Shown: piece after piece, positions 1 to 64,000 of the stretch
Layout: every line of letters starts with the position of its first letter
Position numbering within the stretch: position 1 is the stretch's first letter
Assembly (NCBI RefSeq): GCF_003010915.2
Contig: NZ_CP028426.1
Span: forward strand, 1,674,001 to 1,738,000
Direction: 5' to 3'
DNA length: 64,000 bases
Source: Gulosibacter molinativorax
GTDB taxonomy: Bacteria; Actinomycetota; Actinomycetes; Actinomycetales; Microbacteriaceae
Position numbers and translations under genes: made by a program
Notes under the pieces: model-generated
The model's database searches: none
What the model was told of the DNA's origin: nothing
Seen by the model: the letters and a program-made list of their open reading frames with translations, nothing else

Positions 1-2
1 TG

Positions 3-1133
3 CCCGGCGTGATGATCCTCGCCGTGCTAGTCGGCGTGCTCGGGTCGCTGCTGACCGGCGACTGGGAGCTGTGGATCACCCGCGCCCTGGTGGTGCTGGT
101 CGCCGCGTCGCCGTGCGCGTTGGCGATCGCCGTCCCGGTTACGGTCGTCTCTGCGATCGGCGCTGCTTCGAAGTTCGGGGTGGTCGTGAAGTCCGGGGCT
201 GCGTTCGAACGGTTCGGCGGCATACGTCACCTTGCCGTCGACAAGACTGGCACCCTGACCCGCAACGAGCCCACCGTGACTCGCGTCGTGACCGCCGCGG
301 GCGTGACCGAAGAAGACGCGCTAGCTTGGGCGGCGAGCCTGGAAGGCAACAGTACGCATCCGCTGGCCGCCGCAATCACGAATGCCGTATTCGATGCCCC
401 GATCGCTGAAGGCGTCACCGAGACCGCCGGACATGGCATCACCGGCACCCTCGACGGTGCCCGTCTCGCCGTGGGGAGCCCCCGCTGGCTCGACGCGGGC
501 ACGCTGACCGACCAGGCGCAAGCGATGGAATCCGAGGGGATGACCGTCGTCATCGTCCACCGCAACGATCAGCCAGCCGGGGCGATCGGGGTGCGGGACG
601 AGCTACGCCCCGAGGTTCCCGAGGTCATCGCCACGCTGAACCGCCGCGGGATCGGGGTGACGATGCTCACCGGCGATAACGCGCGGACCGCCGCTGCCTT
701 GGCCGACCAGTCCGGCATCAAGGACGTGCGCGCCGAGCTGCGCCCCGAGGACAAGGCCACGGCCGTGGCGGAGTTGTCGAAGTCTCAGCCCACGGCCATG
801 ATCGGCGACGGCATCAACGATGCTCCCGCTCTCGCGGCCGCGGATGTTGGGATCGCGATGGGGGCCAAGGGCGCGGATGCCGCGATCGAGTCGGCCGACG
901 TCGCATTTACCGGCCACGACCTGCGCCTCATCCCGCAGGCCCTTGCCCACGCCCGCCGCGGCCGCAACATCATCAACCAGAACGTCGTGCTGTCGATCGC
1001 GATCATCGTCGTCCTTCTGCCGTTGGCAATCACTGGAGTCCTCGGACTTGCCGCGGTGGTGCTCGTGCACGAGGTCGCGGAAGTCGTCGTCATCCTCAAC
1101 GGGCTCCGTGCTGCGCGGCGCACGAAGGCATGA
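3..1133 (+). CDS. P1B-type heavy-metal ATPase, C-terminal part (truncated by window edge)
   Basis: This is the C-terminal part of a metal-exporting P1B ATPase of the cytoplasmic membrane; the reading frame is open to the left edge, so the metal-binding N-terminus and first helices lie outside the window. Numbering from the first visible Met, the metal-site motif SPC is at residues 34-36, the phosphorylated Asp at 78 (DKTGT), then TGDN and GDGIND of the ATP-binding domain, and a last helix pair with an HE...AE motif. SPC instead of CPC is known from the Co/Ni-like P1B-4 branch, but the neighbours lspA and cadD suggest Cd/Zn/Pb export; the metal is inference. Its TGA overlaps the lspA ATG (ATGA), so the two are translationally coupled. 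Confidence 0.9.
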   Translation, partial: PGVMILAVLVGVLGSLLTGDWELWITRALVVLVAASPCALAIAVPVTVVSAIGAASKFGVVVKSGAAFERFGGIRHLAVDKTGTLTRNEPTVTRVVTAAGVTEEDALAWAASLEGNSTHPLAAAITNAVFDAPIAEGVTETAGHGITGTLDGARLAVGSPRWLDAGTLTDQAQAMESEGMTVVIVHRNDQPAGAIGVRDELRPEVPEVIATLNRRGIGVTMLTGDNARTAAALADQSGIKDVRAELRPEDKATAVAELSKSQPTAMIGDGINDAPALAAADVGIAMGAKGADAAIESADVAFTGHDLRLIPQALAHARRGRNIINQNVVLSIAIIVVLLPLAITGVLGLAAVVLVHEVAEVVVILNGLRAARRTKA

Positions 1134-1696
1134 CCGATCCCCTTGACGGCTCCGCTCCCTCCCCGGGATCAGCGGAAGCCGTGGAAGCGAGTTCTGCCCG
1201 CACGGTGGCGCGCGTCCGGTTCCGCTGGTTCCTGCTCGCGTGCGCCGTCGCCGCCGGCGCAGTGCTGATCGACCAAGGCAGCAAGGCACTCGCCCTCGCA
1301 CAGCTCAGTGAGGATGACCGCATCCCGCTGTTGGGAGACTGGCTCGGCTTGCAGCTCGCCTTCAACCCCGGCACCGTCATGTCCTTAGGGTCCGATTCAA
1401 CGTGGCTGCTCACCGTCATCGCGACCGCGGCATCCATCGCCCTACTCATCGCGGCCGCGCGCACTCGATCGGCCGGGTGGGCGGTCGCGATCGGCCTAGT
1501 GTGGGGCGGCGCAGTCGGCAACCTCCTGGACCGGCTGTTCGCCCCACCCGGGTTCGGCCGCGGTCACGTCACCGACTTCCTCGCTTACGGCAACCTGTTC
1601 ATCGGAAACCTTGCCGACGTCATCCTCGGCGTCGGCGTCGCCCTCGGCCTCCTGCTCTACCTCCGAGGCCCACACCACACCAGGAACGAACAATGA
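1130..1696 (+). CDS. lspA: Lipoprotein signal peptidase (LspA paralogue of a metal-resistance operon)
   Basis: Signal peptidase II cleaves lipoprotein signal peptides in the cytoplasmic membrane. The 188-residue protein has four predicted membrane segments and the family's catalytic aspartates in GNLLD (D134) and NLAD (D163). The N-terminal 30 residues are a polar extension. The start overlaps the stop of the ATPase gene by ATGA. Metal operons often carry their own lspA (PbrBC of Cupriavidus is the known case), so this is probably an accessory copy, not the housekeeping enzyme. Confidence 0.93.
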   Translation: MTDPLDGSAPSPGSAEAVEASSARTVARVRFRWFLLACAVAAGAVLIDQGSKALALAQLSEDDRIPLLGDWLGLQLAFNPGTVMSLGSDSTWLLTVIATAASIALLIAAARTRSAGWAVAIGLVWGGAVGNLLDRLFAPPGFGRGHVTDFLAYGNLFIGNLADVILGVGVALGLLLYLRGPHHTRNEQ

Positions 1697-1776
1697 TGGT
1701 CGCAGAGCATCAACGGCACGCGGCTGCCGGAAGCGCTGGGTCGCCGGGCTACTGGAACGCGGCGGTGGGCGCATGA
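1693..1776 (+). CDS. 27-codon coupling ORF between lspA and cadD
   Basis: A 27-residue ORF starts at the ATG overlapping the lspA stop (ATGA) and stops at a TGA that overlaps the cadD ATG (ATGA again), so ribosomes could pass from lspA through it to cadD. The peptide is Ala/Gly/His-rich, with no recognisable domain. It may only carry translation across the gap, or be the remnant of a larger gene. That it is translated is inferred from the two overlaps alone. Confidence 0.4.
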   Translation: MMVAEHQRHAAAGSAGSPGYWNAAVGA

Positions 1777-2375
1777 TCCTGTCCTCCGTCCTGCAGGCGA
1801 TCGGCCTATTCATCGCCACGAACATCGATGACATCATCGTGCTCTCACTGTTCTTCGCCCGAGGCGCGGGCCAGCGCGGGACCACCGCCCGAATCCTGGT
1901 CGGACAGTACCTCGGGTTCATCGGCATCCTGGGCGCCTCCGTGCTGGTGACGCTCGGGGCAGGGGCGTTCCTGCCGCCAGAGGTCATCCCCTACTTCGGA
2001 CTCATTCCGCTGGGGCTGGGACTTTGGGCTGCGTGGCAAGCCTGGCGCAACCGCGGTGCGGACGATGACGATGAGGCAAAGGTCGAGGGTAAAAAGGTTG
2101 GGGTGTGGACGGTGGCCGGGGTGACCTTCGCCAACGGCGGGGACAACATCGGCGTTTACGTCCCGGTCTTCCTCAGCGTGGGCCCAGCGGCCGTGGTGGC
2201 GTACTGCATCGTGTTCCTCGCCCTGGTCGCCGCCCTCGTCGGCCTGGGTAAGTTCGTCGCCACCCGCCGACCGATCGCCGAACTCCTGGAACGCTGGGAA
2301 CACATCCTGTTTCCGATCGTGCTCATCGGCCTGGGCATCTTCATCCTCGTGAGCGGCGGTGCCTTCGGCCTCTGA
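1773..2375 (+). CDS. cadD: CadD-family cadmium resistance transporter
   Basis: A 200-residue membrane protein of the CadD family (LysE superfamily fold), which confers cadmium resistance. It has about five hydrophobic segments, the N-terminal NIDD motif (residues 16-19) and the mid-protein NGGDN motif, both typical of CadD. An Asp/Glu/Lys-rich cytoplasmic loop separates the two halves. The ATG at 1773 is chosen because the family begins directly with the first helix and because it overlaps the preceding stop. Last gene of the ATPase-lspA-cadD operon. Confidence 0.88.
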   Translation: MILSSVLQAIGLFIATNIDDIIVLSLFFARGAGQRGTTARILVGQYLGFIGILGASVLVTLGAGAFLPPEVIPYFGLIPLGLGLWAAWQAWRNRGADDDDEAKVEGKKVGVWTVAGVTFANGGDNIGVYVPVFLSVGPAAVVAYCIVFLALVAALVGLGKFVATRRPIAELLERWEHILFPIVLIGLGIFILVSGGAFGL

Positions 2376-2597
2376 CCTCGTAGCCGACTACGTACATGGC
2401 AGCGTGCTGTGATTGCTACCTGGCGGCTGAGTGTCCTGGTGTGCTCCGCGTGTCAGCGGCCCAGACGACGCGCTCGGCGCCGCTGCCTCAACTGAGCCCA
2501 CGCTGACCGCGTAGGCATCGATCACGCGGTCGGTGCCGGTGCTGAAGGCGTCGCGGATACCACTTGGACCACCACATCGCTGAGCCCGGCTCTTGTG

Positions 2598-3974
2598 TCA
2601 GGCGCAGCAGGAGGTGGGGAGTTCGTTGCGGAAGAGGTTCGCTGTGAGGCGAATGCCTTCCGCCATGGTGAGGTACGGAGCCCACGTGTCGGCGAGTTGC
2701 GTGACGGTGAATCCGGCTTTGATCGCGTAGGTCGCGGCGAGCATCATCTCCCCAGCGGTGTCGGCGAGGGCGTGGACGCCGAGAACTTTGCCGGTGTCAG
2801 CATCGGCGACAATCTTGATGCCACCGCGGGTGTCATGGTTGGCGATCGCTCGGGGCACATCGGACAGTCGCAGGTAGCGGCAAGCGCACCGGTATCCGGC
2901 GGCGATGGCGTCTGCTTCGGTGATCCCGGCGGAAGCAAGCTGAGGCGAGGTGAACAGCACGGAGGGGAGCCCGGTGTAGTCAACATGCTCAGCGCTACCG
3001 AGTGCGTTCCGCGCAGCGATCTTTCCTGCCATCGCGGCGACGTACACGTACTGGGGTGCATCGGCGACGTCACCGGCGGCGAACACGGCCGGGTTGGTTG
3101 TCCGCTGCAGTTCGTCGACGATGACGAAACCGCGCGCGTCGGTCGCAATGCCCGCCGCGGCAAGGTCGAGTCTCTCGGTGCGCGGCGTGCGGCCGGTGGC
3201 TACGAGTACCCGTTCACCCACAGCCACAGTCCCCCGGGCCGTCGTCACGTGCGCCAAACCGTCGATACGTGCGATGCTCGCGGCACGGTCACCAATGACA
3301 GTAATTCCGTCATCCAGGAAGGCCTTGCGGAGTTCCGAGGAAAGTTCGGGTTCGGTGTGCGAGGCGAGCCGTCCGATGACGGTGACGTCGACCCCGAGCC
3401 GGGCGAAGAGTTGCGCTTGTTCCAGACCAACGAAACCCCCGCCGATCACGACCAGCGAATCGGGCAGCTCAGTCAGTTCCATCGCTGTGGTCGACGTCAG
3501 GTACTCAATTTGTTCGATGCCGGGGACTGCCGGGATGAGTGGTTCTGCACCGGTAGCGATGAGATACGACTTGGCACGCACCGGTTGGCCATCTACGAGC
3601 AGCGTGGATGGACTGGCGAACGTGGCTGTGCCGGGAAGGATCTCGAATCCGTACGCGGTGGCGATGTCTGCGTACTTGGTTTGGCGGAGCATGCCGACCA
3701 GCTCGTCTTTTTGTTGCATGAGCGCGGCGAGGTCAACGTTGCCAGCAATCGTGGAGACGCTCGGGAACGGACTCGAGATCGCGGCGTGGCGTATGTGAGC
3801 GGCCGCGAGGAGCGTCTTCGAAGGCACACAGCCCACGTTCACGCAGGTACCGCCGAGGGTGCCGGACTCGATGGCGACGACGCTCGCACCCTCCAAGCGA
3901 GCGTGGATTGCTGCGGACATTGCCGCGCCGCCAGTGCCGATCACCGCAAGGTCGAACTCGCTGTGTTGTGTCAT
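2598..3974 (-). CDS. merA: Mercuric reductase (no N-terminal HMA domain)
   Basis: A 458-residue FAD/NAD(P)H pyridine nucleotide-disulfide oxidoreductase that reduces Hg(II) to Hg(0) in the cytoplasm. Seen: an N-terminal Rossmann GxGxxA motif, the redox pair in GGTCVNVGC (C44, C49), a second nucleotide-binding GGGFVG motif, an FAD-binding AAGDV segment, and the C-terminal vicinal Cys-Cys (456-457) that separates MerA from lipoamide dehydrogenase. The NmerA metal-binding domain is absent. It is divergent from merR, and the MerR-type promoter at 4023-4053 points at it. No merT/merP transport genes are visible. Confidence 0.93.
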   Translation of the reverse strand: MTQHSEFDLAVIGTGGAAMSAAIHARLEGASVVAIESGTLGGTCVNVGCVPSKTLLAAAHIRHAAISSPFPSVSTIAGNVDLAALMQQKDELVGMLRQTKYADIATAYGFEILPGTATFASPSTLLVDGQPVRAKSYLIATGAEPLIPAVPGIEQIEYLTSTTAMELTELPDSLVVIGGGFVGLEQAQLFARLGVDVTVIGRLASHTEPELSSELRKAFLDDGITVIGDRAASIARIDGLAHVTTARGTVAVGERVLVATGRTPRTERLDLAAAGIATDARGFVIVDELQRTTNPAVFAAGDVADAPQYVYVAAMAGKIAARNALGSAEHVDYTGLPSVLFTSPQLASAGITEADAIAAGYRCACRYLRLSDVPRAIANHDTRGGIKIVADADTGKVLGVHALADTAGEMMLAATYAIKAGFTVTQLADTWAPYLTMAEGIRLTANLFRNELPTSCCA

Positions 3975-4022
3975 GGTACTTCCCCCTATCGAACCGGGCC
4001 GTACGTTCGACCACTCGTAATA

Positions 4023-4053
4023 GGATGAACCTTCAAGTACGGTTGAAGGTCAA
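4023..4053 (-). promoter_or_regulatory. MerR-type operator/promoter of merA
   Basis: A perfect dyad (ACCTTCAA, 6 nt, TTGAAGGT) lies at 4029-4050. Read on the minus strand it falls between a -35 TTGACC (4048-4053) and a weak -10-like hexamer (4023-4028) with a 19-bp spacer, the over-long spacing typical of MerR-activated promoters. The direction indicates that it drives merA. Confidence 0.72.
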
Positions 4054-4074
4054 GCTGACTCCGGAGGTGTCACG

Positions 4075-4464
4075 ATGCGGATCGGGGAACTCGCCGAAAA
4101 GGCAAGGACTACTACGTCGACCCTCCGGTACTACGAAGAGCGCGGGCTACTGCCGCAGCCAGAACGAACCCCGACTGGGTACCGCAGCTATGGGGACGAG
4201 TCAATTCAGAGGCTTGAATTCATTGACCGGGCACGTGCCGCCGGGCTCACCCTGGCACAAACCGCAGAGATTCTGGATGTTCGTGACTCGGGCCATTCGC
4301 CCTGCGATCACGTGCGAGGCCTCCTTGACCGTCAGCTCGTAGACATCGACGCGCAGATCGAAAAGTTGCAGGCCTTGCGCTCCAACATCGTCGAGCTTCG
4401 CGCAAACGCCACGGCAACCGCATCCGAACCCTGCGCTCCAGAGTCCATCTGCCGCTACCTCTGA
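4075..4464 (+). CDS. merR: MerR-family mercury-type regulator
   Basis: A 129-residue MerR-family activator. An N-terminal winged helix (MRIGELA through TPTGYR) is followed by a dimerisation helix (about 85-110) and three Cys residues in the MerR metal-site order: one near residue 82 before the long helix and two in the C-terminal CAPESIC loop. These match the three cysteines of classical mercury sensors. A strong ribosome site (GGAGGTG, 4063-4069) precedes the ATG. It is divergent from merA across a MerR-type dyad. Pb or Cd sensing remains possible. Confidence 0.85.
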   Translation: MRIGELAEKARTTTSTLRYYEERGLLPQPERTPTGYRSYGDESIQRLEFIDRARAAGLTLAQTAEILDVRDSGHSPCDHVRGLLDRQLVDIDAQIEKLQALRSNIVELRANATATASEPCAPESICRYL

Positions 4465-4649
4465 AGGACGTTCGCGACACATCGTCGCTGACGGCATGAG
4501 GTTGAGGTAGTACGACCGAGTGCCCGCGTTCGTGGCTCGGCGAGTGGACTTGGCGGATCGGGCTATGCCCCGCGGGAGATGATCTGCGCACCTGGCTCTC
4601 GACCCTGTTCCGTCACCGCCGCGGGCGGTGTTCACGCCAAGGAGCCACC

Positions 4650-4961
4650 GTGTTCGAACTCATCACGACCCTCACCGCAGTCCTGCCAATGAATATCGAC
4701 GTGACTCCCAACGACTCGGGGTTGCCCGGAATCGGGCAGCTGCGCGTCATCGTCGGCGCCGTCATGACGATCGGGCTGATCCTGTCCGTGCTCGCACTGA
4801 TCGTGTCGGCGATCGTGTGGGGATTCGGCGCGAACTCATCCAATCCCCACCTCGCCTCCCGCGGCAAGTTCGGCGTACTCGTCTCCTGTGGCGCCGCCAT
4901 CATCTGCGGTGCCTCCGTAACTCTGATCAACTTCTTCTGGAACGTCGGGCAGCAGGTGTGA
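4650..4961 (+). CDS. DUF6112-like small membrane protein of the conjugation operon
   Basis: A 103-residue protein with two membrane segments (about 30-58 and 73-97) around a short polar loop. It resembles the DUF6112 proteins found just before the TrbL/VirB6-like gene in actinobacterial conjugative elements, possibly a VirB2/VirB3-like small subunit. The GTG at 4650 follows AAGGAG. Its stop overlaps the next GTG (GTGA). The family name is recalled, not searched. Confidence 0.75.
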   Translation: MFELITTLTAVLPMNIDVTPNDSGLPGIGQLRVIVGAVMTIGLILSVLALIVSAIVWGFGANSSNPHLASRGKFGVLVSCGAAIICGASVTLINFFWNVGQQV

Positions 4962-6406
4962 GCTTCGCGAAATCCACCGACTTCGAGAGCAATGCCATGA
5001 GTGTCTGCGATATCCCCGTCATCTCCAGTGTGTGCGATGCGGTCGGTGAGGGCGCCGCATCGCTGGTGTCTGCCCCATTCGACTGGCTGGCCGCGACGAT
5101 GGGACAAGCCGCCGGATGGCTCATCGAAGCCATGTGGACCGTCTTCGACAGCACCACCCTCGTCGACGTCCAGTCGCAGGGCTACCTCGACGTCTACAAC
5201 CTGCTGTTCGGTATCGGTGTCTTCATCGTGCTGCTCTTCTTCTGTTTCCAACTCAGTCTAGGTTTGATCCGGCGCGAACCCGCTGCGCTCTCACGCGCAG
5301 CGCTCGGGGCGGCCAAAGCTGTGCTCGGTTCGTTTGTCGTCATTACGCTGACGGCAACGGCGCTGGAGATGGTCGACCAGCTCTCCATCGGCATCGTCCA
5401 GGCTGCGGGAGAGACCACCGAGACGATGGGCGACAAGATCGCGCTGCTCACTGCGGGCCTCACCACGATCAATATTGCTGCGCCCGGCGTCGGAGCGATC
5501 ATCACGATCTTCCTCGCCGGGCTCATGATCTGTGCGGTCGCGATTGTCTGGTTCTCACTCCTCATTCGCAAAGCTCTGCTGCTCGTGGCGATTGTGCTTG
5601 CGCCGATCGCCTTCGCAGGTGCGGCCTGGGATGTCACCCGCGGATGGGTCGGCAAATGGGTGGCGTTCGTGGTCGCACTGATCGTGTCCAAGCTCGTGCT
5701 CGTCGTCGTGTTCCTCATCGCCATCACCCAGGTCTCGACGCCGATCGAAGCTGACCTTGCCTCCGTGACCGAACCGATCTCAGGCATTGTGCTGCTATTC
5801 ATCGCCGCGTTCGCGCCTTACATGGTCTACCGATTCATCTCGTTCCTCGGCTTCGACCTCTACCAGGCGATGGGAAGCGAGCAGGAAGCGAAGAACGCCG
5901 TCAACCGCCCCGTTCCTGTTCCGTCGAAGCCGCAAGGAGACGGCGTGAAGAAAGTCCTCGATGGCGGCTCCGGCGGTAGTTCCGGCGCAACTCCCGCATC
6001 GAGCGGTGCGCGAGGCACAACGACCAGACCTGGAGCGAGTACCAGCGGAGCCGCAGCAGGAGCCAAGGCGGGAACCGGCGCGAGCGGAGGCGCTGGAGCC
6101 AGTGCTGGTGCCGGTGCCGGTGCCGGAGCGGGCGCTGGTGCTGGAGCTGCCGCGGCGGTCGGGCCTGCAGCAGCCGTGATCATCGGAGCCGAAGTCGTCA
6201 AGGGAGCAGCGACCGCTGGGCCGAAGGTTGGGCAAGCGATCGGTGGCACCGCCGAAACAGCGATGACTGGCGCAGGTGAAATCGGGGCTGCCCCGGCTAC
6301 GACGCCGACTGCAACAGCGGCTCCCTCTGTTCCGCAACCGCCAGCACCACGATCAGATCCCGCACCGCCTAGCACCCCGCGGCCCCGGCCAAACGGCAAG
6401 GAGTGA
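4958..6406 (+). CDS. TrbL/VirB6-like conjugal transfer membrane protein
   Basis: A protein of about 482 residues with six or seven hydrophobic segments between about residues 85 and 300, and a long Ala/Gly/Pro-rich low-complexity C-terminal tail. This is the layout of TrbL/VirB6 channel components of type IV secretion. The GTG at 4958 overlaps the previous stop (GTGA); an ATG at 4997 is an alternative. The tail at about 6040-6180 is simple GC-rich repeat coding for Ala/Gly. Known role of the family: an inner-membrane channel for the transferred DNA. Confidence 0.82.
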   Translation: MSFAKSTDFESNAMSVCDIPVISSVCDAVGEGAASLVSAPFDWLAATMGQAAGWLIEAMWTVFDSTTLVDVQSQGYLDVYNLLFGIGVFIVLLFFCFQLSLGLIRREPAALSRAALGAAKAVLGSFVVITLTATALEMVDQLSIGIVQAAGETTETMGDKIALLTAGLTTINIAAPGVGAIITIFLAGLMICAVAIVWFSLLIRKALLLVAIVLAPIAFAGAAWDVTRGWVGKWVAFVVALIVSKLVLVVVFLIAITQVSTPIEADLASVTEPISGIVLLFIAAFAPYMVYRFISFLGFDLYQAMGSEQEAKNAVNRPVPVPSKPQGDGVKKVLDGGSGGSSGATPASSGARGTTTRPGASTSGAAAGAKAGTGASGGAGASAGAGAGAGAGAGAGAAAAVGPAAAVIIGAEVVKGAATAGPKVGQAIGGTAETAMTGAGEIGAAPATTPTATAAPSVPQPPAPRSDPAPPSTPRPRPNGKE

Positions 6407-6412
6407 CCGATC

Positions 6413-7878
6413 ATGCCGAAGAATCACGACGCGCAACGCGCCGGTGACCTCGTCCCGGTGAAGTTCTCCCGGCTTACTCGCCGAGGTGTCCTACTCGGGC
6501 TGTCGCTGTCGCAACTGGTTGCTCTCGGTCTCGGGGTCGGCACGCTCGTATGGGCGTTCTACGCTGGTGGCGGCATTCTCATCGCATTCTCTGCACCCGT
6601 GTGGCTTGCCGCGGCGGCCGTGGTGTGGATCCGGATCGCTGGACGCGCGATCGTCGAATGGATCCCTGTGGTCTTCTGGTGGATGTGGAAGACAACGGGT
6701 GGGCAACTTCTCTACCGTCGACGAGTTGTGAAACCTCGCCCAGCGGGGACTCTTGCGCTTCCTGGCGATATGGCGCGGCTCCGCGAGTACGACGACCCCA
6801 CCAGGGCGCAGGGATGGTGCATGATCCGACCGCTGAAACGCTGACGGCGATCGTCGCAGTCTCGCATCCCGCATTCGTGCTTCTCGACCCAGGCGAACAG
6901 GAACGTCGAGTCAGCTCGTGGGGCCGCGTGCTCGCAACCGTATGCCGATCAGGACGCATCTCGATGCTCCAGGTGCTGGAACGAACGCTGCCCGACTCTG
7001 GGACAGGGCTTGCCGAATGGTGGGCGTCGCATGGCAACGCCGACGCCTCCTGGGCCTCAACCACGTACGCTGAGCTGATCGACCGCGCCGGGCCCGCCGG
7101 AGAACGTCACGCGACCACGCTGTCTCTCTCCCTCGACATGCGCTCAGCATCACGCCAGATCCGCACTGCCGGTGGCGGCATCCGCGGCGCGGCGGCAGTG
7201 CTCCGTCAAGAGATGTCCACGCTCGTTGCCGCGTTGCGATCCGCTGACCTCTCACCATCGTCCTGGCTGACGTGCGGTGAGATCGCGGTGATCCTGCGAT
7301 CGGCTTACGACCCTGCCGTCGCCGCAACGCTCGAACGGCACGGTGAACTTGGGCAGTCCCTCGCGACGGCCGGGCCGGTCGCCGTCAACGAGTCTTGGTC
7401 GAGGCTGCGCACCGACTCGACATTCCACGCGGTGCTGTGGATCTCGGAATGGCCGCGGTCGATGGTCTACCCAGTCTTCCTCGCACCACTGCTCCTCTCG
7501 ACGGGGATCCAGCGGTCATTCTCGCTTCTGTGCACCCCGATGCGCTCTGATCAGGCGGCGCGCGACATCCGCAAGAAGAAGACAGAGTACATCTCGGATG
7601 CTGCCCAGCGTCAGCGGATCGGTCAGATCGAGGATGCATCGCAGACGGCGGAATTTCACGATGTGCTCCAGCAAGAAGCTGACCTCACTGCCGGGCACGG
7701 TGTGCTCCGCTACACGGGTCTCATCTCGGTCTCAGCACGCACCGCCGACGATCTCGACGCCGCAGTCGCTGCTATCGAGCAAGCCGCCATCCAAGCCTCC
7801 TGCGAGACCCGTCTCCTGGTTGGTCAGCAGGCGCAGGCATTCACCGCAGCTGCGTTGCCACTGTGCCGGGTGGTTTGA
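6413..7878 (+). pseudogene. SCO6880-family conjugation membrane protein, split by a frameshift
   Basis: Two overlapping frames together make one SCO6880-family protein of about 488 residues, a standard member of actinobacterial type IV secretion clusters. The first frame (6413-6844, 143 residues) has two membrane helices and ends shortly after LREYDDPTR. The second, usable from ATG 6814 to 7878, begins MVHDPT and continues the family sequence (SHPAFVLLDP, RVLATV, VLERTLPDSG). The frames join if two extra bases, a doubled GC near 6808-6811, are removed. It could be a real mutation, a sequencing error, or two coupled polypeptides overlapping by 31 nt. Confidence 0.72.
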
Positions 7879-7892
7879 ATTTGCAGTAGGAG

Positions 7893-8726
7893 TCATATTC
7901 CGATCGATTTCGGACGCTCATCAGTTTCATTCAGCCTTCGAATCACAACTTGCATGAGGTCCGCGATTGCCTTGTCGTCCGCAAGGTCGGGGGCATCAGC
8001 GAGGATTTCCTGCACGATCCCAGCGACTTCGTTGGGCTGTAATTCGCGCATCTGACGCTGCCAACTGAGCACCTTGGCATCGCCGCCCTCGATGGCTGCA
8101 TGCGAGAGCAAGAGCCATATCTGCTCTTCCCAGGAATTGAGGGTCACGGCGCTCTGGAAGAGCTGCCTCCATTGTTCGGGCGTCAAGCTGACCACGGTCG
8201 TACCCTCAGAGGTCTCGACTTCTGTCGAGATCTCGACCGATTCAATCTCCGTCGAAACTTCTTGGATATCGATCTCCACTGCGTCGATGTCGGATGTCTT
8301 CGAAACAACGGCTTTCCTGGAACGGAGCTTGCCTAGCGTGCTCGTTCCCCAGCTCTTGATCGATTCCCAGTTCTTTCCGACAGCGATAGCACCACCGACC
8401 ACGACAAAAGCACCCGCCATGAGGATGACTTTCGTCCCTGGTGGCAAGTCCTTGATCGCGTCCATGACCTTCTTTATCCCCTCCTCGGAGGGGTCCTTCA
8501 AGAAGATCGGAGCATGCGTTTCGAGGGAATTGGAAAGAGGGTCTCGCAGGAGCGAACTAACTGCTGCCTCGGAGTAACTGGAATTCGAGAGCTTCGTCCC
8601 GTCAAACACCCGGATGATCGCGTCGTAATCGGTATAGCCCTCCCCAGACACGGTCTCCCCCATCCCATTACCAAACTCAACCTCTTTCAGCTTACTCAGC
8701 GCCGCCGGGCGGGTCGGCTCGTACAC
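7893..8726 (-). CDS. Unrecognised single-span membrane protein, opposite to the conjugation operon
   Basis: I do not recognise this 277-residue protein. It has a polar N-terminal part (1-95), one membrane segment (about 98-116), a linker rich in alternating Glu, Val, Ile, Ser and Thr (about 140-175) and a helical C-terminal domain beginning SLTPEQW. It lies alone on the minus strand between two plus-strand conjugation genes, like a cargo gene. The GTG at 8726 has only a weak ribosome site; ATG 8663 is an alternative. Entry exclusion, immunity or defence roles are possible, but nothing in the sequence shows one. Confidence 0.7.
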   Translation of the reverse strand: MYEPTRPAALSKLKEVEFGNGMGETVSGEGYTDYDAIIRVFDGTKLSNSSYSEAAVSSLLRDPLSNSLETHAPIFLKDPSEEGIKKVMDAIKDLPPGTKVILMAGAFVVVGGAIAVGKNWESIKSWGTSTLGKLRSRKAVVSKTSDIDAVEIDIQEVSTEIESVEISTEVETSEGTTVVSLTPEQWRQLFQSAVTLNSWEEQIWLLLSHAAIEGGDAKVLSWQRQMRELQPNEVAGIVQEILADAPDLADDKAIADLMQVVIRRLNETDERPKSIGI

Positions 8727-8759
8727 CTGTCAAGCATTGACTCAGTTGAGGAGGTCACG

Positions 8760-9533
8760 ATGCCTACGTTCTACGATCCCGGCGCCGATGCCGGTGAAGC
8801 ATCCGAGGCGCTGCGCGGGCTCGCGCATGCATCACGCAACTTCGAGAACCCCCAGGATCTTTACGGTGTGCTCGGCGACCTGCTGTCGGGAGTCCGTTCG
8901 CTGAGGCAGGTGCTCGATCAGCTCGCTACTGCCCACATAAGCAATCGTGCCCATGCGTTCGACGATCACGGCGACCATGCCGTTGGATCAGCGGACGCGG
9001 TCGCTGCCGCCGATGAGCTGCACCAGGCGGCAACATGCATCGACCAAGCCGAGGATCGACTGAACGCCGCAGCATCTGCAGCGAGTCGTGTCGCCTGGTA
9101 CGACGCGCCCGCGACAGAAGACACCCCGGCAACTCGGTGGGTCAACGTCGTCTTCATCCAAGGTGAAGAAACCGACGAGGTGCTCGACATGATCGACACC
9201 GACGGCCCTACCGCCGGACTCGACCACCTGAAGAGCTGGGATTACGGAGACGAGACCACGAGCGCGGCGATGGAGAACGGGTATGTCTACGACGAGCCGC
9301 CCAGCGGACCGTTGGAGCACGAGCTGCGAGAGGGTGACTACCACCTCACCTACAGTCACAGCTTCGACCACGTCGCCCTTTATCGACTCCACACCATCGA
9401 AGCCGAAGACGGACTTCCGAACGATTCGCGCGGCCTTGGTGCACGCCGAGCGGCGCCGCGTCAGCAGCGAGCATCTTGGTTCGAGCCTGCGAACATCACG
9501 GCACTCAAGCAACAGCGAGGACTGGGTCTATGA
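8760..9533 (+). CDS. Conserved-type hypothetical protein upstream of the VirB4-like ATPase
   Basis: A 257-residue soluble protein. The N-terminal 110 residues are helical and Ala/Asp-rich. The C-terminal part is a mixed domain (WVNVVFIQG ... LTYSHSFDHVALYRL) followed by a basic tail. No membrane segment or catalytic motif is seen. The ATG at 8760 is supported by GAGGAGG at 8748-8754. Its TGA overlaps the next ATG (ATGA), tying it to the transfer ATPase. Function unknown; an accessory or coupling role is inferred from position only. Confidence 0.7.
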   Translation: MPTFYDPGADAGEASEALRGLAHASRNFENPQDLYGVLGDLLSGVRSLRQVLDQLATAHISNRAHAFDDHGDHAVGSADAVAAADELHQAATCIDQAEDRLNAAASAASRVAWYDAPATEDTPATRWVNVVFIQGEETDEVLDMIDTDGPTAGLDHLKSWDYGDETTSAAMENGYVYDEPPSGPLEHELREGDYHLTYSHSFDHVALYRLHTIEAEDGLPNDSRGLGARRAAPRQQRASWFEPANITALKQQRGLGL

Positions 9534-11023
9534 ACCGGGATGAAGCCGAGCGGCTCCATACGGCGGTCCTCGTTGCTCCAGCGTCTGAGAAGCGTCGAGT
9601 GCGCAAGCAACGTCAAAAGGCGGCAGCAAACCTACAGATCGAGCAGCAGCACTCGGAACGCGAAGAAACCCGCGCGAAGTATCTGGCCGAGTTGGCTGAG
9701 CGTCGGGGCACATCGTATCTCCCCGCCGCCGGGGAGCAGGGCCCCACTCAGCTGCGTTCATCAGGCAGGTTCCGCCTGCCCCGACATCAGGACACCTCTG
9801 CCACCCTCGCAGGGGCGTACCCATTCCTCGCGGAGGGCGGCCTCGGATCCGACGGCGTCTTCGTAGGCCAAGATCTGTACTCCGGCGGCTCCTTCGTCTA
9901 CGACCCGTGGGTGCTCTACGCCCGCGGTATTATTACCGCCCCGAACCTCGTGCTCGCGGGCATCGTAGGCTCCGGGAAGTCCAGCCTTGCAAAGAGCCTC
10001 TACACACGGTCCCTCCCATTCGGGCGCCGCGTCTACGTGCCAGGTGACCCGAAGGGCGAACACACGGCCGTCGCCGAAGCCGTCGGCGGACGGGCAATCG
10101 TGCTCGGGCACGGACTCGCCACACGACTCAACCCGCTCGACGAGGGCTACCGCCCCTCAGGCATGAGCGACGAGAGCTGGGCGTCCACCGTCGCGTCTCG
10201 GCGCCGCGACCTGATCGGCGCACTCGCTGAGACCGTTCTTACTCGACCCCTCACCCCGCTGGAACACACAGCCATCGACACCGCACTGACCGAGGTCGTG
10301 CGCAGCAACGATGTACCAATCTTGCCAATGGTCGTCGAACACATCCTCGCCCCTGCTCAGGACGCCGACCCCGAGGGGAGACTCGCCGAAGACGGGAGGC
10401 TGGTCGGGCATGCACTCCGAAGGCTTGTGGCTGGAGACCTCGCCGGGCTCTTCGACGGCCCGTCAACGGTGACCTTCGATCCGACGTTGCCCATGATCTC
10501 ACTCGACCTTTCACGCGTGACCGAGAACTCCACGCTGATCTCGGTACTCATGACCTGCTCCTCAGCGTGGATGGAGTCCGCCCTGCTCGATCCCAACGGC
10601 GGCCAACGCTGGTGCATCTACGACGAAGCCTGGCGACTCATGTCCCACCCAGCATTGCTGCGAAGGATGGATGCCCATTGGCGACTCGCACGTCACTACG
10701 GGATCGCGAACATGCTGATCTTCCATAAGCTGACCGACCTGGAAAACGTCGGTGACGAAGGTTCCGCCATGCGCGCGCTCGCCAACAGTTTGTTGGCCAA
10801 CGCCGAGACGCGGATCATCTACCGGCAGGAATCCGACCAACTCGGTGTCACTGCCGGAGCACTCGGGCTCACCGGTACGGAACAGAAGCTACTGCCCGGT
10901 CTCGGCATTGGCCAGGGCCTCTGGCGCATCAAGGATCGCTCGTTCGTCTGCCAGCACCAACTGCATCCTGACGAGCTGGAACTCTTCGACACGACGGGCC
11001 GCATGGTTTCGAATCGCCACTGA
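9530..11023 (+). CDS. VirB4/TraC-like conjugation ATPase
   Basis: A 497-residue P-loop ATPase. The Walker A is GIVGSGKSS and a strand later comes GDPKGEH, as in HerA/FtsK/VirB4-type motors; the Walker B is IYDEAW in the C-terminal half. The first 60 residues are charged and helical. The start at 9530 overlaps the previous stop. It energises assembly or substrate movement in type IV secretion. It is the last gene before the arsenic island interrupts the transfer genes. Confidence 0.85.
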   Translation: MNRDEAERLHTAVLVAPASEKRRVRKQRQKAAANLQIEQQHSEREETRAKYLAELAERRGTSYLPAAGEQGPTQLRSSGRFRLPRHQDTSATLAGAYPFLAEGGLGSDGVFVGQDLYSGGSFVYDPWVLYARGIITAPNLVLAGIVGSGKSSLAKSLYTRSLPFGRRVYVPGDPKGEHTAVAEAVGGRAIVLGHGLATRLNPLDEGYRPSGMSDESWASTVASRRRDLIGALAETVLTRPLTPLEHTAIDTALTEVVRSNDVPILPMVVEHILAPAQDADPEGRLAEDGRLVGHALRRLVAGDLAGLFDGPSTVTFDPTLPMISLDLSRVTENSTLISVLMTCSSAWMESALLDPNGGQRWCIYDEAWRLMSHPALLRRMDAHWRLARHYGIANMLIFHKLTDLENVGDEGSAMRALANSLLANAETRIIYRQESDQLGVTAGALGLTGTEQKLLPGLGIGQGLWRIKDRSFVCQHQLHPDELELFDTTGRMVSNRH

Positions 11024-11091
11024 TTCGCAACCCATAACCCAAGAGCGAGCGCACCCCAACATGAACAGTTGATGACGGGGGCCAACCAGAC

Positions 11092-11126
11092 TTGATAGTC
11101 ATTTCGATTTCTATCAATATAGAAGT
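11092..11126 (+). promoter_or_regulatory. ArsR-type operator/promoter of the trxB-arsO operon
   Basis: A perfect dyad TTCTAT-CAAT-ATAGAA lies at 11109-11124, ending two bases before the trxB ATG. A -35-like TTGATA sits at 11092-11097. The region is AT-rich, unlike its surroundings. This is the usual position for an ArsR/SmtB operator. The dyad is so close to the ATG that the mRNA could be nearly leaderless. Confidence 0.6.
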
Positions 11127-12104
11127 ATGTCGAATCAAGAAGTTGAGTTGGTCATCGTCGGTTCTGGGCCTGCCGGATACACAGCCGCCGTGTACGCGGC
11201 GCGCGCCGGTCTGGAGCCGGTGGTGATTGCGGGAGCGGTGACCGCGGGCGGCGCACTGATGACGACTACCGAGGTAGAGAACTTTCCCGGCTTCCTGGAT
11301 GGTGTTCAAGGCCCCGCCCTGATGGAGAGGATGCGGGCACAGGCCGAACGTTTCGGCGCCAGCATCGTGTATGACACCGCGACCAACCTGAAACTCACTG
11401 GTGACGTGAAGACCATCGAGACGGGGAATGGCGTGACCTATCGCGCCCGCGCGGTGATCCTTGCGATGGGTTCGGCGTATCGCAAGCTTGGGCTCCCCGA
11501 GGAAGAGCGCCTGTCTGGGCACGGCGTGTCATGGTGTGCAACCTGTGATGGGTTCTTCTTCCGCGAGCAGAAGATCGCCGTGATCGGCGGTGGCGACTCG
11601 GCCATGGAAGAGGCGTTATTCTTGACTCGGTTTGCATCACAGGTGATCTTGGTTCATCGGCGCGGTGAGTTTCGCGCATCGAAGATCATGGCGCAACGTG
11701 TACTTTCTGACCCGAAGATCGAGGTCGCTTGGAACAGTGAAGTGATGCAGATCCTTGGAGAGGATCAAGTCACCGGGCTTCGGCTACGCGATACCGTGAC
11801 TGGCGCCGAACGGGATCTCGATGTCTCCGGGGTGTTTGTCGCGATTGGGCATGACCCTCGATCCGAACTTGTGAACGACCAAATCGCGACAGACGACGAT
11901 GGGTATGTTCTTGTGGACCACCCTTCGACGCGCACGAACCTTCCCGGCGTGTTCGCCGCGGGCGACCTTGTGGATCACACCTACCGGCAAGCGATTACTG
12001 CTGCAGGGACCGGGTGCGCAGCCGCCCAGGATGCGCAGCACTATCTCGCTCAGCTGGCACCAGACGGCGCTGCCGACGCACGGGTTCTGGCGGTCTCCGC
12101 ATGA
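11127..12104 (+). CDS. trxB: Thioredoxin reductase (arsenic-island copy)
   Basis: A 325-residue thioredoxin-disulfide reductase using NADPH and FAD. Seen: an N-terminal GxGxxG nucleotide fold ([11 protein letters not shown]), the redox centre CATC (C137, C140), an NADPH-binding [10 protein letters not shown] motif and the C-terminal FAD segment AAGDLVD. It heads an operon in which trxA, acr3 and the ArsR-ArsC gene follow by ATGA overlaps. It probably recycles thioredoxin for arsenate reduction. Confidence 0.95.
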
Positions 12105-12424
12105 GCATCACCCATGTCACCGATGCCACCTTCCACGCTGAAGTCATCGAATCCGAGTTACCAGTGCTCGTGGATATCTGGGCAGCATGGTGCGGCCCAT
12201 GTAAGGCGATTGCGCCGATCCTCGACACGCTCGCGGAAGAGTATGCGGGCCGGGTGAAAGTTGTGAAGGTTGATGCCGACGCCAACCCGGAAACGGTGAC
12301 TGCTGCGGGAGTGACGTCGATACCCACCATCGGATTCTACCGCGCAGGCGAACGTGTAGATGTGCTGATCGGCGCGCATCCGAAGCCCGTGATCGCGGCA
12401 AAGATTGAAGACGTGATCGCATGA
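12101..12424 (+). CDS. trxA: Thioredoxin (arsenic-island copy)
   Basis: A 107-residue thioredoxin with the active site WCGPC (C31, C34) and the cis-Pro loop TSIPT. Start and stop both overlap their neighbours as ATGA, so it is made together with its reductase and the arsenite exporter. It is probably the electron donor for the arsenate reductases encoded downstream. It is distinct from the second thioredoxin gene at 36.4 kb. Confidence 0.95.
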
Positions 12425-13560
12425 GGACGACGATCACCCCTGCATCCCTCATCACACCGAAGCGGATGTCGACGCTCGACAAGTGGCTACCACTGTGGAT
12501 CGGGCTCTCCATGGTCGCTGGCCTGCTGCTGGGCCGATTCGTGCCAGCGTTATCTGGGCTACTGGCGCGCCTGGAAGTTGGCGGCATCTCGGTTCCCATC
12601 GCACTCGGGCTGCTCGTGATGATGTACCCGGTGCTCGCGAAAGTCCGGTACGACAAGGTTGCCGCGGTCACCGGCGACAAGAAGTTGCTGGTCTCCTCGC
12701 TGCTGCTGAACTGGTTGGTCGGCCCGGCAGTCATGTTCGCGCTCGCCTGGGTTTTCTTACCAGGCCTCCCCGAATACCGCACGGGCCTCATCATCGTGGG
12801 CCTCGCACGCTGTATCGCGATGGTGGTGATATGGAACGATCTCGCCTGCGGTGACCGCGAGGCGGCCGCGGTACTCGTCGCGATCAACTCCGTGTTTCAG
12901 GTGGTCATGTTCTCGGTGCTCGGTTGGTTCTACCTGACCGTGCTACCTGGGTGGCTCGGTCTCGACACACAAGGGCTTGAGGTGTCGCTGTGGCAGATCG
13001 CGTTGAACGTGCTTGTGTTCCTCGGCGTGCCACTCATGGCCGGGTTCGCCTCTCGCTGGATCGGTGAGAAGCGCCGCGGCCGCGTCTGGTATGAACAGAA
13101 GTTTCTCCCAGTCATTGGGCCCTGGGCGCTCTACGGGCTGCTGTTCACGATCGTGCTGCTCTTCGCGTTGCAGGGTGAGGCTATCGCCGAGAACCCGTTC
13201 GATGTTGCCCGGATTGCGTTGCCGCTGTTCATCTACTTTCTGGTGATGTGGTTCGCAGGAATCCTCCTCGGGAAGGGCCTCGGGCTCGGATACGCGCGAT
13301 CCACGACGTTGGCGTTTACTGCGGCAGGCAACAATTTCGAACTCGCGATCGCGGTTGCGATCGGCACGTTCGGCGCTGCGTCAGGTCAAGCCCTCGCAGG
13401 AGTGGTCGGGCCCCTCATCGAGGTGCCCGTGCTCGTCGGGCTGGTCTATGTTTCGCTGTGGGTGGCACGTGCCTGGTTCCATACCGACCCGTACAGCTCC
13501 GTCGCAGTTCCAGTGACGGAAGCCGCAACCGACCCGGCAATTGAGACGAGGACATCATGA
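12421..13560 (+). CDS. acr3: Arsenite efflux carrier, Acr3 family
   Basis: A 379-residue carrier with ten membrane segments that exports As(III), and in some members Sb(III). It contains the conserved Cys of Acr3 in ARCIAMV, the family motif NDLACGD, and the GNNFELAIAVAIG segment of helix 9. Start and stop are both ATGA overlaps. It follows the thioredoxin system and precedes the arsenate reductases, so oxidised arsenic is reduced and then exported by one transcript. Confidence 0.95.
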   Translation: MRTTITPASLITPKRMSTLDKWLPLWIGLSMVAGLLLGRFVPALSGLLARLEVGGISVPIALGLLVMMYPVLAKVRYDKVAAVTGDKKLLVSSLLLNWLVGPAVMFALAWVFLPGLPEYRTGLIIVGLARCIAMVVIWNDLACGDREAAAVLVAINSVFQVVMFSVLGWFYLTVLPGWLGLDTQGLEVSLWQIALNVLVFLGVPLMAGFASRWIGEKRRGRVWYEQKFLPVIGPWALYGLLFTIVLLFALQGEAIAENPFDVARIALPLFIYFLVMWFAGILLGKGLGLGYARSTTLAFTAAGNNFELAIAVAIGTFGAASGQALAGVVGPLIEVPVLVGLVYVSLWVARAWFHTDPYSSVAVPVTEAATDPAIETRTS

Positions 13561-14549
13561 CAGACACCTGCACTCCGTCCATGGCGCATGCGATCGGCGA
13601 GAGCGCAGCGACCACCGTCGCGAGCACTTTGAAGGCCCTCGCTGACCCGTTCCGACTGCGCGTGCTGTCGGCCATTGCGACCGACCCGCGCGGTGAATCG
13701 TGTGTGTGCGACCTTGCAGAACTCGCCGACGTCTCCCAGCCCACTGTCTCCCATCACCTGAAAGTGCTCAAGGACACCGGACTGTTGGCCTCCGAGCGGC
13801 GAGGTACCTGGGTCTGGTACCGCATCGCACCCGAGAAGCAGCACGCGGTCAGCTCCCTGCTTGACGCGTTCGCCCCCGCAGCGCTGGCGAACCAAACTAG
13901 CGAGACGAGCGATGCGGCCCTCGCGAAGGCCGACGCACTGGTCGAAATGGATGCCCGGGTGACACGTCTCGCCGAGGAACTCGCAGACGAACACGCGGAC
14001 CAAAGCCGCGACCTCGTGATTGCGATGGTGAGGGAGTCGTTTGCGGGTCTTGCCCGCGCCGCCCGTGTCCCCCAGCACCTGATTCCCCTGACAGAGCGGT
14101 TCGCTCGGCAACGCCTGACAGACCTCGCCCGTGAACGGAAAACCGGCGTGCCGCAGGTGCTGTTCGTGTGCGTCCAGAACGCGGGCCGTTCGCAACTAGC
14201 AGCCGCACTCGTGAACCAACTCTCCGATGGCCGGGTCGTCGCCCGCTCAGCCGGATCCGCACCCGCGGCCGACGTGCACCCGCACGTGCGCTCTCTCCTC
14301 ACCGAGATCGAAGGCGGCCAGCGCACCGACGCCGCATTCCCGAAGCCCCTCACCGACGATGCGGTGCGCGCCGCCGATGTCGTCGTGACGATGGGGTGCG
14401 GGGATGTGTGCCCGATCATCCCCGGGGTGCGCTACGAGGACTGGGCCGTGGGCGACCCGGCCCTCGCCTCACCCGAGGGTGTTGCCGCGATTCGCGACGA
14501 CATCGCCGGGCGCGTGCGCACCCTCATCGACTCCCTCACCAACGACTGA
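13557..14549 (+). CDS. ArsR-arsenate reductase fusion protein
   Basis: A 330-residue fusion. Residues 15-105 are an ArsR/SmtB winged helix with the As(III)-type motif ESCVCDL (C49, C51) and the recognition helix SQPTVSHHLK. Residues about 125-195 are a helical linker domain. Residues 198-330 are a low-molecular-weight-phosphatase-fold arsenate reductase with the catalytic loop FVCVQNAGRS (C205) and a later MGCGDVC. One polypeptide thus could sense As(III) and reduce As(V). Similar fusions are known in actinobacterial ars operons. ATGA overlap with acr3. Confidence 0.92.
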   Translation: MTDTCTPSMAHAIGESAATTVASTLKALADPFRLRVLSAIATDPRGESCVCDLAELADVSQPTVSHHLKVLKDTGLLASERRGTWVWYRIAPEKQHAVSSLLDAFAPAALANQTSETSDAALAKADALVEMDARVTRLAEELADEHADQSRDLVIAMVRESFAGLARAARVPQHLIPLTERFARQRLTDLARERKTGVPQVLFVCVQNAGRSQLAAALVNQLSDGRVVARSAGSAPAADVHPHVRSLLTEIEGGQRTDAAFPKPLTDDAVRAADVVVTMGCGDVCPIIPGVRYEDWAVGDPALASPEGVAAIRDDIAGRVRTLIDSLTND

Positions 14550-14569
14550 AACGGAAAGCTTCCATACTC

Positions 14570-14980
14570 ATGACCGATCAGAAGCCGTCAGTATTGTTCG
14601 TCTGCGTGCACAACGCCGGGCGCTCGCAAATGGCCGCAGGCTACCTACGTCACCTCGCGGGCAACGCCATCGAGGTGCGTTCGGCCGGGTCGATGCCCGC
14701 CGAGCAGATCAACCCTGTAGCGGTCGCAGCGATGCGCGAAGAGGGCATCGATATCACCGCGGAAGCCCCGAAGGTACTCACCACCGAGGCTGTACAGGCC
14801 TCCGATGTGGTGATCACGATGGGGTGCGGCGACGCCTGCCCCTTCTTCCCCGGCAAACGCTACGAGGATTGGAAGCTCGATGACCCCGCCGGTCAGGGTA
14901 TCGATTCCGTCCGGCCCATCCGCGACGACATCAAGGGCAGAATCGAAACCCTCGTCGGCGAACTGCTCGGAAAGCAGTGA
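14570..14980 (+). CDS. arsC: Arsenate reductase ArsC (LMW-PTP fold)
   Basis: A 136-residue stand-alone arsenate reductase. The P-loop is FVCVHNAGRS (catalytic C12), with a second Cys pair in MGCGDACP and the DPAGQ segment. It is a paralogue of the reductase half of the preceding fusion. It may use thioredoxin or mycothiol; the neighbouring trxB-trxA favour thioredoxin. It starts 20 nt after the fusion gene, and its TGA overlaps the arsO GTG (GTGA). Confidence 0.94.
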   Translation: MTDQKPSVLFVCVHNAGRSQMAAGYLRHLAGNAIEVRSAGSMPAEQINPVAVAAMREEGIDITAEAPKVLTTEAVQASDVVITMGCGDACPFFPGKRYEDWKLDDPAGQGIDSVRPIRDDIKGRIETLVGELLGKQ

Positions 14981-16062
14981 CCAAGCCTACGCAGAGCCCC
15001 TCTGCCATCCCGCTGGCGGATCGGGACCTAGATGTAGTCGTCATCGGTGGCGGCCAGGCCGGACTAGCCGCCGGATACTACCTACGCCGCGCGGGTGTGC
15101 GCTTCGTAATCCTCGATGCGTCCGCCGATCCTGGCGGCGCATGGCAGCATGGCTGGAACTCGCTCCGTCTCTTCTCCCCGGCCGAGTACAGCCCACTGCC
15201 GGGATGGCCGATGCCAAGGCAGGAAGGCGAGGAGTATCCGACCGCTTCGCACGTCGTCGACTATCTTCGCGCGTACGAGCACCGCTACGACCTCCCCACC
15301 CATCGCCCGGTCCGGGTGAGCGCGGTTCGACGTGATGGGGAACAGCTAGCAGTGGACACCGACCACGGCACCTGGCAGGCCGCTCACGTGATCAGCGCGA
15401 CCGGCACTTGGGGGAACCCCTATGTACCGACGTACCCTGGCGAATCCTCCTATACCGGGAAGCAGCTCCACACTGTCGATTATTCGTCACCCGACTCCTT
15501 CCAGGGGAAACGGGTCGCTGTCGTCGGCGGTGGCAACTCTGCGGCGCAGATCCTCGCGGATGTGTCCATGGTCGCTGCGACCCGGTGGTATGCGCAGCGG
15601 CCACCCCGGTTCATGCCGGACGACGTCGACGGCCGCGTACTGTTCGACGTCGCAAGCCGTCGAGAAGCCGCGCAACGACACGGAAAACAGACGGCCGGTG
15701 TGTCAGCGCTGGGTGATGTCGTCATGGTGGAAAGTGTCCGCGAGGCACGTGATCGCGGTGTCCTCCACACACTCCCGATGTTTCATCAGCTCACCGCCCA
15801 CGGGGTTATCGAGTCGGACGGCAGCGAGTGGGAGTGCGATGCGGTCATCTGGTGTACCGGGTTTCGGCCCACCCTCGACCACCTCGCACCGCTTCATCTC
15901 ACGACTCGGGCAGGCGAGCCGCTCACGAACGGGACACGCTCAGCAGATGAACCACGGCTGGACCTACTCGGTTATGGGGATTGGACGGGTATCGCATCGG
16001 CGACCATCGTCGGCGCGAGCCGCACAGCCAAGCTCGCCGTCGCAGATATCGTCAATAGCTGA
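14977..16062 (+). CDS. arsO: ArsO-like flavin monooxygenase
   Basis: A 361-residue NAD(P)H/FAD flavoprotein of the Trk/FMO type. An FAD-binding GGGQAGLAAGY motif lies near residue 25, an NADPH-binding GGGNSAAQI motif near 180, and an FMO-like ATGTWGNPY segment near 137. Such proteins in arsenic operons are called ArsO; the exact reaction is not settled. The GTG start overlaps arsC. Last gene of the plus-strand arsenic operon. Confidence 0.85.
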   Translation: MTKPTQSPSAIPLADRDLDVVVIGGGQAGLAAGYYLRRAGVRFVILDASADPGGAWQHGWNSLRLFSPAEYSPLPGWPMPRQEGEEYPTASHVVDYLRAYEHRYDLPTHRPVRVSAVRRDGEQLAVDTDHGTWQAAHVISATGTWGNPYVPTYPGESSYTGKQLHTVDYSSPDSFQGKRVAVVGGGNSAAQILADVSMVAATRWYAQRPPRFMPDDVDGRVLFDVASRREAAQRHGKQTAGVSALGDVVMVESVREARDRGVLHTLPMFHQLTAHGVIESDGSEWECDAVIWCTGFRPTLDHLAPLHLTTRAGEPLTNGTRSADEPRLDLLGYGDWTGIASATIVGASRTAKLAVADIVNS

Positions 16063-16079
16063 CTGGGCGGAAGCCGACG

Positions 16080-17297
16080 TTATCGCACGTGCGCCAAGGG
16101 CGATCGGGTTTCAACACGAGCGCTGGCGATCAGGAGGAGCGTTGCGATACCCGCGATAACAGCCAGCGCGCCGAAGGCGGCCGCGTAGCTGCCGAACGCT
16201 CCGGCGAGTACCACGCCGATCCACGGCGCCATCGCTGTTACCAACATGGTGGGTGTTCCGACTATCCCCGAGAGTTGCCCATAGGCGCGCGGCCCCCAAC
16301 GATCCGTCACAGCGGTGGCCTGGAGAAGGGTCCCGATGCCACGACCGACCCCGGCTGCCATGGAGATTCCCACGAGCACCGCGAACGGGCCGGAAAGGAT
16401 CGCGAATGCCGCAGCGCTCACGGCGACGATCGCAAACGCTGCCCCGGTGTGCATGGTGAGCGACGCTCGCCGCGCGAAGGCGGTGTAGAAGACACGCCCC
16501 GCGACCTGCCCGATCCCGCCGAGTCCGAGCACCCACGCAGCTTCGGACGTCGTCAGTCCACGTTCGAGCATCAACGCCATCATCGCGATCAACACCGTAT
16601 GTATCGCGGCGGATGCGATCGTGAGCCCGGCCGTCAAGAGCCAGAACTGGCCACGGCGGAGAACTCCTGACACGTACCCCCGCTCATCGAGAGACCGAGC
16701 TGTGTGGTCAGCGTGCTGTTGGGGTCGCGAATGTCGCAAGAGGATCCAGTGCGCTGGTGCGGTGACTAGTGCCAGAGCGACGGCAGACCACAGGTAAGTG
16801 CCACGCCAACCGACAGCCGCCCCAACGTGCGCGACGAGCGGAGCGAACACTGTTGCGGACAGGCCAGCGACCAGCGTGAGCGTGGTCAGTGGCCCGAGGC
16901 TGCGCGCGCCGTACCATGAGGTGATGGCCGCGAACGCGGGCTGGTACAGCACGCCCGACATTCCGAATCCCGCAAGGATCCACGCGGCAGCGAACACGAT
17001 CGAATTGTCAGATGCGGCAACGAGAGCCAGCGCCGCCGCGCTGAGCAAGGACCCGAGGGCCATTACCCAGCGCGGGCCGTGTCGGTCGATGAGCTTCCCG
17101 ACCGGCACCCCGAGGAGCGCGGACACCACGAGCGACCCTGAGAACGCGAGCGTCACGAACTGGGCAGACCAGCCCGTGTCGCTCACGATTTGCGGTGCAA
17201 GAACGGGAAACGCGTAGTACAGCAACCCCCACGACACGGTGACCGTGACGCTGAGCGTGGCGAGCATCACACCCAGCCGCGGCGGGCGTTCTCGCAC
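16080..17297 (-). CDS. MFS transporter of the arsenic island
   Basis: A 405-residue major facilitator with 12 membrane segments and the MFS loop motif GKLIDRHGPR between helices 2 and 3. It begins (GTG) one base after the stop of the Cys-tailed flavoprotein upstream, so the two form one minus-strand operon under the second arsR. The substrate is unknown; export of an arsenic product of the flavoproteins is a plausible inference. It ends 17 bp from the convergent arsO end. Confidence 0.86.
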   Translation of the reverse strand: MRERPPRLGVMLATLSVTVTVSWGLLYYAFPVLAPQIVSDTGWSAQFVTLAFSGSLVVSALLGVPVGKLIDRHGPRWVMALGSLLSAAALALVAASDNSIVFAAAWILAGFGMSGVLYQPAFAAITSWYGARSLGPLTTLTLVAGLSATVFAPLVAHVGAAVGWRGTYLWSAVALALVTAPAHWILLRHSRPQQHADHTARSLDERGYVSGVLRRGQFWLLTAGLTIASAAIHTVLIAMMALMLERGLTTSEAAWVLGLGGIGQVAGRVFYTAFARRASLTMHTGAAFAIVAVSAAAFAILSGPFAVLVGISMAAGVGRGIGTLLQATAVTDRWGPRAYGQLSGIVGTPTMLVTAMAPWIGVVLAGAFGSYAAAFGALAVIAGIATLLLIASARVETRSPLAHVR

Positions 17298-17298
17298 G

Positions 17299-18606
17299 TC
17301 ACACAGTGAGCGTCAGCGATACCGGCTTGGGAGCACAACACGAGCCCGCGCCGCTCACCGCGTCTGGGGCGTCGAAGTCGCCAGCGCCTCCGCACACGCC
17401 CGTGTCGGGGAGCACGAGATCGACTCGTGCGGCAGCCTCGTGATCGCCCGCGATCTCCGCCACCACGCTACGCACCTGCTCGAACCCGGTCAGTGCGAGG
17501 AAGTTCGGCGCACGACCATAAGACTTCGCGCCGACAATATAGAAGCCTTGCTCGGGGTGTGCGAGATCCGCCGCGCCGGTCGCACGAATCGACCCGCAGG
17601 AGTGGAGATTCGGGTCAACCTCCTCCGCGACACGCACCGGGGCCTCAAGACGCACATCGAGATCGAGTCGAATCTCAGACAAGAACGACAGGTCGGGACG
17701 CAACCCGGTCGCAACGAACACGCGTGCAGCAGGATCGAGTCTCCGCCCGTCTTCTGCGACCAGGACCACCCGGCCGTCCTCGTGCAGAATCTGTTCGGTG
17801 CGGAACCCGGTGACCAGGTCGACAAGCCCATCGTCGACGGCCTGCTTCGCGCGCTGCCCGAGCGCTCCGCGCTCCGGCAACTCATCAGCTGTGCCCCCGC
17901 CGAAGGTGTTGCCGACCAGGCCGCGACGTAGCACCCACGACACCCGTGTGCCCGGCGCCTCGCGTACCACGGGCGCGAGCAGAGTAATGGCGGTCGCCGC
18001 AGAGTGGCCATTGCCGACCACGACCACGTGCTCACCGCCGAATGCCGCTGCCGACTCGCTGGTCGGGATGCCGTAGCTGAGCGCCCCGGCTTCAACCGCC
18101 GCCAGCTCACCGAGGGCAGGCAACCCGTCGGCGCCCGCCGGGTTTGGGGTCTGCCACGTGCCCGAGGCGTCGATCACGGCACGAGCATCGATGCGACCCT
18201 CGCCCCCATCCGCAAACTGCACGTGCACGACGAAGGGCTGTTCGTCGCGGCCCGCGTCGACCGTGCGGTCACGACCCTTGCGACTGACTCCGACCACGCG
18301 CGAGCCGTACCGGACGCGATTGCCCAGCGCCTCAGCGAGCGGGGCGAGGTACCCGTCGATCCACTCCGCTCCGGTCGGAAATCCGCTCTCGGGCTGCACC
18401 CAGCCCGTGGACTCTAACAGCCGGGCACTGGCCGCATCGACCAGCTCGGCCCAGTCCGAGAACAAGCGCACGTGGCCCCACTCCGCAACGCCGGAAGCCG
18501 CACCCGGTCCCGCTTCCAGCACGAGCGGTTCGATTCCGCGCTCCACAAGATGGGCCGCGGCGACAAGTCCCTGTGGGCCTGCACCAATTACGACGACAGG
18601 ATTCAT
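17299..18606 (-). CDS. FAD-dependent oxidoreductase with Cys-rich C-terminus (arsenic island)
   Basis: A 435-residue flavoprotein with an N-terminal FAD motif (VIGAGPQGLVAAAHL), an internal NAD(P)-binding GNGHSAATA motif, and an ATG-type FMO signature. The C-terminal tail carries three cysteines, VCGGAG and a vicinal SCCAPK, as if to bind As(III) or another thiophilic ion. ATG 18606 is chosen because the fold begins there and GAGAAGG precedes it. It is divergent from arsR across two dyads. It resembles flavoproteins often annotated in actinobacterial ars clusters; the reaction is unknown. Confidence 0.82.
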   Translation of the reverse strand: MNPVVVIGAGPQGLVAAAHLVERGIEPLVLEAGPGAASGVAEWGHVRLFSDWAELVDAASARLLESTGWVQPESGFPTGAEWIDGYLAPLAEALGNRVRYGSRVVGVSRKGRDRTVDAGRDEQPFVVHVQFADGGEGRIDARAVIDASGTWQTPNPAGADGLPALGELAAVEAGALSYGIPTSESAAAFGGEHVVVVGNGHSAATAITLLAPVVREAPGTRVSWVLRRGLVGNTFGGGTADELPERGALGQRAKQAVDDGLVDLVTGFRTEQILHEDGRVVLVAEDGRRLDPAARVFVATGLRPDLSFLSEIRLDLDVRLEAPVRVAEEVDPNLHSCGSIRATGAADLAHPEQGFYIVGAKSYGRAPNFLALTGFEQVRSVVAEIAGDHEAAARVDLVLPDTGVCGGAGDFDAPDAVSGAGSCCAPKPVSLTLTV

Positions 18607-18621
18607 TTCATACCTTCTCTT

Positions 18622-18664
18622 ATCGACATTCTTCGATGGGTCAAGCATGTCGAATGCATCGACA
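18622..18664. promoter_or_regulatory. Two ArsR-type dyads in the divergent promoter
   Basis: Two perfect inverted repeats lie between the flavoprotein gene and arsR: ATCGA-CATTCT-TCGAT at 18622-18637 and TGTCGA-ATGCA-TCGACA at 18648-18664. Each fits a dimeric ArsR operator, and they may serve the minus and plus promoters respectively. Confidence 0.55.
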
Positions 18665-18693
18665 AATGTCAATACGTGCGAGAGAATGGATCT

Positions 18694-19047
18694 ATGGCAA
18701 CCCCGGGAAGTACCACCGAAGAGATCACGGCACGCACGTGCTGCGCGCCCGCAAACGATGCGGCACTCGATGACTCACGTTCGCAGCACCTCGCACAGGT
18801 GTTCAAAGCGCTCGGCGACCCCGCCAGAGTAAAGTTGTTCTCACTAATCGTCGCGAGTGCCGACGGTGAGATGTGCGTCTGCGATCTCACCGAGCCCGTG
18901 GGGCTCTCACAATCGACTGTCTCACATCACATGAAACTGCTCGTCGAGGCGGGCCTTGTCACTCGTGAACAGCGTGGGCGTTGGGCGTACTACCGGACGG
19001 TTGACGGCGCTGTCGAAAAGGCCGCCCGCTCGGTCCTCACCGTCTAG
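18694..19047 (+). CDS. arsR: ArsR-family arsenic repressor
   Basis: A 117-residue ArsR/SmtB repressor. The winged helix spans about 30-105 with the recognition helix SQSTVSHHMK. Cysteines occur as an N-terminal vicinal pair (C16, C17) and as the CVCDL motif (C61, C63), which together could form a three-coordinate As(III) site of the actinobacterial/corynebacterial type. It is divergent from the flavoprotein-MFS operon and probably controls it and itself. Confidence 0.92.
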   Translation: MATPGSTTEEITARTCCAPANDAALDDSRSQHLAQVFKALGDPARVKLFSLIVASADGEMCVCDLTEPVGLSQSTVSHHMKLLVEAGLVTREQRGRWAYYRTVDGAVEKAARSVLTV

Positions 19048-19134
19048 GCCTTCATGCCACCACAAGTTCTCGGTCAGGTGTGGCTGATTGGGGACGTCTG
19101 AGATCGATCGCGCGCGACTGAGCACCTTCTTTGC

Positions 19135-19668
19135 ATGAGCAAGCGCAACACTCGAAGTTCATTACCCGATCCCTCCGTCGACCTTCCAATCGCCAGCATC
19201 AGCGTCGATGAGCGTGGCGCGATGCACGTCACGTACGACGGACATGAGTTCCCACCTTCGACGCCAGATACAGAATGGAGTCGGGGTCGGTTCGGTGATC
19301 TGCTCGACGCACTCTCCGCGCACCGCACGCGCACACTCCGCGTCGAGGTGCACGAGTACGACGGCTCGGTATTCACTGACATCATCCACGCCACTCGCAG
19401 CGAGCGCATCGAAGACGAGGTGCCGCTGCCCAGTGCCACGCGGCGAGCGCGCCATCGAACGACTCATCAACTGATCGAGATACGCGGCTCCGGGTTCATC
19501 CCCGGTGAGGACGTGACGATTGCGCTCATGCTATCGAGCGCGGAAGGCGCCGCAGACGGCACAGCTCGCGCAGTTGTCGATCTCAGCCACATTGCGGGTC
19601 AGAACGCAGAACTCCTGCTCATCGGGCGCATCTCAGGTGTGATTGTCGTCGAGCGGTTGCAGTCATGA
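19135..19668 (+). CDS. Hypothetical conjugation-operon protein before the coupling protein
   Basis: A 177-residue soluble protein without a recognisable domain. It has a predicted alpha/beta N-terminal half (VDERGAMHVTYDG) and a beta-rich C-terminal half (IEIRGSGFIPGEDVTIALML). It overlaps the traG-like gene by ATGA, so it is part of the resumed transfer operon. A substrate-recognition or adaptor role is conceivable from position only. Confidence 0.68.
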   Translation: MSKRNTRSSLPDPSVDLPIASISVDERGAMHVTYDGHEFPPSTPDTEWSRGRFGDLLDALSAHRTRTLRVEVHEYDGSVFTDIIHATRSERIEDEVPLPSATRRARHRTTHQLIEIRGSGFIPGEDVTIALMLSSAEGAADGTARAVVDLSHIAGQNAELLLIGRISGVIVVERLQS

Positions 19669-21443
19669 CGAGCGCCCAGTCTCACAGCCGAGGTCTTGGA
19701 GAGGAGCTGACCAACGCCCTCATGATTGGCCTCTTCGCACTGTTCGGTTTCGCCGCCGTACTCCGCGGGGCCGGATCGGTCGCAGCGTTTCTTACTGGTG
19801 CTAAGCAGCCTGAAATCGGCTTCGCTGGGGGTGTCAACGTGCTCTTTGCCCCCGCTGACCCCGCCACGGCACTTGGTGCGCACGGCCTCAATGCAGTTGT
19901 GTACTGGGTCGTAGCAGTTCTTCTTCTCGGTTTGCTCACCACCGCGATTGTGTGGGCCTGGGCTCGGATACGACGCCATACTCGGGCCCTCACTATCGAC
20001 CCCCGCAAGCTCCAAGGAACCGCGAGTGGGCACGACGTCGCATCCAGCGCTTCCTCGAAGTCACTCCTTCGTCGGGCTGCGACGCTACGTCCTTCGCTTG
20101 AGCATCCGAAGCCGGAGGATGTGGGTTTCTTGCTTGGTCGCTCGCACGGCAAACAGATCTGGGCGAGCGTCGAAGATTCGATCTTGCTGATCGGTCCTCC
20201 GCGCTCAGGCAAGGGTCTCCATTTCGTGATCCCGGCCATCCTCGACGCCCCAGGCGCAGTCGTCACAACGTCCACCCGCCCAGACAACCTCACCGTGACG
20301 CTCAAGGCACGAGAACGCATGGGCCCTGTCGCGGTCTTCGATCCACAACACCTGGCCGAAGGCATTCCTGCCGGGCTGCGATGGTCACCGATCAGAGGCT
20401 GCGAGGATCCGCTCACTGCGATGATCCGAGCGACCGGTCTCGCGGCAGCAACCGAACTCTCCTCTGGTGGTGTCGAAGGTGGCGGCTTCTGGGAGGGCAA
20501 GACCCGGGTCGCGCTACAAGCGCTCCTCCACGCCGCAGCCCTCGATCACAGGACCCCTGCGGAACTATTCCGATGGACGCTCGACCCCGCGGCCGCCGCC
20601 GAGGCCGTTGCGATCCTCACCGGTTCACCGCTCGCCGCAACCGGATGGGCCGAATCATTGGAAGCAATGCTCGACGCTGACCCGCGCACTCGCGACAGTA
20701 TCTGGCAGGGAGTGTCGCTCGCACTGGCGTCACTCGCCGACCCCAGGGTGTTGGACGCGGTAAGCCCCACTGAGGGCGAGCACTTCGACCCGGAGCAGTT
20801 CATTCGCAGCCGGGGCACGCTATACCTGCTCGCGACCGGAGCTGGTGCCGGAAACAGCGCCGCGCTGGTCGCTGCCTTCGTCGAAGACCTCGTCGAAACC
20901 GCGCGCCGCATGGCCGCACGATCACCCGGCGCGAGGCTGGATCCACCGCTACTGCTCGCGCTCGATGAGATCGGGAACCTCGCCCCGCTCCCTTCATTGC
21001 CAACCCTCATGGCCGAGGGTGGCGGCACGGGCATCACGACGATGCCGGTGCTCCAATCGCTCGCTCAAGCACGCGACAAGTGGTCAGAAAATCAGGCCGC
21101 TGCGATCTGGGACGCAAGCATCGCGAAGATCATCCTCGGCGGTGCATCGAACTCTCGCGACCTCCAAGACCTCTCCACCCTCATCGGCGAACGCGACGAA
21201 TTCACCGATTCCGTTACGTTCGGCGACTACGGCTCACGCTCCAGTCAGCGCTCCGTCCGCAGAGTCCCCATTCTGCCGCCGGATCGCATTCGGACGCTCC
21301 CCTTCGGGTCCGGCGTGATTCTGCTCCGATCGACGGCACCAATCATCACCGATCTACACCCATGGCCGAAACGTGCTGACGGAGAGAAGCTCCGCCTCGA
21401 TCGTTCGGCGACCGAGGCTCTGCTGGAGCACCCCAAGCATTAG
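19665..21443 (+). CDS. traG: VirD4/TraG-type coupling protein
   Basis: A 592-residue type IV coupling ATPase that brings the DNA-relaxase complex to the channel. Two N-terminal membrane segments (about 18-45 and 78-103) are followed by the Walker A GPPRSGKG near residue 177, the Walker B LLALDEIGN near 430, and the TraM-recognition-type C-terminal motor domain. Size and order are typical of actinobacterial TraG/VirD4 proteins. Confidence 0.93.
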   Translation: MTSAQSHSRGLGEELTNALMIGLFALFGFAAVLRGAGSVAAFLTGAKQPEIGFAGGVNVLFAPADPATALGAHGLNAVVYWVVAVLLLGLLTTAIVWAWARIRRHTRALTIDPRKLQGTASGHDVASSASSKSLLRRAATLRPSLEHPKPEDVGFLLGRSHGKQIWASVEDSILLIGPPRSGKGLHFVIPAILDAPGAVVTTSTRPDNLTVTLKARERMGPVAVFDPQHLAEGIPAGLRWSPIRGCEDPLTAMIRATGLAAATELSSGGVEGGGFWEGKTRVALQALLHAAALDHRTPAELFRWTLDPAAAAEAVAILTGSPLAATGWAESLEAMLDADPRTRDSIWQGVSLALASLADPRVLDAVSPTEGEHFDPEQFIRSRGTLYLLATGAGAGNSAALVAAFVEDLVETARRMAARSPGARLDPPLLLALDEIGNLAPLPSLPTLMAEGGGTGITTMPVLQSLAQARDKWSENQAAAIWDASIAKIILGGASNSRDLQDLSTLIGERDEFTDSVTFGDYGSRSSQRSVRRVPILPPDRIRTLPFGSGVILLRSTAPIITDLHPWPKRADGEKLRLDRSATEALLEHPKH

Positions 21444-21526
21444 CAAGCACGGGTGACGATCGCGCACCTACCTGTCGCAGCGGCTGAACAAAGGCGGCCG
21501 CCTGACCAGACAGGAAGAACATCATC

Positions 21527-21985
21527 ATGTCGATCCACACACAAGAATCCGTCTCGGGCTTTGTCACCTCAGAACCGCAGCTGACCGTCTCGGCTAATGG
21601 CAACCCGCGCCTCTACTTTCGCTTCGGGCAAGAACACTTCCGCCGCGAGGAAGACGGCACATTCACGCAACTGGAGTCGAGCTTTCACCACCTCGTCATG
21701 TTCGGGCGTTCCGCCGAACGCGCTTCAGAACGATTTTCCAAGGGCGACAACTTCATAGCTGAGGGATATCAACGACCCGTAAGCTACGAGCGCGAAGGTC
21801 AAAGCGTCGAGAGCGAGGAGTTCGTCGCAAAGCGGATCGGCCACGACGCGGCCCGCACCCGGTACGAAGTCGACCGCTCACCCCGCAAGACCGCCTCGCG
21901 GAGCAGCGCCGACAAAGAGCAGCGCCGTGCATTTGCACCCCGAACCTCGGGAGCCGTGAATGGTGCTCCGTCTCTCGGGTACTGA
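21527..21985 (+). CDS. ssb: Single-stranded DNA-binding protein (element-borne)
   Basis: A 152-residue OB-fold protein of the SSB family. The core spans about 5-112 with family features such as VSGFVTSEPQL, RLYFRFG and GDNFIAEGY. The tail is basic and Ser/Ala-rich instead of ending in the acidic peptide of housekeeping SSB. It follows the coupling protein and probably coats transferred single strands. Confidence 0.85.
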   Translation: MSIHTQESVSGFVTSEPQLTVSANGNPRLYFRFGQEHFRREEDGTFTQLESSFHHLVMFGRSAERASERFSKGDNFIAEGYQRPVSYEREGQSVESEEFVAKRIGHDAARTRYEVDRSPRKTASRSSADKEQRRAFAPRTSGAVNGAPSLGY

Positions 21986-22003
21986 GCCGGATCGGAGCAG
22001 CAC

Positions 22004-22576
22004 ATGAACGAGCACAGCATCCCCGGCGAAGACAACGAGAACATCCAGGCTGAGCGGTTTGAGCCGGATCTCGTCGCAGAGCCGCCACATCCCATCAACT
22101 GGAACCTCCTCACATCGCAAGACCTCGAAGAAGAACTCCTCGAACTCAATCGCTGGGTGAACTGGCTCCGCACGGAGTACGGCCTACCCGCCGCGGTGAT
22201 TCCACCGGTCTGGCATCGTCACCCCGAGTTGTTCTGGGAGCTTTCCGCACTCCACCTGCATTGGCTGTGCGCCTACGACGCCAACCAAGACGGCTCAGCA
22301 CCGTTCGGTTGGCATCGCGACTTCGCAGAGGCCCGTCAGCGTCTGCGCGACTGGGTGACGGCCAGCGGCACGCGACTTGACCGAGATCGCCCGACGCGGC
22401 AAACCGTCTGGCCGGGCGAGGAACGCACCGTCGACATCGTGGAGCAGACCATCACGGATCGGGATGCAGATTTCGTACAGTTCGTTCTCGAACAGGTTGA
22501 GGCGCGCAGGGCCGCAGAGGATGCGTTCTACGCAAGTATCGACGATCGGCCCGGGGAGGTGTCTGGTCAGGAGTAG
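22004..22576 (+). CDS. DUF4913-like protein
   Basis: A 190-residue protein whose core (VWHRHPELFWELSAL ... GWHRDFAEARQRLRDW) matches the DUF4913 family found on actinobacterial mobile elements. The core is Trp-rich and the flanks acidic. The start has GGAG eight bases upstream. Function unknown; it is usually encoded near ssb and traG genes, as here. Confidence 0.78.
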   Translation: MNEHSIPGEDNENIQAERFEPDLVAEPPHPINWNLLTSQDLEEELLELNRWVNWLRTEYGLPAAVIPPVWHRHPELFWELSALHLHWLCAYDANQDGSAPFGWHRDFAEARQRLRDWVTASGTRLDRDRPTRQTVWPGEERTVDIVEQTITDRDADFVQFVLEQVEARRAAEDAFYASIDDRPGEVSGQE

Positions 22577-22584
22577 TCCAGCCT

Positions 22585-22941
22585 TCATGTGCCGACGAGT
22601 TCCCCGTGATGTTCGTGGCGCGCTTGCTCGCGACGTGCCACGGCTTCGTCGTGTCGCGCACGGATGAGAAGTGCCACGGAGATCGGGCCGATCACGACGT
22701 ATTTCAACGCGTTCCACAGGCACAGCAGGATGACGAGGTTGAGCCAACCTGGGGCGCCATCGCCGACCCCAGATGAGCACCAATACGCGAGCACGATGTA
22801 CGGCGCAGCCAAGAGCATCGCGGGAACGCCCCATTTCAGGCCACGGCGTCGCCGGATCCGGCCCAGCACAATGTTCGTGGGTGCGTATCGCTGCAGAACT
22901 GCATAGATGAAGCTGCTGACCGTCAATATCAAACGGATCAT
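22585..22941 (-). CDS. Small three-segment membrane protein of the element
   Basis: A 118-residue membrane protein with hydrophobic segments near 1-17, 40-58 and 66-92 and a charged C-terminal tail. A central RRRRGLKWGVPAMLL segment is typical of a small conserved family on actinobacterial elements, often misannotated as a sulfate permease. The start at ATG 22941 is chosen because the hydrophobic part begins there; GTG 22959 is an alternative. It runs opposite to the transfer genes. Function unknown. Confidence 0.65.
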   Translation of the reverse strand: MIRLILTVSSFIYAVLQRYAPTNIVLGRIRRRRGLKWGVPAMLLAAPYIVLAYWCSSGVGDGAPGWLNLVILLCLWNALKYVVIGPISVALLIRARHDEAVARREQARHEHHGELVGT

Positions 22942-23135
22942 GATGGGGCCTATCGTCACACGTCGATCTCCGTCGAGGAAGCAGCATGTGAATCGAACGC
23001 CCGAGAGGGCCGCCCCGAAGGGCCCGCAGAGTTGGGAACCTGCTTCGTCTCCCAGGGTACGCCTACTCCGTATGAGTCGAAAGGGGCAGCATTCGAACAC
23101 CTTCTCAGTGAGATCTCACCTCGAAGGAGGCCATC

Positions 23136-24116
23136 ATGCCCACGCTCTCGAATCTCGCGAAAGATGAGCGAACTGCCCGCCAGGTGCTGTCATTGATCGG
23201 CACCCCGAACGACGCCGCAACGGGCGCACTCCTCGAACGAGTCGGTGGGGTCGAACTCATCGCACTGGTCGAGCGCGACACCGCGATTCCCGGGATGGAT
23301 CGAATCGAAGCGGCAATCTGGCGAGATCGATTGCAATCACGCGCGAATCCCAATCAGGTCGCCTCGCGGTTGCTCACTGAGAACGACTATCGGGTGCTCG
23401 TACCCGAGGACTCAGAGTGGCCCGCCGCCCTCAATGACCTCCGCGAGCGAGCCCCGTACGCGCTCTGGGCTGCGGGACGTGCAGAACTTCTCAGCGCGCA
23501 GCCCTCTCAACTGATCACGATCACTGGCGCCCGGGCGGCGACCGCTTACGGCGTGCACGTTGCCGAGGACATCTCCAGCGAGCTGGCCCGGAACGGCAAG
23601 ACTCTCGTCGCCGGTGCTGCCTACGGTATCGAAGGCTCCGTACACAGGTCTGCGCTCATCGAGAGCGGCAACACGATCGCGGTACTTGCCTCGGGCGTCG
23701 ACCGCCCCTATCCCGCAGGTCATGCTGACCTCATTGCGAGCGTTTCACGCCAAGGGCTGGTGCTCTCTGAGTTACCGCCAGGGGTCAGCCCAACCCGTCA
23801 GCGTTTTCTGGATCGTTCCCGTATCCTTGCAGCGCTGTCTGGCGCCACCATCGTCGTTGAAGCGGGGTTTCGGTCTGGAACGCTGTACACAGCTCGGGAG
23901 GCTGGGCACTTGGATCGCATCGTTGGCGCTGTCCCCGGGCCCGTTACCTCCGCCGCCAGCGCCGGAACGAATCATCTGCTTCAGGAGGGGAGCGCACGCG
24001 TCGTCACCAACGCATCGGACGTCACGCGGATGCTTGACACTGCGAACGCCCCCAGGCGGAGCGTCATCCACCTGGGGGCGTCGCGTGCCGTTCTGCCGAA
24101 CAACCGCGCGCTGTAA
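23136..24116 (+). CDS. dprA: DprA-like DNA-processing protein
   Basis: A 326-residue DprA/Smf-family protein. The Rossmann-like core (about 95-290) includes ATAYGVHVAE, TLVAGAAYGIEGSVHR, AVLASGVDRPYPAGH, LSELPPG and RTLI-like RSRILAALS. The usual GSR motif is changed to GARA. DprA binds single-stranded DNA and loads RecA. On a conjugative element it could handle incoming single strands. The ATG follows AAGGAGG. It is separate from any dprA of the topA-dprA chromosomal locus. Confidence 0.88.
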   Translation: MPTLSNLAKDERTARQVLSLIGTPNDAATGALLERVGGVELIALVERDTAIPGMDRIEAAIWRDRLQSRANPNQVASRLLTENDYRVLVPEDSEWPAALNDLRERAPYALWAAGRAELLSAQPSQLITITGARAATAYGVHVAEDISSELARNGKTLVAGAAYGIEGSVHRSALIESGNTIAVLASGVDRPYPAGHADLIASVSRQGLVLSELPPGVSPTRQRFLDRSRILAALSGATIVVEAGFRSGTLYTAREAGHLDRIVGAVPGPVTSAASAGTNHLLQEGSARVVTNASDVTRMLDTANAPRRSVIHLGASRAVLPNNRAL

Positions 24117-24119
24117 CCG

Positions 24120-24326
24120 CTATCTCATCGTTGGGATCTCCACGACGAGACTCTTTCGCAGTTCATCCATGTCAACCCGGATGAGGCGCCCGACCCGGTA
24201 CCCGCGAACCGTGCCGTCGGAGATTCGACGCCGGATCGTCTTGACTGAGACGCCCAGGCTTTCGGCCGCGACGGTAAGAGAGACCAGGTCGGGTTCGTGC
24301 TCCTCGCTGCGAGTTCGAGAGTTCAT
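24120..24326 (-). CDS. xis: Excisionase-type helix-turn-helix protein
   Basis: A 68-residue protein with a MerR-like winged helix (LTVAAESLGVSVKTIRRRISDGTVRGYRVG), the form of recombination directionality factors beside tyrosine integrases. It lies 58 bp downstream of the integrase on the same strand, with its own ribosome site (AGGAAGG). Probably Xis for excision of the element; the binding sites may be those at 25697-25885. Confidence 0.82.
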   Translation of the reverse strand: MNSRTRSEEHEPDLVSLTVAAESLGVSVKTIRRRISDGTVRGYRVGRLIRVDMDELRKSLVVEIPTMR

Positions 24327-24384
24327 GGCAGTGCCTTCCTGTGAATGGATTGGTGTTACCTCACAGGTGTCCGCGGCTGTCCGC

Positions 24385-25656
24385 TTACGACTCCTTCCCT
24401 ACGTTCTTCTTCCGGTCGAGGGTCGCTGCGACACGTGCACTCATCCGGTCCGCCAGCTCTCGGTCGCGATTCATGGTGGCGTGCTGATATCGCAGCACAA
24501 TGTGAATGTCAGCGTGCCCGCCCCTGCGCATCAGCTCAGCGAGCGTCGCGCCCTCCTGAGCGAAGATCGTCAGCCCGGTGTGACGCAGATCGTGGAAGCG
24601 AAAACGGTGCGGCAACCCGTCAACGCTGTCACGCACATCGGCCCAGATATAACCCCAGCGGGTATTCGAGAGCGGCATGCTGCCGCGAATGCTTGCCGGG
24701 ACAAGCGGCGCCCTGTCTTCGGTCGCGACGTGATCTTTGAGGTGCTGCTTCAATCGAGCAGTCATGAGCTTCGGGATGCTCAGCGACCGCTTGCCCGCTT
24801 CGCTCTTCAGGTCGGTGTAGTCGCCGGTGTTGGCGTTCAACTGACGTCGCACGTGCAGAGTCGCACTACCGTCATCATGCCACTCGACATCACGCCGTTG
24901 CGCGCCCAGACATTCCCCACGTCGCAACTGACACCAGGCGGCGAGCTGCACCATGATCGCCCACTGATCCGGAACCGCCTCATACAGCGCCTCCACCTGC
25001 TTCGGCGTGATGATGTCCTCACTTTCATCATGGTCGGCATCATGACGAACCGATTCCTGACGAGGAATCGAGACGCTCGGCGCCGAAGGAATGATGCCGT
25101 CGCGAGCCGCTTGCCGCAGGATCATCATGAGCACGATCAGCACCGGCCTTGTGATGCCGTTGAACTTCGATTTCGGGTTCAGCGGCGCCGGGATCTGGTC
25201 GAGTCGATCTGTCATCATGCGGATGCGGTTGACGTCGATGTCCCGGATTGGGGTGTCTCCGAACTCAGGGACGAGATAGCCAGAGACCTTGCCTTGATAC
25301 GAGCGGACGGTCCCGACGGCACGTATCTTGCCGCTTCGGTTCGGCTCAGTCTTGATCATCTGCAACCAGCGCTTCGAGTACTCCTCGAAGCCCATGGATC
25401 GCGACTGCTCAGCGGCAGTCTCGGCGCGGCGTCGCTCCGCAATGACCTCTGGTGGCTCCCACAAGCCGAGCGAGATCTTCGAGTGCATCGACGCGAGCCA
25501 CTTCCGCGCATCGGTCTTCGTGACGAACGTCAGCGCCTTGTCGTCCTCGGTTCGTGCCGGGTACATCTCGCCATCTGGCGCGGGATAGCGGGCCTGCCAG
25601 CGACCCGACGGGAGCTTGCGCAACCGACCCCAGGCCTCGCGTTTCACCGTGCTCAT
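24385..25656 (-). CDS. int: Tyrosine integrase of the element
   Basis: A 423-residue tyrosine recombinase. It has an arm-binding N-terminal domain with a beta-rich SGRWQARY segment (about 10-60), a SAM-like core-binding domain (about 75-180) and a catalytic domain with the Arg in WCQLRRGE, the HxxR box FHDLRH and the C-terminal region LRYQHA carrying the nucleophile candidate. ATG 25656 is preceded by GGGAGG; upstream in-frame codons lack support. It lies at the element's right end, 360 bp from nrdF, so the attachment site should be nearby. Confidence 0.93.
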   Translation of the reverse strand: MSTVKREAWGRLRKLPSGRWQARYPAPDGEMYPARTEDDKALTFVTKTDARKWLASMHSKISLGLWEPPEVIAERRRAETAAEQSRSMGFEEYSKRWLQMIKTEPNRSGKIRAVGTVRSYQGKVSGYLVPEFGDTPIRDIDVNRIRMMTDRLDQIPAPLNPKSKFNGITRPVLIVLMMILRQAARDGIIPSAPSVSIPRQESVRHDADHDESEDIITPKQVEALYEAVPDQWAIMVQLAAWCQLRRGECLGAQRRDVEWHDDGSATLHVRRQLNANTGDYTDLKSEAGKRSLSIPKLMTARLKQHLKDHVATEDRAPLVPASIRGSMPLSNTRWGYIWADVRDSVDGLPHRFRFHDLRHTGLTIFAQEGATLAELMRRGGHADIHIVLRYQHATMNRDRELADRMSARVAATLDRKKNVGKES

Positions 25657-25941
25657 GATGACCTCCCGTGGACTCGAACAGCCGCTCGTGGACCGTCGTG
25701 CCCCTCCGTGCCCCTCACGTTGCGCAGGCCCAGAGATCCGCAGCATTCCGCGGAAGTTGAGCCTTTGCGTTCACATCGAGGGGCACGATGGGGCACGGCG
25801 TTGGGCGTCAGCCGAACCCCGATTCGGTTCGGATCGCACCTCCTTGCCCACGTCGAAGGTGCACGCGTGCCCCCTGCGTGCCCCACTGAATGGATATTCC
25901 TGGTCATCTCTGTTCTCCTCTGTCGTCGAACAGAGGGCATA
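25657..25941. promoter_or_regulatory. Integrase-proximal region with six paired CGTGCCCC sites (putative arm sites)
   Basis: This 285-bp gap has no gene. It holds three tandem pairs of CGTGCCCC: 25697-25704 with 25707-25714 (direct), 25780-25787 with 25790-25797 (inverted), and 25866-25873 with 25877-25884 (direct). Spacing within pairs is 10-11 bp, one helical turn. Such paired short sites between an integrase gene and the chromosome fit arm-type integrase or Xis sites. The core crossover site cannot be fixed without the other end. Confidence 0.6.
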
Positions 25942-25983
25942 AAAACGGCCCGAACCCGCGAGATTTCGCGGATCCGGGCCGTT
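25941..25983 (-). terminator. Terminator of nrdF
   Basis: A hairpin with outer arms AACGGCCCG (25944-25952) and CGGGCCGTT (25975-25983) and an inner CGCGA/TCGCG stem is followed on the minus strand by five T residues (25941-25945, overlapping the arm). It lies 37 bp beyond the nrdF stop. This sets the likely chromosomal boundary of the element. Confidence 0.85.
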
Positions 25984-26019
25984 GACCAGGCTTTTCAGCC
26001 GGGGCTTCTCAGAAAACTT

Positions 26020-27051
<1,032 letters not shown>

Positions 27052-27101
27052 TCATTACGCACAACCGCGGCGCCGCAATTGCGACGCCGCGAGTGGTGGA
27101 G

Positions 27102-29300
27102 CTACAGCATGCAGCTGACGCAACCCTCGATCTCGGTTCCCTCGAGCGCGAGCTGACGAAGACGAATGTAGTACAGCGTCTTGATGCCCTTACGCCACGC
27201 GTAGATCTGCGCCTTGTTAATGTCACGCGTCGTCGCGGTGTCCTTGAAGAACAGCGTGAGCGACAGGCCCTGGTCGACGTGCTGCGTCGCCTCGGCGTAC
27301 GTGTCGATGATCTTCTCGTAGCCGATCTCGTACGCATCCTCGAAGTACTCGAGGTTGTCGTTGTTCATGAACGGCGCCGGGTAGTAGACGCGGCCGATCT
27401 TGCCTTCCTTGCGAATCTCAACCTTCGACGCGATCGGGTGAATCGACGACGTCGAGTTATTGATGTACGAGATCGAACCGGTCGGCGGCACAGCCTGCAG
27501 GTTGCGGTTGTACATGCCGTACTGCTGCACGTCGGCCTTCAGCGCCCGCCAGTCGTCCTGGGTCGGGATGTGGTGCTCGGCAAAGAGTTCGCGCACGCGT
27601 TCCGTCTTCGGTGCCCATTCCTGCTCGGTGTACTTGTCGAAGAATTCGCCGGATGCGTACTTCGAGTTCTCGAAGCCACCGAAGCGCTGGCCACGCTCGC
27701 GGGCGATGCTCATGGATGCGCGAATCGCGTGGTAGACGACGGTGTAGAAGTAGATGTTCGTGAAGTCGAGGCCCTCTTCGGAACCGTAGAAGACCCGCTC
27801 GCGGCCGAGGTAGCCGTGCAGGTTCATCTGCCCGAGGCCGATCGCGTGAGATGCGCTGTTGCCCTGGCGGATCGACGGCACCGAGTCGATGCTCGACATG
27901 TCGCTCACGGCAGTGAGGCCGCGGATCGCGGTCTCGATCGCCTTGCCGAGGTCGTCCGAATCCATCGCAAGCGCGATGTTCATCGAGCCGAGGTTGCACG
28001 AGATGTCGTCGCCGATCTCGTCGTACGAGAGGTCGGCGTTGTAGGTCGACGGGCTGTTGACCTGCAGGATCTCCGAGCACAGGTTCGACATGTTAATGCG
28101 GCCCTCGATCGGGTTCGCACGGTTCACGGTGTCCTCGTACATGATGTACGGGTAGCCCGACTCAAACTGGATCTCGGCGAGGGTCTGGAAGAACTCGCGC
28201 GCGTCGATCTTCGTCTTGCGGATGCGCGCGTCGTCAACCATCTCGTGGTACTTCTCCGAGACGGAGATGTCGCCGAACGGCTTGCCGTAGACACGCTCGA
28301 CGTCGTACGGCGAGAAGAGGTACATCGGCTGCTTGTTCTTCGCGAGTTCGAAGGTGATGTCCGGAATGACCACGCCGAGCGAGAGCGTCTTGATGCGGAT
28401 CTTCTCGTCCGCGTTCTCACGCTTCGTGTCGAGGAAGCGCATGATGTCGGGGTGGTGCGCGTTGAGGTACACGGCGCCAGCACCCTGGCGGGCACCGAGC
28501 TGGTTCGCGTAGCTGAAGGAGTCCTCGAGGAGCTTCATGATCGGGATGATGCCCGAGGACTGGTTCTCGATGTGCTTGATCGGGGCGCCGGATTCGCGCA
28601 CGTTCGAAAGGCTGAAGGCCACGCCGCCGCCGCGCTTCGACAGCTGCAGGGCAGAGTTGATCGAGCGGCCGATCGACTCCATGTTGTCTTCGATGCGCAG
28701 CAGGAAGCACGAGACGTACTCGCCGCGCTGCTTCTTGCCGACGTTGAGGAAGGTCGGCGTCGCGGGCTGGAAGCGACCGGAGACCATCTCGTCGACGAGC
28801 GCGGTGGCGAGCTGCTCATCCCCCTGCGCGAGGCCGAGCGCGACCATGAGCACGCGATCCTCGAAGCGCTCGAGGTAGCGCTTGCCGTCGAAGGTCTTGA
28901 GCGCATAGGACGTGTAGAACTTGAACGCGCCGAGGAAGGTCGGGAAGCGGAACTTCGCCTTGTAGGCGCGGTCGCGCAGCTGGCCGATGAAGTCGTACGA
29001 GTACTGCTCGATGACCTCGCGCTCGTAGTACTCGTTGTCGATGAGGTACGTGAGGCGCTCTTCGAGGTCGTGGAAGAAGACGGTGTTCTGGTTCACGTGC
29101 TGGAGGAAGTACTCGCGAGCAGCCTCGCGGTCCTTCTCGAACTGGATGCGGCCCTCAGCGTCGTAGAGGTTGAGCATCGCGTTGAGCGCGTGGTAATCGA
29201 GGCCCAAACTCTGGCCCTTCTTGTGCTCCACAATCACGCTGCCCTGGGCTGCGCTGCCTTCGGCAGTCACGCCGCTTTGTGCGTCGGTTGCTGTTGCCAA
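27102..29300 (-). CDS. nrdE: Ribonucleotide reductase class Ib, large subunit
   Basis: The 732-residue NrdE alpha subunit with the ten-stranded barrel. Catalytic elements include [14 protein letters not shown], the NLCSEI segment (radical Cys region), the [14 protein letters not shown] loop, and the C-terminal redox pair CVSC reduced by NrdH. It lacks the ATP cone, as expected for class Ib. Its start overlaps the end of nrdI. Confidence 0.97.
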
Positions 29301-29686
29301 AACTGGTCCAATCCCTTGTCTACTTTGGTCACGTCGTCGGGCGTGCCGAAAAGTTCAAATTTGTATAGAACGGGGACGTTGCACTTTTTCGCAACGATGT
29401 CCCCCGCGAGTCCGTATGCGACACCGAAGTTGGTATTCCCGCTCACGATGACACCGCGAATCAACGCGCGATTCTCAGGCACGTTCAGAAACTTGATGAC
29501 CTGTTTGGGAACGGCCCCTTGCCCATTCCCCCCGCCGTAGGTGGGGAGGACCAGGACAAAGGGCTCGTCCGCGAGCACGGTGTCGTCGTTCGTGTGGAGC
29601 GGGAGCCGCTTGGCCTCACGGCCAAGCTTCTCCATAAAGCGGTGAGTGTTCCCGGACACGCTCGAGAAATAAATGAGCTGCGTCAC
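29267..29686 (-). CDS. nrdI: Flavodoxin-like NrdI
   Basis: The 139-residue NrdI flavoprotein supplies the oxidant for the manganese cofactor of NrdF. The FMN loop [11 protein letters not shown] is at the N-terminus; [10 protein letters not shown] and [10 protein letters not shown] follow. GTG 29686 is preferred over GTG 29695 because it gives the family start (M-x-x-L-YFSS) and a well-placed GGCGGGG ribosome site. The gene overlaps nrdE by 34 bp. Confidence 0.95.
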
Positions 29687-29708
29687 ATCCCCCACCCCGC
29701 CTAGACAG

Positions 29709-29945
29709 CTAGGCGCTGCGCGCCTGCGAGAGTTCGGTGATCTTGTCTGGGCGGAAGCCCGACCAGTGGTCGTCGTCGGTCACGACGACGGGAGCCTGCA
29801 TGTAGCCAAGCTCCTTGACGGCGGCGAGCGCCTTCTCGTCGGCCGAAACGTCGAAGACCTCGTACTCGATGCCCTGCTTGTCGAGTGCGCGGTAGGTGGC
29901 GGTGCACTGTACACAAGAGGGCTTGCTGTAGACGGCGATAGACAT
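29709..29945 (-). CDS. nrdH: NrdH-redoxin
   Basis: A 78-residue glutaredoxin-like protein with the NrdH active site CVQC (11-14), the APVV cis-Pro loop and the WSGFRPDKI motif typical of NrdH. It reduces the NrdE disulfide using thioredoxin reductase. First gene of the nrdHIEF operon. Confidence 0.96.
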
Positions 29946-30021
29946 GCGATTCGCACCCTTCCGAACGAAAAATTGATGATGACTCAAGCAACTTCTTGTG
30001 GTGCCCGATTCGGGCGAGAGC

Positions 30022-30072
30022 CACTAGATGTTGTGTCTGATGAGGCTAGCAGGACTAGATGGAGTATTACAA
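30022..30072 (-). promoter_or_regulatory. nrdH promoter with two NrdR-like boxes
   Basis: Two similar 15-mers, CACTAGATGTTGTGT (30022-30036) and GACTAGATGGAGTAT (30053-30067), are 31 bp apart centre to centre, three helical turns, the standard spacing of NrdR boxes. On the minus strand a possible promoter (TTGTAA at 30067-30072, TAGCCT at 30043-30048, 18-bp spacer) overlaps the upstream box. This fits repression of nrdHIEF by NrdR. Confidence 0.62.
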
Positions 30073-30080
30073 CCGTGTAG

Positions 30081-30179
30081 TTCTCCACATGTGAGTCCAC
30101 AGAAATGCGGCGTTTCACAACTGTTTTCCACTACATTTCACAAATACTCCACAGGTTGTCCCCCGTCTCCTGTGGATGA
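30081..30179. promoter_or_regulatory. Cluster of DnaA-box-like 9-mers upstream of nrdHIEF
   Basis: Five near-matches to TTATCCACA occur within 100 bp: TTCTCCACA (30081), GAGTCCACA (30093), TTTTCCACT (30124), TACTCCACA (30145) and, inverted, TGTGGATGA (30171). The first and last have one mismatch, the others two or three. The region is AT-richer than its surroundings. DnaA is known to act on nrd promoters in some bacteria; here it is inference. Confidence 0.4.
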
Positions 30180-30260
30180 GGCCCTCGCGGGCCACTCCGG
30201 AAAACGAAAGCCCTACACGGAACTCACGGACGTACGGAACTGAGAAAGAATTTCACCCCC

Positions 30261-31805
30261 ATGACAGAAAACCTCGCGGAGCCGATCAACCCAACCGGCA
30301 TCACTCTTACTGACCTCGCCCACAAGCTCGGGGTCCAGTACGAGGGCCCCGAAGTGCGCGTCACGAGCGTAACGAGTGCCTCCGACATCGCGACCGACGG
30401 CGCCCTGTTCGTCGCGCTCCCCGGCGCGAAGACCCACGGCGCCGAGTACGCCGACCGCGCCGCAAAGGCCGGCGCCACGGCGGCCCTGACCGACGAAACC
30501 GGTGCCGAGCGGACTCGTGCGGCCGGGCTCGCGACGCTCGTGCATCCTGCGCCCCGTGAGATCATGGGCGAGGCATCGCGGGCCGTCTATCACACGGATG
30601 CGGCCGCGACGAAGCTCATCGGCGTGACCGGCACGAACGGCAAGACCACCACGACCTACCTCCTGCAAGCGCTCTTCAACGCCCTCGAGCTGCGCAGCGG
30701 CCTGTCGGGCACCGTCGAGCGTCGCGTGGGCGACGAGGGTGTCGAGACCCGGGAGAGCGGCCGCCTCACGACCCCCGAGGCCGACTACCTCCACGGCCTC
30801 GTCGCTCGCATGGGCGAGGAGGAGGTCGAAGTTGCCGCCATTGAGGTCTCGGCTCAAGCAATCACCCACCACCGTATCGACGGGCTCCTGTTCGACGTGG
30901 CGATCTTCACGAACCTCTCGCAGGATCACCTTGACGATTACGGAACACTCGACAATTACTTCAACGCGAAGCTCCCCCTCTTTACTCCCGAACACGCCGC
31001 CCGCGGCATCACGCTGATCGACGACGAGTGGGGCCAGAAGCTCGCACGCGAGGCGACCATCCCCATGACCACGGTGTCGGGAAACGCCGAGGCGGATGCG
31101 GACTGGCACCTCAAAACCGAGGAGCTCGACCTCGAGCACACCGCGTTCGACCTCGTACACCGCGACGGCCGCACGTTCCACGCGACGGTGAACCAGCCGG
31201 GCTGGTTCGTGGCCCTCGACGCCGCGCTCTCGGTCATCGCCCTCACCGAACTCGGCCACGACCTCGAGCGCATCGAGAAGGCGCTCGGCCAGAGCGGCGA
31301 GATCGATGCGAACCTGCCGGGCCGCCTCGACCTCGTCAACCCCGACGGCAACGGCCCGCGCGTCTACGTCGACTACGGCCACACCCCCGAGTCCTTCCGC
31401 GTCGTGCTGAGCACCCTGCGCGGCTTCACCGAGGGCCGACTGTTCATGATCTTCGGTGCCGACGGCGATCGGGATGCGACCAAGCGCCCCGACATGGCGC
31501 GCTCGGCGGCGCTTGCGGATGTCGTGGTCGTCACCGACTACAACCCGCGGTTCGAAGACCCGGATGCGATCCGCGCGACGCTCATGCAGACCCTGCGCGA
31601 GGAGTTCCCCGACGTCGAGTCCTACGAGATCGCCGACTCTGCCGAGGGCATCGACAAGGCGGTCTCGCTCGCGACCTCGCAGGACATCATCTTTGTCGGT
31701 GGCCACGGCCACCGTAAGGACGTCGAGGTGGCGGGAAAGCTCATCCCCTACTCGGTGAAGGATGCGGTGCGCCAAGCGCTGAAACGCCACGGTTTCCGGT
31801 GCTAA
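30261..31805 (+). CDS. MurE-family Mur ligase (UDP-MurNAc-tripeptide synthetase-like)
   Basis: A 514-residue Mur ligase of the MurE branch. N-terminal UDP-binding domain (about 12-110), central ATPase with P-loop GVTGTNGKTTT (about 115-125), the carbamylated-Lys region FTNLSQDHLDDYG, and a C-terminal domain with GADGDRDATKRPDM and DYNPRFEDP. The last segment is the amino-acid-selecting motif; the usual DNPR is changed to YNPR, so the third-position amino acid may differ. It stands outside any dcw-type cluster, so it may be a paralogue. Confidence 0.88.
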   Translation: MTENLAEPINPTGITLTDLAHKLGVQYEGPEVRVTSVTSASDIATDGALFVALPGAKTHGAEYADRAAKAGATAALTDETGAERTRAAGLATLVHPAPREIMGEASRAVYHTDAAATKLIGVTGTNGKTTTTYLLQALFNALELRSGLSGTVERRVGDEGVETRESGRLTTPEADYLHGLVARMGEEEVEVAAIEVSAQAITHHRIDGLLFDVAIFTNLSQDHLDDYGTLDNYFNAKLPLFTPEHAARGITLIDDEWGQKLAREATIPMTTVSGNAEADADWHLKTEELDLEHTAFDLVHRDGRTFHATVNQPGWFVALDAALSVIALTELGHDLERIEKALGQSGEIDANLPGRLDLVNPDGNGPRVYVDYGHTPESFRVVLSTLRGFTEGRLFMIFGADGDRDATKRPDMARSAALADVVVVTDYNPRFEDPDAIRATLMQTLREEFPDVESYEIADSAEGIDKAVSLATSQDIIFVGGHGHRKDVEVAGKLIPYSVKDAVRQALKRHGFRC

Positions 31806-31835
31806 TTCCGGCGGTAGAGTAGCCACACAATCATT

Positions 31836-31869
31836 AGTCCTGCCTCGACAACCGCGTCGGGGCAGGACT
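31836..31869 (+). terminator. Strong hairpin after the MurE-like gene
   Basis: A 14-bp stem (AGTCCTGCCTCGAC with GTCGGGGCAGGACT, one T-G pair) with a 6-nt loop lies 31 bp after the stop and 20 bp before the next GTG. No clear T-run follows, so it may be a terminator, attenuator or RNA stabiliser. Confidence 0.5.
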
Positions 31870-31889
31870 CATCTTAAGGGTGGTGAAGT

Positions 31890-33179
31890 GTGAGTCAGGT
31901 CTTCGCGGTGATCCGCAAGCCCAACGTTGCTCGCCTGCTGTTCTCGCAGCTGCTCGCGCGATTCCCGGCGGGGATGCTCGCAGTCGGCCTGCTCGTGCAC
32001 GTGCAGCAGACGCAGGGAAATTACACGTCCGCCGGCGCCGTCATCGCGGCCTACGGCATCGGCCAGGGCATCTCCGGCCCGCTCGGCGGTCGCCTCATGA
32101 GCCGGTTCGGGATGCGCGGGGTCCTCATCCCGACGATGCTCGTATGTTCGCTCGCCCTCATCGGCATCGCGCTGCTGCGGATGCCGCTCGCACCCACCGC
32201 GGCGCTCGCCTTCGTGGCGGGCCTGACCGTGCCCGCGATTCCGCCCGCGGTGCGCACGATCTACCCCAAGGTCGCCAAGGGCCGCGACCTCCAGGCACTA
32301 TTCACGTTCGACGCGACGGTCCAGGAAATTATCTGGATCCTCGGGCCGCTGTCGATCGTCGCGATCTCTGCGTTCTGGGACACGACGGCGGGCATCCTGA
32401 TCGCCGCGATCGTGCTCTTCATCGGCAGCCTCTGGTTCGTGACCGCGCCCGAGGTGGGGTCGACGCGCATCCCGCCCGCGAGGCGCGCGATGGGCACCGT
32501 GCTGCGCAACCCCGTCCTGCTCATCATGGCGATCGTGTCGCTGCTCGTGATCGGCTCGTGGGGCGCGCTTGATGCGGCGATCGTCGCGCAGTACGGCCAC
32601 GACAGCCCGTACACCGCGTTCTTGCTCGGCTTCTCGGCGCTCGGGTCGCTACTCGGCGGCGTCTTCACGAGCCACCTGCCGATGCGCAAGCGTTCCCTTT
32701 CCATGCGCAGCATCGCGGCCGTGATCGGCGCGGGCTCGGCACTGCTGTGGGTCGATAACCCGTGGCTGCTCGGCGTCTCGGTGTTCATCGCGGGTGCCTC
32801 GTGCGCGCCGATCATCGCCGTCGCGAACGCCGCAGTCAGCGCATCCGTGCGTCAGAGCGAGAGCGCCGAGGCGTTCGGCTGGCTCGGCACCGCACAACTC
32901 GTCGGCTCCTCGATCGCGAGCGCCCTCGCCGGTATCGCGATCGACCGCCTCGGCGCGACCGCGGGCATGAGCGTCGGGGCAACCTTCGTCGTGCTCGCCA
33001 CGGTCGTCGCAATCGTCACGATTCGCTGGCAACCTGACCTCCGGGGCGCATCCCTCGAGCCCCGACCCGATACCGTGACAATCCCCGTCGTGCGTATGGG
33101 CATGTCGACCGACGCGCAGACGAGTACCGACACGGAGCCGCGCGGCGACGCGGATTGCAAAACAAATTCGGAAGAGTAG
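31890..33179 (+). CDS. MFS transporter
   Basis: A 429-residue major facilitator with 12 membrane segments up to about residue 378 and a polar acidic C-terminal tail. The loop between helices 2 and 3 is GGRLMSRFGMRG, the MFS signature. The GTG follows GGTGAAG. The substrate cannot be told; proteins of this type are commonly annotated as drug-efflux-like. It is followed 11 bp later by the aldo/keto reductase gene, so they may be cotranscribed. Confidence 0.85.
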   Translation: MSQVFAVIRKPNVARLLFSQLLARFPAGMLAVGLLVHVQQTQGNYTSAGAVIAAYGIGQGISGPLGGRLMSRFGMRGVLIPTMLVCSLALIGIALLRMPLAPTAALAFVAGLTVPAIPPAVRTIYPKVAKGRDLQALFTFDATVQEIIWILGPLSIVAISAFWDTTAGILIAAIVLFIGSLWFVTAPEVGSTRIPPARRAMGTVLRNPVLLIMAIVSLLVIGSWGALDAAIVAQYGHDSPYTAFLLGFSALGSLLGGVFTSHLPMRKRSLSMRSIAAVIGAGSALLWVDNPWLLGVSVFIAGASCAPIIAVANAAVSASVRQSESAEAFGWLGTAQLVGSSIASALAGIAIDRLGATAGMSVGATFVVLATVVAIVTIRWQPDLRGASLEPRPDTVTIPVVRMGMSTDAQTSTDTEPRGDADCKTNSEE

Positions 33180-33190
33180 GGTGAAGCGTC

Positions 33191-34018
33191 GTGAACGATC
33201 AAATCCCTTCGATTGAGCTCCGCGACGGACGCGCCATCCCACAATTGGGCCTCGGACTGTACAAGGTCCCGAACGATGAGACATCGGACCTCGTGCAGCA
33301 AGCGATCGAGATTGGCTACCGTCACTTCGATACCGCGTCCCTCTACGGGAACGAGGTTGGTCTTGGCGAGGGGCTGCGCGCATCCGGACTCCCCCGCGAG
33401 GATGCGTACGTCACCACCAAGGTCTGGCAGGACTGCCACGGCTACGACGAGACGCTGCGCGCGTTCGACGACTCGCTCGAGCGGCTCGGCCTGGAGGAAG
33501 TCGACCTCTATCTGATCCACTGGCCCGCGCCCGCGCAGGATCGCTACGTCGAGACGTGGGAGGCACTGCAGCGGCTCCACGACGAGGGCCGCGCGCACTC
33601 GATCGGCGTCGCGAACTTCAAGGAGCACCACCTCACGCGCCTCATCGAAGAATCGGGCGAGACGCCCGCATGCAACCAGGTCGAGCTCCACCCCTCGTTC
33701 GCCCAGCCCGAGCTGCGCCGCTTCCACGCCCAGCATCACATCGCGACCGTCGCGTGGTCGCCCCTCGCGCGCGGCGCCGACCTCGACAACACGGTGCTCA
33801 CCGACATCGCCGCGGCGCACGAGTGCACACCCGCGCAGGTCGTCCTCGCGTGGCACATGAAGCTCGGCAACGTCGCGATCCCGAAGACCGTCCACCCCGG
33901 CCGCCTGCGCGAAAACCTCGCCGCTGCGAACATCCAGCTCACGGCCGAGGAGTGCGCGAGCATCCTCACCCTCGACACCGGCGCGCGCCGGGGCAAGGAT
34001 CCGGACCTCTTCGACTAG
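33191..34018 (+). CDS. Aldo/keto reductase
   Basis: A 275-residue NADPH-dependent aldo/keto reductase (2,5-diketo-gluconate reductase type). The tetrad is visible: Asp in GYRHFDTASLYGNE with its Tyr, Lys in VTTKVW, and His in YLIHWP; the NADPH-binding AIPKTVHPGRLREN segment is near the C-terminus. Single-domain TIM barrel of usual length. The GTG start is 11 bp after the MFS gene. Substrate unknown. Confidence 0.92.
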   Translation: MNDQIPSIELRDGRAIPQLGLGLYKVPNDETSDLVQQAIEIGYRHFDTASLYGNEVGLGEGLRASGLPREDAYVTTKVWQDCHGYDETLRAFDDSLERLGLEEVDLYLIHWPAPAQDRYVETWEALQRLHDEGRAHSIGVANFKEHHLTRLIEESGETPACNQVELHPSFAQPELRRFHAQHHIATVAWSPLARGADLDNTVLTDIAAAHECTPAQVVLAWHMKLGNVAIPKTVHPGRLRENLAAANIQLTAEECASILTLDTGARRGKDPDLFD

Positions 34019-34097
34019 TCCCGTTCATCCGGCGGGATGAGATTCCCGCGCCCTCGCGTGGATGCACGGTTTAGCCCGGGCTGCGACAGTGGTAGCC

Positions 34098-35225
34098 ATG
34101 AGCACCACGATTTCGAAGCGTCTCCTCGGCAGCGTCGTCGCTGGCCTCACCGCCCTCGCGCTCCTGGCCGGCTGTGCTGGCGGCAGCGCGCAGGTTGATT
34201 CGGATGCCCCATCTGGCGCCGTCACCGAGGAGTACTCGGGCCAGGCGCCGCAGGACGGCGCAGCCGGGGACTCGAGCCAGGCCGAGCCCGCGCCGCAGGC
34301 TCCGGGCGACGAGTCGCAGGTCGCCGAGCGCGATGTCATCACGACCACCTCGGCCGATATTCGGGTCGAGGATGTGCCGGGCAGCGTCGGAAAGCTCGAG
34401 CAACTCGTCACGAAGCACGACGGTCGCATCGAGGCCCGCACCGAGCGCGTCAATGACGCCGTGCCCGAGGCGTATCTCACGGTGCGCATCCCCGCAGACC
34501 AGAACGACGCGTTCCTCACCGAGCTGAAGGAGCTCGGCGAGGTGATGCAGATCGAGACGCAGGCGCTCGACGTCACACTCGAGCGCGTGGACCTCGAGTC
34601 GCGCATCAGCAGCCTCAAGTCCTCCATCGCATCCCTCGAGGCCATGCTCGAAAAGGCCACGAACGTCGAGGACATGCTCGACATCGAACAGGAACTCGGC
34701 GACCGCCAGGCCGAGCTGCAGAGCCTCGAGGCCCAGCTCGAGGTGCTCTCGGAAGACGTCGCGATGTCGACCGTGTACGTGAACCTCTCGAGCAGCGCCT
34801 CGCCGCAGCCGATCGATGAGCCGTCCGGCTTCTGGGGCGGCCTCGTCAAAGGCTGGAACGACTTCGTCGCCTCGCTCAACGAGTTCGTAACCGACTTCGG
34901 CTACGCGATCCCGGGCCTCGTGCTCCTGCTTGTCATCCTGGGGCTGCTGTGGCTCTTCGTGGGGCGCCCGATCGTGCGCCGCGCCCGTAAGCGCGCTGCG
35001 GTACGCGGCGAGCAGTTGGATGCGCGGCCAGAGTGGCCGGGTCCCGGTGCGGCTGGTGCTGGTGCGGCGGCTCAGGCGACGCCCGATCGTCAGCAGCGGC
35101 CCGAGCCGGAGCACGCTGAAGCTGCGACCGCGGGCGAACCCTCGGACGCTCCGGATGCATCCGACGCATCCGATGCATCCACAAACCGCGACTCGGGCAT
35201 GCCGCCGCTGCCCAAGGTCGACTAG
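34098..35225 (+). CDS. DUF4349-type membrane lipoprotein
   Basis: A 375-residue lipoprotein. The signal peptide ends in the lipobox LLAGC near residue 26, followed by a disordered Ala/Gln/Pro region, a folded domain of the DUF4349 type with a long coiled coil (about 160-225), a C-terminal membrane segment (about 275-298) and a polar tail. ATG 34098 gives the intact signal peptide; an upstream ATG adds only a nonsignal extension. Function unknown for the family; it may span the envelope. Confidence 0.85.
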   Translation: MSTTISKRLLGSVVAGLTALALLAGCAGGSAQVDSDAPSGAVTEEYSGQAPQDGAAGDSSQAEPAPQAPGDESQVAERDVITTTSADIRVEDVPGSVGKLEQLVTKHDGRIEARTERVNDAVPEAYLTVRIPADQNDAFLTELKELGEVMQIETQALDVTLERVDLESRISSLKSSIASLEAMLEKATNVEDMLDIEQELGDRQAELQSLEAQLEVLSEDVAMSTVYVNLSSSASPQPIDEPSGFWGGLVKGWNDFVASLNEFVTDFGYAIPGLVLLLVILGLLWLFVGRPIVRRARKRAAVRGEQLDARPEWPGPGAAGAGAAAQATPDRQQRPEPEHAEAATAGEPSDAPDASDASDASTNRDSGMPPLPKVD

Positions 35226-35310
35226 CTCCGGCGCGGATTGAGCCTGTGCCCAAAGGCGGCGTATATGCTCGCGACAGCGAAACCGCATCAACCCCAGAGG
35301 AAATGCAGCA

Positions 35311-36231
35311 ATGGCAGACGCAACCGAACGCAATGAAGACCTGAACGGCGACGACTCGCTCGAGTCCGCCGCGTCATCGGCGGATGCACCCGAGGCCGAG
35401 TCTGTCCCCGACGCAGACTCGATTCCGCAGGCCGACTCGACGCCCGAGGTGGTCGGCGAGGAACAGGTAGTAGAGACCGAGGAGGAACGCATCGCGCGCG
35501 AAACCGAGGAGGAGCTGCTCTGGATCTTTCAGTCGACCGTCTTCGACAACGCCGGCCAGAAGATCGGCCGCGTCGGCCAGGTCTACCTCGACGACCAGAC
35601 GCAGAATCCGAACTGGGTCACCGTCAAGACGGGCCTGTTCGGGATGAAGGAGTACTTCATTCCGCTCGACGGTTCGGAACGCGCCGACAAGCGCATCACC
35701 GTGCCGTTCGCAAAGGCAACCGTGCTCGCCGCGCCCCGCACTGAGGTCGATCAGAACCTCTCTCCTTCGGAAGAGGACGCGCTCTACAACCACTACCAGG
35801 TTGAGGGCAAGATGACCGAGGCCGCATCGGAGGACGAGATCACGAACCTCGTCGAAGGCGATGGCACCGACACGACTTCGGCAGACACCGCCGACGGCGG
35901 TATGGCAGCGGTCGGTACCGATTTCAGCGCAGAGACTGACACCGAGACCGGAACCGACACCGCGGCAAGCACTCAAGAAAACACCGAGCAGTCCGCATCC
36001 GCGGCGCCGTGGGAGATCTCCGGCGACGACGAGACTGCCACCACCGAAACCGTCGCACCGTGGCACCGTGGTGACGAGGAGCCCAGCGAGGCTAAGTCGG
36101 AGTTCGACGCGCTGATCAGCGACGAGCAGCCCGCGAATACCTCGACCCATGTTCCGAACGAAGTGTTTGCCCGTCCCGAAGACACCGACACCGCGACCGA
36201 AGAAACGACCGACCCCGACCAGCGTCAGTAG
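35311..36231 (+). CDS. PRC-barrel domain protein with acidic flanks
   Basis: A 306-residue acidic protein. Residues about 68-150 (LLWIFQSTVFDNAGQKIGRVGQVYLDD ... PFAKATV) form a PRC-barrel-like domain. Both flanks are disordered and rich in Asp, Glu, Thr and Ala. There is no signal peptide or membrane segment. PRC-barrel proteins take part in RNA processing and in stress responses; the specific role is unknown. Confidence 0.82.
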   Translation: MADATERNEDLNGDDSLESAASSADAPEAESVPDADSIPQADSTPEVVGEEQVVETEEERIARETEEELLWIFQSTVFDNAGQKIGRVGQVYLDDQTQNPNWVTVKTGLFGMKEYFIPLDGSERADKRITVPFAKATVLAAPRTEVDQNLSPSEEDALYNHYQVEGKMTEAASEDEITNLVEGDGTDTTSADTADGGMAAVGTDFSAETDTETGTDTAASTQENTEQSASAAPWEISGDDETATTETVAPWHRGDEEPSEAKSEFDALISDEQPANTSTHVPNEVFARPEDTDTATEETTDPDQRQ

Positions 36232-36350
36232 CCTTGCGCATCCGATCAGCTGGCTATCAGTGTGATCGGAATACTGCCGCGCCCGATGCTGTTGTACCCC
36301 GTATCGAGCGCGACTCGAGGAATCGTCCAACTAATCAAGAGGAGTCAGCA

Positions 36351-36740
36351 GTGGCAACCGTTAACCTCAACCAAGACAACTTCGTCGAAACCGTTACCGG
36401 CGAGGGCATCCACTTTGTCGACTTCTGGGCTGACTGGTGTGGCCCTTGCAAGCAGTTCGGGCCTGTCTACGAAGAGGCGAGCAACGAGCACACCGACGTG
36501 AACTTCACGAAGGTAGACACCGAGGCGAACCAGCAGCTCTCGGCAAGCCTGGGCATCCAGTCGATCCCGACCCTCATGGCGTTCCGTGACGGCGTCCTCC
36601 TCTTCCAGCAGGCGGGCGCACTGCCCGCACGCGCACTCGAGGACGTCATCAAGGCAGTCAAGGAAGTCGACATGGACGACGTCCGCAAGAAGATCGCCGA
36701 GCAGGAACAGCAGGCGAACCAGGATGGCGCACAGGTCTAA
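36351..36740 (+). CDS. trxA: Thioredoxin
   Basis: A 129-residue thioredoxin with the active site WCGPC (C30, C33), the cis-Pro loop QSIPT and a charged C-terminal extension. The GTG at 36351 is preceded by AGAGGAG. It is the chromosomal counterpart of the arsenic-island thioredoxin and differs much from it in sequence. Confidence 0.94.
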   Translation: MATVNLNQDNFVETVTGEGIHFVDFWADWCGPCKQFGPVYEEASNEHTDVNFTKVDTEANQQLSASLGIQSIPTLMAFRDGVLLFQQAGALPARALEDVIKAVKEVDMDDVRKKIAEQEQQANQDGAQV

Positions 36741-36761
36741 CGGCAAGACGAAGCACTAACC

Positions 36762-36798
36762 AGAACGCACCCGCTGAGATTCTCAGCGGGTGCGTTCT
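36762..36798. terminator. Bidirectional terminator between trxA and the metal ATPase
   Basis: A perfect 18-bp inverted repeat with a single-base centre (AGAACGCACCCGCTGAGA, T, then its complement) is followed by GCTTTT on the plus strand. It separates two convergent genes. Confidence 0.92.
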
Positions 36799-36815
36799 GC
36801 TTTTCCGAGTCGGGG

Positions 36816-38732
36816 CTAGCCCTTTTCGAGCACGACCTTCGACTTCCCGCCCGTACGTGCGCGCAGCGCGTACAGGATGGCGGCGAGGTCCACGAGCTCC
36901 TGCAGGAGCGCGCCGATCACGGGGATGATGTAGCCGAAGGCGGCCACAAGCATCAGGCCGACCGACAGGATCATACCGAGCCAGATCGCCGAGAGCGCGA
37001 CGCGGTAGGTGTGGCCACCAATCTCGACCGCGCGGGCGACGAGGCCGATGTCGTCGCGGCGAATCACCGCATCCGCCGACTCGCTTGCGGCGGTCGCGCC
37101 CTTCGCGCCCATCGCGATGCCGACCTCGGCGATCGCGAGCACGGGTGCGTCGTTCACGCCGTCGCCGACCATCGTCACCGGGCGCTTCTCGAGCTCGCGC
37201 ACGATATCGACCTTGTCCTGCGGGCGCAGGTTCGCGTGCACCTCGGTGATGTTCGCCTGCTCGGCGAGCGCGTGAGCCGTCTGCTCGTTGTCGCCCGTCA
37301 GCATCAGCACATCCTCAACGCCAAGCTCCCGGAGCCGATCGACCGTCGGGCGCGCGTTCTCGCGCAGCGCATCCGCGAGGATGAGCATCCCGGCGCCGCG
37401 GCCGTCGATCGAGACCGCGACGGAGGTCTGCCCTGCTTCGAGGTCGACCGGTTGGACGCTCGGGTCGATTTCCTGGATGAACGCGAGCTTCCCGACACGA
37501 ACCACGTGGCCGTCGACGGTCGCCTCGACGCCCTGCGTGGCGTACTCGGATGCATCCGTCGTCGGCAGCTGCTCGAGGCCCTGCTCGCGGGCGGCGGTGA
37601 TGACACCCTCCGCGAGGACGTGCGAGGAGTAGTTCTCGGCGGAGGCCGCGTACTGCAGCAGCTGGCGCGATTCAGCGGAGTCGAGCGCGCTACCCTCCCG
37701 CTGTCCGGCGGTCACGGTGGACCGGATCGCGACGAGCTCGGGGTGGCCGTGCGAGAGGGTGCCGGTCTTATCGAAGGTGACGGAGCGCGTCTTCGCGAGC
37801 GCCTCGAGCGTCGCGCCACCCTTCACGATGATGCCGTCTCGGGCGGCGGCGCTCATGCCGCCGATAAACGCCACGGGCGCCGCGATCAGCAGCGGACACG
37901 GGGTCGCGAGCACGAGCACCGCGGCGAACCGCACCGGGTCGCCCGAGAACCACCAGGCGAGCCCGGCGATGATGAGCGAAACGATCGTGAACGGCACCGC
38001 GTAGCGGTCGGCGAGGCGCACGGTCGGCGCCTTCTGCTCCTGCGCGTCGCTCACGAGCGCCATGATCTGCTGGTACTGCGAGTTCGCGGCGCTTGCCGTG
38101 GCCCGCATCCTTACCGCGCGGGTCGCGTTGACCGTGCCCGAGTAGATTTCGTCGCCGGTTTCGCGCAGCACGGGCAGGCTCTCGCCGGTCATCGTGGACT
38201 CATCGAACTCCGCCTCGCCGCTCTCGAGCGTGCCGTCGACTGGCACGATCTCAGCGGGGCGAAGCAGCAGCAGGTCTCCTGGCCGCACCTCGCTTGCCGG
38301 TACGTCGACCGGCGGCGCATCCGGGTTGTCCGGATCGAGTCGGTGCGCGGTCTGCGGGGCCCGCTTGAGCAGCGCATTCAGGTCGCTCTGCGCTCGCATC
38401 GCGGCGTAGTCCTCGAGGGCCTCACCACCGGTGAGCATGAGCACCACGATTAGCGCGGCGAGGTACTCCCCCGTCGCAACGGCTGCCGCCATCGCAACTA
38501 CAGCAAGGATGTCAAGACCGAAGTGGCCCCGCATCATGTCCCGGATCATGTCGATCGTGGTGTACACGATGATGCCGATGACGTAGAGCGAACCGAGCCA
38601 CTGGGCGGTGACGTGGTACCCCTCGGGCCCACCCGACCAAGTCACAATGTCGAGCGCAAGAACCACCAGGAGCATCACTAATGTGACTACCACCAGGGGG
38701 TATTTCTTTAAGACTTCGACAATTCTTCTCAT
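36816..38732 (-). CDS. P1B-type metal ATPase without N-terminal metal-binding domain
   Basis: A 638-residue P-type ATPase. Six or more membrane segments, actuator motif TGES, metal-site motif TPCPLL in place of CPC, phosphorylation site DKTGT, then TGDN and GDGVNDAP. No HMA domain precedes the first helix. The TPC variant makes the metal uncertain (Zn/Cd, Mn and Co are all possible). It is unrelated in context to the element-borne ATPase at the left edge. Confidence 0.92.
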   Translation of the reverse strand: MRRIVEVLKKYPLVVVTLVMLLVVLALDIVTWSGGPEGYHVTAQWLGSLYVIGIIVYTTIDMIRDMMRGHFGLDILAVVAMAAAVATGEYLAALIVVLMLTGGEALEDYAAMRAQSDLNALLKRAPQTAHRLDPDNPDAPPVDVPASEVRPGDLLLLRPAEIVPVDGTLESGEAEFDESTMTGESLPVLRETGDEIYSGTVNATRAVRMRATASAANSQYQQIMALVSDAQEQKAPTVRLADRYAVPFTIVSLIIAGLAWWFSGDPVRFAAVLVLATPCPLLIAAPVAFIGGMSAAARDGIIVKGGATLEALAKTRSVTFDKTGTLSHGHPELVAIRSTVTAGQREGSALDSAESRQLLQYAASAENYSSHVLAEGVITAAREQGLEQLPTTDASEYATQGVEATVDGHVVRVGKLAFIQEIDPSVQPVDLEAGQTSVAVSIDGRGAGMLILADALRENARPTVDRLRELGVEDVLMLTGDNEQTAHALAEQANITEVHANLRPQDKVDIVRELEKRPVTMVGDGVNDAPVLAIAEVGIAMGAKGATAASESADAVIRRDDIGLVARAVEIGGHTYRVALSAIWLGMILSVGLMLVAAFGYIIPVIGALLQELVDLAAILYALRARTGGKSKVVLEKG

Positions 38733-38804
38733 GCCCCTATTTTCGCACTTTGATCAGCGCTTTTCTAGGATGCGCAGCCTCACCTAACTTCTGCGCGCGC
38801 TCGG

Positions 38805-41687
38805 TCAGAAGCGCTCGTTGAGCAGTGTCGCGAGGTGCTTGCCCTGGGTGTCTCCGAGCTGATCGGCCTGCGTGCGGCACGAGTAGCCATCCGCGAGGAA
38901 GATCGCATCATCGCTCGCCTCGCGCAGCGCGGGCAGCAGCGAGTTCTCGGCCACGGCGACCGAGGTCTCGTAGTGCCCCGCCTCGAGGCCGAAGTTCCCC
39001 GCGAGACCACAGCAGCCCGAGAGCTGGTTGATCCTCGCGCCGAGCGAGTTCAGCAGCTTCCGGTCGGGCGCGAAACCCATCACCGCGTGCTGGTGGCAGT
39101 GCGGCTGCACGATGAGCTCGACGCCGTCGAGGCTCGGCAGCGAAACGTCCGGATCCGGCTTTACAGGCGCCATGCCGTTCAGCACCTCGGCGAGCGTGTA
39201 GGTCGAGTCCGCGATCTTCCGCGCGCGCGGGTCATCCGGGAAGAGCTCGAGCAGGTCGCTCTTAAGCACCGCGGTACAGCTCGGCTCGACCCCCACGATC
39301 GGGATGCCCGCATCCACAACCGGCCCAAACTCATCCATCAGCTTCGAAAGCCGCGCGCGGGCGCCGTCGAGTTGGCCGGTCGAGATCCACGTGAGGCCGC
39401 AGCACACCTGATTGTTCGGGGTGACGACCTCGAGGCCGACCTTCTGCAGCACCTGCACGACGTCGTGGTCGATCTCGGGGTTGAAGCCGTTCGAGAACGA
39501 GTCGGCCCACACCATGATGCGATCACGGTCGGTGCGCGGCGACTCGGGCCGGATAGCCTTACCTTCCTTCATTGCCTTGGCGCGATCCTGCTTGAACGTG
39601 CGCCCCGAGATCTTTGGGATCGTGCGACGCTTGTCGACGCCGGCGATCGGCAGGATGAACTTGCGCAGCCAGTCGACCTTGAACATCCCGTTCACGATCG
39701 GCGCGAACGCCGACATGAGCGGCTCCCAGCGCGGCAGCTGGCCGAGCACGTAGTGGTTTATCGGGCGCAGTCGGCCCTTGTACTTGCGGTAGAGCGTCTC
39801 GGACTTGTAGGCCGCGACGTCGACACCCGCGGGGCAGTCGCTCGAGCACGCCTTGCACGACAGGCACAGGTCGAGCGAGTCGGCGACCTCCTGCGATTGC
39901 CAGCCGTCCTTCACGAGCTTGCCGTTCGTCATCTCCTGCAACACGCGTGCGCGGCCGCGGGTCGAGTGCGTCTCGTCCTTCGTCGCCATGTAGCTCGGGC
40001 ACATGAAGCCGCCCGCGTCGCGATTGTCGGCACGGCACTTACCCATGCCGACGCAGCGGTGCACGGCCTTCGTGAAGTCCCCCGAGTCCTCGGCGAACGC
40101 AAAGCCACCACGGATGCGCGGGGTCGGCAGCGCCTGCGGCCGACGAAGGTCCGCGTCGAGCGGGGCCGGATTCACGAGCACGTCGGGGTTCAGGATGTTC
40201 TTCGGATCGAACAGCGCCTTGAGGTCGCCAAACGCGCCGATCGCCTTCTCGGAGTACATGAGCGGCAGCAGCTCGCCGCGGGCGCGGCCGTCGCCGTGCT
40301 CGCCCGACATCGAGCCGCCGAACTCCGCCACGAGACGGCCCGCATCCAGCATGAACGCGCGCAGCGCCGAGCCGTCGCGCTCGAGCGGGATCGACAGGCG
40401 CACGTGGATGCAGCCGTCGCCGAAGTGGCCATAGGGCATGCCCTCGATGCCGTGCTTCTCGGTGAGCTTGTCGAACTCGCGCAGGTACGAGCCGAGCTTC
40501 TCGGGCGGCACCGCGGCATCCTCAAAGCCGGGCCAGGCCTGCTCGCCCGAAAGCGTGCGGCTCGCGAGGCCGACGCCGTCCTCGCGCACCCTCCACAGGC
40601 GGCGCGCCTCGGCAGCGTCGGGGATGATGGTGGAAGAAATTGCGCTGGATGCGGCGACGAGCTTGTGCGCGCGGTCGAGCGCGTCGATCTCGTCCTCGCC
40701 CGGCATCTCGATGAGCAGCCAGCCCGCGCCCTCGGGCAGGGCCGCGACGGCCTCGGCACCGTGGTGACGGCGAACGGCGTCGGCGAGGCGCGCATCCAGG
40801 CCCTCGATCGCGCCGGGGCGCTGGTCGAGGAGCGCCGGGACGTCGTCGGCCGCGGCGACCATCGACGGGTAGCCGAGCGCGATCGTCACGGGCGACGAGG
40901 GAATGTCGACAAGGTTGACCGTCGCGCCGAGCACGATGCCGAGCGTGCCCTCGGAGCCGACCATGACCTTCGCGAGCGAGTGACCGTTCTCGGGCAGCAG
41001 CGCCTCGAGCCCGTAGCCGGAGACCTGGCGGCCGAAGCGGCCGAACTCGAGCCGGATCGTCGCGAGGTTCTCGCGCACGAACTCGTCGAGGCCCGGCACG
41101 ACCGAGAGGTCATCGGATGCGGTGTAGCGGCGGCCGAGGCCGTCGATGACGTCGAGGTCGACGACGTTGTCAGCGGTGCGCCCGAAGCGCAGCGAGTGCG
41201 AGCCGCACGCGTTGTTGCCGATCATGCCCCCGATCGTGCAGCGAGTCCAGGTCGAGGGGTCGGGGCCGAAGCGCAGCCCGTGCGGTTTCGCGGCCTTCTG
41301 CAGCTGGGCGACGATGACGCCCGGGTCGACCTTCGCGGTCTTCGCCTCGGGGTCGATCGAGTGGATGCGGTTGAGGTACCGCGACGTGTCGACGACGATG
41401 CCGCGGCCGATCGCGTTGCCCGCGATGGATGTGCCCGCCCCGCGCATGTGAACGGGCTTGCCGGTGACGCGCGCGACGTCGGCGATCGCGATGAGATCCT
41501 CCGTGGACTTCGGGAACGCGACCACCTCGGGGGTGATGCGGTAATTACCCGCGTCGGAGGAGTATTCGGCGCGGCGCAGCGAGGAGGTTGCGACCTCGCC
41601 GTCGATGCGCTCGCGAATCATGGATGCGACCTCGCGCGTTTCAGGCGTGATCGGGGCATCGGGCCTTACGGCTTCGCTAATCGTCAC
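38805..41687 (-). CDS. FAD-linked oxidase and Fe-S oxidoreductase fusion (GlcD/GlcF type)
   Basis: A 960-residue fusion of a GlcD-like FAD flavoprotein (about 30-520; FAD motif HMRGAGTSIAGNAIG and PDPSTWTRCTIGG) with a ferredoxin-type and CCG-domain half (about 545-960). Iron-sulfur ligands are in CVGMGKCRAD and CLSCKACSSDCP; CCG motifs are in NNQVCCG and LSGCCGLAG. Such proteins oxidise D-2-hydroxyacids (D-lactate, glycolate or 2-hydroxyglutarate) and pass electrons to the respiratory chain. The substrate is not determined here. Confidence 0.92.
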   Translation of the reverse strand: MTISEAVRPDAPITPETREVASMIRERIDGEVATSSLRRAEYSSDAGNYRITPEVVAFPKSTEDLIAIADVARVTGKPVHMRGAGTSIAGNAIGRGIVVDTSRYLNRIHSIDPEAKTAKVDPGVIVAQLQKAAKPHGLRFGPDPSTWTRCTIGGMIGNNACGSHSLRFGRTADNVVDLDVIDGLGRRYTASDDLSVVPGLDEFVRENLATIRLEFGRFGRQVSGYGLEALLPENGHSLAKVMVGSEGTLGIVLGATVNLVDIPSSPVTIALGYPSMVAAADDVPALLDQRPGAIEGLDARLADAVRRHHGAEAVAALPEGAGWLLIEMPGEDEIDALDRAHKLVAASSAISSTIIPDAAEARRLWRVREDGVGLASRTLSGEQAWPGFEDAAVPPEKLGSYLREFDKLTEKHGIEGMPYGHFGDGCIHVRLSIPLERDGSALRAFMLDAGRLVAEFGGSMSGEHGDGRARGELLPLMYSEKAIGAFGDLKALFDPKNILNPDVLVNPAPLDADLRRPQALPTPRIRGGFAFAEDSGDFTKAVHRCVGMGKCRADNRDAGGFMCPSYMATKDETHSTRGRARVLQEMTNGKLVKDGWQSQEVADSLDLCLSCKACSSDCPAGVDVAAYKSETLYRKYKGRLRPINHYVLGQLPRWEPLMSAFAPIVNGMFKVDWLRKFILPIAGVDKRRTIPKISGRTFKQDRAKAMKEGKAIRPESPRTDRDRIMVWADSFSNGFNPEIDHDVVQVLQKVGLEVVTPNNQVCCGLTWISTGQLDGARARLSKLMDEFGPVVDAGIPIVGVEPSCTAVLKSDLLELFPDDPRARKIADSTYTLAEVLNGMAPVKPDPDVSLPSLDGVELIVQPHCHQHAVMGFAPDRKLLNSLGARINQLSGCCGLAGNFGLEAGHYETSVAVAENSLLPALREASDDAIFLADGYSCRTQADQLGDTQGKHLATLLNERF

Positions 41688-41734
41688 GGCACGATGTCCT
41701 TCCTCGGGGGCTTGTCGCTAAGTTTCAATGGTAA

Positions 41735-43288
41735 CTACCGCGGGCCGTTGTCGAGGCGAAGCATCGCTCGCGCGCCCGTAAGCGATACGAGCTCTAACCA
41801 GGCTGCTGCGTGTTCTGGCAGTTCCGCGCGTGCGGTTGTTGCCAGGTTCCCCCGCGCGTTGCGCCATGCTCCGGCGATTCGGGATGCTGTCTGTTGCGTC
41901 GGCTCCCCCGCCCACACGTGCCAGCCCGCCAGCGCGCCGAGGCCAGAGCCTGCGGCCGCGCGCGCCGCGGTGTCTTGCGGCTGACCGCGCGCCGGGCCGA
42001 GTTCCTCGACGAGCCACGACGCGTTCGGGATGGATTGGAGGGTGAACATGCCATCCGCCCAGTTGAAGTCGGAGGTGAGTTGATGCGCAGACGCTTGCCG
42101 CTGCGTGAGGCCGGCTGATGCTTTGGGCTGGTTCGACGCGTTGTCCGATGCGGGTTGTTCGACCTGACCGCGATCCGCGAGCACCGCCGGCACCGTCGCG
42201 TCCGCGAGCCGATAGGTCGCCCCGAGCCCGTCGAGTCGCGCCCGCGACACGAGGATCGAGCGGGCGCTCGCATCCGCGCTCACCCAGCGGCGACCGAGCC
42301 GCTGCGCGACCACCGCGGTCGTGCCCGAGCCACCGAACGGGTCGACGACGAGATCACCCGGGGCGGTCATCCATCTGAGGAGCAGCTCGAGCAGCCCCTC
42401 CGGTTTCTGCGTCGCGTAGCCGGTGCGCTCCGCCGAGAGGTTCAGGACGGGACGGACGCTCACCTCGTGCACGCCCGCGTCGTCGCTCGCCGCGTTGCCC
42501 GGGTGATCGTCGCTGACCTCGTGATCGTGGTTGACCTCGCGAACGTCGCTGACCTTCTCGCCGCCTCGATCGTCGACCAGCGTGATCACGCCCTCGAGCA
42601 CGTCGCGAAGGATCGTGTCGACGTAAAAGCGACCCCGCGCATCCACCTTGCTGCCCATAAAGGACTTCGCGAGGTACTGGCGCTCGTAGAGCGGCGCGAC
42701 GCGGAAGCGATCGCTGCGGCGATACACGAGCAGATCGTCGTGCTTACGCGGCACGGCGCTCGTGCGCGACGCTCCCCCGGTCCGGTAGCTCCACACGAGC
42801 GAGTTCACGAAGTGCTCGCGGCCGAACACCTCGTCGAGGGCGACACGCACGTAGTGGGACGAGTGCCAGTCGAGATGCACGCAGATCGCGCCGTCCTCGG
42901 TGAGCAGCTCCCGCGCGAGCACGAGCCGGGGCACGAGCATCCGCAGGTAGTCGGCGGTGCCGCCCGCCCAGCGATCGGTGTAGGTGTGCATCTCGAGCGC
43001 GAGGTCGGCACCGCTATCGTCGCGCGTGTGGATGCGGCTGCGATAGTCGGCCTTGGAGTCGAACGGCGGGTCGAGGTAAACGAGCTTCGCTCGCTCGCCG
43101 GATGCGTAGAGTCGCGCAAGTGCGTCGAGGTTATCGCCGTGAACGAGCGCGTTGGGAGCGACTTCGTTGGCCACACTACTAGCCGTGCCGGCCGAACTCC
43201 GGGCCTTGACCACCGCATCCTGAGCCGCCTGGCGCCCCTGCGCGATGAGCGCGGGAAGCTCGGTGAGCAGCGAAGGCGAGGAGTGCAT
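41735..43288 (-). CDS. DNA methyltransferase (N6-adenine/N4-cytosine type, DPPF)
   Basis: A 517-residue methyltransferase with the catalytic motif IV YLDPPFDS near residue 70, before the AdoMet-binding motif I DPFGGSGTT near 315. This motif order is that of the beta class (Mod-like). A nonconserved insertion between them contains an Asp/Glu/His-rich run, and the last 120 residues form an extra domain with no match I recognise. No restriction gene is adjacent, so it appears to be an orphan. Confidence 0.88.
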   Translation of the reverse strand: MHSSPSLLTELPALIAQGRQAAQDAVVKARSSAGTASSVANEVAPNALVHGDNLDALARLYASGERAKLVYLDPPFDSKADYRSRIHTRDDSGADLALEMHTYTDRWAGGTADYLRMLVPRLVLARELLTEDGAICVHLDWHSSHYVRVALDEVFGREHFVNSLVWSYRTGGASRTSAVPRKHDDLLVYRRSDRFRVAPLYERQYLAKSFMGSKVDARGRFYVDTILRDVLEGVITLVDDRGGEKVSDVREVNHDHEVSDDHPGNAASDDAGVHEVSVRPVLNLSAERTGYATQKPEGLLELLLRWMTAPGDLVVDPFGGSGTTAVVAQRLGRRWVSADASARSILVSRARLDGLGATYRLADATVPAVLADRGQVEQPASDNASNQPKASAGLTQRQASAHQLTSDFNWADGMFTLQSIPNASWLVEELGPARGQPQDTAARAAAGSGLGALAGWHVWAGEPTQQTASRIAGAWRNARGNLATTARAELPEHAAAWLELVSLTGARAMLRLDNGPR

Positions 43289-43297
43289 CCGCCCAGT

Positions 43298-43339
43298 GTA
43301 TTTCCTCGTATTTCCTTCCCGAAATCTTCAGGAAAATAC
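43298..43339. promoter_or_regulatory. Repeated GTATTTCC half-sites between the methyltransferase and betT
   Basis: GTATTTCC occurs twice in direct repeat (43298-43305, 43308-43315) and once inverted with an extra A (43331-43339), directly upstream of the methyltransferase start. These could be an operator for the methyltransferase or for betT, whose start is 200 bp away. Nothing else is recognisable in the rest of the 257-bp gap. Confidence 0.35.
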
Positions 43340-43545
43340 CAGCGTGCTAACCTAAGTCACTGTCGTTCACTTTCGACACCGCCGAGGCATCCCGTCCGTT
43401 GCCCGTGAGTTCCGCGCAAAGCGTGAACCCGAACGGAAGATCTCGCTCCCTCTGGTCATTTCCATGACCCGCTCGATTCGCGTTCCCTCGGCTCTCACGA
43501 AGGTGAACGACGTCGAGACCTGTATTCGTGAATGGAGTGAACTGA

Positions 43546-45750
43546 ATGACGCTAAGCCCTGGCCGCAGAAACCTCGGAGACCGAGCCCCGCTTTCGAGCG
43601 ATGAGATGCGCCAGGGAACGGCAGTATTGGCCCCTCCAAGCGAGACCCGACCTCGCGTCAACTGGCGGGTGTTCATCATCTCGGCCGTCGTGATCATCGC
43701 GTTCTCGATGTGGGCGATCTTCGCGCCAGCGAACGCCGAGTCGACGCTGCAGCAGGTTGTCGGGTGGATCGGCGAGAACCTCGGCTGGTGGTACGTGCTC
43801 ACGATCACCGTCGTCATCGGCTTTGTGATCTGGGTCGCCGTCTCCAAGGAGGGCAAGGTTCGCCTCGGTCCCGACCACTCGCGGCCGCAGTACAAGTTGT
43901 TCACGTGGGTCGCGATGCTGTTCGCCGCGGGCGTCGGCATCGACATGCTGTTCTATTCGGTCACCGGGCCGATCCAGCACTACATGACGCCGCCGAACGC
44001 GACGCCCGAATCCGCGGCGGCCGCCGAGGAAGCCGTTGTCTGGACGATGTTCCACTACGGCGTCGGCGGTTGGTCGGTGTACTCGCTGCTCGGCATGGCC
44101 ATGGGCTACTTCGCGTATCGCTGGGGCATGCCGCTGTCGATCCGCGCGGCGATCTATCCCCTGTTCGGCAAGCGTGTGAAGGGCGCGGTCGGCGACACGA
44201 TCGACATCTTCGCGCTGATCGGCACCGTGTTCGGCGTCGCGACCTCGATGGGGATCGGCGTCGTGCTGCTCAACATCGGCTTCGCGTGGCTCTTCGGCCT
44301 CGAGGAGGGCCTCGCGCTGCAGATCGCGCTGATCATCGTGGCCGTCGTCCTCACCATCGCGGCGTGTACGTCGGGAGTCGACAAAGGAATCCGCTGGATC
44401 TCCGAACTCAATCTCTGGAGCGCGGGCGCGATGATCGTGTACATCCTCGTGACCGGCCAGACCGGCTACCTGCTCAACGCGCTCGTCGCGAACATCGGCA
44501 AGTTCATCGCGACCTTCCCCGGCCGCACCCTCGAGACCATGGTCTATCAGGATGGTGGCTCCGCGTGGATGTCCGGGCAGACCCTATTCTTCTGGGCATT
44601 CTGGCTCGCGTGGGGTCCCTTCGTCGGCTTGTTCCTCGCCCGCATCTCGCGCGGCCGGACGCTGCGCGAATTCGTCATCGCGGCGATCACGGCGCCCGTG
44701 CTCTGTGACTTCCTCATCGTCTCGATCTTCGGCAACAGCGCACTCTTCGAGGTGCGCGAGAACGGAAACATGGAGTTCGCCCAGCTCGCGATGGAAAGCC
44801 CCGAGCACGGCTGGTACGCGCTGCTTGAGATGTTCCCCGGTGCCGCATTCCTCATCGGCCTCGGCACCCTCTCCGGATTGCTCTTCTACCTCACAAGCGC
44901 GAACTCGGGCGCGATGGTGATGTCCAACTTCTCGTCCTCGATCGCCGATCCGAGCCAGGACGGTCCCAAGTGGCTGCGCATCTTCTGGGCGATTCTCACG
45001 GCTGTGCTCACGATCGCGATGCTCGTCGCGGGTGGCGTCACGACCATGGAGTACGCGACCCTGATCTTCGGCCTACCCGTCACGATCGTGGCGTACCTCG
45101 TCATGGCCTCGTTCTCGAAGGTGCTGCGCATGGAGCGCGCGGAACGCGAAGGCCGCGCGCTGCGGCGCCGCACGGTGTCCGCGAGCGGCGGCAGCGTGCC
45201 CGAAAAGACGTGGCGCCAGCGGCTCGCGAACATGCGGTCGTACCCGTCGAAAAATGCCGTGGCGCAGTTTGTCACGCGAGTCGCGCATCCTGCACTCGAA
45301 GAGGTGAGCCGCGAGTTCGCGAAGCAGGGCTATGCGAGCGAGCTGACGGCAACGCCTGGTGGGGAGACTGGAGTGACCGGCTACACGCTCGTCATCGACA
45401 TGGCTGCGCAGCAGAATTTCCACTACGAGGTGGAGGCGGTTGAGGCGCCGGTGCCGATGTTCGGCGGCCGCATGTCGCGCGAGACGGACGTGTACTACCG
45501 CCTGGAAGTGTTCACGCGGACCGGTTCGGAAGGATACGACCTCATGGGTCTGTCGAAGCAGCAGGTGATCAACGACGTCATCGACCGGTTCGAGTCACAC
45601 CTCAGCTTCCTGCAACACTCGAACGACGTGGATGCGGCGTCTGTGCTTACCCCGCCGGTCACGACGGGGCAGCACGCTGCGGTGGCCGCTTCGACTGCGG
45701 ATGCGGATGCCCCGACGATCGAGCGCGAGCCGGGGCAGGCCGCGGACTAG
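43546..45750 (+). CDS. betT: BetT-type choline/betaine transporter (BCCT family)
   Basis: A 734-residue secondary carrier with 12 membrane segments (about 42-525) and a long cytoplasmic C-terminal domain (about 540-690), the layout of BetT and not of the shorter BetP/OpuD type. Family features: GWSVYSLLGMAMGYFAYR, TSGVDKGIRWISELN, FFWAFWLAWGPFVGLFLARISRGRT, and in the tail YPSKN...AHPALEEV and NDVIDRFESHLSFL. It imports choline or betaine for osmoprotection. Confidence 0.93.
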   Translation: MTLSPGRRNLGDRAPLSSDEMRQGTAVLAPPSETRPRVNWRVFIISAVVIIAFSMWAIFAPANAESTLQQVVGWIGENLGWWYVLTITVVIGFVIWVAVSKEGKVRLGPDHSRPQYKLFTWVAMLFAAGVGIDMLFYSVTGPIQHYMTPPNATPESAAAAEEAVVWTMFHYGVGGWSVYSLLGMAMGYFAYRWGMPLSIRAAIYPLFGKRVKGAVGDTIDIFALIGTVFGVATSMGIGVVLLNIGFAWLFGLEEGLALQIALIIVAVVLTIAACTSGVDKGIRWISELNLWSAGAMIVYILVTGQTGYLLNALVANIGKFIATFPGRTLETMVYQDGGSAWMSGQTLFFWAFWLAWGPFVGLFLARISRGRTLREFVIAAITAPVLCDFLIVSIFGNSALFEVRENGNMEFAQLAMESPEHGWYALLEMFPGAAFLIGLGTLSGLLFYLTSANSGAMVMSNFSSSIADPSQDGPKWLRIFWAILTAVLTIAMLVAGGVTTMEYATLIFGLPVTIVAYLVMASFSKVLRMERAEREGRALRRRTVSASGGSVPEKTWRQRLANMRSYPSKNAVAQFVTRVAHPALEEVSREFAKQGYASELTATPGGETGVTGYTLVIDMAAQQNFHYEVEAVEAPVPMFGGRMSRETDVYYRLEVFTRTGSEGYDLMGLSKQQVINDVIDRFESHLSFLQHSNDVDAASVLTPPVTTGQHAAVAASTADADAPTIEREPGQAAD

Positions 45751-45882
45751 GGTGCGCCGCGGCCGACGCGATGCGCCGCGGCCGTTTAGGCGAGCATTGC
45801 AAGTATCGCCTGACCGGGTCGGAGTACGGGCAAGGGTGAGCCCTACCGCCAGGGGTTGGATGTGCGGCGGATGCGCGCGGCG

Positions 45883-47346
45883 CTATTTCGCGGCTGGTGC
45901 GTGCTCCACGATGTAATCGCGCAGCTCATCGGCCGAGTTCGTCATCTCGACGGTGTGCTGCGGCAGCGCGAGCAGCGCCTGCAGCTCCGGCGACGGCGCG
46001 GGCGTCTCGTCGCCGAGCGCCTCCTCGATCGTCTCGCCAAACTTCTCGGGCTTCGCGGTCTCAAGCACAAGGATGCGACCCTCAACCTCGTTGAGTCGGC
46101 GCGCGACGGTGAGGCCATCAGCCGTGTGTGGGTCGACGATCACGCCGGTCGCCTCGAACTCGCTGCGGATGGTCTCGATGCGGTCCTCGTGCGTGCTCGA
46201 GTCGGTGATGATGCCGAACTCCTCGATGAAGCGCGGCAGGAACGCGGTGAGGTTCAACGTGCCCTCCGAGTCAAGCTGGGTCCACGACTCGACGAACGCA
46301 TCCACGTCTTCGCCGAAGAGCTCGCGCACGAAGCGTTCGAGGTTCGACGCCTTCGAGATGTCCATCGACGGGCTGCTCGTGACGAGCGTGTTCTCGCGGG
46401 TGCGCGGCGTGTAGATGCCGGTGCGGAAGAACTCGTCGAGCACGTTGTTCTCGTTGGTCGCAAGGATGAGTCGGTGGATGGGCAGGCCCATCTGGCGTGC
46501 GAGGTGGCCGGCGAAGATGTTGCCGAAGTTACCCGAGGGCACCGCGATCGAGATGAGGCTCGTCTCGCGCTCCGCCGTCGTGACGGTGGCCTCGCGCTGC
46601 TCGGGGGTCAACGCATCCGTTGCCCGCAGCCACGCCCAGAAGTAGTAGACGATCTGCGCGCAAATGCGGCCGAAGTTGATTGAGTTGACCGCGCCGATCG
46701 CGTGCTTGGCCTTGAACTCCGCGTCGTTGTTGATGACCTTGACGAGGTTCTGGCAGTCATCGAAGTTGCCGTCGATCGCGATGTTGTGGATGTTCTCGTC
46801 GTCGAGGCTGTACATCTGCGCGCGTTGCACGGCGCTCATGCGACCCTGCGGCGAGAGCATGAACACGCTGATGTTCGGCTTGCCGCGGAACGCGTGCTCG
46901 GCAGCGGACCCGGTGTCGCCCGAAGTCGCACCGAGAATATTGAGGGTGCGGTCGCGCTTCTGCAGCACGTACGGCATGACCTCGCCGAGGAACTGCATCG
47001 CAAGATCCTTGAACGCCATCGTCGGACCTTCGGAGAGGCCGACGAGCGTGATGCGGGCGTCGAGCTTCGTGAGTGGCACCGTCTCGGGTGCGGCGAAGCG
47101 CTCGGCCGAGTATGCGGCGCGGATGATCTTCTCGAGATCCTCGCGCGGGATGTCCGTCGCGTAGAGGCTCACGATCTCGATCGCGAGGTCGGGGTAGCTC
47201 AGCTCTCGCCAGGACTCGCGCTGCTCCGCTGAAATCGTCGGGATCTCGGCCGGCACGACGAGGCCGCCATCCGATGCGAGTCCGTCCAGAAGAACATCCG
47301 AGAAACTTGCCGGTGCCATCTGGCCACGGGTCGAGACGTATTTCAT
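45883..47346 (-). CDS. thrC: Threonine synthase
   Basis: A 487-residue PLP enzyme converting O-phosphohomoserine to threonine. N-terminal domain KYVSTRG...FSDVLLDGLASDGGL, PLP-binding Lys in PTMAFKDLA, GATSGDTGSAAEHAF and the phosphate-binding SGNFGNIFAG. This is the longer E. coli/yeast-type form. It stands alone, not next to hom or thrB. Confidence 0.96.
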   Translation of the reverse strand: MKYVSTRGQMAPASFSDVLLDGLASDGGLVVPAEIPTISAEQRESWRELSYPDLAIEIVSLYATDIPREDLEKIIRAAYSAERFAAPETVPLTKLDARITLVGLSEGPTMAFKDLAMQFLGEVMPYVLQKRDRTLNILGATSGDTGSAAEHAFRGKPNISVFMLSPQGRMSAVQRAQMYSLDDENIHNIAIDGNFDDCQNLVKVINNDAEFKAKHAIGAVNSINFGRICAQIVYYFWAWLRATDALTPEQREATVTTAERETSLISIAVPSGNFGNIFAGHLARQMGLPIHRLILATNENNVLDEFFRTGIYTPRTRENTLVTSSPSMDISKASNLERFVRELFGEDVDAFVESWTQLDSEGTLNLTAFLPRFIEEFGIITDSSTHEDRIETIRSEFEATGVIVDPHTADGLTVARRLNEVEGRILVLETAKPEKFGETIEEALGDETPAPSPELQALLALPQHTVEMTNSADELRDYIVEHAPAAK

Positions 47347-47452
47347 GTGTTGCCTAGTCCAATCGACGAGAGTACTGCCCTAGCCATGCTACGGGAGTCG
47401 GCGGCCGGGTTTCCGCGCGTGGCGCGTCGGCCGCGGCCGCGTCGCTCGGCCG

Positions 47453-47880
47453 CGCATCCGGCCATTGCCGATAACACTCGCCGTTGCCCGCCGCGCATCC
47501 ACCCCTGCCGATAACGCCAACCCTTGCCCCGCGTGCATCCACCCCCTGCCGATGACGCTCCCCCATGCCCCGCGCGCATCTGACCCCTGTCGATAACGCT
47601 CACCCCTGCCCGTACTTCGACCCGGGCAAGCGCTACCGGCAATGCTCGCCGCTCGAGTCCAACTCGGAACCCGCCGTTTGCACCGTGCCGCGCATCCACC
47701 CCCTGCCGATAACGCCCACCCCTGCCGCACTTCAACCCGGGCAAGCGCTACCGGCAATGCTCGCCGCTCGAGTCCAACTCGGAACCCGCCGTTTGCACCG
47801 TGCCGCGCATCCACCCCCTGCCGATAACGCCCACCCCTGCCGCACTTCAACCCGGGCAAGCGCTACCCGCAATGCTGGCC
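47453..47880. repeat. Nested minisatellite: 40-bp units growing into 115-bp units
   Basis: After thrC, about four degenerate 40-41-bp units (core GCATCCACCCCTGCCGATAACGC; starts near 47453, 47494, 47534, 47575) run into two nearly identical 115-bp units plus a partial third (CCCGGGCAAGCGCTACC at 47621, 47736 and 47851). Each large unit contains the 40-bp motif plus about 75 bp of new sequence. All frames are open through it in places, but I see no real gene. It fills most of the 577-bp gap before the HerA-like gene. Confidence 0.85.
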
Positions 47881-47923
47881 TGTCTAAGGCGGCTCGAAAC
47901 TCGGCGGTCGTATGCTGTTGCGC

Positions 47924-49743
47924 ATGTCGAACGAGCACGAAGACGCTGTCGCCGCCGCCAAAGCCGCCCTCGCCAAAGCTGAAGCAGATCTCGCCGCCGC
48001 ACAGGCAGCCGAGTCCGCGAAAACTGCGGAAGGTACCGAGCCTGCCACGGAGGCGGCCGACGCTCCTGCGGCCGAAGCCAAAGGATCGGCCGACGCAGCG
48101 AACGCACCCGAGTCCGCTGACGCATCCGGAGCCGACGAAGCCGTAGCCAAGCCCGAAGCGCCGGCCGAAGCCAAACCCGAAGAAGCGAAACCAGCCGAGG
48201 ACGCCCCAGCGGGCCCGCTCAACGCAGAGCAGGTCGAAACCATCCGCGCGGGCTACGCCTTTGAGCAGCAAGCGCTCGAACTCGGCGCGCTCGTCAACGG
48301 CGACGTGCTCTCGGAAGTGCCGGTGCGCATCCCGATCTCGATGACGAACCGACACGGCCTCGTCGCCGGTGCAACGGGTACCGGTAAGACGAAGACGCTG
48401 CAGGTCATGCTCGAGCAGCTCTCGGCCGCGGGCGTGCCCGTGTTCGCCGCCGACATCAAGGGCGACCTCTCCGGCGTCGCGACCCCTGGCGCATCCAACG
48501 AGAAGCTGCTCGAACGCACCCAAAAGATCGGCCAGGACTGGCAGCCGCAGTCGGCGCCAACCGAGTTCTACAGCCTCGGCGGCCGCGGCCAGGGTGTGCC
48601 GATCCGCGCGACCGTCACGAGCTTCGGCCCGCTGATGCTCTCGAAGGTGCTCGGCCTCAACGCGACGCAAGAATCCGTGCTCGGCCTCGTCTTCCACTAC
48701 GCCGACCAGGCCGGACTCCCCCTCGTCAACCTCGAGGACCTCCGCTCGGTCCTCCTTTTCCTCACCTCGGACGAGGGCAAGCCCGAGCTCGAGAGCATCG
48801 GCGGGGTCTCGAAGCAGTCGGCCGGCGTCATCCTGCGCGAGCTCACCACGTTCGCCGCCGAGGGCGCGGACGTGTTCTTCGGCGAGCCCGAGATCGACAC
48901 GAACGAGTTCCTCCGCCTGGCACCCGACGGCCGCGGCATCGTCTCGATGCTCGAGCTCCCCGGCGTCGCCCAGCAGCCCGCGCTGTTCTCGACCTTCCTC
49001 ATGTGGCTGCTCGCCGATCTCTTCGCGTCGCTCCCCGAGGTCGGCGACCTCGACAAGCCGAAGCTCGTGTTCTTCTTCGACGAGGCGCACCTGCTGTTCA
49101 ACGGCGCCTCGAAGGAGTTTGTCTCGCAGATCGTGCAGACGGTCCGCCTGATCCGCTCGAAGGGCGTCGGTATTTTCTTCGTCACCCAGACGCCGAAGGA
49201 TGTGCCCAACGACGTGCTCGCGCAGCTCGGCTCGCGCGTCCAGCACCAGCTGCGCGCCCACACCCGGACGACGCGAAGTCGCTGCGCGCCACCGTGCGCA
49301 CCTACCCCGAGTCGGGCTACGACCTCGAGGAGACGCTGACCCAGCTCGCGACCGGTGAGGCCATCGTCACGGTAATGAATGAGAAGGGCGCGCCGACGCC
49401 GGTGGCCTGGGTTCGGATGCGCGCCCCACAGGGTTCGATGGACCCGACTCCCGCGGCCGACATCGAGAAGTCCGTCAAGGCATCCCCGCTGCTCGCCAAG
49501 TACGGCACGGCGGTCGACCCGGAATCGGCCCACGAGATCCTCGCGAAGCGGATGAACGCATCCGCCGAAGCCGCGAAGAAGGAAGCCGAGCAGGCCGAGG
49601 CCGAGAAGCGCGCGAAGAAGCCCAGCACCACCACGCGCCGCAAGGAGAAGTCGGTCGTCGACGAGGTGCTCGGCTCGGGCGCCGCCAAGACCGTCGTGCG
49701 CGAGGTCACGCGCGGGCTCTTCGGGATGCTGTTCAAGAAGTAG
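47924..49743 (+). pseudogene. HerA-like DUF853 ATPase, interrupted by a frameshift
   Basis: Two overlapping frames make one DUF853/HerA-like ATPase of about 605 residues. An Ala/Glu-rich helical N-terminus (1-100) precedes Walker A GATGTGKTK and Walker B FFFDEAHLLF. The first frame runs into unrelated residues after QHQLRAH and stops at 49339; the second continues with PDDAKSLRATVRTYPESG and ends in a charged helix and MLFKK. Restoring one C in the ACCCGG run at 49262-49266 joins them. It is either a recent one-base deletion or a sequencing error in a C run. The start may be ATG 47912 or 47924. Confidence 0.82.
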
Positions 49744-49760
49744 CCGCGCCTCGAAGCGCG

Positions 49761-50081
49761 CTACTTCTTGCCGGACACATCCTGAGCCCGCGAAATCTCC
49801 GCGAGGCGGGCGAGGTCGTTCGACACCGCGGTGCCTGAGGAGCCGTTGATCGACCGCCCGGCAGGTGCCCGCCAGGTGGTGCCTGACGGCTCGGCGACTG
49901 CGCCCTCAGCGACCCCGTCCGACGCAGGTTCGGCAACCCCGTCGAGCATCGTTTCCTCCTTGAGGATGCGCATCGATTCGCCGAGGCTCTTGGCAAGCTT
50001 CGGCAGTCGGCTCGCGCCGAACACCAAGAGGATGACCGCGAGAACGATCAGGGCGTGCCATCCGGTGAAACCTTGAAGCAT
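49761..50081 (-). CDS. tatA: TatA-type twin-arginine translocase subunit
   Basis: A 106-residue TatA/E-family protein: one N-terminal membrane helix (about 7-21), the hinge Phe-Gly, an amphipathic helix (ASRLPKLAKSLGES) and a disordered tail. The start at 50081 has AAAGGA upstream. It follows the gene for a protein with a Tat signal by 32 bp on the same strand, so exporter subunit and cargo are made together. It may be a second, dedicated TatA. Confidence 0.9.
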   Translation of the reverse strand: MLQGFTGWHALIVLAVILLVFGASRLPKLAKSLGESMRILKEETMLDGVAEPASDGVAEGAVAEPSGTTWRAPAGRSINGSSGTAVSNDLARLAEISRAQDVSGKK

Positions 50082-50113
50082 GGTGGATTCCTTTCGCTGA
50101 GTGCTGTTGTCGG

Positions 50114-51070
50114 TTATCCGGAGAACCCGCCACCGGGTGCGTTCCCCGCGGTGGGCGTGGTGGATGCGTCGATGCGGACTGCGAGCGCGACCGCATACCC
50201 CCTGCTGGTATCGCCGCTCGTCGTGGCGAGCTGGAGCGCTCCCCCGTCGTCGCCGAATACGTTGTCGCTCGTGAGCGTCACCTGCGACATGTTCTCTGCA
50301 GAGCCGCTGTATTCCGAAAGGGCGTAGACCGCGTTGCAGTCGGCCTCCGGCAGCGCGACTTGCGAGGTGGCGATCGCGTTGGCCGAGTCGACGATGTCGT
50401 CGACCGTCGGGTACACCTCGAAGTGGATGTGCGGCCATCGGCCCGAGTAGCAGGCCGGGAATATCGAGGTGAAGGTGACCTGCCCGTTCGCGTCAGAGAC
50501 CTGCACGCCACGAAGGTAGGTCTCGTTCTCGATGCCATTCGAGTACATCGAATAGCCGCCCTGGGCATCGCAGTGCCACACGTACACGGCGACGCTTTCA
50601 AACGGCGCATCCCCGTTCTGCATGTCCAGGATCGTGAGCGTGAGCGTCATAGGGACGCCTGTGGCGGTCGTGCCCCCGTCAAGCGACGAGCGAATGTCGG
50701 ATCGGATTATGCCCGACTCTTCAAGCGCATCCGGGCCGTTCGAGCCATCGCCGGGGTACGGCCCCGCGGTCTCGTCGGGGATCTCTGCCCCGGGTACTGC
50801 TACTTCCGACGCCGTTGCCTTCGTCGTCGCCGGTGCAGTCTGTGTGCTCGAGCCGGTCGATGCCGTGCCGGTAGCGGTGCAGGCGGCCAGGACCGCGCCG
50901 GCGATGCTGATGCCAGCAACGCCGAGCACCTGTCGCCGGGACACGAGCGTGCGGATATCGAATCCCGCGCCTTGGTCGACGACTTCTTCGTCCGTGCGGA
51001 CAAGCGGGCGGCCCTCCCAAGTGGGGCCCTCCGGGCTCTGGTCGGGTTCTGGGATGCGGCTTTCGGTCAT
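50114..51070 (-). CDS. Tat-exported lipoprotein of the intradiol dioxygenase family
   Basis: A 318-residue protein with a twin-arginine signal (SRRQVLG, Arg45-Arg46), a hydrophobic core and a lipobox ending at C64. The mature part (about 105-270) has the intradiol ring-cleavage fold: ETAGPYPGDG near the start and YSGRWPHIHFEVYP carrying the His ligands of the non-haem Fe(III). Such secreted forms act on unknown aromatic compounds. ATG 51070 is preceded by GAGGAG. Confidence 0.88.
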   Translation of the reverse strand: MTESRIPEPDQSPEGPTWEGRPLVRTDEEVVDQGAGFDIRTLVSRRQVLGVAGISIAGAVLAACTATGTASTGSSTQTAPATTKATASEVAVPGAEIPDETAGPYPGDGSNGPDALEESGIIRSDIRSSLDGGTTATGVPMTLTLTILDMQNGDAPFESVAVYVWHCDAQGGYSMYSNGIENETYLRGVQVSDANGQVTFTSIFPACYSGRWPHIHFEVYPTVDDIVDSANAIATSQVALPEADCNAVYALSEYSGSAENMSQVTLTSDNVFGDDGGALQLATTSGDTSRGYAVALAVRIDASTTPTAGNAPGGGFSG

Positions 51071-51201
51071 GTCGTTCTCCTCTTCTCGATCTATTGAGCG
51101 CGTTTCGAAAGAAGAGCCTCTGAGACACGTCATTGCTCGCACTTTGCGTGAGCTATGCGGCTGCTATGTGCCGGCGCTCGTTGTGCAGCAGCGCGAGGTT
51201 C

Positions 51202-51408
51202 CTAAAACCGCGACTCCCCCACGAACGCAAAGAGGATCCCGAGCAAGTAGGCGATCGCGGTGGCGCCCAACGCGATGTATTGCAGCACGGCCCGCGGCGT
51301 CCCCGCAGCCGCCAGGGATGCGAGCGCGCTCACCGCGGCCACGACGATCACCACGATGATCGCGATGAATACGAACCTCGCGGCCGGTCGCATCCTGAGC
51401 TTTGCCAT
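51202..51408 (-). CDS. Small two-helix membrane protein
   Basis: A 68-residue protein with two membrane helices (about 12-34 and 42-63) and a basic N-terminus. No family is recognised. It lies between the dioxygenase and the PaiB-like gene on the minus strand and has a modest ribosome site (TTAGGG). Real gene status is supported only by composition and position. Confidence 0.55.
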   Translation of the reverse strand: MAKLRMRPAARFVFIAIIVVIVVAAVSALASLAAAGTPRAVLQYIALGATAIAYLLGILFAFVGESRF

Positions 51409-51500
51409 GCCCTAATGGTCGCGCCGCCCCGATAAAGCGGCCTGAGCATCCGCCGCCGATTACCCAGGCACGACCTGGCCGCGTGTGGTTGTCTCGAGCA

Positions 51501-52100
51501 ATGAAACACACGCCGCACTTCCTGCTGACCGACCCCGACGAGGTCAAGCGCCTCATCCGCGAGAATCCGTGGGCCACGTTCGTCTCCAACACGTCGAAGG
51601 GCCTCGTCGCCTCGCACTACCCTGTCATGGTCGACGAGGATGCGGATGAGCTCACGATCGTCTCGCACTTCGGGCGGCCGGATGAGCGAAACCATGAGGT
51701 CGGCGAACACGAGATGCTGGTGATCATTCAGGGCCCGCACGACTACGTGTCGGCGAGTTGGTACGACCCGGGTCAGCTCGCGGCGACGTGGAATCACGTC
51801 ACCGCGCACCTCTACGGAGTGCCCGAGGTACTCTCCGAAGCCGAGACCTACGAGGCGCTGTCGGCCCTCACCGACTACCTCGAGCATCCTTACCCCGAAG
51901 GGCGCAGCCTCGACGAGGACGAGGCCTGGAGCGGCGACCTCGCGAAAGGCGCGGTCGGGGTCAGGATGCGCGTGACCCGCTTCGATGCGCGGGCGAAGGT
52001 CAGCCAGAACAAGCCGCAGCACGTTTACGAGCGCGTCGTCACTGAGTTCGACAAGTCGAACCCGCGCCTCGCCGCCGAGATGCGGCACTTCAACGAGTAG
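51501..52100 (+). CDS. PaiB-family FMN-binding protein
   Basis: A 199-residue protein of the PaiB / FMN-binding negative regulator family: VKRLIRENPWATFVS, SHYPVMVDE, HFGRPDERN, and the C-terminal KLSQNKP-like KVSQNKPQ segment. The fold is a flavin-reductase split barrel; PaiB of Bacillus represses degradative enzyme and sporulation genes. ATG 51501 gives the typical length. Confidence 0.88.
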   Translation: MKHTPHFLLTDPDEVKRLIRENPWATFVSNTSKGLVASHYPVMVDEDADELTIVSHFGRPDERNHEVGEHEMLVIIQGPHDYVSASWYDPGQLAATWNHVTAHLYGVPEVLSEAETYEALSALTDYLEHPYPEGRSLDEDEAWSGDLAKGAVGVRMRVTRFDARAKVSQNKPQHVYERVVTEFDKSNPRLAAEMRHFNE

Positions 52101-52109
52101 CGGGCGCGG

Positions 52110-52511
52110 CTATTCGGCGGGATGCGCGTCGTCATACGCCCGCTGGGCCTCGACGACCTGGGGCAGTTCGTCCTCGAGCATGCCGATGAGCGCGAGCATG
52201 GGGGCCGCGATCTTCTTGCCGAGGTCGGTGAGCGCGTAGTCGACGTTCGGCGGGATGCTGCTGTGCACGGTGCGCACGACCATCCCGTCGCGCTCGAGCT
52301 GCCCGAGCGTCTGCGAGAGCATCCGGTCGCTAATGCCGTCGATGCGGCGGCGGATCTCGCCGAACCGCATTGGCGCATCGTCGAGTTGAAGCGCCGCGAC
52401 GGTCAGTGCGCCCCAGCGACCGGTGAGGTGCTGCAGCGCCGCCCGCGAATCACACGCGCTCGAAAAGACATCTGCCTTAGGCAGGTCGGTGGTGTTCTCG
52501 TGCGTGTTCAT
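52110..52511 (-). CDS. HxlR-family regulator (QorR-like)
   Basis: A 133-residue HxlR winged-helix regulator: CDSRAALQHLTGRWGALTVAAL, the recognition region MRFGEIRRRIDGISDRMLSQTL and the wing GMVVRTVHSSIPPNVDYALT. A Cys near residue 20 is at the position used for redox sensing in this family. It is divergent from a QorB-like gene, the same pairing as ytfH/ytfG of E. coli. Confidence 0.9.
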   Translation of the reverse strand: MNTHENTTDLPKADVFSSACDSRAALQHLTGRWGALTVAALQLDDAPMRFGEIRRRIDGISDRMLSQTLGQLERDGMVVRTVHSSIPPNVDYALTDLGKKIAAPMLALIGMLEDELPQVVEAQRAYDDAHPAE

Positions 52512-52531
52512 GTCACCAGTGTACTCTCTGA

Positions 52532-52573
52532 AAGTGCTTCCGAAAAGGTTGTGCTTATTTTTCGTAAGTGCTT
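52532..52573. promoter_or_regulatory. Direct AAGTGCTT repeats in the qorR/qorB divergent promoter
   Basis: AAGTGCTT occurs at 52532-52539 and 52566-52573, 34 bp apart, between the HxlR gene and the oxidoreductase gene. The region is AT-rich. Repeated sites in a divergent HxlR promoter are likely operators. Confidence 0.5.
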
Positions 52574-52614
52574 TACTGTGTTCACACACACCTTCCGAAT
52601 CGAAATGGGGAACC

Positions 52615-53463
52615 ATGCGTATTGCAGTCACTGGAGCAGCCGGACACTTCGGCGGCCACGTCGTCGACCACCTCCTGTCCCGCGGCGTTGCCGCCAACGA
52701 CATCGTCGCGATCGTCCGTAACGAGGCCAAGGCCGCAGACCTCGCCGCCAAGGGCGTCACTGTCGGCGTTGCCGCATACGAAGACGAAGCCGCGCTCACC
52801 GCCGCACTGCAGGGTGTCGAGCGACTCGTGCTCGTCTCGGGTAGCGAGGTGGGGCAGCGCCTCACCCAGCACACCAACATCATCAACGCCGCGAAGGCCG
52901 CCGGCGTGAAGTTCATCGCATACACGAGCCTCCTGAACGCCCCAACCTCCGAGCTCGGTCTCGCGCCCGAACACGTCGCCACCGAGCAGCTCCTTGCCGA
53001 AAGCGGCATCGAGTACGCACTGCTGCGCAACGGTTGGTACTGGGAGAACTACGCCTCGGCGATCGACACCGGCAAGGCCATGGGCAAGTTCTTCGGCGCC
53101 GCGGGCGACGCGAAGGTGTCGGGTGCCGCGCGCCGCGACTACGCCGAGGCCGCAGCGGTGGTCGTCACGGGCGAGGACCAGGCCGGCAAGGTCTACGAGC
53201 TCGCCGGTGCACCGGCGCTGTCGTACCAGGGCATCGCGGATGAGGTGGCCAAGGTAATCGGCACGCCCGTCACCTATGTCAACCAGACGGTCGAGGAGTA
53301 CACCGCAGCGCTCGAGGCTGCCGGTCTCCCGGCGGAGGTTGCTGCGATGTTCGCGGGCATGGACCCGATCATCGAGCAGGGCGCGCTCTACTCGGAGAGC
53401 ACCGACCTGCAGGACCTCCTCGGTCGCCCGTCGACCTCGGCGTCGGAGACCTTCTCCGCGTAA
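52615..53463 (+). CDS. NAD(P)H:quinone oxidoreductase, QorB/NmrA-like
   Basis: A 282-residue atypical short-chain dehydrogenase: nucleotide motif TGAAGHFGGHV at the N-terminus, VSGSEVGQRLTQHTNIINAAKAAGVK, and ALLRNGWYWENY, all features of the QorB (YtfG) branch of the NmrA family. It reduces quinones or senses NADPH. Divergent from the HxlR gene; followed by a strong terminator. Confidence 0.9.
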   Translation: MRIAVTGAAGHFGGHVVDHLLSRGVAANDIVAIVRNEAKAADLAAKGVTVGVAAYEDEAALTAALQGVERLVLVSGSEVGQRLTQHTNIINAAKAAGVKFIAYTSLLNAPTSELGLAPEHVATEQLLAESGIEYALLRNGWYWENYASAIDTGKAMGKFFGAAGDAKVSGAARRDYAEAAAVVVTGEDQAGKVYELAGAPALSYQGIADEVAKVIGTPVTYVNQTVEEYTAALEAAGLPAEVAAMFAGMDPIIEQGALYSESTDLQDLLGRPSTSASETFSA

Positions 53464-53477
53464 GGGTTTGTGACACT

Positions 53478-53513
53478 AGTGGGGTTCGTCGAATTTCAAC
53501 GAACCCCACTTTT
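53478..53513 (+). terminator. Terminator of the QorB-like gene
   Basis: A 12-bp perfect stem (AGTGGGGTTCGT with ACGAACCCCACT), 9-nt loop and TTTT form a typical intrinsic terminator 14 bp after the stop. Confidence 0.93.
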
Positions 53514-53526
53514 GCGTGTCAGGTCA

Positions 53527-53591
53527 TTGAGTAGCCGCGAAGCGGCGTATCGAAATGCGGTCCGTTCGATACGTGGCTTCGCCACTACTCA
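53527..53591. repeat. REP-like palindromic repeat pair
   Basis: The 28-mer beginning TTGAGTAGCCGCGAAGCGGC (53527-53554) and an inverted near-copy (53565-53591) face each other; each also contains an internal GC-rich palindrome. Related copies occur at 54672-54750 with the same strings (CTACTCA, GGCTTCGCC, CGATACG). This is a dispersed intergenic repeat family. A further fragment (CTTCGATACGCTTCGATAG) abuts the next gene's stop. Confidence 0.75.
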
Positions 53592-53628
53592 CGGAACTGG
53601 TTGCGCGCGCTTCGATACGCTTCGATAG

Positions 53629-54624
53629 TCAGGGAGCAAGAACGTCGACGACCGTGCGGCCGCGGATGCGACCGGCGAGAATCTCCTCGGCGTACGGAAT
53701 TGTGTCGGCCAGCGAGATCGTCGTCGAGAGCTCGTCAAGCTTGCCGAAGTCGACTCGCTCGGCCAGCGCATCCCATGCCCGCTGGCGCGCAGCGCGAGGC
53801 GCATTCACCGAATTCGCGCCGGTCAGGGTCACGCCACGCAGGATGTACGGCAGGACCGTTCCCGGTAGGTCTGCGCCCTGCGCGAGCCCGCACGCGGCAA
53901 CGGTGCCGCCGTACTTCGTTTGCGCCAACACGTTCACGAGGGTCGTGCTGCCGACCGAGTCGACCGCGCCCGCCCATCGCTCCGACTGCAGGGGCTTGCC
54001 CACTGCATCCGAGAGCTCGTGGCGGTCGATGATGTCGGATGCGCCGAGCCAGCGCAGGTACTCGCCCTGTTCATCCTTTCGACCGCTCGACGCGACGACG
54101 CGATAGCCCGCCCGCGCCAGCAGCAGGATCGCGATCGAGCCGACTCCCCCGGCGGCACCGGTCACCAGCACGTTCCCGTCCTCGGGACGAATCCCCGCAT
54201 CCTCGAGCTTCAACACCGACAGCATCGCGGTGAATCCCGCCGTTCCGATCGCCGCGGCACGCACCGGCGAGACGGCCTCGGGAAGGCGCACCAGCGCATC
54301 CGGCCGCACGCGCGCGCGAGTCGCGAACCCGCCGGGCAGCAGCTCGCCGATGCCGTCGCCGTTGAGCACGACCTCGTCGCCAACCGACCACTCGGGCAAA
54401 CCGGAGCTGGTCACGGTGCCGACGATGTCAATGCCGGGGATGCCCGGGTACTGGCGAAGGATCCCGCGGCCGGCGATCGCCATGCCGTCTTTGTAGTTGT
54501 AGCTCGAGTAGCGCACGTCGATGTCGACGGTCGCATCCTCGCCCGCTCCGGCGAGGAGCTCGTCTTCGTTCGTCTCCAGGATGCGCGCCTCCGCGCCCTT
54601 CGATTCGACCACTACTGCGCGCAT
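53629..54624 (-). CDS. YhdH/AcuI-type medium-chain reductase
   Basis: A 331-residue zinc-free MDR oxidoreductase of the YhdH/YhfP branch: SSYNYKDGMAI at the N-terminus, GIDIVGTV, and the NADPH motif TGAAGGVGSIA. AcuI of this branch reduces acryloyl-CoA; other members act on quinones or enals. Single gene between REP-like repeats. Confidence 0.91.
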   Translation of the reverse strand: MRAVVVESKGAEARILETNEDELLAGAGEDATVDIDVRYSSYNYKDGMAIAGRGILRQYPGIPGIDIVGTVTSSGLPEWSVGDEVVLNGDGIGELLPGGFATRARVRPDALVRLPEAVSPVRAAAIGTAGFTAMLSVLKLEDAGIRPEDGNVLVTGAAGGVGSIAILLLARAGYRVVASSGRKDEQGEYLRWLGASDIIDRHELSDAVGKPLQSERWAGAVDSVGSTTLVNVLAQTKYGGTVAACGLAQGADLPGTVLPYILRGVTLTGANSVNAPRAARQRAWDALAERVDFGKLDELSTTISLADTIPYAEEILAGRIRGRTVVDVLAP

Positions 54625-54671
54625 CCGCGTTTCCCTTCGTTGGCTGTGGCTTTACTCATGGCGTGCCCCTC

Positions 54672-54750
54672 TCGATTCGCGGCTTCGCCGCTACTCAAGG
54701 TGCGATAGGCGGCTTCGCGGCCCCTCAAGGAACGATACGCGGCCATTCCA
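54672..54750. repeat. REP-like repeat cluster
   Basis: Copies of the same family as at 53.5 kb: 54672-54700 (TCGATTCGCGGCTTCGCCGC, then TACTCAAGG), 54702-54730 (GCGATAGGCGGCTTCGCGGC, then CCCTCAAGG) and a fragment from 54731. Here they are in tandem orientation. Confidence 0.7.
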
Positions 54751-54780
54751 CGAGCGACCGTCATTGCGGGAAAGCATAAC

Positions 54781-54816
54781 GAGGCCGATCCACTGAGTGC
54801 TCAGTGGTTCGGCCTC
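54781..54816 (-). terminator. Hairpin downstream of the Cys-pair peptide gene
   Basis: A long stem (GAGGCCGA, T, CCACTGAG, then CTCAGTGG, T, TCGGCCTC) with a 2-nt loop lies 22 bp beyond the small ORF's stop on the minus strand. There is no clear T-run, but the position supports a dsbA-peptide transcription unit ending here. Confidence 0.7.
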
Positions 54817-54838
54817 GAATGATGCGAGCGGGCTCTGC

Positions 54839-54973
54839 CTAGTTGCAGGTGCCGTCCGCCGAGCAGCTTGCGACCGTCGACGGGTCGAGCGTGCCGAAAA
54901 TGGAGCCGAGGACGTCGCCAGCGTTGACCAGCGTCACCGGCTCAGTTGCGGTGGTTTCTTGTTCGTTAGTCAT
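54839..54973 (-). CDS. 44-residue Cys-pair peptide, coupled to the DsbA-like gene
   Basis: A 44-residue ORF starting inside the last codons of the DsbA-like gene (overlap ATGACTAA), with a strong ribosome site (AAGGA, 7 nt spacing) in the 3' end of that gene and a hairpin just after its stop. The N-terminal part is acidic and Thr/Glu-rich (MTNEQETTATEPVT), the middle is amphipathic (VLGSIFGTLDPS) and the C-terminus is Ser/Thr/Cys-rich, ending CSADGTCN with two Cys five residues apart. Leader-plus-core form suggests a modified or disulfide-closed peptide. No lanthionine, YcaO or radical-SAM enzyme is recognised nearby. Confidence 0.75.
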   Translation of the reverse strand: MTNEQETTATEPVTLVNAGDVLGSIFGTLDPSTVASCSADGTCN

Positions 54974-55658
54974 TCGTCTTTCCTTCCTCTTCGTTCATGT
55001 TGGCGAGCGTGCGGAGCGCGCTGCGGTAGGCATCGAGCGGCAGTGCGCCCGGCGCGGCGTACTGGTGGTTGAACAGCATGAACGGCACTCCGGTCACCCC
55101 GAGCTGACGGGCGCGGCCGATGTCCTGACGGACGGCTTCCTCGTGCTCGCTCGTCTCCTTGAGTGCGTCGCGAGCCTCCTCATCGGAAAGCCCGACCTTC
55201 GCGGCCTCCGCGACCAGCACATCCTCGTCGAACACGTTGATTTCGCCGGAGAAGTAGCCGCCCTGGAGCGTGCGGAAGAGCTCGTTGCCCTGGCCCTTCG
55301 TCGCCGCAGCCTGCACGAGACGGTGAATCGCGCGGGTGTTCGCCATGGGACGGTCGATCACGTAGGGCATGTCGATCTCGGCCGCGAGACCCTTGATCTG
55401 TTCCTCCATGCCGCGGACTTCGTCCTCGGAGCGACCGATCTTCTTCACGAGGTGCTGGATGTTGTCCTCGGCGCCAGCCATCGCGGGCGCGCTCGGGTCG
55501 AGCTCGAACGAGTGCGCCTGAATCTGCACGACGTCTTCGAGTCCCTCCGCCTTGATCGCTTCCTGGAGTCGAGCTTCGCCAACGTAGCACCACGGGCAGA
55601 CGACGTCCGTCCAGATGTCAACGGTGATCGGGGCGGGAGTGTTTGCCGTTTCGGCCAT
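54966..55658 (-). CDS. DsbA-family (FrnE-like) thiol oxidoreductase
   Basis: A 230-residue thioredoxin-fold DsbA-family protein: active site CPWC (C21, C24) after a first strand (VDIWTDVV), a helical insertion (about 65-170), and the cis-Pro loop GVTGVPFMLFN. It has no signal peptide, so it is probably cytoplasmic, like FrnE proteins of polyketide clusters. The ATG at 55658 is chosen since the fold starts there. It overlaps the next small ORF by 8 nt. Confidence 0.9.
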   Translation of the reverse strand: MAETANTPAPITVDIWTDVVCPWCYVGEARLQEAIKAEGLEDVVQIQAHSFELDPSAPAMAGAEDNIQHLVKKIGRSEDEVRGMEEQIKGLAAEIDMPYVIDRPMANTRAIHRLVQAAATKGQGNELFRTLQGGYFSGEINVFDEDVLVAEAAKVGLSDEEARDALKETSEHEEAVRQDIGRARQLGVTGVPFMLFNHQYAAPGALPLDAYRSALRTLANMNEEEGKTND

Positions 55659-55765
55659 GTTGCCTCGCTTGGTAGGGATGGGAGTCTGCTGAGATCTATT
55701 ACAAATCAACACGCCTCGGCTGAGATTATTCCCGCGTTCGTGCCGGAATGCGTCGCGATGACGGC

Positions 55766-56860
55766 TCACACGGGTTCCTGGATCGTGTCGGGATGCTCGG
55801 GGTCGTAAAGTGCGTTGCTCCAGAACGCGGTGATGAGGTCTTCGTCGCCGAGGTTCTCGATGCTGTGGGCCCACATCGTCGGCATGTCGAGGGCGACCGG
55901 CTCGTCACCGGATACCCCGAAATCGACGACGTAGCTCTCGAAGAGCCGCCGCGTGCGCACGAGTGCCGATCCCCGCAGCACGACGAGCCGTTCGACCTTG
56001 CGCCGGTGGAAATGCTGGCCGCGCACCGCACCGGGAACCGTCGTCGAAACCGAGGTCTGTCCGGTTCCCCCGTGGGCCCGAAGCACTTCGACGTACGAAC
56101 CCCGTGCATCCTCGTTCTTCGTGAGCGAGAGCGGGGCCCAGCCCGGGAACGTGAATGAGCGATAGGTATTAAAGAGGTCGCGATCGAAGGGCGTCAGCAA
56201 CGGCGGAATCTCGCCGCGCCGGTAGACGCTCGACATGGCGCGCAGCCGATCGAGCAGCCCCGAGACCGTTTCGCGCTGTTCGAGATCGTGCTGGCTATCC
56301 GGTGGGATGAAGCCCAGGAGCAACTCGGCGGCATTCTGGGCGTGCAGCAGCGTCAGGTCGCGATCGCGCTGTAGCACGGGTTCGGCACCGACGACGAGCT
56401 GGTGCGCGAACGTCGCAGTCACCGAGTTATAGAACGGTTTGCCGTGTTCCCCGAAGACATTCGGCAAGCGGATGTCGACGAATCCGGCCCCGATCTGCGC
56501 CGCTGCCGTCGCGAGAAGCTCGCCCGCGTGCGCCTTCGCTTCCCCGTAAACGGTGCCGTTACCCGCCTGGATCGAGTTGGCGTAGACCACGGTTCGCGGT
56601 GGATGCGCGGCCGAGGTAATGGCGCTCGCGAGCTGTCGCGCGAAATACGCGTTGCCCTCGCGAATCTCCTCGTCCGTCGAGCGATTCACCCCGGCGAGGT
56701 GGATGCACCGATCAGCTCCCGAAACAGCTCGCGCGGCTGCCTCGTGATCAAACGATCGGCCAAGGATGATCCTTCTCGCGGCGATGTCGCGCTCGCGGAG
56801 CGCGACTCTCGTGTGCCAGCCGAGAAAGCCCTTCGCCCCCGTCAGCGCAATCGTGGCCAT
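55766..56860 (-). CDS. CapF-like NAD-dependent epimerase/reductase with C-terminal cupin
   Basis: A 364-residue bifunctional protein: an extended short-chain dehydrogenase (1-245; TGAKGFLGWH, IHLAGVNRS, catalytic-type VYGEAKAHAGE) and a cupin domain (about 255-364; GQHFHRRKVERLVVLRGS). This is the architecture of CapF/WbjC, which makes UDP-N-acetyl-L-fucosamine precursors for capsule or O-antigen. No other capsule genes are near. The start at 56860 lies 7 bp after a GATAAT (56868-56873 on the minus strand), so the mRNA may be leaderless; an in-frame extension to 57070 crosses the heptamer repeat. Confidence 0.85.
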   Translation of the reverse strand: MATIALTGAKGFLGWHTRVALRERDIAARRIILGRSFDHEAAARAVSGADRCIHLAGVNRSTDEEIREGNAYFARQLASAITSAAHPPRTVVYANSIQAGNGTVYGEAKAHAGELLATAAAQIGAGFVDIRLPNVFGEHGKPFYNSVTATFAHQLVVGAEPVLQRDRDLTLLHAQNAAELLLGFIPPDSQHDLEQRETVSGLLDRLRAMSSVYRRGEIPPLLTPFDRDLFNTYRSFTFPGWAPLSLTKNEDARGSYVEVLRAHGGTGQTSVSTTVPGAVRGQHFHRRKVERLVVLRGSALVRTRRLFESYVVDFGVSGDEPVALDMPTMWAHSIENLGDEDLITAFWSNALYDPEHPDTIQEPV

Positions 56861-56930
56861 GCGGACAATTATCCGCCATGATCCGGGAAAAGTCCCGGTC
56901 AGTTCCTGGGGCTCGGGGGCTCGGTTGGCT

Positions 56931-57028
56931 GGCGGCTGGCGGCTGGCGGCTGGCGGCTGGCGGCTGGCGGCTGGCGGCTGGCGGCTGGCGGCTGGCGGCT
57001 GGCGGCTGGCGGCTGGCGGCTGGCGGCT
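56931..57028. repeat. Heptanucleotide simple repeat, 14 perfect GGCGGCT copies
   Basis: Fourteen perfect tandem copies of GGCGGCT with partial copies at both ends, 70 bp upstream of the CapF-like start. On the minus strand the repeat is in an open frame continuous with capF, and 7 is not a multiple of 3, so copy-number change would shift that frame. Confidence 0.95.
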
Positions 57029-57066
57029 GGTCGACCTTGCTCGAGAGGCGCTCCGAACTCCAAACG

Positions 57067-57840
57067 TCAAGCCTTGCCCAGATTTCGGTTAGAAATTTCA
57101 AGCCGAGCCCGGCATCCGACTTGAAAGCTCAGCCCCAGCCCCATATCCGGCATAAAAATTCAAGCCCAGCCCCACATCCGGCGTAAAAGCTCAGCCCCAG
57201 CCCCATATCCGGCATAAAAATTCAAGCCAAGCCCCACATCCGACCGCAAAATTCAAGTCGAGTCCCGCATCCGGCGTGAAAGTTCAAGCCAAGCCCAGAT
57301 TCCGGCTTGAAAATTGAAGCCAGTCCCCGAATCTGGTTTGAAAATTCAAGCCGGGAAAACTGCGGTTGAAGAATCCTGCCAAATAGTTCTCACCGGGGGT
57401 ATATCCCCTTGCTGGAGACTCCTCGGCATAAATTTTTAAGCCATCAAATGGACGGCTTGAAGATTTAAGCCATGCCCGTCCTCCGGCTTGAAAATTCAAG
57501 CCAGCGCCTCGTATCGGGGTGAGCATTAAAGCCGCAATCGCCTACGGCTCGAGAACTCAGGCCAAGACCGGCAACCGGCTCGACAACTCACGTCATGCCA
57601 CACCTCCGGCCTAGAGCCCGACGCCAAACCCCACAACTTCAAGAGAAACTAAGGCCGTGACTCGCAGCTAGCCCACGAACTCAGGCTGTGACCTGCAGCT
57701 GGCACAAGACCTCAGGCCACGACCTGCAGCCAGGACAAGAACCCAGGCCGTGACCTTCAACCGGCTCAACAACTCAAACTAAACTCTGCAACCAGCACAA
57801 GAGCTCAGACCAAACCCCGCAACCGGCTTGAACTTTAAGA
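57067..57840. repeat. Noncoding array of about 25 degenerate units with a 31-bp period
   Basis: The string TTCAAGCC or a variant (CTCAGCC, TTAAGCC, CTCAGGCC) recurs at about 57067, 57098, 57129, 57160, 57191, 57221, 57251, 57283, 57315, 57346 and, after a degenerate stretch, 57437 to 57811, nearly always 29-32 bp apart. Many units pair with a preceding GGCTTGAA to make a hairpin (perfect at 57485-57502). No gene is visible in this 780-bp stretch. Units are too alike throughout for repeat-spacer structure. Confidence 0.85.
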
Positions 57841-57841
57841 G

Positions 57842-59149
57842 CTAGTACGCGCGCACATTCGAAATTTGCGGGTAGCCGTCGACGATCTCGATGTCGCCGT
57901 ACACGTTGAACTTCGACGTGCGCTCGCTCGGGTTCGGGTTGCTCGAGGTGGAGCTGTCAATCACGCCGATTTCGCCGCGGCTCGAAATGAACGACGTGCT
58001 CGAGAGGCTGTCGAACCCGGAGGGCTGCTGGGTCACGGTCAGGACCTCGAGCTTCGTGTTCCGCGTAATCGACGGGCACTCGTCATCCATATTGCCCGGC
58101 ACCTGGGTGCAGAGGTCGACGCGCTCCTGCACCTGCGCGAGCACCGCATCTTCAAACGCCTGGTTCGGGGATGCGGAAAAGCTTGCCGTCTCGGGGTCGG
58201 CCGAGGGAGCCGTGACGCGCAGCGTCTGGTTGCTGCCGCTCACGGTGAAATACTCGCCTGCATCCGCAGACACCTCGTAGGTGCCCGGGTACAGGTAGAT
58301 CCGCTGAGTGCCGGTCGTCGCATCCACGCCCACCTCGACGTCGCCGACGAGCACGCTCGGCATGCCACTCGTCGAAACCTCGATGGGTGCCACGAGGGGT
58401 GCATCGATGCTCCACGTCTTTTCGGGTGATCCGTCGACGGTCGTTTCGATCAACTCGAGCGCAAACACGTGCTCGAATTGCTCCCCGTCGAGCGACATCG
58501 TCGCGCGAACGCTCGCGGTCCCCTCGCCTTGGTCCACCAACTCGACCGCGACGACGCTCGGCCGCGAAAGGGCGCTCGCCAGCGCATCCACCGCCAGGGC
58601 ATCGCCGCTCGCGAGCGGCGCGCCCGGGTCGACGAAGGCGCCCGCGTTCGTTGCATCTCCGGCCTCGATATACGACAGGTACTCGCGAACCGTTTCGGCG
58701 GGATCGCCCACGACCGGGATTTGGATGCCGCTGCTCTCCGTCGATTGCGGTCCGCGCTGCTGGCTATCAAAGTTGAAAACGGTGTCTGCGGTGGTCTTCG
58801 TGTTATTGATGAGGAAGAAGCCACCGACCACTGCGATGACTAGTGCAATTGCGAGAATGACGACCACCCAGACCCAGGGGCGTCGCTTCCGCGAGGAGTC
58901 CTCCGGCGGGAATTGCTCGGGCGGGAACTGGCCCTGCTGCGGCTCCTCGTGGAACTGCTGATCCTGGAGCTGCTCCTGCTGGAACGGCTGGTCTTGGTAC
59001 GGCCGGTCCTGGAACTGGCCCGCCGGATACTGCTCCTGCTGCGGATCGTGCCGGAACTCCTGGTACTGCTGCCCCGGAACCTGCTGCTCCGGATACGTAT
59101 CACGCCGCGGCGGTTCTTGCTCGGGGTCGCCCCAATTCGTGTTCGTCAT
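57842..59149 (-). CDS. Membrane-anchored surface protein with Gln/Pro-rich cytoplasmic head
   Basis: A 435-residue protein: a Gln/Pro/Glu-rich low-complexity N-terminus (1-85), a basic stop (RKRRPW), one membrane segment (about 90-113), and an extracellular region of beta-rich domains resembling the lipoprotein-like fold of actinobacterial DUF4878-type proteins (DPAETVREYLSYIEAGDA). Two Cys near the C-terminus may form a disulfide. Function unknown. Confidence 0.8.
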   Translation of the reverse strand: MTNTNWGDPEQEPPRRDTYPEQQVPGQQYQEFRHDPQQEQYPAGQFQDRPYQDQPFQQEQLQDQQFHEEPQQGQFPPEQFPPEDSSRKRRPWVWVVVILAIALVIAVVGGFFLINNTKTTADTVFNFDSQQRGPQSTESSGIQIPVVGDPAETVREYLSYIEAGDATNAGAFVDPGAPLASGDALAVDALASALSRPSVVAVELVDQGEGTASVRATMSLDGEQFEHVFALELIETTVDGSPEKTWSIDAPLVAPIEVSTSGMPSVLVGDVEVGVDATTGTQRIYLYPGTYEVSADAGEYFTVSGSNQTLRVTAPSADPETASFSASPNQAFEDAVLAQVQERVDLCTQVPGNMDDECPSITRNTKLEVLTVTQQPSGFDSLSSTSFISSRGEIGVIDSSTSSNPNPSERTSKFNVYGDIEIVDGYPQISNVRAY

Positions 59150-59305
59150 GACGTAACAGCCCTCTACTTATCCTCGAATGCTCGAACCACCGCACCGTTC
59201 AGCACATTACCGGTTGATAGTTCAGCCTGGAGCGGGTGCGGGGTCAGCCTCGAGTCGGAATAGGATGGGGATCCACGGTTTTCGAAGATTGGTAAGGCAA
59301 CAGCA

Positions 59306-59764
59306 GTGGATGCACATCGGAGTGAGAGCGCGGACGTCAAGCTCGAGCGTGAGAACGTCCTACAGGTTTTGCGCGGCGACTGGGTCGCCGCTGTCCGCGG
59401 CATCACCCTCGTTTCGGTCGATGACAATGAGCTCGTAATCGCGCAAGACATCGACCAGAGCGACGTGAATGGCGTGGGCGCGGCCCACAGCGGCGTGCTC
59501 TACACGATCGCCGACACCGCCGCCGGCATTACCGCGAACGCGCTCGAGCCTGGCACCCAGTGGCTCACCGACACCGCGACGATTCACCACCAGGCGCTCG
59601 CGCACCGCGGCGATCGCCTCACCGCGACATCCAAGCTCGTCGCCGACGGCGACGGCACCCGCCGCTTCGAGACGACCCTGCGAAGCTCCGCCGGGGACGT
59701 CATCGCAATCCTCGACTCGGTGCAAGTGCGCATCGAGTCTGAGGATGCTGAGGATCCGGCCTAG
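59306..59764 (+). CDS. PaaI-family hotdog thioesterase
   Basis: A 152-residue single hotdog domain: GVGAAHSGVLYTIADTAAG holds the family HGG-like motif (here HSG) and the acidic residue region, followed by TATIHHQALAHRGDRLTA. It hydrolyses acyl-CoA, type unknown. The GTG start at 59306 is divergent from the surface-protein gene. It ends 4 bp inside the next convergent gene. Confidence 0.85.
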   Translation: MDAHRSESADVKLERENVLQVLRGDWVAAVRGITLVSVDDNELVIAQDIDQSDVNGVGAAHSGVLYTIADTAAGITANALEPGTQWLTDTATIHHQALAHRGDRLTATSKLVADGDGTRRFETTLRSSAGDVIAILDSVQVRIESEDAEDPA

Positions 59765-61212
59765 GAGTTTTCTTCCGTCGGGTCCTGGTCACGGCGTCGC
59801 TGCAAGATGAACGCCGCGGCGCCTGCCCCGAGCAGGAGCACTGCCATGGCAATGGTGCCGAACGGCACCGTGATTCCCGTCGCACCCATCGGCGAGCCCA
59901 GCGCATCCGGACTCGTGGTCGCGAGGATCGGCAGCTTCACCGACACAGGGTCCCAGCCGAGGACCTCTCCCCCGCCGTCGTATACCGCGAGCCGGTGATC
60001 GCCCGCGGCGAGGTCGTCCGGCACCGTGACGAGGATTGTTCCGTTCGCGGCCACGAGGAACTGCCCGAGGTCGCGCGGTGTCGAGAACATGACGACGTTG
60101 ACGTATTCGCCTGCGTGCGCATCCCCGACGGTGACGAGGATGGATTCGCCCGCCGTTGCCTGCGCCGGGGTTTGCGTCTTCCCGCGGTTCTGCGCACTGA
60201 GGTCTTCGGCCACCGGGACCGACATTGCGGGGGTCGTCGCCGCAGGCGTGGGCGTCGACTCCGGAACGAACTTGAACTCCCACGACGAGGTCGCGCCCGT
60301 CGCAATCGTCACGTCCTTCTTTGGCTGCGCTGTGACGACCAAGTCCTCGGTGAGCGGCAGGTTTCCCGCTTCCAGGGTTTTTCCGTCTGCCGCGACATAC
60401 GTGAAGGCATCGGATGCGGGAATCACGACGCTATTGCCATCCTGCGTCGGCGCTGGCGGAGTTTGCGGGACCTTGAGGTTGGCGTCGTAATCGAAGTTCC
60501 ACGACGAAGCGGATTCCCGCTCGGAGTCGAATTCGATCTTCGTGCCGAACTGCCCCGTGGCGATCACCTGCAGCCCCGATTCGGGGATGGCGACATCGCC
60601 AGCCACCTCAACCGAGGCCGAGTCAAGCCGCTCACTGCCGACGTAGAAACCATAGAAGCTCGCGGGCCCCCATTTTGCCTCGACTGACTGACCATCCAGA
60701 GTCTTTGGCGCGGCGAAGTACTGGAGGTCTTCCGCCTCAGGAATCGAGACCGTGTTGCCGGTCTGTACGGGCGCGATCGGCTCGGATTGGCACATTGCGG
60801 CGATGTTGCCCTGGTAGCTCAGGCCGTCTTCCGAGACCCAGATTCGGATACCGCGATCGTCGACCGGCACCGTGAGGGTCTCATCCATGCCCGGCTCGGC
60901 CGCGACCGTCTTGCTCCAGATCACCTGATCCGTCGCCGCGGTGTTGGCGTCGAAGGATGTGGCGGCCACGTCGATCTCCGCGTCGCCAGCCCAGTCATCG
61001 CCGAGGCTGATGTGGAGGGTCGCCTTGCCCTTTCCCGAGGCGTCACACAGTACGTGCGGCGGCATCGCCACCGTGCTGTCCTCGGCCGGGCCCGCGGATG
61101 ATTCGGACGGCGTGGTCGTCGCCGAGGCGGCGAGGCCCCCGGTCGCGATGAGCGCTCCGCCAAGAATTGCGGACAGCAATGTACCAACGAACTTGCGCAC
61201 CGCCACCCCCAA
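59761..61212 (-). CDS. Exported cell-wall or membrane protein with C-terminal anchor
   Basis: A 483-residue exported protein: a signal peptide (about 1-31), repeated beta-domains, each with a Trp/Phe-rich segment (GPASFYGFYVG, ASSWNFDY, SSWEFKF) and a following IPxSxxFxYxA strand, a Thr/Pro linker, an MSCRAMM-like strand region (GESILVTVGDAHAGEYVNV) and a C-terminal membrane helix with an RRR tail. No LPxTG is seen, so it is held by the helix. The start may be TTG 61212, GTG 61206 or GTG 61200. Confidence 0.78.
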   Translation of the reverse strand: MGVAVRKFVGTLLSAILGGALIATGGLAASATTTPSESSAGPAEDSTVAMPPHVLCDASGKGKATLHISLGDDWAGDAEIDVAATSFDANTAATDQVIWSKTVAAEPGMDETLTVPVDDRGIRIWVSEDGLSYQGNIAAMCQSEPIAPVQTGNTVSIPEAEDLQYFAAPKTLDGQSVEAKWGPASFYGFYVGSERLDSASVEVAGDVAIPESGLQVIATGQFGTKIEFDSERESASSWNFDYDANLKVPQTPPAPTQDGNSVVIPASDAFTYVAADGKTLEAGNLPLTEDLVVTAQPKKDVTIATGATSSWEFKFVPESTPTPAATTPAMSVPVAEDLSAQNRGKTQTPAQATAGESILVTVGDAHAGEYVNVVMFSTPRDLGQFLVAANGTILVTVPDDLAAGDHRLAVYDGGGEVLGWDPVSVKLPILATTSPDALGSPMGATGITVPFGTIAMAVLLLGAGAAAFILQRRRDQDPTEENS

Positions 61213-61354
61213 ACCAGGAACTCTATTACCGCTCTTTGCGACAAATCTATCAAGGCGTCGTATACGACCGCACCTTCACTGCGAAGAATGACGCCGAGAC
61301 GTCATATTTTTACTAGTGACTGCAGCCCACGACGATTCGGTCACCGTCGTGGCA

Positions 61355-61705
61355 CTAGGGTCGCTGTGCTCCTGGCATGATCTCGCGCAGTTCGATCCAC
61401 GTGTCGAGCTTCCCGGCGAGCTCCGCGGCGAGCTCGACCGCACGTTCTCGCGAGGGGACTCGCACGGCCCAGAGTCGCGCGGAGGGCTTGCCTTCCGAGT
61501 TGTAGAAGCCTTCGCGGGACTCTCCCCCGGGCCCAATAACGACGGCCTGCTTCTCGGTATCGAGTACTTCGACCCAGTCGAGCTCGGAATTCGAGAAAAG
61601 TCGGTCCTCGAACTCTGCCAGAAACGCGGTCGCCTCCTCGCGCCACTCGGGACTGCGGTCAACCAGCTCAGCTTCGCGAACATGCCATGACATCAGGTAA
61701 CGCAT
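61355..61705 (-). CDS. YCII-related (muconolactone-like) protein
   Basis: A 116-residue alpha-beta barrel protein of the YCII/DGPF-like type (MRYLMSWHV ... GESREGFYNSEGKPSARLWAVRV). ATG 61705 has GAGGAGG upstream. Function unknown. A hairpin (61327-61352) follows its stop. Confidence 0.75.
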   Translation of the reverse strand: MRYLMSWHVREAELVDRSPEWREEATAFLAEFEDRLFSNSELDWVEVLDTEKQAVVIGPGGESREGFYNSEGKPSARLWAVRVPSRERAVELAAELAGKLDTWIELREIMPGAQRP

Positions 61706-62170
61706 TTGGGCCTCCTCGACGCGGTCTGTCCATCGTGCCACTCCTATGCCGGTGGCTCAAGGATGCGGTGGGTCACCTGATCAGCGTGTCTTGCCCCAAG
61801 TTGCGTCCGCGGCTCCCTTTCTGAGGCAACCGTGTGGCTACGGATGCGATCAGTCATGGCGTTGTCGACGCGCGCCAGAGTATTGGCCCGACGAGTCGGG
61901 GTGCTGCCCGCACGAGCCGGGTCGTTGTCGAAGCTCACCAGGGTTTTCGTGACAATCCAGGGTGTCCGGTCACAATGGCTCATCAGCGTCACCCTGGTTC
62001 GCGGACACAGCAACCTGGTTCGCGGACACAACAACCCAGCTCGCGGACGCAACAACCCGACCGCAACCGCAACCGCAACCGCAAGGGTCGTGGATGTGGC
62101 GGTACGGCCGTCCAACTCAACGGTGCGGCAGCCCAGTTCAGCGGTGCGGCAGCCCGGCTCGGCGCCAAGC
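61706..62170. other. No confident gene; three 21-bp repeats and short simple repeats
   Basis: Several frames are open here but none has clear gene features. Direct repeats of 21 bp (core CGCGGACACAACAACC) start near 62000, 62021 and 62042, followed by four AACCGC units and a 21-bp repeat of GTGCGGCAGCCC. One plus-strand frame to 62196 encodes an SRTQQP repeat and an Arg/Asn run; because 21 is a multiple of 3 every frame looks repetitive. A real gene cannot be excluded. Confidence 0.5.
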
Positions 62171-62171
62171 G

Positions 62172-62215
62172 AAAGACCCCGACTTCCGCACCGTAGTGCC
62201 GAAGTCGGGGGCTTT
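62172..62215 (+). terminator. Terminator-like hairpin before the AT-rich right-edge segment
   Basis: A 15-bp stem (AAAGACCCCGACTTC with GAAGTCGGGGGCTTT, one mismatch) and a 14-nt loop, ending in CTTT. Beyond it, 62216-62455 holds no recognisable gene and the base composition falls toward that of the helicase gene. Confidence 0.65.
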
Positions 62216-62455
62216 CAGATTGTGGAGCTACTGGGACTTTATTCTAATCGGGCCGCAAGACAGACGGTGATCGAAGAAATACTGACGTGTGAATGACGCA
62301 GCACTCTTTGTGTCGCGGCTTGCACAGCGCACGCGAGTTGGGATCTAACTACATCGTGAACAGTCCCGCCCGCTGACCATTAAAACCTCGATAGCCCCAA
62401 AGAAGCAAGTGTTTACCGCAAGAACGTGGTGTCGCACTCGACATAGTTAGTTGCT

Positions 62456-64000
62456 CTACCGAATGACGCTGATCCCCCGCCTGGCCTTTAAAAGTCCTAT
62501 GTCCTTGGAGTTCCCGACGACTGGCAGCACGAGACGATCAATAATCGCTTTCTGTGTCTCGGGCGTCCAAAACACTTTGAGCCGTTCACGCGCACGAGTG
62601 ATTGCCGTGTAGAAGATGCTATGGCTGAAGTCTTCTTCGTTCGCATCTGTGACGACCACCTTGACTGAGTCGTACTCGAGACCCTGCGCTTTATGAATTG
62701 ATACAGCGTAGGCCACCTGAAACGGCACCGTAGTATTATCTGAATCGTCATCATCATCCGTGTTTCCCGTTTGATAAACATCAAAGCGAACAGTCGAATC
62801 ATCGACAAAGCGAAGGTCCTCCCCGTCCACATCGATGGCAGTTACGCTTCGATCAAGCCAGACATCAAACTGGATGTGATCCTGGAACATAACGATATCG
62901 ACGATGCGCCCCTTCAGATTGTTAAAGATAACCGGCTTGAATCTCTCGATCTCGTTGAACAGAATTGGGTCGTCTACCTTGTAGGTATTCACACCCCAGG
63001 TCGCAGCTTTGCCGGGATTACTACTCTGAAGGAATCGGTTGACATTGTTAATTCCATATAAGCCGTCATAGTTCAAGCACAGAACGATCTCATCTTCACG
63101 CTGAGCTTCAAAGAGCGACTGATCAAGCACTGTTGAGAATTGATTCTGCGCAATTGATTCTTCGATACCTTGATCCATCAATCGCACCTTGGACCAGAAA
63201 TCAAGTAGTTCGGGATTCTTGGTGCGGTAAGGAGTTTCAAGCTCGAAAACTGATTCCTTCGGAATGAGCGACCGAATGATACTAAACCAATTGCCGAACT
63301 GGATCGACTCGATCTGGTAGACGTCACCTACAAGAACAAGCAGCTTAAATGAAGTGTTCTCGAGAACTCTGAGAAGGTCTGAATTGCTGACGGTGCTGCA
63401 CTCGTCAATAATTAGGACGTCGTACTCTCGTTGGACCCCAGTCCGGTATATCTGGCTACTTATCGTCCTGAATTCCGCGTGCTGTACTGAAACGCGACGC
63501 TGCAAATTGTCTTTTGCCGGGTTGGTGTGGGCAAGAAGGAGTTTTTCGTTCCCGGCGAAGTAGTTTGCGATGTAATTAATCATCGTTGACTTGCCTGTCC
63601 CCGCCGCACCATAGATGAGCGCCACGCTTGACCGAGCAAAGAGACTCTTCATCGCTTCGACTTTGGCATCATCGTCAATGTCCAGTTGGGTTTCCTCGAG
63701 CCATCGAGTTACCGCGGCTTGATATCCGTCAACACCGACTTTCGCATGCTCTTGAATTTTCTCTATGATCCTGACAGTGTCATCTTCGTATTCGCGCTGA
63801 AAGATATGACCCTTGTCTTGCACAAGCTTGCGGCCTGTGTGCTTGTAATAAAGCTTCTTGTCATACGAGGCCAAAAGCTCGTCTAAATTACCCAAAGACT
63901 CAAGCTCATCTAGAGGGGTGTAGAGCCTGCCGTACCGCTCGACGTTTGTCTTGACCCGTCGAGCCAAGAACTCATGAGTTCTGCCGCTTGCATCAATACT
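62456..64000 (-). CDS. SF1 (RecD/UvrD-like) helicase, C-terminal part, runs off the window
   Basis: At least 514 residues of a superfamily 1 helicase, with the frame open to the right edge. Motif I is IYGAAGTGKST, motif II VLIIDECST, motif III VLVGDVYQIES, and the C-terminal UvrD_C_2-type motifs are AYAVSIHKAQGLEYD and YTAITRARERL. The base composition is clearly more AT-rich than the chromosome to the left, and codon use follows. This suggests recent acquisition; similar helicases occur in defence systems and on mobile elements. The N-terminus, outside, would decide which. Confidence 0.85.
   Translation of the reverse strand, partial: SIDASGRTHEFLARRVKTNVERYGRLYTPLDELESLGNLDELLASYDKKLYYKHTGRKLVQDKGHIFQREYEDDTVRIIEKIQEHAKVGVDGYQAAVTRWLEETQLDIDDDAKVEAMKSLFARSSVALIYGAAGTGKSTMINYIANYFAGNEKLLLAHTNPAKDNLQRRVSVQHAEFRTISSQIYRTGVQREYDVLIIDECSTVSNSDLLRVLENTSFKLLVLVGDVYQIESIQFGNWFSIIRSLIPKESVFELETPYRTKNPELLDFWSKVRLMDQGIEESIAQNQFSTVLDQSLFEAQREDEIVLCLNYDGLYGINNVNRFLQSSNPGKAATWGVNTYKVDDPILFNEIERFKPVIFNNLKGRIVDIVMFQDHIQFDVWLDRSVTAIDVDGEDLRFVDDSTVRFDVYQTGNTDDDDDSDNTTVPFQVAYAVSIHKAQGLEYDSVKVVVTDANEEDFSHSIFYTAITRARERLKVFWTPETQKAIIDRLVLPVVGNSKDIGLLKARRGISVIR

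Follow-up and report, generated by a model that had tools for sequence, protein, structure and literature searches.

The 44-residue protein encoded immediately behind frnE in Gulosibacter molinativorax is very probably the C-terminal redox tail of FrnE carried as a gene of its own, which would regenerate FrnE in trans during thiol stress. The gene pair and its overlap, the homology of the small proteins to fused tails, the conservation of the start codon, selection and the promoter word were observed directly.

The gene pair of the window

The window, by which we mean the whole stretch of 64,000 nucleotides that was analysed, contains the following features around the pair:

54839..54973, minus strand: ORF of the putative detached FrnE tail peptide, 44 aa, C-terminus CSADGTCN; codon of Cys37 at 54863-54865, codon of Cys43 at 54845-54847
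54966..55658, minus strand: frnE (DsbA-family) gene for a protein of 230 aa, with CPWC (Cys21/Cys24) as active site and lacking a Cys tail at the C-terminus
54966..54973, minus strand: stop/start overlap ATGACTAA, 8 nt, with the ATG of the small ORF inside the last 8 nt of frnE
54981..54988, minus strand: ribosome-binding-like word AGGAAGGA, 7 nt before the ATG of the small ORF, read by eye
55708..55733, minus strand: SigR/SigH-type promoter word GGGAAT-N17-GTT upstream of frnE, from a word search; consensus in PMC2375139
54780..54817, minus strand: hairpin after the small ORF, a possible terminator with no T run, from folding

The 44-aa ORF was confirmed, and the strong ribosome site, the 8-nt overlap and the hairpin named in the original prediction were all present as described. 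The hairpin begins 21 nt past the stop codon of the small ORF, and a 69-nt stretch gave a folding energy of -35.7 kcal/mol (z -5.9). Between the hairpin and the next downstream gene, at 54675-54735, the short word cggcttcgc.gc....ctcaagg was seen in two similar copies. Neither the peptide of the window nor eight related peptides had a Pfam or NCBIfam match above the cut-off, the one weak Pfam hit having an E-value of 0.12. Used alone as a query against 5.8 billion proteins, the peptide returned no match but itself; among 99 relatives the copy of Gulosibacter chungangensis was the only match at E <0.01 (pS 0.70 and pN 0.20 between the two over 44 codons).

The partner enzyme of 230 residues matched Pfam DSBA (PF01323) with 128.8 bits, and its best PDB sequences were drFrnE, the FrnE of Deinococcus radiodurans (E 3e-35), and, from Streptomyces coelicolor, SCO1869 (E 6e-34). 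Among the named loci compared, the closest FrnE was that of G. chungangensis, with about 80% identity. Cys21 and Cys24 of the Cys-Pro-Trp-Cys site near the N-terminus are the only cysteines of the protein, and at its N-terminus, MAETANTPAPITVDIW, no signal peptide was visible by eye. FrnE proteins are predicted to be cytoplasmic and a second CXXXXC at the C-terminus is common among them; many have such a tail, some homologues do without it, and it is not a requirement for membership, as reported in PMC8945050. The C-terminal CX4C tail is absent from the FrnE of the window itself, and the adjacent ORF carries a tail of this kind. The enzyme had been predicted to be a disulfide-forming protein of the DsbA type. 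It is indeed a thiol enzyme of the DsbA family; it belongs, however, to the FrnE type, which is described in the literature as a cytoplasmic reductase/isomerase and not as a disulfide-forming DsbA.

Split, fused and tail-less frnE loci

In a first look downstream of 13 related frnE genes, 11 were followed by a small ORF (in Gulosibacter, an Agrococcus MAG and Brachybacterium), and in these 11 the N-termini were variable and the Cys-pair end was conserved. For a wider survey we collected 236 FrnE loci, of which 222 were distinct after duplicates had been dropped; one of these was too short downstream, leaving 221 to be judged. FrnE was present in 173 of 199 genomes of the family and 64 of 296 of the phylum, and the classification covers part of those loci. 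A locus was called split when an ORF of 20-110 aa containing C-x-x-[DGE]-x(1,2)-C started between -45 and +70 nt from the frnE stop, and fused when C.{2,7}C lay within the last 45 residues of FrnE. By these rules 142 loci were split, 33 fused and 46 neither, and a single fused locus had a motif ORF as well. The motif ORF was thus found near the frnE stop at 142 of the 188 loci without a fused tail, compared with 69 of 3760 shuffled downstream sequences and 2 of 188 reverse-complemented ones. This frequency is beyond chance and the small ORF is a genuine gene, as had been proposed from the window alone. A looser rule, C.{3,6}C, which gave 154 split, 33 fused and 35 neither (n=222), was dropped because it admitted chance ORFs (L074, L147, L246, L263).

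The split arrangement predominated in the Microbacteriaceae, where the 150 loci comprised 132 split, 18 neither and no fused, whereas all other loci comprised 10 split, 33 fused and 28 neither. A split locus was present in 62 of the 71 Microbacteriaceae genera sampled. Absence of the ORF beside orthologous dsbA genes of related species had been named as the finding that would speak against it, and the ORF passed this check; in the genus of the window itself five of the seven classified loci were split, and the other two (G002, G003) encode a more distant FrnE of about 37% identity. The weak matches G008 and G010 are excluded from this count, and G001 and G005 had no match. A search for the window-type pattern, CX5C-[DN]-stop, in 299 genomes of the family gave matches in 10 genomes, three of them beside frnE; the number is small because most relatives have CX4C with residues after the motif. 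A plasmid search returned nothing but FrnE of <60% identity.

The FrnE of B. subflavum (L069) has CGIDGDC at its own C-terminus and is thus a natural fusion, and five further natural fusions (P0050, P0060, P0080, P0083 and P0092) were found among the 120 database relatives listed. Both split and fused states occur in Brachybacterium, and one Brachybacterium locus (L073) has neither a fused nor a separate tail. Since 46 of the 221 loci have neither form, some FrnE proteins appear to manage without a tail, although at L017, L160 and L199, all scored as 'neither', a variant Cys-pair ORF was missed by the strict motif; L160 and L199 are two of the 18 tail-less Microbacteriaceae loci, and their variant ORF starts at -4. 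On a FastTree phylogeny of 226 FrnE cores at least 5 changes between split and fused were needed, or 22 when 'neither' was treated as a third state, from which it would follow that the tail came, went or moved repeatedly.

As a separate observation, 11 of the 18 tail-less Microbacteriaceae loci (L011, L021, L187, L197, L212, L213, L230, L239, L243, L246 and L247) lie in genomes of 2.2 Mb or less, which suggests that the tail gene was lost as genomes were streamlined. Split loci also occur in genomes of this size, in at least three cases (G076, G185, G223).

At 123 of the 142 split loci the start codon of the small ORF lies at -4 relative to the stop of frnE (ATGA, GTGA and one TTGA), and at five, the window included, it lies at -8; L032 would also be at -8 if an internal ATG is its start. 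The translational coupling to the dsbA-like gene that had been claimed for the window is thereby supported. Of the 123 loci with a -4 start, 68 have A as the closing base of the last frnE codon, compared with a share of 4.1% for A at third codon positions in these genes, an excess that we take as a sign of selection for the ATG start. Ribosome-binding-like words precede 84 of the 142 starts, against 20% in shuffled sequences. In 48 locus pairs the small ORF had a pooled dN/dS of 0.44 and frnE one of 0.16, so by this measure the small ORF is constrained, but far less than frnE.

These observations bear on the possibility that programmed ribosomal frameshifting joins the two ORFs, in which case FrnE and its tail would be made as one full-length chain. 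The ORFs do overlap and natural fusions do exist. Nevertheless, the frame of the small ORF varies between loci (as the -4 and -8 starts show), it retains a start codon, A being far more frequent at the last third position of frnE than the background would give, and ribosome-binding-like words are enriched before the starts. We therefore regard frameshifting as very unlikely, and prefer separate translation of a detached tail.

Separate peptides and fused tails

The relationship between separate and fused tails was examined with HMMER. The fused FrnE L148 aligned over its full length with SCO1869 (..PLKLIDDGGAEACGPDGCAVP) and drFrnE (..APLTMLGQDAPAEGCEDGQCAVPQR), and the separate peptide L237 contains ..PLTMVGDADAMACEGDSCVVP.. 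in turn. The consensus of the separate peptides reads ..ppLtmLGdpdAaaCeGDvCliP.. and that of the fused tails ..sPLtlvGgggdaeACGpDGCAV. A profile was built from 32 of the 33 fused tails, L145 being excluded. At 12 bits or more it recognized 70 of the 142 separate peptides and none of 2840 shuffled ones, and at 8 bits or more 98 of 142 and 5 of 2840. When the Cys motif was kept and the rest shuffled, 125 of the 142 peptides scored above the average of their own shuffles and 90 scored above every one of the 20, so the likeness exceeds the two cysteines. The peptide of the window, a divergent member with CX5C and a longer linker, scored a modest 8.6 bits, its best five motif-kept shuffles reaching 0.2 or less. 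Homology of the hydrophobic segment, linker and Cys motif of the separate peptides to fused FrnE tails is thus well supported by the profile scores, even if the likeness measured in this way is weak for a good third of them (61 of 142 below 10 bits).

The separate peptides are 26-78 aa long, contain just two cysteines in 133 of 142 cases and are net acidic in all but one. The N-terminus of the window peptide had been read as an acidic leader; acidic it is, but it is a variable linker and not a conserved leader. The small ORF might instead encode the precursor of a secreted peptide of ribosomal origin that is modified or closed by a disulfide, FrnE being the enzyme that matures it. Its shortness, acidic N-terminus, Cys pair near the C-terminus and adjoining thiol enzyme would all suit such a precursor. 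Against it stand the homology to the fused FrnE tail, the presence of at least four residues past the Cys motif in 111 of the 142 separate peptides, and a longest hydrophobic run of 10 residues, so that an export signal is not obvious. Nor did any of the seven neighbouring genes scanned encode a modifying enzyme, in agreement with what had been stated for the immediate surroundings: they comprise FMN_bind_2, HxlR, NmrA, a zinc-type dehydrogenase, epimerase/Polysacc_synt_C, a thioesterase and one without a Pfam match. The precursor reading, which the original prediction had raised, was accordingly abandoned as extremely improbable. Its alternative of a minimal peptide system or a redox-reporting peptide holds in one part, in that the Cys pair belongs with a thiol enzyme, and fails in the other, in that this is not a peptide-antibiotic system. 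Near the epimerase gene, at 56899-57063, we also noticed a short tandem-repeat array in which both strands have open frames, one repeating PPAASRQ and the other AAGGWRL head to tail.

Two variations of the C-terminus were seen among the separate peptides. A conserved extension like HHEQAVVNRRLDEDLV follows the Cys motif at 23 of the 142 split loci (among them L118, L158, L163, L169, L175, L180, L188, L195, L211, L218 and L234) and was unseen in the aligned fused tails; it may act as a signal for binding or turnover. In L093, L094, L101, L210, L236, L008 and L016, Cys-rich ends (e.g. GCCGGGSC in L093, SCCGGGCCS in L101) replace CEGDxC, and these tails are perhaps a metal-binding variant.

The small protein could also be a thiol protein that binds or delivers a metal (zinc, cadmium) beside FrnE and outside its catalytic cycle. 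The Cys-rich ends of some relatives would fit this, as would the induction of drFrnE by cadmium reported in PMC8945050. However, the two cysteines that 133 of the 142 peptides possess would by themselves form a weak metal site, and the homologous tail of drFrnE is reported to contact the active site (PMC8945050). On balance we consider a metal protein unlikely, and a redox tail acting on FrnE remains our preferred reading.

Regulation, working of the pair and related systems

A promoter of the GGAAT-N18-GTT type belongs to the SigR consensus family, as given in PMC2375139, and SigH of Corynebacterium glutamicum is reported to use the same promoter core (PMC10012870). We scanned for GGAAT-N16-19-GTT within 220 nt upstream of frnE. 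The word was present at 123 of the 141 split loci, at 13 of the 33 fused ones and at 13 of the 46 with neither form, and in less than 1% of shuffles; it was missing from all seven Brachybacterium split loci and from 20 of the 33 fused loci. In these 220 loci it occurred upstream of frnE in 149, inside frnE and downstream in none, and in the upstream antisense direction in one, and its spacing was 18 in 99 of the 149. In the group that holds L148, a close relative of SCO1869, all seven loci have it (f21). The word as such is not rare (4 in the window against 3.2 expected, 225 in the genome), so what counts as evidence is where it lies from locus to locus. Among the genes of the genome is one for a SigH_actino sigma factor, scoring above the curated cut-off, and the anti-sigma gene beside sigH matched RsrA below the cut-off (55.9 vs 62.5 bits). 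We infer from these sequences that the SigR/SigH sigma factor of disulfide stress would activate frnE and the tail gene jointly.

The pair might work as follows. Both genes would be induced jointly via SigR/SigH, and the tail peptide would be made from the frnE mRNA by coupled translation. FrnE would reduce or rearrange wrong disulfides in the cytoplasm under thiol stress; its CPWC site would become oxidised and then be regenerated via the Cys pair of the tail. For this the peptide would bind to FrnE in trans, in the way that crystals show for the tail of one drFrnE molecule and its neighbour; disulfide exchange between the two cysteines of the peptide and CPWC would then reduce oxidised FrnE. 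The electrons might come from thioredoxin reductase, as for drFrnE, or from mycothiol, as for NCgl2478. According to PMC8945050, one molecule's tail sits at the active site of another molecule in all drFrnE crystals, and a Cys244-Cys22 disulfide was seen in crystals grown with DTT; the tail cysteines were dispensable for insulin reduction with DTT and important in thioredoxin-reductase-coupled DTNB reduction. Since the tail of drFrnE is already intermolecular in crystals, freeing it need not cost function.

AlphaFold models of natural fusions had a mean pLDDT of 94 and 93, with 74-78 in the fused tail of P0060 and about 60 in that of L148; the lower values in the tail are as would be expected of a mobile arm. 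No docking site of the tail was shown by these single-chain models. In a fold search the P0060 model had SCO1869 and drFrnE as its best PDB matches, which confirms the FrnE fold and nothing further.

More tentatively, the detached tail could be a mini-redoxin that diffuses freely, an acidic dithiol protein of just 26-78 residues that would shuttle electrons between the reductants of the cell and FrnE, possibly serving other clients too, throughout an actinobacterial family; its amount relative to FrnE would be adjustable since the proteins are separate. We consider this extension possible, though rather doubtful.

If the pair does work as proposed, a catalytic module of a thiol-stress enzyme would be an overlooked microprotein in most sampled Microbacteriaceae genera, with other actinobacteria keeping the fusion. 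A profile of 20 separate peptides matched 587 proteins at the loose limit of E up to 10; the best 120 of the 587 had E 6.5e-13 or better, and those carrying names were called 'hypothetical protein'. A function would thus be proposed for a large set of such proteins. The natural two-part system would also make the intermolecular tail contact of drFrnE directly testable, and would partly explain FrnE homologues that seemingly have no regenerating Cys pair, which in the Microbacteriaceae would be encoded next door. In the open-access literature, where most subscription papers are absent, we found no description of a separate tail gene.

Among known systems, NCgl2478 of C. glutamicum and Rv2466c (of the DsbA-mycoredoxin cluster) are likewise actinobacterial thiol reductases of the DsbA family. 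NCgl2478 is SigH-dependent and mycothiol-reduced (PMC8280269), and the abstract of that paper mentions neither a tail nor a tail peptide; Rv2466c matches the P0060 model in structure, at an identity of only about 17%. SCO1869 (PDB 3gl5) is a FrnE like that of the window, but its tail, ACGPDGCAVP, is fused. The Brachybacterium-type fusions (L069, P0050, P0060, P0080, P0083 and P0092) belong to the same FrnE subgroup, with about 50% identity and a CxxDGxC tail, which is joined to the enzyme in them and separate in the window. A further comparison is with drFrnE (DR_0659; PDB 5cnw, 5co3, 5coh, 5cp1, 5xwh), which shares the DsbA fold and CPWC. Its C-terminal PLTML..C-x4-C-AVP tail, whose cysteines are reported in PMC8945050 to touch the active site of a neighbouring molecule, is homologous to the separate peptides; there it is part of the enzyme, whereas here it is encoded by a separate overlapping gene, with CX5C in the window.
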